Below are positions 1 to 22,259 of a DNA stretch of 22,259 nucleotides, piece after piece. Every line of letters begins with the position of its first letter. Within the stretch, counting starts at the first letter, position 1. Under the pieces are notes generated by a model. It was not told the DNA's origin, searched no databases, and saw nothing but the letters and a program-made list of their open reading frames with translations. The DNA comes from a virus. A program made the translations under genes and the position numbers. Location: positions 1-22,259 of IMG/VR virus record IMGVR_UViG_3300025120_000623; one strand, 5' to 3'.

Positions 1-175
1 AATGCTCATCCAAGTTCACGCTCTCCACCTCATCCCCGTATTTCTCGCGAGGGTATTCCGTGCGCTCTACGCCTGTGACTACTGCAATTTTCTGTGGGTC
101 AGAGCCGAAGCCCCCACGATACACTACTTGTGTACCCTTGCGGATAATCCGCTTGTTCATAAACTTTGTTTTCAT
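1..175 (-). CDS. Hypothetical protein, 3' end beyond window
   Basis: This leftward reading frame starts at the ATG at 175 and is open to the left edge, so only the N-terminal 58 residues are visible. It begins MKTKFMNKRIIRKG and has a basic N-terminus followed by a mixed, charged stretch (VVYRGGFGSDPQ). I do not recognise the family. The start codon overlaps the stop of the upstream gene (ATGA, 4 nt), which suggests translational coupling. A second in-frame ATG at 160 is possible. All five arginine codons are CGN. It contains two of the short inverted repeats of this zone (120-134 and 140-152). Confidence 0.7.
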   Translation of the reverse strand, partial: MKTKFMNKRIIRKGTQVVYRGGFGSDPQKIAVVTGVERTEYPREKYGDEVESVNLDEH

Positions 176-345
176 TGTTCTATTTTCTTTCCTGTTTTCG
201 TATTCACCCATCCAACGCCCTCGACCCACTCCTCATCTGCATATATGAGTTGTTCCAACTCGTCGATAGTCATCTCGTAGAACTGCTCTTTCGTCATGTT
301 CATTTCATCCCCGTACTTCTCGTACATTGTATCCCATACACTCAT
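172..345 (-). CDS. Small acidic hypothetical protein (57 aa)
   Basis: This 57-residue acidic protein begins MSVWDTMYEKYGDEM and ends KTGKKIEQ. Its middle is rich in Glu and Asp (MTIDELEQLIYADEEW) and probably helical. I see no catalytic motif and do not recognise a family. Both ends overlap neighbours by 4 nt (ATGA), so it sits inside a tightly coupled leftward operon. The frame is open for 13 codons upstream of the ATG, but the overlap with the preceding stop supports this start. It contains the perfect inverted repeats at 247-261 and 328-340. Confidence 0.7.
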   Translation of the reverse strand: MSVWDTMYEKYGDEMNMTKEQFYEMTIDELEQLIYADEEWVEGVGWVNTKTGKKIEQ

Positions 346-515
346 AGCGACATCATTAAAAATGGATTCAAAAATTTGTTTGGTTCAACTCGCTCCTCTA
401 CGGGATCGTGTGGTATGAGACCCTTGCGTTGAGCCTCTATGCGATAAAGGACAGCCTTTAAGAATACAGAGTATTCAGCGTCCGTCATTTTAGGTTTGTA
501 TTTAGGTTTATCCAT
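342..515 (-). CDS. Small hypothetical protein (57 aa)
   Basis: This 57-residue protein begins MDKPKYKPKMTDAEY and ends LNPFLMMSL. The N-terminus is basic and is followed by a short helix-like region (EYSVFLKAVLYRIEAQR). I do not recognise a family. The start overlaps the end of the 508-912 gene by 8 nt, and the stop overlaps the next start by 4 nt. Its three arginine codons are all CGN. Two adjacent perfect hairpins lie inside the gene, at 445-460 and 462-476. Confidence 0.7.
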   Translation of the reverse strand: MDKPKYKPKMTDAEYSVFLKAVLYRIEAQRKGLIPHDPVEERVEPNKFLNPFLMMSL

Positions 516-912
516 GATTTACATATATTTCTTTCTGACTTTCTAAGTCATAGATTGCTCTCTCTCCTCTCTTAGAAGCTAACACAAGCGCATCCTTCAT
601 GCTAGGTAGGATGTTGCATAGGTCGAAGATGATGTTGCCATCCTCAACCCATGTCCCTAAGCAAACCGATTCGGAATTGTTTTGCAATTCTACGAGCGCA
701 CTCTCCCTGAACTCCTCGTACTTCCGCTTGAAAGACTGAGGGTTAGCGATTTCGATAGAACCTTCGGACGTGATGCCACCCACTACGAAACCTCTTTGAG
801 GTTCACGCCAGGTCTTGCCGTCTTTGGTCATCATGGAGGAGCCACCCTGAAGGGCAGTCCGTCCATAGACGTAGCTAGAAGCTACCTTGAAGTCATTGAA
901 TTTGATATCCAT
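508..912 (-). CDS. Hypothetical protein (134 aa)
   Basis: This 134-residue soluble protein begins MDIKFNDFKVASSYVYGR. Its middle has glycine-rich, beta-like segments (RGFVVGGITSEGS) and the C-terminal half looks alpha/beta. I see no recognisable catalytic motif and cannot name a family. It is in the leftward operon between the 45-residue gene at 921-1058 and the 57-residue gene it overlaps by 8 nt. The start ATG follows an A/T-rich leader with no Shine-Dalgarno sequence, as expected for Bacteroidetes. Perfect inverted repeats lie at 536-550, 674-690, 789-803 and 871-885. Confidence 0.75.
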   Translation of the reverse strand: MDIKFNDFKVASSYVYGRTALQGGSSMMTKDGKTWREPQRGFVVGGITSEGSIEIANPQSFKRKYEEFRESALVELQNNSESVCLGTWVEDGNIIFDLCNILPSMKDALVLASKRGERAIYDLESQKEIYVNHG

Positions 913-920
913 TGTTGAGA

Positions 921-1058
921 TTAATTAAAAATTAAAGAAGTGTTTTCATCGTAGGCTTCGCCTACTAATCGGCAACCTTCATAGTCGCCTATCATGTGGA
1001 AGTACTCGTAAGCCTCCTCTATCTCACATAGTGAGAAGTCTAGGAAGTGATTATACAT
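921..1058 (-). CDS. Small acidic hypothetical protein (45 aa)
   Basis: A 45-residue leftward ORF begins MYNHFLDFSLCEIEEAY and ends NTSLIFN. It is acidic and probably helical (EIEEAYEYFHMIGDYEG), but I do not recognise it. Its start overlaps the end of the preceding gene by 8 nt, which supports translation as part of the operon. Three perfect hairpins fall inside it: 921-935 (at the stop codon), 951-965 and 1022-1036. Confidence 0.6.
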   Translation of the reverse strand: MYNHFLDFSLCEIEEAYEYFHMIGDYEGCRLVGEAYDENTSLIFN

Positions 1059-1218
1059 AGCTTCCAACTAAGTCCTCCAATCGCATCTGCTCTGAGCAGC
1101 TGAGTGTATCCCACTCCGCACATTGGCGGAAGTTGTCGATACCGAGGAATTGAACATCGTTGAAAAGAGCCGAAGCCATTTGCGCTTTCTTGCGCTGAGT
1201 GTCTGTGCAGTGTAGCAT
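1051..1218 (-). CDS. Small hypothetical protein (55 aa), first gene after promoter
   Basis: A 55-residue ORF begins MLHCTDTQRKKAQMASALF and ends LEDLVGSYV. It has three cysteines, without a zinc-finger spacing I can recognise. The family is unknown. It is the first gene downstream of a good Bacteroidetes-type promoter (1256-1287), with a leader of about 35 nt carrying the paired boxes also found before the 1608-2135 gene. It overlaps the next gene by 8 nt. Hairpins lie at 1087-1099, 1102-1116 and 1115-1130; the 5' third of the gene has few. Confidence 0.65.
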   Translation of the reverse strand: MLHCTDTQRKKAQMASALFNDVQFLGIDNFRQCAEWDTLSCSEQMRLEDLVGSYV

Positions 1219-1224
1219 AGAATT

Positions 1225-1244
1225 GAGATTTTGAAGTTGGCTGA
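1225..1244 (-). promoter_or_regulatory. Two-box leader motif, copy 1
   Basis: On the plus strand the two boxes read GAGATTTTGA (1225-1234) and AAGTTGGCTGA (1234-1244). The same two boxes occur before the 1608-2135 gene, separated there by 7 nt rather than sharing one base. Both copies sit in the 5' leader close to the ATG. This could be a shared regulator or RNA-binding site; the function is unknown. Confidence 0.45.
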
Positions 1245-1255
1245 ATTGCCGATTG

Positions 1256-1287
1256 CAAAGATATAACAGACTTTCCGTTATTCCAAA
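1256..1287 (-). promoter_or_regulatory. Bacteroidetes-type promoter (leftward)
   Basis: On the minus strand a -33 element TTTG (1284-1287) is separated by 20 nt from a -7 element TATCTTTG (1256-1263), matching the Bacteroidetes consensus TTTG/TAnnTTTG. It lies 38 nt upstream of the ATG at 1218 and should drive the leftward operon from 1218 past the left edge. A weak dyad, ATAAC/GTTAT, lies in the spacer. Confidence 0.75.
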
Positions 1288-1297
1288 TTTATTTTTT

Positions 1298-1311
1298 TAC
1301 CCTTTAGGGTA
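1298..1311. promoter_or_regulatory. Perfect dyad upstream of leftward promoter
   Basis: TACCCT-TT-AGGGTA is a perfect 14-nt inverted repeat just upstream of the -33 box at 1284-1287 and just after the stop of the 1315-1557 gene. It is not followed by a T-run in the direction of leftward transcription, so an intrinsic terminator is unlikely. It could be an operator, or one more member of the inverted-repeat array. Confidence 0.4.
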
Positions 1312-1314
1312 TAG

Positions 1315-1557
1315 TTAGATGATGTAAATGACATCGTAGTGAGGCATATCCGCTGCCCATCGGACAGCATAATGCTCGTCCTTCACGGGATCGAACACAT
1401 GGTCGCTCGAAGGAACCTCCTTGAGGAGGCACCATTCACTCCCATCTTTGAGGAGTTGAGCAGCAGCCCACGATTGAGCCTCTGAAACGGCAGAAAAACT
1501 GAGCTTCGTTCGAAACTCTGATTCCCCAAGGGGGAAGATGAAAGAGTAAATTTTCAT
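1315..1557 (-). CDS. Hypothetical protein (80 aa)
   Basis: This 80-residue protein begins MKIYSFIFPLGESEFRTK and ends PHYDVIYII. The N-terminal strand (IYSFIF), a central helix (SEAQSWAAAQLLKDGSE) and a C-terminal region (HYAVRWAADMP) suggest a small alpha/beta domain of unknown family. It sits between the histone-like gene and the promoter at 1256-1287. The start codon lies in one arm of an inverted repeat (ATGAAA / TTTCAT, 1538-1557). Other perfect repeats are at 1321-1335, 1366-1376, 1416-1429 and 1522-1536. Both arginine codons are CGA. Confidence 0.7.
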   Translation of the reverse strand: MKIYSFIFPLGESEFRTKLSFSAVSEAQSWAAAQLLKDGSEWCLLKEVPSSDHVFDPVKDEHYAVRWAADMPHYDVIYII

Positions 1558-1607
1558 AAATCTATGATTTAAAAGGTTTAATAACTAATGAAGTGATAAC
1601 TACGTTA

Positions 1608-2135
1608 TCAGAAAGGAGCAGTGTCAGCAATCAAAGCTTCAGCTTCAAGGCGGGCAGCCTCTATCTGAGCAGAGCGGAGTCGAGCCATGCACTCTTCGAC
1701 AGTCTCACCCTCTAAGAGGGTAACCTTCATCATCTTCTTCTTACGAGCCTTCGGCTCGATTACCTCGACCTCCTTACGAGGCTCGAATGGAAGAGCTTCA
1801 CCTTCGGTGACGGCATGGACAACCTTGGTCTTCTTGACCTTGCCAACCTTGTTGGCAGTAGCACCCTTCGCTTGAGTTAACTCAAGACCATCCTCTGACG
1901 TCCTCTTAGGACGGCGGATAGCCTTTTTCGAAGTCTTCGACTTCGCTTTGCGTTTCTTCGCTTTTGGCTTTGGCTGCTCCTTCGGAGCATCGATGGAGTT
2001 GATGAACTCAGTTAACGATGCTAAAGCATCGAGAGCCGTCTTCTGCTTCGCAGCATTCGGTGAGTAAACAAAGCTGTTTACAGCTTTCTTGAGGTCTTTC
2101 AGCATAGCTGACTTGTTTTCCAATGTCTTCGACAT
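1608..2135 (-). CDS. Lys/Ala-rich histone H1-like protein (175 aa)
   Basis: This 175-residue protein has a helical N-terminal part (residues 1-50), a very basic low-complexity centre (about 51-80, e.g. PKPKAKKRKAKSKTSKKA), a second basic stretch at 97-105 and 130-137, and an acidic Ala/Glu-rich C-terminal helix (145-172). The composition resembles bacterial histone H1-like proteins, so it may bind phage or host DNA or RNA. That is an inference from composition only. It is the first well-supported gene of the leftward cluster. Its DNA holds about 13 perfect inverted repeats, including ones over the start (2123-2135) and stop (1594-1610). Eight of nine arginine codons are CGN. Confidence 0.75.
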   Translation of the reverse strand: MSKTLENKSAMLKDLKKAVNSFVYSPNAAKQKTALDALASLTEFINSIDAPKEQPKPKAKKRKAKSKTSKKAIRRPKRTSEDGLELTQAKGATANKVGKVKKTKVVHAVTEGEALPFEPRKEVEVIEPKARKKKMMKVTLLEGETVEECMARLRSAQIEAARLEAEALIADTAPF

Positions 2136-2305
2136 GATAGAGAGATTTTGATTTTCCTAAGTTGGCTGACTTCCAAAACCGACTTAAGAGATAAAGAGTA
2201 AATGAAGAAGTCATAAGACTCCTTCTTCATATACTCTATCTCTACCTCTCTCACCATGCCAATCACTCTGTGATTTTCGACGCGGTGAATATCAACACAT
2301 GGCAT
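2099..2305 (-). CDS. Possible small gene upstream of histone-like gene
   Basis: A 68-residue leftward frame begins MPCVDIHRVENHRVIGMV. Its first 45 or so residues read like real protein (REVEIEYMKKESYDFF), while the C-terminal third runs through the leader and start of the 1608-2135 gene and looks like chance translation. It overlaps that gene by 37 nt. The frame is open for 11 codons upstream of the ATG before a stop. It contains the inverted repeats at 2202-2230, 2261-2275 and 2302-2314, as the neighbouring coding regions do. The family is unknown, and it could instead be leader sequence. Confidence 0.3.
   Translation of the reverse strand: MPCVDIHRVENHRVIGMVREVEIEYMKKESYDFFIYSLSLKSVLEVSQLRKIKISLSCRRHWKTSQLC
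2142..2169 (-). promoter_or_regulatory. Two-box leader motif, copy 2
   Basis: GAGATTTTGA (2142-2151) and AAGTTGGCTGA (2159-2169) on the plus strand repeat the boxes at 1225-1244, here 7 nt apart, upstream of the histone-like gene start at 2135. No convincing -33/-7 promoter was found next to this copy. Confidence 0.4.
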
Positions 2306-2508
2306 CGAAGATGCTTCACGTAGGTTGAAGGAAATGCCTCGAAATCAGAGGGGAAAGTACCTTCATTTATGAAGGTTGCTATTGTCTAACCTATGGTTAG
2401 GGGGGGATTGTCCTGATGTCTCTCATCCCAAGGATTTATCCTTGTACGCTTCAGTTGAAGTCAAACTTGAAGTGGACTAGGCTAAGTAGCTGATAGATAG
2501 GAGGTTGA

Positions 2509-2607
2509 ATGCTGTTACATAAAGCTGAAATCCTTTCGGCAGAGTACGCTACGTGCGCACCACGGGGGTCAGGGAATGCGTTTCGGGTCTACGCGCGTCA
2601 TACCTAG
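2509..2607 (+). CDS. Possible 32-aa ORF with strong Shine-Dalgarno
   Basis: An ATG at 2509 opens a 32-codon frame (MLLHKAEILSAEYATC..., ending VYARHT) that stops with TAG at 2605-2607. It is preceded by AGGAGG at 2499-2504 with a 4-nt spacer, an unusually good Shine-Dalgarno sequence in a genome whose other genes lack one. The ORF coincides with the GC-rich island. The translation has no family I recognise, and the frame is short enough to be chance or part of a structured RNA. Confidence 0.3.
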   Translation: MLLHKAEILSAEYATCAPRGSGNAFRVYARHT

Positions 2608-2729
2608 CAGTATACATAATCCCCAAGATCTGTATTACGCACCTTTTTTTAAAGCGGTTTTACCAACGAAGTTATGAACAAACCATCCTACACACTGGTT
2701 AAGAGGCTGTCATTAAGTGACTTATAGAG

Positions 2730-2744
2730 TTTACTTAAAGTAAA
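2730..2744. promoter_or_regulatory. Perfect dyad (TTACTT/AAGTAA type), upstream
   Basis: TTTACTT-A-AAGTAAA is a perfect 7-1-7 inverted repeat ending 8 nt before the -33 box of the rightward promoter. A related everted pair, TAAGT-G-ACTTA, lies at 2714-2724. The 12-mer ACTTAAAGTAAA recurs exactly at 21420-21431, just after another -7 box. A repressor or activator site is a reasonable inference. Confidence 0.45.
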
Positions 2745-2752
2745 ATATAGGC

Positions 2753-2783
2753 TTGACTTTTAAAGAAAAAAGTTGTAACTTCG
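2753..2783 (+). promoter_or_regulatory. Candidate rightward promoter
   Basis: TTG (2753-2755) and TAACTTCG (2776-2783) are 20 nt apart, the same spacing as the promoter at 1256-1287. The -7 box has one mismatch to TAnnTTTG. It would start a transcript of about 135 nt leader before the ATG at 2925 and drive the rightward gene block. Confidence 0.6.
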
Positions 2784-2844
2784 CCAAAGCTATTCAGCGA
2801 TAAAGCTTCACAGATGTTTTAAACCTACGAAGCTGTCTTTAGGA

Positions 2845-2856
2845 TTACTTAAGTAA
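2845..2856. promoter_or_regulatory. Perfect dyad (TTACTT/AAGTAA type), downstream
   Basis: TTACTTAAGTAA is a perfect 12-nt palindrome in the leader of the rightward operon, about 60 nt after the -7 box. With 2730-2744 it brackets the promoter. A near match, TTACTTAAATAA, occurs at 10883-10894 before the tRNA. Confidence 0.4.
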
Positions 2857-2924
2857 GTAATAAAACAGTAGCTACGTAGCGTCAGTCAAACTAATTAAGT
2901 TGTAAAGGCGCAAGAACTGCACAT

Positions 2925-3191
2925 ATGGGATTAGCATTAGGTTTGGCAGTGGGAGTAATCTACTGTGGTATAGGACGGGTATTCATTAAGCTGTCTAAGG
3001 GATCCCCTGGGGTTTCTTCTATAGGGGTTATCTCTCTCGGTGTTTTATCGAGGATGATGTTTGGTATATTCTCTTCTATAGGGGTTATTGCGTTATCTGG
3101 AATGGATAAGGGACAGCTTTTTATTTACTGCTTAGTTATATTGGTATTTACTGGGGTGATCCATCCTATACTATCTACTAGAATCAATTAA
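2925..3191 (+). CDS. Small integral membrane protein (88 aa), candidate holin
   Basis: This 88-residue protein is dominated by hydrophobic segments at about 2-20, 31-57 and 64-84, so it probably spans the inner membrane three times. It begins MGLALGLAVGVIYCGIG. It is the first gene of the rightward block and lies two genes upstream of a lysozyme-like gene, so a holin role is possible. The G-rich first helix and overall pattern also recall small AtpI/AtpR-type membrane proteins. Neither assignment is secure. The segment SSIGVI occurs twice, encoded by an exact 17-nt direct repeat (3015-3031 and 3072-3088). Confidence 0.7.
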   Translation: MGLALGLAVGVIYCGIGRVFIKLSKGSPGVSSIGVISLGVLSRMMFGIFSSIGVIALSGMDKGQLFIYCLVILVFTGVIHPILSTRIN

Positions 3192-3201
3192 GTTGTTTGT
3201 T

Positions 3202-3209
3202 TATCTTTG
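3202..3209 (+). promoter_or_regulatory. -7 promoter box 4 nt before a start codon
   Basis: TATCTTTG matches TAnnTTTG exactly and is followed by TGAT and then the ATG at 3214. I see no clear -33 element. If active, transcription would begin near the ATG and give a leaderless mRNA for the mini-ORF. Confidence 0.5.
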
Positions 3210-3213
3210 TGAT

Positions 3214-3285
3214 ATGAGAAAAGAAGACAACATTATCTGTTCGGTTTGTTTATTAGCTAACATCAACCTGTGCGGTTGCCAGTGA
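3214..3285 (+). CDS. Cys-rich mini-protein (23 aa)
   Basis: A 23-codon ORF reads MRKEDNIICSVCLLANINL and ends CGCQ. It has four cysteines in a CxxC...CxC arrangement, which could bind a metal ion. It stops one base before the ATG of the lysozyme-like gene (3287), so it may be translated coupled to it. It sits 4 nt after a perfect -7 box. It could be a real small protein or a leader peptide for the following gene. The family is unknown. Confidence 0.45.
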   Translation: MRKEDNIICSVCLLANINLCGCQ

Positions 3286-3286
3286 G

Positions 3287-3766
3287 ATGAAAGTCAATAA
3301 GTATGGCGATCCTATTGACCCTAAGAAATTAAAGAGGGGGATTAGCTGGGCCGAGAGTCGTGGAGGAAAGTATATGATGAACCCAACGAGTTCCGCTACA
3401 GGGCGCTATGGACAGCTTTACAGTTTGGTTGATGATCTCCCACAGATGGAGGGGGTATCTAGGGATAGTTTATCTAGGGATCCTAGGTTGCAGGAGCTGC
3501 TTATGGATATGAGGATTGAAAAGGGTATCGGGGGACCTAGTTTATCTCGTAATGCTGTTGATTTAGAGAGGGAGTATAAGGGTCAGCTAGGTGATAAGTG
3601 GGATTACAGGCCCGATGAGGTAGCTGCCTTGACTCATTTCTTAGGACGGCAGGGTGCTAGGAAGTATTTCGCCTCTATAAGGGATAACTCAGAGTTCCAG
3701 GCACCAGGGGTGAACAAGACACCAGAAGAATATTTACGTATTTATAATGAAGGCATAGAGAGATGA
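3287..3766 (+). CDS. Lysozyme-like / lytic transglycosylase-type protein (159 aa)
   Basis: Near the N-terminus the protein has WAESRGG (residues 21-27) followed by NPTSSATGRYGQL (32-44). This resembles the SLT lysozyme-like pattern E-S-x-G ... S-x-A-x-G-x-x-Q, with Glu23 as the likely catalytic acid. Such proteins cleave the peptidoglycan glycan strand, either for entry from the virion or for lysis. There is no signal peptide. The gene overlaps the next one by 4 nt (ATGA), and that neighbour is a probable virion metalloprotease, so a virion-associated role seems as likely as an endolysin. The assignment is from motif reading only. Arginine codons are 10 AGR to 5 CGN. Confidence 0.6.
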   Translation: MKVNKYGDPIDPKKLKRGISWAESRGGKYMMNPTSSATGRYGQLYSLVDDLPQMEGVSRDSLSRDPRLQELLMDMRIEKGIGGPSLSRNAVDLEREYKGQLGDKWDYRPDEVAALTHFLGRQGARKYFASIRDNSEFQAPGVNKTPEEYLRIYNEGIER

Positions 3767-5547
3767 AGATCAAGAAGCGTAGATACGATAAGAAAAGAAA
3801 CGTAAAGAACGACATCAGGGCTATAAAGAAAGCTATTAAATCTGGTGACATTCAGACCGACCCTGCTGAGGAGTTAATGCTAGACGATCAAGGTCGTCCT
3901 ATTATTAACATGCTCCCAGAAGCTGATGTCAGCACTCTTGGTTACGCTGACAGGGACCTATCTAGTGATGTTTTAAACGCTTTAGGAGTTACAGCAAGAG
4001 AGGGGTTAGGACTACTACCTGGTGTGGGTGAGGTTCTTGATGCTGCTGAGGTTGCTAAGGCTGCCGACACGGGTAAAGACTTTTACGGTAATGAGACTGA
4101 CGCAAAAATGCTCGGAGGTTTAACGGCTGCTGGGTATCTAGTACCTAATATTCTTGAGAGGCCGATAAAAGCACTTGGCAAGGCAGTTAAGAGTGGTTAT
4201 AGAGCGCTTAAAAATAAACCCTCCTTAGATCTAGAAGGATTAGCCCCTAATGAGGCCTCTACGGTCGAAAAAATTATTAGCGCTGGAAAGCGAATTAAAA
4301 AAGCGGGCCTGAACGAAGAGTCAATCGAAGGATCAAGGAGAAACCTCATGTCTTTTGCGGATTCAGACGAGTATAGGGATAGAGCTATTCGTTCTTATTA
4401 CCGCATGGCGGATGATCATAACGAGTGGGCTACCAAGGCTAATCGCATGCCAACCACTAGACAGGCAGCCGAAGACTATGCAGGTATTATGCAAGGACGG
4501 GCATCCAGCATGCTTGAAAACACAGAACCTTTTGTTGAGGACGCTACGACCTTCGCAAAAAGGGATATGCCTGATGCTCTTGAGTCCGACGGACGCGCTG
4601 GATTTGGAGGATTAGCAATTAGAGAAAGCCACCTGCCATTAGGTGTCTTTACTCCGAGTCAACAGCAGGCCATGGTGACAAATCCTGAATTTGTAAGTAC
4701 AAACCTACAACAAATCGGACCAAAGCACTCCCTCACTGAAAGCTATGGGCCGAGTATTATCCTTGACCCTAAGGTAGGAAGAAGCACGGCTGCTCATGAG
4801 TTTGGGCATGTCAGCATGTCTAAGCAAGACATCTTGAACGCCGCAGGATCTATAGACACCCCCAAGATAAAAGATTCTAGTGTAGAGTATTTAAAGGGAA
4901 GAAGAATCTTGGGTCAAGATTATTCGGATTACCTCAACGATCCAGACGAAGTAAGGGCTCGTGCATTCGAGGCTATTGATGCGGCCATCGAGATGGACGT
5001 CACTACCGATGAACTAGTAGATGAATTTTTGTCGGCACAGAAAGCACGGTCCGTTGCAGAAACCGAACAGGAGGTAAAAGCAGCTGGAGCTAACTACGAT
5101 GAGATATCCAACGCCCTTCCTAGAGGCTTGAAAACATTGCTTGAGTACTTTGACAAAAACGAAGTAAAAAACTACTTAAGGAAGGTTTACTCTGCACTCC
5201 CAGTAGCTGGTGCAGGAGCAGCAGCCGCAACCAGGATAGGGTCTGAAGACGAAGAGCCCACAAGTTACGCAAATGGCGGGATAATAAAGGCTTTGAAGAA
5301 GTCGGCTAAGAGCGGAAAAATAAGAGTCAAGAAGCGGGACTATAAGAAAGAGTACAAAAAGTACCACGCTAGCCGAGGTGCTAAGATAAAAAGAGCCGAA
5401 CTCAACCAGTACAACCGAGAGAAAGGAACATATGGGAATGGGGACAGCCTTGACGCCTCCCATAAGGGTGGTAAGATCGTAGGATTTGAGGCTGAGGGGA
5501 GGAATCGTGGGCGGCGAGAGAAGTCCAGATTGAAGAAAAAGAAATAA
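3763..5547 (+). CDS. Large multidomain virion-like protein with HEFGH zincin motif (594 aa)
   Basis: The N-terminus is basic (MKIKKRRYDKKRN). Residues about 70-145 (GLLPGVGEVLDAAEVAKAAD) resemble linker regions of large phage polyvalent proteins. HEFGH at 345-349 is a classic HExxH zinc protease motif, and DPDEVRARAFEA further on could supply the third ligand, as in phage-encoded zincins. A short hydrophobic stretch (YSALPVAGAGAAAAT) precedes the motif YANGG (502-506). The basic C-terminus has YHASRGAKIKRAELNQYNR and DASHKGG ... NRGR, resembling a reduced HNH-type domain. It may be an injected or capsid-internal protein that processes other proteins. I infer this from the motifs and the lysozyme-like neighbour; the substrate is unknown. 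Confidence 0.65.
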   Translation: MKIKKRRYDKKRNVKNDIRAIKKAIKSGDIQTDPAEELMLDDQGRPIINMLPEADVSTLGYADRDLSSDVLNALGVTAREGLGLLPGVGEVLDAAEVAKAADTGKDFYGNETDAKMLGGLTAAGYLVPNILERPIKALGKAVKSGYRALKNKPSLDLEGLAPNEASTVEKIISAGKRIKKAGLNEESIEGSRRNLMSFADSDEYRDRAIRSYYRMADDHNEWATKANRMPTTRQAAEDYAGIMQGRASSMLENTEPFVEDATTFAKRDMPDALESDGRAGFGGLAIRESHLPLGVFTPSQQQAMVTNPEFVSTNLQQIGPKHSLTESYGPSIILDPKVGRSTAAHEFGHVSMSKQDILNAAGSIDTPKIKDSSVEYLKGRRILGQDYSDYLNDPDEVRARAFEAIDAAIEMDVTTDELVDEFLSAQKARSVAETEQEVKAAGANYDEISNALPRGLKTLLEYFDKNEVKNYLRKVYSALPVAGAGAAAATRIGSEDEEPTSYANGGIIKALKKSAKSGKIRVKKRDYKKEYKKYHASRGAKIKRAELNQYNREKGTYGNGDSLDASHKGGKIVGFEAEGRNRGRREKSRLKKKK

Positions 5548-5549
5548 CT

Positions 5550-5557
5550 TATATTTG
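5550..5557 (+). promoter_or_regulatory. -7 promoter box 4 nt before a start codon
   Basis: TATATTTG is followed by TTTC and the ATG at 5562. A TTG lies at 5530-5532, slightly closer than the usual spacing. The short distance to the ATG predicts a leaderless transcript if the box is used. Confidence 0.5.
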
Positions 5558-5561
5558 TTTC

Positions 5562-6470
5562 ATGAAAGCTAAGAGAAAATACGAAAACGGAGGTCCAGTA
5601 AAAAAAGACAGCACTAATGTCTCTCGTGATAGAGCAGGTTTAGATCTTTTTGGAATGGAGGCTGTATTAAGGGCTAACAGAAAAAGAAATGCAGACATGG
5701 AGGGGCTGTCTGAAGCAGACAAGCTAAGAGAGTCGTTCGGAATTCCTGAAGGTGGAGCAGATTTAGATTTACTTGGAATGGATGCCGTGTTGGATGCCAG
5801 AGAATCGAAGGGACTTTCTAGAAACCCTCTTGAAGGATTAATGCCTGATGCTGATTACCTAGAAGATAAAAGACAGCAAGTTCTTAATTATCTGGTTGAT
5901 CTTTTAAATCCCTCTTCAGAAAAGAAGATGACGAAAAAGATGGAAACCAAAGAGTATGGTTATGGCGGTAAAATGAAGTACAAGAAAGGTGGTTTCCCTG
6001 ACCTGACTGGAGACGGTAAGGTTACTATGGCCGATATCCTGAAGGGTAGAGGCGTTAAGAAGTATGAGGACGGAGGTGTTAGCGATACTCGCAGAGAGCC
6101 TGAAATTCATATTGAAAGAAAAAGAGTAGTACAGGGTGCTGAAGGAATGGAGGGTAAGTACGATAGAGATGGTAGGTTAACTAAATATCCTGTTGGAGAG
6201 TATTCAGAGGATGAGACTATGTTTTACGTTGACGGGCTTCCCGTTGATGAAGAAACTGCTATGAGAGCCTATTCACAAAAAGCCGCCTCTGGATCAGGAG
6301 ACGACTTTAATGAATTTGTTAAGAATTACCTACTTGCTGAAGATCCTAACTTGGGCGGTTCTAGATCGCAAGGATCTGTTAGGAGGCAGCAGCGAAGAGA
6401 CCTAAGAGACGATCAGGAAAGAATGGGGCCAGCGGCTTTGTTAAAAGCTCTTGAGTCTTACAGACGTTAA
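5562..6470 (+). CDS. Hypothetical virion-like protein with EF-hand/dockerin-like loop (302 aa)
   Basis: The N-terminus carries KYENGG (6-11). Two copies of a 12-residue unit follow, LDLFGMEAVLRA (27-38) and LDLLGMDAVLDA (68-79), an internal duplication. YGYGG (132-136), YKKGG (140-144) and YEDGG (168-172) repeat the same short motif. FPDLTGDGKVTMADIL (145-160) matches the calcium loop of dockerin/EF-hand domains (D-x-T-x-D-G-x-V ... D). The remainder is charged and probably disordered. I do not know its role; similar loops occur in marine phage structural proteins as I recall. It converges with the leftward gene at 6467-6862, overlapping by 4 nt. Confidence 0.65.
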   Translation: MKAKRKYENGGPVKKDSTNVSRDRAGLDLFGMEAVLRANRKRNADMEGLSEADKLRESFGIPEGGADLDLLGMDAVLDARESKGLSRNPLEGLMPDADYLEDKRQQVLNYLVDLLNPSSEKKMTKKMETKEYGYGGKMKYKKGGFPDLTGDGKVTMADILKGRGVKKYEDGGVSDTRREPEIHIERKRVVQGAEGMEGKYDRDGRLTKYPVGEYSEDETMFYVDGLPVDEETAMRAYSQKAASGSGDDFNEFVKNYLLAEDPNLGGSRSQGSVRRQQRRDLRDDQERMGPAALLKALESYRR

Positions 6471-6862
6471 AAACCTAAAATAGTTCCTACCTCGTCGATG
6501 AACAATCGAGAGCTGCTCCCTACCGTTTGATTGGGAGTAAAGGTAGATTCGCATCCTTTGCCTGTTGAAGCGGTTGTAATGACGTAAGTGTCTTGAACCA
6601 TTCCATTCAGCGACTTCATGGTCAATGTGTACACCCTTCCATCCCCTTTAAAAGGGTTTAAGGAAATTCGACTTCCTCTCATGTCATCATTCATAACTAC
6701 CTCCCTTCCGTTGGGGAGAACAACAGATAGGCTATAGCTATGTGTTGTGCTATTGTTATACATATCGTTTGGCGATACAGTAAAGCTAGCTTCGCAAGAG
6801 ATGAATTGCGCAGATGCTAAACTCGAAACTGCAAGAGCAAGGGTTAAAAGAAGATTTTTCAT
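6467..6862 (-). CDS. Secreted protein with signal peptide (131 aa), probable moron
   Basis: The N-terminus is a textbook type I signal peptide: MKN, a hydrophobic run (LLLTLALAVSSL) and a cleavage site ASA/QF after residue 18, typical of Bacteroidetes secreted proteins. The mature part of about 113 residues is rich in beta-forming residues and has two cysteines (Cys23 and Cys104) that could form a disulphide. It is transcribed against its neighbours from its own promoter (6908-6939). This is the pattern of an accessory (moron) gene that alters the host envelope, for example in superinfection exclusion. That role is an inference; no family was recognised. Confidence 0.7.
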   Translation of the reverse strand: MKNLLLTLALAVSSLASAQFISCEASFTVSPNDMYNNSTTHSYSLSVVLPNGREVVMNDDMRGSRISLNPFKGDGRVYTLTMKSLNGMVQDTYVITTASTGKGCESTFTPNQTVGSSSRLFIDEVGTILGF

Positions 6863-6907
6863 GGCGATTGAATTAATTGATTTGTTATATTTTTGGTTTC
6901 GCTGATC

Positions 6908-6939
6908 TCAAGGTAGGACAAACTTTTCGATCTCGCAAA
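6908..6939 (-). promoter_or_regulatory. Leftward promoter of secreted-protein gene
   Basis: On the minus strand TTTG (6936-6939), a 20-nt spacer and TACCTTGA (6908-6915) form a near-consensus Bacteroidetes promoter, about 45 nt upstream of the ATG at 6862. It lies back-to-back with the rightward -7 box at 6949-6956, so the two may interfere or be co-regulated. Confidence 0.6.
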
Positions 6940-6948
6940 TTTTTTTTC

Positions 6949-6978
6949 TAACTTTGCTATATTCAATCATAGATTGAA
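6949..6978 (+). promoter_or_regulatory. Rightward -7 box followed by 5' stem-loop
   Basis: TAACTTTG (6949-6956) fits the -7 consensus. Five nt later comes a perfect stem-loop, TTCAATC-ATA-GATTGAA (6962-6978), which would form the extreme 5' end of the mRNA for the M15 peptidase gene. A second small hairpin, ACCCA-GCT-TGGGT (7014-7026), ends 11 nt before the ATG at 7038 and could affect ribosome access. No clear -33 box. Confidence 0.55.
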
Positions 6979-7037
6979 GAAATATTATCACAACCCTCGG
7001 ATCAAAAGAATCAACCCAGCTTGGGTGGCTCAGAAAA

Positions 7038-7502
7038 ATGAAATTAAGCAAAAATCTAACGTTAAAGGAAGCGGTGAAGTCAAACACGGCCACCCGCCTA
7101 GGAATAGACAACACCCCAAGTCAATGGGAGATTAATAATCTTACGGCTATAGCTGATCATATCTTTCAGCCTATACGCGACCACTTTGGTGTCCCAATAG
7201 GTGTGTCTTCTGGATTCCGATGTAGGGATTTAAATAAAGCTATTGGAGGAAGTAAATACTCTCAACATATGATTGGGGAAGCTCTTGATATAGACGCTGA
7301 TATATATGGGAAGGTTACTAATGCCGATATATTCAACTATATAAAGAAGAACCTAGAGTGGGATCAGATGATATGGGAGTTTGGTAACGACGAAGAGCCT
7401 AACTGGGTGCATGTATCTTATAAAGAAGGCGGGGTTAATCGCAAGCAGATCCGAAAAGCCATGAGGGATTCGAAGGGAGTTTACTACATCACTGAGAGCT
7501 AA
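7038..7502 (+). CDS. Peptidase M15-family endolysin (154 aa)
   Basis: The protein matches the M15 (VanY / D-Ala-D-Ala carboxypeptidase-like) fold used by many phage endolysins. It shows SSGFRCRDLN (57-66), SQHMIGEALDID (75-86) with zinc ligands His77 and Asp84, and NWVHVSY (122-128) with the third ligand His125. It cleaves peptide bonds in peptidoglycan. The length of about 150 residues is typical of the single-domain family. There is no signal peptide, so release to the cell wall would need a holin; the membrane protein at 2925 is a candidate. It has its own promoter-like region with a 5' stem-loop. Confidence 0.85.
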   Translation: MKLSKNLTLKEAVKSNTATRLGIDNTPSQWEINNLTAIADHIFQPIRDHFGVPIGVSSGFRCRDLNKAIGGSKYSQHMIGEALDIDADIYGKVTNADIFNYIKKNLEWDQMIWEFGNDEEPNWVHVSYKEGGVNRKQIRKAMRDSKGVYYITES

Positions 7503-7525
7503 AAAATCGCAGCGGATAATATCAC

Positions 7526-7533
7526 TATATTTG
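7526..7533 (+). promoter_or_regulatory. -7 promoter box 4 nt before a start codon
   Basis: TATATTTG is followed by TTTT and the ATG at 7538, the same arrangement as at 5550-5557. No -33 element is visible. The octamer AGCGGATA lies upstream here (7511) and also upstream of the box at 21411. Confidence 0.5.
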
Positions 7534-7537
7534 TTTT

Positions 7538-7756
7538 ATGAAGTATTACATCACTGCTACATCAGAGGCAGAACAGATTAGCCGAGATAAAGCCCTTGAA
7601 CTGGGGTGTGGCCCTGTAACTAAATATTGGTGGGGTTGGGTGGTAGATGCCAGGGACGCAGATCAATCGGCTTTGTGTTTTGAAGATAACGAAGAAGTGA
7701 GCTATACTACTGTAAGCTCTTTACCTGACGGATTCTTAGAAGAAATTGAGGATTAA
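7538..7756 (+). CDS. Small acidic hypothetical protein (72 aa)
   Basis: A 72-residue protein begins MKYYITATSEAEQISRD, with a Trp-rich strand (KYWWGWVVDAR) and an acidic C-terminus (GFLEEIED). The family is unknown. It is joined to the adhesin gene by a TAATG overlap, so the two are probably co-translated; it might assist assembly of the adhesin, as small fibre-assembly proteins do, but nothing in the sequence proves this. Confidence 0.65.
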   Translation: MKYYITATSEAEQISRDKALELGCGPVTKYWWGWVVDARDADQSALCFEDNEEVSYTTVSSLPDGFLEEIED

Positions 7757-8739
7757 TGTTAGGTTTAGGTTTTTCAACAAATAGGTCGTCTTCCTCTGAG
7801 GGAGCTTCTATAGGGGGCAGAACTTCTTTTACTGGTCTCCTAGATGAGAGCTACGGTGGTTCCGCTGCCGCAGCTTATTCATTAAGAAGGCTTTCAAATT
7901 CTTACGAGGGTAAAGCCGTTCAAATACGAAGGGCTTCTGACAACATAGAGGTCGATGTGGGTTTTGACGCTAACAATGAGATATCTCTAGATTCACCCGT
8001 TTATAATGTAACAGAGGAGACTACGGGATCAAGCCCCACTCCTGATTTCAGTAGGGCAGATAACCTAGGGCAGTTCATAGGCAATGCTAGCTACGAAAAT
8101 AAGGATCTTTTAAGTTCTCCAGATTCTGCTCTGATTCAGTGTTGGTACGATCAGTCTGGCAATTCAAAAGATGCTATTCAGTCTACCGCTGGAAGCCAGC
8201 CCCAGTTAGTTTCAAGCGGGGCTATAGTGACGGAAAACGGAAAACCAACCTTGAGTTTTGATGGGTCGAGCCATTACTTTGTTTTGTCCATAGATTCGTT
8301 AAACATCAACAATCTAAGCGTTCATACGGTTTGCAGTTCAGACAATCTAAGCGGCAGTAGAATGCAATTCACGCTAGGGACTGATACTGGTGTAAGGTAT
8401 TGGCACTACCAAGTGGGCGGCGCGGACCGCGCATATTATGGCGGAACATCGCCTTTTATCGAATATGGCAGCATGGACACTGACCAGCATTTATATAGTT
8501 TTATCGCTGGTAGCACGAGCACAGTCTTTAGAATGTTTACAGACGGAACAGAGGCGGGTTCAACGGTAACACTTCAAAGCGGAACGCCATCAACTTCGCA
8601 ACAAAGGATTGGTGCTTATCACAACAATGGTTTGAATTGGTCGGGAACGATTCAGGAATTTGTTCTCTATTCGGCTGACTCCACAAATAATCGCACAGAT
8701 ATCGAGTCCAACATCAACACCTTCTATTCAATCTACTAA
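7756..8739 (+). CDS. LamG/concanavalin-like phage adhesin (327 aa)
   Basis: After a Ser/Gly-rich N-terminus, the protein shows AAYSLRRLSNSYEGKAV (39-55) and IQCWYDQSGNSKDA (127-140). These resemble the alpha-L-arabinofuranosidase B-like/LamG lectin domains often found in marine phage tail proteins. The beta-rich remainder (e.g. PTLSFDGSSHYF and QRIGAYHNNGLNWSGTIQEF) fits a concanavalin-like jelly roll. It probably binds host surface glycans as part of a tail fibre or spike. Catalytic activity is not indicated. Its end overlaps the convergent regulator gene by 4 nt. Confidence 0.7.
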   Translation: MLGLGFSTNRSSSSEGASIGGRTSFTGLLDESYGGSAAAAYSLRRLSNSYEGKAVQIRRASDNIEVDVGFDANNEISLDSPVYNVTEETTGSSPTPDFSRADNLGQFIGNASYENKDLLSSPDSALIQCWYDQSGNSKDAIQSTAGSQPQLVSSGAIVTENGKPTLSFDGSSHYFVLSIDSLNINNLSVHTVCSSDNLSGSRMQFTLGTDTGVRYWHYQVGGADRAYYGGTSPFIEYGSMDTDQHLYSFIAGSTSTVFRMFTDGTEAGSTVTLQSGTPSTSQQRIGAYHNNGLNWSGTIQEFVLYSADSTNNRTDIESNINTFYSIY

Positions 8740-9155
8740 AGTGAATTATAGAAACGCTGTACCGCTAGCCTACCTTTCTGAGACATCGCGTAACGCACTC
8801 TATAGTTATATTTTGTCTCTTCCCGAAACAAATGATCCTCTAGCGTTTGAGACGGCGTAAGCTTATCAAAGTGTTTGTATAAATATCCACTAGCGACAAG
8901 AGGGTATATCATTCTGTCGGCCAGGTTCTTTTTATGCATCCCGTAGTTTTCTGCGACCCAAGCCACTGTAAAGAACTCTAACTCGTATAAGAACAGCATT
9001 AAATGGAGGTAGGACTTAGTTAAGTCTGGATTGCTATCCAGAAATATATCCGTTGCGTTGCGTAAATTCTTTAAGTAGTTGCTTTTTACATACCTCTCTG
9101 GCAGCCTGGAAACCTCCCTGAACATCCTAGTTTTTTTAACGCTTGATTTAGGCAT
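8736..9155 (-). CDS. Winged helix-turn-helix regulator (139 aa)
   Basis: A basic N-terminus (MPKSSVKKTRMFREVSR) is followed by helices and a probable helix-turn-helix at 62-94 (FTVAWVAENYGMHKKNLADR, then MIYPLVASGYLYK). A wing-like region with Lys/Arg and Tyr (about 95-128) follows. The layout resembles MarR-like or other winged-helix repressors. It is transcribed leftward against the surrounding genes, and its start faces an operator-like dyad at 9159-9188 that also covers the promoter of the 9196 operon. Autoregulation and control of that operon is an inference from this layout. Confidence 0.65.
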   Translation of the reverse strand: MPKSSVKKTRMFREVSRLPERYVKSNYLKNLRNATDIFLDSNPDLTKSYLHLMLFLYELEFFTVAWVAENYGMHKKNLADRMIYPLVASGYLYKHFDKLTPSQTLEDHLFREETKYNYRVRYAMSQKGRLAVQRFYNSL

Positions 9156-9158
9156 CTG

Positions 9159-9188
9159 ATTTGTTTCGTATATTTGAGTTAAACAAAT
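9159..9188. promoter_or_regulatory. Operator-like dyad around a rightward -7 box
   Basis: A perfect inverted repeat, ATTTGTTT (9159-9166) and AAACAAAT (9181-9188), is separated by 14 nt. The -7 box TATATTTG (9169-9176) lies inside the gap. It sits between the divergent starts at 9155 and 9196. A TTG at 9143-9145 is a possible but long-spaced -33 element. Binding of the adjacent winged-helix protein would block the -7 box. Confidence 0.6.
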
Positions 9189-9195
9189 TTACATC

Positions 9196-9498
9196 ATGAA
9201 CCCTAAAGACACCCTTTTCTTCGCCGAGATGTATTCCTTAGTCAAGAGAATGGAAGAGACCATAGAGGAGTTCGAAATGAAAGATCGCACATTAGCTACT
9301 ATAGTGGTAGGTTTAATAGACCTAGAAGATGTTGAGTCAGGAGCCGACGAAGCGGCTATGAAAACAATGTACAGCTTCAATCTAGACAGCAGGGATGAGC
9401 TAGAGGCGGTGAAGATGATTATGGATAGCGCTTACGAAGAAGATGATGATCAATCGTTAGACGACCTTCTTGATGGATTGGGTATATCCTTAAATTAA
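9196..9498 (+). CDS. Acidic hypothetical protein (100 aa)
   Basis: A 100-residue acidic protein begins MNPKDTLFFAEMYSLVKR and is rich in Glu/Asp throughout (e.g. EEFEMKDRTL, EEDDDQSLDDLLDGLG). Predicted mostly helical. The family is not recognised. It is the first gene after the operator at 9159-9188 and is followed after one base by the 9500 gene, so it heads a small operon of four to five genes before the tRNA. Confidence 0.7.
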   Translation: MNPKDTLFFAEMYSLVKRMEETIEEFEMKDRTLATIVVGLIDLEDVESGADEAAMKTMYSFNLDSRDELEAVKMIMDSAYEEDDDQSLDDLLDGLGISLN

Positions 9499-9499
9499 A

Positions 9500-9736
9500 A
9501 TGGAAGGACTTATTAGAAAAATTGTCGTTGGCAAAGAGCCAAAAGATGGCATGGCTTACTACGTAGGCATGAGAGCAGGAAAAGGAGAGGTTTCAGCTAT
9601 ATTAGAGGACGATCACCATCTACATAAATTTGGCAAAAAAAGATACCTTGTTTATATAGAAAACGACCAAGGCACTCTTTTATGGAAAGCTATAGATGAA
9701 ATGCCCTGTATGCTTGAATTTGATTTAAATTTTTAA
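9500..9736 (+). CDS. Small hypothetical protein (78 aa)
   Basis: A 78-residue protein begins MEGLIRKIVVGKEPKDG, with beta-rich segments (AYYVGMRAGKGEVSAIL and KRYLVYIENDQGTLLWK) and no obvious motif. The family is unknown. It is tightly spaced with both neighbours in the operon that starts at 9196. Confidence 0.65.
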   Translation: MEGLIRKIVVGKEPKDGMAYYVGMRAGKGEVSAILEDDHHLHKFGKKRYLVYIENDQGTLLWKAIDEMPCMLEFDLNF

Positions 9737-9739
9737 TTA

Positions 9740-10324
9740 ATGAAAACATTTAACCTGTTTGTCGTCAAATTAGAAAAGACGGTAAACGACACCATCACAA
9801 CGAGTGGCGGTCTAGAACTTTACATAGACAATAAATTCAATGAATTTCAAAACAGAGTTACAGAAGGTCCTGTCGTCGCTGTACCTTTCAAGTATGCGAC
9901 TGGGGTCAAGCCTGGCGACACGCTTTACTTCCATCATCTCGTGGTTATTAATGAAGGTCAGCCACTTACTGGTGATGACGATCACTACCTTGTCAGGTAT
10001 GATGAAGATCACGCTATTAATAATCAAGCTATTGCTTTTAAAGACCAACATACTGGTGCTATCCACCCTCTTGCGGGTTGGAGTCTTCTTGAGGCTGTTG
10101 AAGAAGAAGCCGTTCAGGAATCGGAGGTTATCGAGGTTGTACAACTCAAAGAGAAGGCTACAACAAGAGGCAGGGTCGCATTTACGTCTTCTGGGATTGA
10201 AGAGTTAGGGTTGGAAATAGGAGATGTAGTTGGATTTCAAAAAAATATGGACTACCGAATAAAAATTGATGGCAAGGAATATTATCGAACTCGATCTGAA
10301 GACTTGCTTTACAAAGAAATTTAA
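9740..10324 (+). CDS. GroES-like co-chaperonin with two GroES-like domains (194 aa)
   Basis: Two regions each resemble a GroES beta-barrel. The first (about 6-118) has SGGLELYID (22-30), a VTEGPVVAV stretch (40-48) and VKPGDTLYFHH (56-66), ending WSLLE. The second (about 136-193) has RGRVAFTSSGIEELGLEIGD (143-162), VVGF, then KIDGKEYY and RSEDLLYKE, very like the GroES C-terminal half (GD-x-V-x-F ... E-x-D-I-L). A tandem arrangement is known from chloroplast Cpn20, and phage co-chaperonins such as T4 gp31 replace host GroES during capsid folding. The inferred role is helping host GroEL fold phage structural proteins. The assignment is by pattern only. Confidence 0.6.
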   Translation: MKTFNLFVVKLEKTVNDTITTSGGLELYIDNKFNEFQNRVTEGPVVAVPFKYATGVKPGDTLYFHHLVVINEGQPLTGDDDHYLVRYDEDHAINNQAIAFKDQHTGAIHPLAGWSLLEAVEEEAVQESEVIEVVQLKEKATTRGRVAFTSSGIEELGLEIGDVVGFQKNMDYRIKIDGKEYYRTRSEDLLYKEI

Positions 10325-10329
10325 TTAAG

Positions 10330-10587
10330 ATGTACGAAATGGATAAAGAAGAGCTCTGGGGTATCCTGGAGCAAGAGAAATGCTTTCTTGCCGACGGTTT
10401 TGACGATGCCGTCATAGGTGTTAGCTACGGCCCAGATCAAGTGGCTATATATGACATAGGCAAAGTCGTAGAAATTTTATCTGAAGACATGCCACATGAA
10501 GATGCTGTGGAGTTTTTTGAATACAACATAGCTGGCACTTACTTGGGTCCTAAGACCCCTATGTTTGTTTTTACACATGGCAAGTAA
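10330..10587 (+). CDS. Conserved phage protein of unknown function (85 aa)
   Basis: An 85-residue acidic protein begins MYEMDKEELWGILEQEK and contains AVIGVSYGPDQVAIYDIGK, then DAVEFFEYNIAGTYLGPKTP. This pattern (a strand with SYG, then E-x-F-x-x-N-I-x-G-x-Y) is familiar from many tailed phages, but no function is known to me. It overlaps the next gene by 11 nt. Confidence 0.6.
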   Translation: MYEMDKEELWGILEQEKCFLADGFDDAVIGVSYGPDQVAIYDIGKVVEILSEDMPHEDAVEFFEYNIAGTYLGPKTPMFVFTHGK

Positions 10588-10864
10588 GTTTACCACTATA
10601 AGCGCTGCAAAAAGACTTATGCAGAGCATGGAGGTAGCTATCGACAACATGATTGAGGAGGTTAAAAAGCCTGTAGATCCTGAGGCGGGGGGTTCAGCAC
10701 GTAAAGCAGAATTACAGTCGATAAAACAAACAGCTGTTGACTGTAAAGAGCTTTTAGTAGAACGTCAGAGGTTAGAGCAAATGGTAAAAGAACTTAGCGA
10801 AAATGGAGAAATCGAAAAAGACAAAGACTATTCAGGAGGGTTTGCAGAAAGATTTTCTAAATAA
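10577..10864 (+). CDS. Coiled-coil hypothetical protein (95 aa)
   Basis: The ATG at 10577 gives a 95-residue protein beginning MASKFTTISAAKRLMQSM; an ATG at 10565 would add four residues but the later start avoids a longer overlap. It is strongly helical and charged (SMEVAIDNMIEEVKK, then ERQRLEQMVKELSENGE). The position shortly before the terminase genes would fit a small terminase subunit, but no DNA-binding motif is visible and I do not claim it. Confidence 0.55.
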   Translation: MASKFTTISAAKRLMQSMEVAIDNMIEEVKKPVDPEAGGSARKAELQSIKQTAVDCKELLVERQRLEQMVKELSENGEIEKDKDYSGGFAERFSK

Positions 10865-10915
10865 CCAAACGATTATCGATTATTACTTAAATAATAATTA
10901 CTATGTAGTTTATAC

Positions 10916-10989
<74 letters not shown>

Positions 10990-11007
10990 CAAATTAAATT
11001 AACAACT

Positions 11008-11196
11008 ATGCCAGACTTATATTGCCCAGACTGCGGAAAAGAAAGGTTCGAAAAGAGCCTGACTATGCGCGTTAAAGATGGAGAAACCTATTACGTAGAA
11101 GGTCAGTGCGAATGCGGCTCTCAGATGAAACTTACAAATCCTAAAAAAGGAGTTCCTTCGTTAAGTAGGATGAATTCTCACGGCCAAAGTTATTAA
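11008..11196 (+). CDS. Zinc-ribbon-like small protein (62 aa)
   Basis: A 62-residue protein begins MPDLYCPDCGKERFEKSL and later has GQCECGSQMKL. The CPDC and CEC pairs (residues about 6-9 and 34-36) suggest a zinc ribbon. The C-terminus is basic (KKGVPSLSRMNSHGQ). It overlaps the terminase start (TAATG), so co-translation and a role in packaging or late gene expression is conceivable, but the sequence does not decide this. Confidence 0.65.
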   Translation: MPDLYCPDCGKERFEKSLTMRVKDGETYYVEGQCECGSQMKLTNPKKGVPSLSRMNSHGQSY

Positions 11197-13328
11197 TGGA
11201 TATTTTAACCGACATAGAAGGTTATGATACTAAAGGTATTAAAATCGACCCTAACGGTACAGAAGGAGAGGTTGTCGAACTCCATGGGTTATTCGTGGTG
11301 CTTCCAAAGAAACCGATCAGATCGAAGATTCTCTTCCATGACCAGCCAAAGCAGCTGCAAATGTGGAAACGGATATCTATGCCAGAAGAATTGCAAAGGA
11401 TTCGAGGTATGGATGAGTGGCTCGAAAAACCATCCGAGTTTCGAAAAAAGTTTCGTTCTTACATCGAACAGGAGTTTCAGCGTAGGCGTGACGGTGTTTG
11501 GTTTTACAATAATGGGGAACCTACGTACATTACAGGGCGGCACTATATGTTTTTACAATGGTCTAAAATTGATATCGGATACCCATCATACCTTGCTTTC
11601 CAGAAAGAAATCTTTACTCATATGGCTGCTTGCGAGGCTGATCCTCGTTGTTTCGGCCAGCTTTATACTAAGTGTCGTCGTTCTGGCTACACTAATATAT
11701 GCAGTTCTGTACTTGTGGACGAAGCTAGTCAGGTTAAAGAAAAGCTTCTGGGCATACAGTCAAAGACTGGTAAAGACTCTCAGGAAAATATTTTTATGAA
11801 AAAGGTGGTGGCTATATTCCGTAGCTACCCATTCTTTTTTAAACCTATCCAAGACGGTACTACAAACCCCAGGATGGAATTAGCATTCCGTGAGCCTTCT
11901 AAGCGTATTACGAAGAACAATAAAACTTCTCACCGAGGGGACGCCCTGAACTCAGTTATAAACTGGAAGAACACTACAAATAACGCTTATGACGGTGAAA
12001 AACTACATATGCTTTACCTGGACGAAGCTGGCAAGTGGGAGAAACCCACTGATATCAGAGAGGCATGGAGGATCGAAAGAACCTGTTTGATTGTAGGTAA
12101 GAAAGTTATAGGTAAGGCAATGGTCGGAAGTACTGTAAACCCCATGAATAAAGGCGGGGAAGAGTATAGGGATCTTTGGAAAGACTCCGATCCGAACGAA
12201 AGAAATCAAAATGGTAGAACTAGGTCTGGGCTATATAGGATATTTATTCCTGCTTATAATGCGTTAGAGGGATTTTTTGATATTTATGGAAACGCAGTCG
12301 TAGACGATCCCGACCAGAGCGTACAAATACATGGCATAGATGGAGATGTTATAGATATAGGCAGCCGCAAATACTTAAAAAACGAACGTCAGTCCTTCAA
12401 AGATGATCCTTCTGAGCTTAATGAAATAATCAGACAGTTCCCCTTTACTGAAGACGAAGCGTTCAGGGACAGCATTGAGGGCAGTCTATTTAACATAGGC
12501 AAGATTTATCAGCAGATAGATCACAATGAGTCTTTGTATCCTAATCCTGTAGTTAAAGGCAATTTCGTGTGGAGATCTAAGGACGAGGAAGTTGTTTTTT
12601 CTCCAGATCCCAACGGGAGATTTAGGGTGTCTTGGATGCCCCCCGATCATTTAAGAAATAAGAAGTGCGAAGAAAGAGGCAAAAAGATAGCTCCTAATTC
12701 GCATATAGGCGTTGGCGGGGTTGACTCTTATGATCTTGACTCTACGGTAGACGGAAGGGGCTCTAAAGGGGCTTTACATATGTACAATAAGTTTAGCATG
12801 GATGCTCCCTGTAATATGTTTGTGGTCGAATATGCTTCTCGTCCAGACCTTGCAAGTATCTTTTATGAAGATGTGCTTATGTGCGCTTTTTTTTACGGCT
12901 ATCCTTTACTTGTAGAGAACAATAAGTACGGCATCGTAAGGTATTTTGAGTCAAGAGGATACGACGGTTATTTAATGGATAGGCCCGACCATCTTAAAAC
13001 TAGTAATTCTTCCGCAAACGTGAGGACCAAGGGTATTCCGTCTAACTCTCAGGATGTTATACAGTCACATGCTCAGTCGATTGAAGCTTACATACACGAC
13101 CATGTAGGTATAAAAGCAGAGACAGAAGAATTTGGTAAGATGTATTTCAATAAAACTCTTGAGGATTGGATTGGGTATAAAATAGACAAAAGAACTAAAT
13201 TTGACTTAACTATAAGTTCTGGATTAGCTCTTCTTGGCGCTCAAAAAGTGAAGAAAGAGAAAGTAGAATCTAACTTTTCTGAAAAGCAGTTTTTTAGGAC
13301 TCACAGGCCAAAAGCCTGGCACTTCTAG
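11196..13328 (+). CDS. terL: Terminase large subunit (710 aa)
   Basis: The protein combines a packaging ATPase and a nuclease. Residues 159-167 (KCRRSGYTN) occupy the Walker A position; the usual lysine before the final Thr is Tyr, a deviation also seen in other terminases with an upstream basic residue. Residues 272-278 (MLYLDEA) are the Walker B motif with Asp276 and Glu277. The C-terminal half has GVGGVDSYD (505-513) and LLVENNKYG with Glu574, acidic residues expected of the RNase H-like nuclease. It packages DNA into the prohead via the portal encoded by the next gene. The start overlaps the preceding stop. The C-terminus FRTHRPKAWHF is basic and aromatic. Confidence 0.9.
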   Translation: MDILTDIEGYDTKGIKIDPNGTEGEVVELHGLFVVLPKKPIRSKILFHDQPKQLQMWKRISMPEELQRIRGMDEWLEKPSEFRKKFRSYIEQEFQRRRDGVWFYNNGEPTYITGRHYMFLQWSKIDIGYPSYLAFQKEIFTHMAACEADPRCFGQLYTKCRRSGYTNICSSVLVDEASQVKEKLLGIQSKTGKDSQENIFMKKVVAIFRSYPFFFKPIQDGTTNPRMELAFREPSKRITKNNKTSHRGDALNSVINWKNTTNNAYDGEKLHMLYLDEAGKWEKPTDIREAWRIERTCLIVGKKVIGKAMVGSTVNPMNKGGEEYRDLWKDSDPNERNQNGRTRSGLYRIFIPAYNALEGFFDIYGNAVVDDPDQSVQIHGIDGDVIDIGSRKYLKNERQSFKDDPSELNEIIRQFPFTEDEAFRDSIEGSLFNIGKIYQQIDHNESLYPNPVVKGNFVWRSKDEEVVFSPDPNGRFRVSWMPPDHLRNKKCEERGKKIAPNSHIGVGGVDSYDLDSTVDGRGSKGALHMYNKFSMDAPCNMFVVEYASRPDLASIFYEDVLMCAFFYGYPLLVENNKYGIVRYFESRGYDGYLMDRPDHLKTSNSSANVRTKGIPSNSQDVIQSHAQSIEAYIHDHVGIKAETEEFGKMYFNKTLEDWIGYKIDKRTKFDLTISSGLALLGAQKVKKEKVESNFSEKQFFRTHRPKAWHF

Positions 13329-13334
13329 TTTTAC

Positions 13335-13362
13335 TATATTTGCATCGGAGTTATAATAACTC
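13335..13362 (+). promoter_or_regulatory. -7 box followed by 5' stem-loop, portal promoter
   Basis: TATATTTG (13335-13342) is followed after 5 nt by the perfect 7-1-7 inverted repeat GAGTTAT-A-ATAACTC (13348-13362). The stem would form at the start of the portal mRNA, 12 nt upstream of its ATG (13375). The 5-nt gap is the same as at 6949-6978. No good -33 element is visible. Confidence 0.55.
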
Positions 13363-13374
13363 AGCCTACTGCAA

Positions 13375-15804
13375 ATGCAAAGCAATAACAAAAAATCTAG
13401 TTTCCCAGATCCGCTAGCTCCTTCTGAACAGAAACAAAGCAAGGGTTATGGTCTCAATTACGCTAAGGCTGTTTATGGGCAGTGGGGTAAGATGGATCAG
13501 CAAAACTCTATATTCGGAAACAGAAAAAAAACGTTTGAAAGAAACAGACGTTACGCAAACGGAACTCAAGACACAGCTATATACAAGTCATTACTCACTT
13601 CTTTAGATCCAAACAATGGAGATGGGAGTATGCTAAATATTGACTTTACCCCTGTTCCCATTCTTCCTAAGTTTGTTCGAATAGTAGTTAATAAAATTTT
13701 ATCACTTTCTCCATATCCTAATCTAGAGGCTATTGATCCTTTATCTTCTTCAGAAAAAGACAAAGAAAGAAGGAAGGTCGAGATGATGATTCAGGCCAAG
13801 AAAGAGCTGGCTAAGATAGAGGACAAGACAGGTGTAAGTGTAGGTATGAATTCAAAGGATATACCAGAAACTTTGGAAGAGGCGGAAATATTTATAGGTA
13901 ATAACATAAAGTCATCTTCAGAAATTGCCGCTCAGATAGGTACGAGCTTAACTCTTGAGTGGAATGATTTTAATGACTCTACTTTACGGAGATGTGTTAA
14001 CGATCTTGCCATTACAGGCATGGCTGTTGTGAAAAGGTCTAACGACCCTAATTATGGCATAAAAACTGATTACATAGACCCTGTAAACTTTGTCCACAGC
14101 TTTACCGAGGATCCAGACTTTGGAGACCTTACCTATGCTGGTCATGTTCGATACATACCTATCCAGGAGCTGAAGCGAATGGCGGGTGATCAGTTTACGG
14201 AAGAGGAGTTTAAAGAGATAGCAAGCAAAGCTCAAAAGAAGTATGGGTACGATGCAGGAAAGCTCAGTCAGTCTTCTTACGATAGGGTAAACAACCAGTC
14301 TAACTTCGGTTACGATGAGTATATGGTTGAGGTGCTTGACTTTGAGTTTATGTCGGTTGATTGCGAATACTTTGAAAATAAAGAAAGCCGATATGGGAAT
14401 ATAGGATTTTACTCTAAAGGAGAATCTTATAAAGGCCCGCAAAACTCGGTCTTTAATAGGGATGTCGTCAAGCTTGAGTCCGCTTCTGTTTATGGCGGTT
14501 GCTATGTTTTGGGAACGGACTTTTTATTTAACTACAGCAAGAAGAACAATATACCTAAGAACATACACGACATATCAAAAACTAATCTTTCTTATTCTGC
14601 CTGTTCTACCAATATTTTGGATATGATGCCAAAATCTATGGTGGATAGTTGCATTGGGTTTGCCGATCAGCTTCAGCTTACGCACTTAAAGATTCAGCAG
14701 GCGGTTGCAAAGGCAAAGCCAGACGGGATAATTATTGATATTGAGGGCTTAGAAAATGTTCAGTTGGGGAAAGGGGGTGACCTTCAGCCGTTGGAGCTTC
14801 ATGACATATATGAGCAGACGGGTGTGTTTTATTATAGAAGTAAAAACCCAGAAGGAGGATTCCAAAACCCTCCTATACGTGAAATAGGCAATAGTATCCG
14901 AAACATTAACGAGTTGATTGGTTTATACAATCACTACTTGAGAATGATTCGAGATGCGACAGGCATTAACGAAGTTATGGATGCTTCTTCTCCAAAAGGA
15001 GACGCGCTAGTAGGGGTTAGGCAGCAAGCTTTAGCGGCTGCTAATAATGCCATATATGACATTACTAATTCATCTATGGTTTTGTATAAAAAGGTTTGTA
15101 GTGACATAGTTAAATGCTTACAGGTTATTCATCCAGACTCTGTATTATACCGTATTTATGAAAATGCTATCGGGCGAGAAAACATGTCCGTTTTAAGTTC
15201 TTTTCAAAACTTAGCTATGTACAACTTTGGGGTTCGTGTGGTCAAAGAGATGGAAGAGGGGGAGCGTCAATATCTAGAGCAGAACATCCAAATAGCTTTG
15301 TCTCAGAAAGAAATAGATTTAGAGGACGCTATTGCTGTTCGTCAGTTAAAGGATATTAACCAAGCGGAAAGACTGTTAATTGTCCGAAGGAAAAAGCGTA
15401 TTGCGATGAATCAGCAGATAGCTATGCAGAACTCTCAGCAGCAGGCTCAGATTCAACAAGCTTCTGCTCAGGCTACTTCTCAGGCCAGGCAACAAGAGAT
15501 GCAAATGGAAGCCCAGTTAAAATCTCAAGAGATGCAACTTAAAGGGCAGCTTGAGGCACAACTTGAAAGCGTAAAGCACGAGTTCAGGAAGGAAATTGAG
15601 ATGATCAAGGCTCAGGCTACTTTAGGGTTTAAAGAAGATGACGAAAACTTTAAGCAAAAGCTAGAAGTTTTGAAGGAGGACAGAAAAGACGACAGGGTTA
15701 AAAAGCAATCGGCTGAGCAGAGTAAACTTATTTCTCAGAGAAAAGGAGAGAGGGGTGAGCTGCCAGAAGAATCTGGAGATATAACATCAGAAATATTAGG
15801 ATAA
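13375..15804 (+). CDS. Portal protein (809 aa)
   Basis: The gene directly follows the terminase and encodes 809 residues, in the upper range for portals. The N-terminal region (YGQWGKMDQQNSIFGNRKKT, then RRYANGTQDTAIY) resembles the portals of Bacteroidetes phages, including the crAss-like group as I recall them. A long central region follows, with no signal peptide or membrane segment. Residues about 675-785 form a Gln-rich, charged coiled coil (e.g. QQQAQIQQASAQATSQARQQ), consistent with the C-terminal stem or barrel of a portal. It forms the dodecameric ring at one capsid vertex. Position plus N-terminal pattern make the call; structure comparison would settle it. Confidence 0.75.
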   Translation: MQSNNKKSSFPDPLAPSEQKQSKGYGLNYAKAVYGQWGKMDQQNSIFGNRKKTFERNRRYANGTQDTAIYKSLLTSLDPNNGDGSMLNIDFTPVPILPKFVRIVVNKILSLSPYPNLEAIDPLSSSEKDKERRKVEMMIQAKKELAKIEDKTGVSVGMNSKDIPETLEEAEIFIGNNIKSSSEIAAQIGTSLTLEWNDFNDSTLRRCVNDLAITGMAVVKRSNDPNYGIKTDYIDPVNFVHSFTEDPDFGDLTYAGHVRYIPIQELKRMAGDQFTEEEFKEIASKAQKKYGYDAGKLSQSSYDRVNNQSNFGYDEYMVEVLDFEFMSVDCEYFENKESRYGNIGFYSKGESYKGPQNSVFNRDVVKLESASVYGGCYVLGTDFLFNYSKKNNIPKNIHDISKTNLSYSACSTNILDMMPKSMVDSCIGFADQLQLTHLKIQQAVAKAKPDGIIIDIEGLENVQLGKGGDLQPLELHDIYEQTGVFYYRSKNPEGGFQNPPIREIGNSIRNINELIGLYNHYLRMIRDATGINEVMDASSPKGDALVGVRQQALAAANNAIYDITNSSMVLYKKVCSDIVKCLQVIHPDSVLYRIYENAIGRENMSVLSSFQNLAMYNFGVRVVKEMEEGERQYLEQNIQIALSQKEIDLEDAIAVRQLKDINQAERLLIVRRKKRIAMNQQIAMQNSQQQAQIQQASAQATSQARQQEMQMEAQLKSQEMQLKGQLEAQLESVKHEFRKEIEMIKAQATLGFKEDDENFKQKLEVLKEDRKDDRVKKQSAEQSKLISQRKGERGELPEESGDITSEILG

Positions 15805-15805
15805 T

Positions 15806-16273
15806 ATGGCGCAACAAATAAATCTAGATACGTCCCAGAGGGTAGATATCGTTTGCCGTAAGGGAGACACCTTTGATCTGTCGTTAACGCTAAAGGATGA
15901 CGCACCTACTCCAGCTTCAATAGTTGCGAATTCGGACACTTTTAAGATGGAGGTTAGAGCATCTGATGAGGAGGGGGATCCTTACGCAAATGGCAACGCA
16001 ACTATTATTTTGAGCACACAGGACACTGACGGTTCGGGCGACACAAAACAGATAATCGTAAAAGACACTAGCAATACGGCTATGACATCATCTAGCGTGG
16101 GCGCAGCCGCTACGAATGGTATCGTTAGGTTTACAGCCACCGCAGCAATTATGGCCTCAACTAAAGCTGGGCTTTACGTTTACGATATTGAAATGACAGA
16201 TGCCTCAGACTCAAGCAAAGTCACCACTTTAATCTACGGAACGTTTAAAATCAACGAAGACGTAAGTGTATAA
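15806..16273 (+). CDS. BppU-like/baseplate or fibre-associated protein (155 aa)
   Basis: A 155-residue beta-rich protein begins MAQQINLDTSQRVDIVCRKG, followed by strand-like segments (DTFDLSLTLKDD) and a C-terminal YVYDIEMTDASD ... GTFKINEDV. The pattern (R-x-G-D-T at the start of a beta-sandwich) resembles the N-terminal domain of BppU-type upper baseplate or receptor-binding proteins. It starts one base after the portal stop and overlaps the fibre gene (TAATG), so it probably belongs to the same adhesion apparatus. Confidence 0.55.
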   Translation: MAQQINLDTSQRVDIVCRKGDTFDLSLTLKDDAPTPASIVANSDTFKMEVRASDEEGDPYANGNATIILSTQDTDGSGDTKQIIVKDTSNTAMTSSSVGAAATNGIVRFTATAAIMASTKAGLYVYDIEMTDASDSSKVTTLIYGTFKINEDVSV

Positions 16274-19200
16274 TGGCAATTAATATTACGATATCGGTTG
16301 GGAAAACTACTAAGGTTGTTACTGTACCGCAGGTTCAGAATAATATAACGATTTCTCGTGTAGCTACCGCCTCTTCTTCTGGAGGAGGGGGGTCTTCTAC
16401 CTTCGCTGGTCTTACCGACACGCCCAGCTCTTTTGGAAACTCAGGTCAGGTATTGGCAGTAAACGGCGATGGAGACGCCCTTGTTTACGCCAATCAAACC
16501 GCAGCGACCTCAATTGCTAATTTAACTGATGTAAATCTTTCGAATCCCGCAGAGGGTGATGTCTTAGTATATAATGCCGATAATGACTTTGTTAAAAGCT
16601 CAACGCTTCAAGATTTAAAGACACTCTTAAAGTCGCCTTCGGGAAGCACGATACTTACAGCTGATGGGTCAGGGACAAGCACGGACGAGGGAAGACTTGA
16701 ACTGACATCTACCACAGCGAGTTTAAAGTCAGGTCGAACAGAGTTAAAGGTTACTGAGACAAGCCCTGGTCAATTGGACTTTGTGGTGTCGGCAGGCGCG
16801 TCAGGTAGCGAAACACCGTTCACTGCTGTAGAGATTAATGGTCAGACTACCGCTAATCTAGCGGAAATGAACATTAAGAATGGAACTGCTTTTTACATAC
16901 ATGGATCTAGCGCTGGCGCAAGACTACAATATACAGGTGGCGGAGCAGTCATTACTTTGCCAGCCTCAACGGGTACTTTAGCCACAACGGATGAGATTAT
17001 TACGGCACAACAAGCATCGGACATTACAACGAACAATGCTAAAGTTAGTTACACGGATGCAAGCGCAGTAGCCGCTAATACGGCAAAGGTTGGTATCACT
17101 ACTCAGCAAGCATCAGACATTACGACCAATAATACTAAAGTAACAAACGCTACTCATACAGGAGATGTCACGGGCGCCACGGCGCTTACCATAGCTGACA
17201 ATATAGTTGACGAAGCAAGACTAAAGGTTTCTAACTCCCCCACTAACGGTTATGTATTGTCTGCTCAGTCAGGAAACACAGGGGGGTTAACTTGGGTGGC
17301 GCCTGGAACTTCAGCGGCTGACGATTCTATAAGCGAAGCGAAGCTCAATGTTTCTAACGACCCTACCAACGGATATGTGCTTACCGCTCAGTCAGGTAAC
17401 ACGGGGGGGTTAACTTGGGCCGCTCCTGGAACACCTACCATTACTGATGGTTCTATCACTACCGCTAAAATAGCAGATGATGCGGTTACGGAAGATAAAT
17501 TATCAAACACTCTACTCGCTGAAATAGACGCAAATACTGCGAAGGCAACCTTCCCAGGATTTGGCACCACATCAGGCACTGCCTTGGCTGGCAACACAGC
17601 TCTGTTGCAGCTTGGTACATCAAGCACCACAGCCCTGGCAGGAGACACTACTACAATTAGTGACGCGCAAGCTGCTAATATCACGGCGAATACTTCGTCT
17701 TTAGTATCCGTTGCCACTACTGCTGGAAATGCAATGCCTAAGGCTGGAGGGACATTTACTGGGGCTATTGATATGGGGAGTAATAATATCACCACTACAG
17801 GTAAGGTATTATTCTCTAACGTTTACTCTCTTGAAGGCGATTTACCTTCAGCCTCTACATATCATGGTATGTTTGCTCACGTTCACGGAACTGGAGCAGC
17901 TTATTTTGCCCATGGAGGAAATTGGATAAAGCTAGCAAACGACTCAGATGTTCTTGATACAGCCGCAGTATCAGACGGTGCAACAACTCTTGCCACGGGA
18001 GATCAGATCCATACTTTTTTAACTACACAAACCGATGCGATTGCAGCGGACACAACTGGTAACGCAGCGACCTCTACAAAGATTGCTAGCATTACAAACT
18101 CCAATATAGTTCAGCTTACCGAAACCCAGACGCTGACTAACAAAACATTAACTAGCCCTACCTTAACCACCCCAGCACTGGGTACGCCAGCTTCTGGGGC
18201 TTTAACGAACTGCACCTTTCCTACACTTAACCAAAACACCAGCGGTACTGCTGCTAACGTAACGGGTACTGTCGCTATAGGTAACGGGGGAACAGGAGCT
18301 ACAACAGCAGGGGCTGCTAGAACCGCTTTAGGCTTAGGAACAGCGGCTGTAACAGATTCATCCGCTTACGCTACTTCCGCTCAAGGTACTAAAGCAGACG
18401 TTGCAATGCCTCTGGCTGGTGGTGCGTTTAGCGGAGCAGTAACAACCAATTCAACTATTGATGGAAGAGACGTAGCTGCTGACGGCACTAAGTTAGACGG
18501 TATTGAATCTGGCGCAACCGCAGATCAGACAGCCGCAGAAATAAGAACTCTAGTAGGAACGGGAAACAATAACCTTGTTCCTGCTCAAGGTACAGCAGGA
18601 CATTTCTTAAAGCATGACGGTACATTTGGGTTGCCGTCGTACATAGCCAATACAGATACTCAAAACACAACAACCTTATCGTTCGTAGACTCCAGTAGCG
18701 ACGCGATACTTAGGAACACTACTGGCGGTGCTGGATCTGGAACTCAAGACGTAAAGTTTGTTGCTGGTTCTAACGTAACCCTTACGCCTGACACTGGTTC
18801 TAGCCCTCAGACATTAACGATAGCCGCTACTACTGGAGGTATTGCAAATGTTTTAGCGGATACAGGACCTCAATTAGGTGGAGACCTTGACACAAATAGT
18901 AAAAATATACTCTTTGCAAAACCATCCAATACAGACTATTCATCTAATGGAGATATCGTAAAGTTTGGAGGTGCTACTGGTATGACTGAGGGGGATCTAT
19001 ATTATTTAAACTCCTCTGGCACTTGGGCTCCCGCTAATGCAACATCAGCCTCAACTTCTGGGGCGTGTCTTTTAGCTATAGCCCTAGGCGCTGCATCGGA
19101 CACTCATGGAATGCTTTTAAGGGGTTTTTACACTATGAATGACGCCGCAATCGACGGTACAGAAGCCACGGGAGACGAACTATATGTAGGGGAGAATAAC

Positions 19201-19332
19201 GGCCACGTAACTAGCGCTCCTCCATCGAGCGAAAACGATGTGGTTCGCGTCATAGGTTATTGTATCGACGGCACCAATGGGCAGATTTGGTTTAATCCTT
19301 CTAATGACTTTATCGTACTAGCAGCCAGTTAA
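16273..19332 (+). CDS. Long tail-fibre protein with repeats (1019 aa)
   Basis: This Ser/Thr/Ala/Gly-rich 1019-residue protein has typical fibre features. These include a Gly-rich hinge (SSSGGGGSSTF), TLTNKTLTSPTLTTPALGTP (a phage-fibre pattern) and KLDGIESGATADQTAAE, and a tandem 41-residue repeat (positions 17212-17457). The C-terminal part (GDIVKFGGATGMTEGDLYYL, then IGYCIDGTNGQIWFNPSNDF) looks like a globular tip. Such proteins form trimeric fibres that bind host receptors. There is no reverse transcriptase nearby, so a diversity-generating retroelement is not indicated. Confidence 0.75.
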   Translation: MAINITISVGKTTKVVTVPQVQNNITISRVATASSSGGGGSSTFAGLTDTPSSFGNSGQVLAVNGDGDALVYANQTAATSIANLTDVNLSNPAEGDVLVYNADNDFVKSSTLQDLKTLLKSPSGSTILTADGSGTSTDEGRLELTSTTASLKSGRTELKVTETSPGQLDFVVSAGASGSETPFTAVEINGQTTANLAEMNIKNGTAFYIHGSSAGARLQYTGGGAVITLPASTGTLATTDEIITAQQASDITTNNAKVSYTDASAVAANTAKVGITTQQASDITTNNTKVTNATHTGDVTGATALTIADNIVDEARLKVSNSPTNGYVLSAQSGNTGGLTWVAPGTSAADDSISEAKLNVSNDPTNGYVLTAQSGNTGGLTWAAPGTPTITDGSITTAKIADDAVTEDKLSNTLLAEIDANTAKATFPGFGTTSGTALAGNTALLQLGTSSTTALAGDTTTISDAQAANITANTSSLVSVATTAGNAMPKAGGTFTGAIDMGSNNITTTGKVLFSNVYSLEGDLPSASTYHGMFAHVHGTGAAYFAHGGNWIKLANDSDVLDTAAVSDGATTLATGDQIHTFLTTQTDAIAADTTGNAATSTKIASITNSNIVQLTETQTLTNKTLTSPTLTTPALGTPASGALTNCTFPTLNQNTSGTAANVTGTVAIGNGGTGATTAGAARTALGLGTAAVTDSSAYATSAQGTKADVAMPLAGGAFSGAVTTNSTIDGRDVAADGTKLDGIESGATADQTAAEIRTLVGTGNNNLVPAQGTAGHFLKHDGTFGLPSYIANTDTQNTTTLSFVDSSSDAILRNTTGGAGSGTQDVKFVAGSNVTLTPDTGSSPQTLTIAATTGGIANVLADTGPQLGGDLDTNSKNILFAKPSNTDYSSNGDIVKFGGATGMTEGDLYYLNSSGTWAPANATSASTSGACLLAIALGAASDTHGMLLRGFYTMNDAAIDGTEATGDELYVGENNGHVTSAPPSSENDVVRVIGYCIDGTNGQIWFNPSNDFIVLAAS
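17212..17457 (+). repeat. Two tandem 41-codon repeats in fibre gene
   Basis: Two adjacent 123-nt units (17212-17334 and 17335-17457) encode similar 41-residue segments, with KVSNSPTNGYVLSAQSGNTG in the first and NVSNDPTNGYVLTAQSGNTG in the second. They probably arose by duplication and lengthen the fibre shaft. A QQASDITTNN motif repeated just upstream (about 17000-17140) is a second, shorter repeat. Confidence 0.7.
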
Positions 19333-19337
19333 TAATT

Positions 19338-20210
19338 ATGCCGAGTATAGCATCACATAACGGAATAGATATGGCAGATATAGCATCAATAAACGGACAA
19401 GACGTTCCAAGCGGAGGTACGTCCGCCACTACAGCCCCGACAATTACAGTGACAACAGCCAGCACGAATGTCACAGTAACAGTAGATAATCACAGTACAG
19501 AGTATACTAACCCGAACTACTCTGTAATCTCAAAAGTAGGAGGCGTCACTGTAGTGGCGGACGCTGATGTTAATCATACTTTAGACTCAGGTGATGACCA
19601 TGTGTCAAATACGCTTACGTTTACTGACACTAGCTCTGCTTCTGGGCAAAGAACGGTAGAGGTTAGAGCGCAAGATTTTGGAGAAGCACAAAGCGCAGCA
19701 ACTACAGCAACTTACACTATTACCTCCTTACTTCCAAGCTCAAGGTACATTCGTATTCGTGCAGTCAATTCCGATGGCTCAAACACTGATAAACGATTAT
19801 GGATTGCTGAAATGAGGTTTTACGAAGGTCCTAATCAGAGTGGAACAAGTCATCCGACTAACATGGTCAGTGCAACTACAGACACAGACGGAAATAATTA
19901 CTACACTATATCAGCAGGGTATAGCCAGAGTGGCTACAATCCATACGAGGCGTTTGATGATAGCACCTCGCTGTTTGATAATTGGTGGTCGTTAGGCACT
20001 AGCTCTGCAAACAATTGGATTCAGGTGGAATTTGATTCAACGCAATTTTCAACAGCTCCAACAATTAACAGCTTCGAAATCCAATCGTATAATTCAGGAA
20101 CTTATGCTGATTATATAGCCGTAGAAACCAGCGATGACGGTACGAACTTCACACAGCAGGAAGTTTACGATTTTGATGATTCAACAAGCAATATGCAAAG
20201 CTTCCCTTAA
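19338..20210 (+). CDS. Ig-like plus discoidin (F5/8 C)-like adhesin (290 aa)
   Basis: After MPSIASHNGIDMADIASING, with two IASxNG units, comes an Ig-like beta domain (about 33-130, with ITVTTASTNVTVTVD). Residues about 135-290 resemble F5/8 type C (discoidin) carbohydrate-binding domains: RYIRIRAV, WIAEMRFYEG, then YEAFDDSTSLFDNWW and IQVEFDS. The protein probably displays sugar-binding domains on the tail or fibre surface. It lies between the long fibre and small basic-protein genes and overlaps the next gene by one base (TAATG). Confidence 0.6.
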   Translation: MPSIASHNGIDMADIASINGQDVPSGGTSATTAPTITVTTASTNVTVTVDNHSTEYTNPNYSVISKVGGVTVVADADVNHTLDSGDDHVSNTLTFTDTSSASGQRTVEVRAQDFGEAQSAATTATYTITSLLPSSRYIRIRAVNSDGSNTDKRLWIAEMRFYEGPNQSGTSHPTNMVSATTDTDGNNYYTISAGYSQSGYNPYEAFDDSTSLFDNWWSLGTSSANNWIQVEFDSTQFSTAPTINSFEIQSYNSGTYADYIAVETSDDGTNFTQQEVYDFDDSTSNMQSFP

Positions 20211-20392
20211 TGAAATACAATAAGAAACAAATAGACGCAGCAGTGGCGGCGACGTCCCCTATGTGCTTTATTTTACACGTAACAGGAGCGGAATACTGTG
20301 ATGCAGTCTTCGTGGCAATGCAGTTGTCGAGCGACAGTAATGGCGAATTAAGTCAGCAGAACTTGAATCTAATCACCGAATTAATGCCATAA
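20210..20392 (+). CDS. Small hypothetical protein (60 aa)
   Basis: A 60-residue protein begins MKYNKKQIDAAVAATSPMCF and has a hydrophobic middle (CDAVFVAMQLSS). The family is unknown. It shares the TAATG junction with the preceding adhesin gene, and one base separates it from the next mini-ORF, so co-expression is likely. Confidence 0.6.
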   Translation: MKYNKKQIDAAVAATSPMCFILHVTGAEYCDAVFVAMQLSSDSNGELSQQNLNLITELMP

Positions 20393-20393
20393 A

Positions 20394-20477
20394 ATGGACA
20401 GCACAGCGGTAGGCATGGTAGTGGAGTTCATCGTCCTTTTGGGCGGAGGAGTAAGCGCAAACTTAAACATAGGGTAA
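20394..20477 (+). CDS. Possible 27-aa membrane-like mini-protein
   Basis: A 27-codon frame begins MDSTAVGMVVEFIVLLGGGV and ends SANLNIG, with a hydrophobic stretch (VVEFIVLLGG) that could be one short transmembrane helix. It starts one base after the previous stop. It could be a small membrane peptide or chance; no Shine-Dalgarno sequence is seen. Confidence 0.35.
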   Translation: MDSTAVGMVVEFIVLLGGGVSANLNIG

Positions 20478-20494
20478 TGCATCTAATTAAAACT

Positions 20495-20524
20495 GTTGTT
20501 GATTTTTTTGTTTTAGTATCTTTA
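20495..20524 (+). promoter_or_regulatory. Promoter with -7 box 4 nt before a start codon
   Basis: GTTG (20495-20498) and TATCTTTA (20517-20524) are 18 nt apart. The -7 box has one mismatch (final A for G) and is followed by CCAT and the ATG at 20529, the same 4-nt gap as at 3202, 5550 and 7526. Confidence 0.5.
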
Positions 20525-20528
20525 CCAT

Positions 20529-20822
20529 ATGAAGTGCTGCAAGAAGTATAAGAAAGGTGGTAATGTAAGCCTTAAGATGGGCAAGCATAAGTCTCGATCT
20601 GGGGGACTTACCGCTGCTGGGGTAAAGAAATACAACAGGGAAACAGGAAGTAATCTGAAGACTGCTGTAACGACACCCCCTTCAAAACTTAAAAAAGGAA
20701 GTAAAGCAGCCAAAAGAAGAAAGTCTTTCTGCGCGAGGATGTCTGGCGTAAAAGGCCCTATGAAAAAACCTAACGGCAAGCCAACCAGAAAGGCTCTTGC
20801 GTTACGTAAATGGAACTGCTGA
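20529..20822 (+). CDS. Basic marine-phage protein, DUF6321-like (97 aa)
   Basis: This Lys/Arg/Gly-rich protein begins MKCCKKYKKGGNVSLKMGKH. SRSGGLTAAGVKKYNRETGS and KRRKSFCARMSGVKGPMKKP followed by RKALALRKWNC match a family widespread in marine phages that I recall as DUF6321. The function is unknown; the charge suggests binding to nucleic acid or to acidic virion proteins. It starts the run of small basic genes before the scaffold-like gene. The Pfam name is from memory. Confidence 0.65.
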   Translation: MKCCKKYKKGGNVSLKMGKHKSRSGGLTAAGVKKYNRETGSNLKTAVTTPPSKLKKGSKAAKRRKSFCARMSGVKGPMKKPNGKPTRKALALRKWNC

Positions 20823-20823
20823 T

Positions 20824-21009
20824 ATGAACGCTGTAAAGTACAACAAGGGAGGTAAGCTAAAAGTTAGCACGGCTACAAAATCTGTCCCCGCTCCTAGTGG
20901 GTTTCACTGGATGGAAGAGAGAGGCAGGTACTTTCTTATGAAGGGTGATTATAAACCTCATCCTGGTGCCGTTAAAGAAGCCAAGTTTAAACTAGCCAGT
21001 CATGGCTAA
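20824..21009 (+). CDS. Small basic hypothetical protein (61 aa)
   Basis: The ATG at 20824, one base after the previous stop, gives MNAVKYNKGGKLKVSTATK. An earlier ATG at 20797 would overlap the previous gene more. The C-terminal part (GFHWMEERGRYFLMKGDYKP) followed by HPGAVKEAKFKLASHG resembles small phage proteins I have seen, function unknown. It carries the Y-x-x-G-G motif at residues 5-9. Confidence 0.55.
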   Translation: MNAVKYNKGGKLKVSTATKSVPAPSGFHWMEERGRYFLMKGDYKPHPGAVKEAKFKLASHG

Positions 21010-21172
21010 GGTCGTAAAGAAATACAAGAAAGGGGGCTCTGTAAAAGATGCTTGCTATCATAAGGTGAAGTCACGCTACAAGGTGTGGCCTTCTGCGTAT
21101 GCGTCTGGAGCTGTAGCTAAGTGTAGAAAGGTGGGTGCTAAAAACTGGGGCAATGGCGGTAAGAAAAACTAA
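21002..21172 (+). CDS. Small basic phage protein with YKKGG motif (56 aa)
   Basis: A 56-residue frame starts at the ATG at 21002 (overlapping the previous gene by 8 nt) and begins MAKVVKKYKKGGSVKDACYH. The core HKVKSRYKVWPSAYASGAVA followed by KCRKVGAKNWGNGG matches a family common in marine phages and some large viruses. The name is uncertain; the function is unknown. Confidence 0.6.
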   Translation: MAKVVKKYKKGGSVKDACYHKVKSRYKVWPSAYASGAVAKCRKVGAKNWGNGGKKN

Positions 21173-21392
21173 AGCAGGTCTTAACTTAAAGCGTTGGTTT
21201 AAAGAAGATTGGAAGACTTTATCTGGAGATAAGGATTACTCAAAAGGTGATCGATCATTTAGACCGACCAAGAGAATCTCCAAGGACACCCCAGCAACAG
21301 CCTCCGAGTTAACTCCAGCAGATAAAGCTAGGGGAAGAAAAGAAAAGAGAGAGAAGGGTAGAGTAAGCCGCTGGAAGAAAAGCTCTAAATAG
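21153..21392 (+). CDS. Small basic phage protein, DUF5872-like (79 aa)
   Basis: The start at 21153 (MAVRKTKAGLNLKRWFKED) is favoured over 21135 because it gives a typical N-terminus for the KAGLNLKRWF family. RPTKRISKDTPATASELTP and a basic tail (RGRKEKREKGRVSRWKKSSK) follow. The pattern is that of a widespread phage family I recall as DUF5872, unknown function. The gene overlaps the previous one by 20 nt. The Pfam name is from memory. Confidence 0.6.
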   Translation: MAVRKTKAGLNLKRWFKEDWKTLSGDKDYSKGDRSFRPTKRISKDTPATASELTPADKARGRKEKREKGRVSRWKKSSK

Positions 21393-21410
21393 CGGATATC
21401 AAATAAGTTA

Positions 21411-21431
21411 TATATTTGCACTTAAAGTAAA
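21411..21431 (+). promoter_or_regulatory. Promoter with TTACTT-type half-dyad
   Basis: TATATTTG (21411-21418) is followed by ACTTAAAGTAAA (21420-21431), the same 12-mer found in the dyad at 2733-2744. The ATG is at 21437. No -33 element is clear. The octamer AGCGGATA at 21391 is shared with 7511. Confidence 0.5.
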
Positions 21432-21436
21432 CAAAC

Positions 21437-21742
21437 ATGTCAAATCTTATTAGACAAGGTGACGCGAATCTAGTGGCTTTTGGTCAGCTAGGGTGTGAGT
21501 TCCAGGGAGGAACCGCCGCATTTACAGTTCCGTCAGGTCAAGTTATTGTAGCGATCACCCTTACAGAGAATTCACAATTTACTACCCTTACTCCAGAAAG
21601 TGCTATTTTTTGTGGTACTGGATCCACTGATGTAAATGGAGATGATATGACGGGAGACTCCTTTCCAAAAGGCATGACTATTTACGGCAGGTGGTCAGCA
21701 CTAACACTTGCTTCAGGTGCGGCAATCTGCTACTTTGGATAA
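21437..21742 (+). CDS. Small virion-like protein (101 aa)
   Basis: A 101-residue, mostly beta protein begins MSNLIRQGDANLVAFGQLG and ends AAICYFG. The segment FPKGMTIYGRWSALTLASGA (about 77-96) resembles small structural proteins near the head genes of other phages, as I recall. A head-decoration role is possible from its own promoter and its position right before the scaffold-like gene, but it is not proven by the sequence. Confidence 0.55.
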   Translation: MSNLIRQGDANLVAFGQLGCEFQGGTAAFTVPSGQVIVAITLTENSQFTTLTPESAIFCGTGSTDVNGDDMTGDSFPKGMTIYGRWSALTLASGAAICYFG

Positions 21743-21760
21743 TAAAACAAACTTAATTTA

Positions 21761-22259
21761 ATGGAAAACGAAAACACACAACCCGTAGAAGGGATGGAGC
21801 AAGAGGCTCCCGTTTCTACACCAGAAGAGTCTACATCATCATTTAGCTTCGTAAGCGATGAAGAGGTAGCTCAAATGAATCAACCGCAAGAACAGCCTAC
21901 ACAGGAAGCTGCTCCAGAGGTTGAACAACAACAAGAAACTTTTTCTGAACCAACGGAAGCGCAACCAGAGGTTCAGCGAGGATATGCACCAGAAGAAGTC
22001 GATACCGCTGTGTTCGAATTCCTTAGCGAAAGGCTGGGGAGGAACGTAAGCTCACTTGACGACCTACAGGTGCAACAGCAGGAGCAAAGAGAGATTGACG
22101 AACGTATTTCAGTGATTGCGGATTTTGTCGAAAAGACTGGCCGCGATCCACAAGATTGGTTTATCTATCAGTCAATGAACCCATCCGAAATGGATGACAT
22201 GACTGCTATTCAGGTCCAGATGGCATCTGATTACCCAAACCTATCGCAAGAAGAAATCG
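21761..22259 (+). CDS. Probable scaffold protein, cut by right edge
   Basis: From the ATG at 21761 the frame is open to the end of the window (166 codons visible). It begins MENENTQPVEGMEQEAPVST and is highly acidic and Gln-rich (EQPTQEAAPEVEQQQETF), then turns helical (FLSERLGRNVSSLDDLQVQQ) with a domain like DFVEKTGRDPQDWFIYQSMN. Acidic, helical proteins in this position, between portal and (expected) major capsid genes, are typically scaffolds that guide prohead assembly. The capsid gene itself lies beyond the window. Confidence 0.6.
   Translation, partial: MENENTQPVEGMEQEAPVSTPEESTSSFSFVSDEEVAQMNQPQEQPTQEAAPEVEQQQETFSEPTEAQPEVQRGYAPEEVDTAVFEFLSERLGRNVSSLDDLQVQQQEQREIDERISVIADFVEKTGRDPQDWFIYQSMNPSEMDDMTAIQVQMASDYPNLSQEEI

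Follow-up and report, generated by a model that had tools for sequence, protein, structure and literature searches.

Short perfect hairpins occur far beyond chance near one end of the stretch of viral DNA analysed here (22,259 nucleotides, the whole of which we call the window), and their shape is kept in many relatives by paired changes of the two arms. These observations might suggest, with a probability that we put at roughly 0.45, that short DNA hairpins form a field, conserved and confined to one side of a putative origin or early promoter, which acts as a set of structure-specific sites.

Across positions 1–2460 of the window, perfect hairpins that combine a 3-nt loop with arms of 6 bp or more number 18, where dinucleotide-preserving shuffles expect 0.48 (maximum 3 in 200). 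With loops of 0–5 nt the same arm length gives 32 hairpins in this interval versus 3.4 ± 1.8 in such shuffles, and arms of at least 5 bp give 47 versus 13 expected. The initial annotation had listed 17 of the 6-3-6 type and about 40 with arms of at least 5 bp and loops of 0–5 nt, figures that were right or slightly low. The excess is limited to loops of 1–3 nt and peaks at 3 (4, 6, and 18 hairpins for loops of 1, 2, and 3 nt), and loops of 6–20 nt show none in positions 1–2460 (4 versus 7.6 expected). Within open reading frames, the count for arms of 6 bp or more and loops of 2–3 nt was 14, versus 1.8 (maximum 7 in 1000) under synonymous-codon shuffles; together, the two kinds of shuffle show that neither composition nor protein sequence accounts for the array. 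A genome-wide property is likewise ruled out, because the excess is absent outside the array: the other 19 kb of the window hold hairpins at chance (26 versus 24.5 expected), and the density is also local in relatives of 42–64 kb. The initial annotation, which had seen only scattered cases to the right and had named beforehand shuffled controls and an equal density elsewhere as grounds for refutation, is thus borne out in its observation, which proves stronger than first described, the shuffles failing to reproduce the array and the density being local. Helical phasing was looked for among the hairpins, and none was found. The features are as follows, hairpins being entered without strand:

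146..2460, array of 32 hairpins: perfect inverted repeats (arm at least 6, loop 0–5), thinning towards low coordinates
2616..2637, minus strand, conserved element TAATACAGATCTTGGGGATTAT: marks where the array starts, present once in each genome; a candidate early promoter or origin
2386..2400, leader hairpin CTAACC-TAT-GGTTAG: homologous hairpins in relatives have different arms and loops
2359..2376, leader hairpin ACCTTCAT-TT-ATGAAGGT: paired changes in relatives, GCCTTCAT..ATGAAGGC and AACCTTCA..TGAAGGTT
2261..2275, leader hairpin AATCAC-TCT-GTGATT: in relatives GTATCAAC-TT-GTTGATAC, GTATTAGC-TT-GCTAATAC, and others
2188..2242, a single longer hairpin, imperfect, immediately preceding the 175-aa ORF, its arms about 20 bp: relatives keep two versions (from sequence and alignment, the inner stem being detected)
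2070..2087, hairpin AAAGCTGT-TT-ACAGCTTT within the 175-aa ORF, encoding KKAVNSF: in nearly all relatives, with an A-T/G-C paired change
2016..2031, coding-DNA hairpin CGATGCT-AA-AGCATCG: in relatives CGAAGCT/AGCTTCG, CAAGGCT/AGCCTTG, TGATGCT/AGCATCA, CGAAGCC/GGCTTCG
1929..1945, hairpin CGAAGTC-TTC-GACTTCG: C-GAA-G on the minus strand
1744..1758, hairpin CGAGCC-TTC-GGCTCG: in relatives CGAACC/GGTTCG
1594..1610, hairpin TGATAAC-TAC-GTTATCA
951..965, hairpin GTAGGC-TTC-GCCTAC, between ORFs
247..261, hairpin GAGTTG-TTC-CAACTC, an outlier of the array
1608..2135, minus strand, ORF of 175 aa, Lys-rich: 7 of the coding-DNA hairpins in the synonymous-shuffle count
1315..1557, minus strand, ORF of 80 aa: conserved in array-bearing relatives; no family match
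508..912, minus strand, ORF of 134 aa: phrog_17808 (unknown function); 3 hairpins

Compensatory changes in the arms, a check proposed in the initial annotation, proved abundant among relatives. Matched changes in the two arms give 144 distinct alignments that are changed but still perfect, and where both sides of a pair had changed, 1199 pairs were still Watson-Crick and 202 were not (these cells are not independent). Many hairpins keep the same positions across lineages. Stems plateau at 6–7 bp (where those with 3-nt loops peak), further pairing occurring at the chance rate of 1/4, and loops are of 2–3 nt, closed by C-G in 135 of 189 cases and by T-A in 43. About half of the 3-nt loops read GNA on one or other strand, versus 12.5% expected; d(GCGAAGC) is a hyperstable DNA mini-hairpin of this GNA-loop kind (PMC6582339). 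The 2-nt loops, taken with their closing bases, are strand-symmetric (TTTA 20, TAAA 18, CAAG 12, CTTG 11). Save for the Y-R closing pairs, there is free variation in the arms and in the first bases that flank them; the hairpins are free in sequence and defined in size, with a stem of 6–7 bp, a loop of 2–3 nt, and a Y-R closing pair.

The array always starts at a conserved element, TAATACAGAnnnnGGGGATTAT, which occurs once per genome at the divergent gene junction and GC-skew minimum, and it extends only downstream of it; hairpin density jumps at this element and falls off within some 2.5 kb. The element, present in 35 viral contigs, has replication genes in the same operon, and we consider TAATACAG a putative phage replication origin or early promoter; the GC-skew minimum at the element coincides with gene divergence, is confounded with gene direction, and so is no proof of an origin by itself. 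A general phage promoter was rejected on the grounds of one copy per genome, and as a structured RNA the element showed no consensus pairs. Where the first hairpin would be, array-free lineages tend to show Z-prone runs of alternating purines and pyrimidines.

Contigs of related marine phages carry the same hairpin block at about 30 loci, with one block per 42–64 kb genome where the array is present. Other genomes share the element and have structural genes that are nearly identical (97–99% similar terminase), but do not have the array, which is therefore not essential to the lineage; it was also absent from 50 kb each of the cultured Flavobacterium phage elemo and the uncultured MW202828, and its nucleotide sequence had no match among phage or plasmid records. 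The only genes correlated with its presence or absence are those inside it, and homologues of the Lys-rich protein are also found in genomes without it. A single origin on the terminase tree was unsupported for this patchy trait, and the array appears to travel together with the early module.

Which molecule folds can be approached through the pairs that stems tolerate. G.T pairs were no commoner than A.C (71 versus 67, beside 1266 Watson-Crick pairs, with noise expectations of 60 and 66), and homologues with a single mismatch likewise showed no preference for G.T over A.C. As a calibration for G.U, tRNA stems, used in place of E. coli terminators (which were too noisy), gave 6 G.T versus 1 A.C, a small control. 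Both DNA strands fold well. RNA-fold z-scores were -2.52 in sense and -2.49 in antisense for the leader, and -2.93 versus -2.58 for coding DNA, a small sense bias. The lack of a G.T excess and the equal folding of the leader in both senses argue for selection on DNA hairpins (cruciform or single-strand) and against mRNA structure. Known RNA families were rejected, Rfam giving no match up to E = 1, and the array does not fit intrinsic terminators, with only 5 terminator-like sites (stem plus T-run) on both strands, versus 2.4 expected, against 32 hairpins. It is nonetheless conceivable, if on balance unlikely, that a leftward early transcript from the element carries the roughly 30 hairpins for protection, for Rho or R-loop blocking, or for an RNA-binding protein, the compensatory changes then preserving RNA stems. 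Such a transcript, which corresponds to the mRNA hairpins suggested by the initial annotation, would suit the one-sided start at a promoter-like element with 5'-to-3' decay, the coverage of the leader and first ORFs of one strand, the sense bias in coding DNA, and the compensatory changes themselves; it is at odds with the intolerance of G.U, the antisense folding of the leader, the strand symmetry of the 2-nt loops, the missing Rfam match, and an element without consensus RNA structure.

Among explanations at the level of DNA, the main rival is mutational, with no selection involved: near the origin, one arm would be copied onto the other, by template switching in replication or when extruded hairpins undergo mismatch repair, and palindromes would be perfected over and over. 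This process, also raised in the initial annotation, involves known events (quasi-palindrome mutations; PMC3820800), yields perfect short inverted repeats and paired arm changes, and would account for strict Watson-Crick pairing and concerted arm change without fitness, as well as for an array local to a putative origin. We regard it as improbable, because a copying ratchet should lengthen the arms, whereas stems plateau at 6–7 bp with further pairs at chance; many hairpins are fixed in position across lineages, and close relatives with the same element and a terminase 97–99% similar lack them. The signature of such mutation is scattered and has no fixed stem length. Palindromes that serve only to take up negative supercoiling where genes diverge and transcription is heavy, with no reading protein, would fit an array at a divergent junction, stability-type loops, and the hairpin or Z-prone tract found at the same place after the element; however, such a buffer needs neither a defined 6–7 bp stem nor one-sided placement, and we consider it quite improbable.

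The nearest analogue, by likeness of form, is the set of N4 virion-RNA-polymerase promoter hairpins (early promoters P1–P3), DNA mini-hairpins with a 5–7 bp stem, a 3-nt loop, and a C-GNA-G turn, whose stem bases are free while pairing is kept and which are extruded by negative supercoiling, with SSB involved, in a podovirus early region (PMC4496689). Beyond this matching geometry, these phages have an SSB-like protein as well as a virion-side protein of 3.2 kaa, which favours promoters of the N4 type. The sites of N4, however, number three, and bases are conserved both within the hairpin and around it, whereas the array has about 30 without shared sequence, also inside ORFs, with loops in both orientations, flanking bases that are not conserved, and no detectable vRNAP; the giant protein is poorly conserved between relatives and has no RNA polymerase match in Pfam, PHROGs, or PDB (the PDB search covering a 2178-aa part of the 3216-aa protein). 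Membership in this class, for which the sequence from -17 to +1 would have to be common to the sites and is not, we judge highly improbable.

Hairpins in exposed single strands near the origin also serve as structural signals in the sso, or single-strand initiation sites, of plasmids and ssDNA phages, which resemble the array as folded hairpins near an origin; those, however, are one or a few specific structures of 100–200 nt, whereas the array is 2.5 kb of interchangeable mini-hairpins. REP/BIME and CRISPR-type arrays are also palindrome clusters, but repeat one sequence, whereas here geometry alone repeats; a repeat array of this kind was rejected, since all hairpin arms differ in sequence. 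No description of such arrays was found in the open-access literature searched, in agreement with the initial annotation, which knew of no such system in phages.

For the DNA hairpin field, we infer selection on DNA folding rather than RNA. Negative supercoiling or strand displacement, through origin firing or heavy early transcription, would extrude each palindrome as a tiny cruciform or a stable mini-hairpin whose loop is C-GNA-G, C-AAA-G, or of 2 nt, and the folded field might then give early replication or transcription proteins a large and redundant choice of places to dock or prime, recognised by their structure. A possible partner is the Lys-rich protein encoded inside the array, several homologues of which end in tips resembling those of SSB at the motif level (DDLPF, GDSPF, DTAPF). 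Sites for a structure-specific protein, as the initial annotation had also proposed, are compatible with the data and are the class of explanation that we prefer, the reader protein being putative. More tentatively, the array may constitute a DNA folding code: 2.5 kb of about 30 sequence-free, geometry-conserved mini-hairpins laid over coding genes on one side of an origin or early promoter, and read by structure-specific machinery at replication or transcription start-up.

Selection here keeps dozens of small DNA (or nucleic-acid) hairpins as sequence turns over, in coding and non-coding DNA alike, beside a conserved single-copy element. If it is DNA that folds, the array would be a natural, testable system in which to study how cruciforms or displaced-strand hairpins work during replication or early transcription in living cells; most studies of this question have used single sites, the N4 promoters among them. 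If it is RNA, the array would represent a type of leader structure new to phages. In both cases, the paired-change signal is strong enough to open its function to direct mutational test.

Short perfect inverted repeats with arms of at least 6 bp around a 3-nt loop numbered 18 in window 1-2460, against 0.48 expected and a maximum of 3 in 200 dinucleotide shuffles, and the excess held for loops of 0-5 nt (32 vs 3.4 expected) and for arms of at least 5 bp (47 vs 13). Synonymous-codon shuffling of six ORFs gave 1.8 hairpins where 14 were observed. From base 2901 to the window end, hairpins were at chance level (26 found vs 24.5 expected). The dense local array of non-identical hairpins that the initial annotation had described is thus borne out, including on its proposed control, density across the rest of the genome. 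The window, 22,259 bases long, makes up a complete IMG/VR record and is grouped by its terminase (phrog_6681; 40-46% identical to the nearest named records) and portal (phrog_6547) with podovirus-type phages of Flavobacteriia. The block sits at a junction where rightward structural genes and a leftward operon diverge, the operon encoding a primase/helicase, a DnaA C-terminal helix-turn-helix protein, a T7 endonuclease I-like protein, a RecE-like exonuclease and ribonucleotide reductase. Features near this junction are:

1608-2135, minus strand: ORF of a 175-aa Lys-rich protein, within the array
2188-2242: long imperfect hairpin directly before the 175-aa ORF, in two versions, both conserved, one of which has an inner GAATTC-T(G/A)T-GAATTC
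2637-2616, minus strand: conserved element TAATACAGAnnnnGGGGATTAT, one per genome in most genomes read
2753-2783, plus strand: TTG-N20-TAACTTCG, a Bacteroidetes-type promoter-like sequence pointing toward the rightward genes

Among ~100 related loci, gathered with the terminase and the Lys-rich ORF, ~30 hold a single dense block, at 10-24 hairpins per kb, within the same gene context; the remainder of the array-bearing 42-64 kb genomes lies near 0.9-1.1 per kb. Genomes G014, G015, G016 and G020 have the element and no array, and loci L090, L145 and L147 are intermediate. Because array and no-array genomes are intermixed on the terminase tree, down to very short distances, the early region seems, from these sequences, to move between phages as a module. 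Close neighbours differing in array state are G020 with L069 and G017, and G007 with G003; in the pairs G020/L069 and G007/G003 the terminase is nearly identical and only one member has the array.

The element, whose variants escape the exact pattern in a few of the genomes read, is present in 35 viral contigs. An exact match lies in a contig assigned to an archaeal MAG (JAPKXQ010000057.1, locus L192), perhaps by chance or as a misbinned phage. Ahead of the element there are 0.1-0.8 hairpins per 200 nt; the 1.2 kb directly beyond it has 2.5-4.8, and by ~2.5 kb the density is at background again. No consensus RNA structure was found at the element. In genomes G001 and G004 the cumulative GC-skew minimum falls at the array, as it would at an origin, but gene direction turns there too. 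Several array-less or intermediate genomes carry, at the first-hairpin site, an alternating purine-pyrimidine run (27 nt in L125, 30 nt in L147), which is another supercoil-sensitive form; Z-DNA-prone runs of 13-30 nt follow the element at this site in L125, L133, L145, L147 and L017.

Stems with 3-nt loops are most often 6 bp (82 hairpins vs 5.8 expected) or 7 bp (79 vs 2.1) long, pairing past the peak being at about the chance 1/4, and for 2-nt loops the peak is at 7-9. Of 189 closing pairs, 135 are C-G and 43 T-A. About half of cases have a GNA loop on either strand, also when counted by position, and two-base loops include TTTA (20), TAAA (18), CAAG (12) and CTTG (11); d(GCGAAGC) is a DNA mini-hairpin known for its extraordinary stability (PMC6582339). 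Hairpins lie a median of 40 nt apart, and a search for helical phase in this spacing found none.

In an alignment of 20 relatives, hairpins keep their place while their arms differ, for example:

Hairpin in coding DNA: CGATGCT-TT-AGCATCG, CGAAGCT-TT-AGCTTCG, CAAGGCT-TT-AGCCTTG, TGATGCT-TT-AGCATCA
Hairpin after the element: TTGGAAC-TAC-GTTCCAA, TCGGTGC-TAC-GCACCGA, TTGGGGC-ATC-GCCCCAA

The compensatory arm changes that the initial annotation had proposed looking for are seen: among pairs changed on both sides, 1199 cells remain Watson-Crick vs 202 that do not (pairwise cells, non-independent through shared lineage history), and 614/3671 hairpin comparisons, likewise non-independent, are changed yet perfect, 144 of them distinct. 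Divergence is 0.146 within hairpins vs 0.193 outside. A mutational process copying one arm onto the other would likewise yield strict pairing and paired change; however, the plateau in stem length, the retained positions, and relatives that lack hairpins though they have the same element and a near-identical backbone make this process unlikely as the cause.

As for the folded molecule, with one pair left free and the other five perfect (loops 2-4), the free pair was Watson-Crick in 1266 cases, G.T in 71, A.C in 67 and other in 233, chance hits alone predicting 60 G.T, 66 A.C and 245 other; tRNA stems, a small control, gave 6 G.U and 1 A.C in 132. Homologues with a single interior mismatch included 2 G.T and 1 A.C among 22. 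RNA-fold z-scores were similar for sense and antisense in the leader (-2.52 and -2.49) and were -2.93 and -2.58 in coding DNA, and window 1600-2450 as single-stranded DNA folds strongly on both strands (z -8.2 and -6.1). On these grounds we read selection as acting on DNA pairing, which is a reading and not proof. RNA may still be the selected molecule, given the slight preference for the sense strand in coding DNA and the start of the array on one side of a promoter-like element.

Several homologues of the Lys-rich protein have SSB-like C-terminal tips (DDLPF, GDSPF, DTAPF), seen in L031, L046, L005 and L050 as PTSDDLPF, FGDSPF and DTAPF; others end in MLEPSFAPAV. A second conserved early protein ends in SSDLPF (100 aa, L104:13804-14106 (-), in most larger genomes compared; a possible phage SSB). 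Such tips may hint, and nothing more, at a single-strand DNA context. The hairpins of N4 promoters have the same form (PMC4496689), but the array hairpins differ from them in number and in having no conserved bases, and no N4-type polymerase was detectable in these phages. Searches of the open literature turned up no comparable array, and we regard the phenomenon itself as well established. In the best-supported account, supercoiling of the region or exposure of its single strands, during early transcription or replication, would let DNA mini-hairpins fold, and these would act as redundant structural sites.
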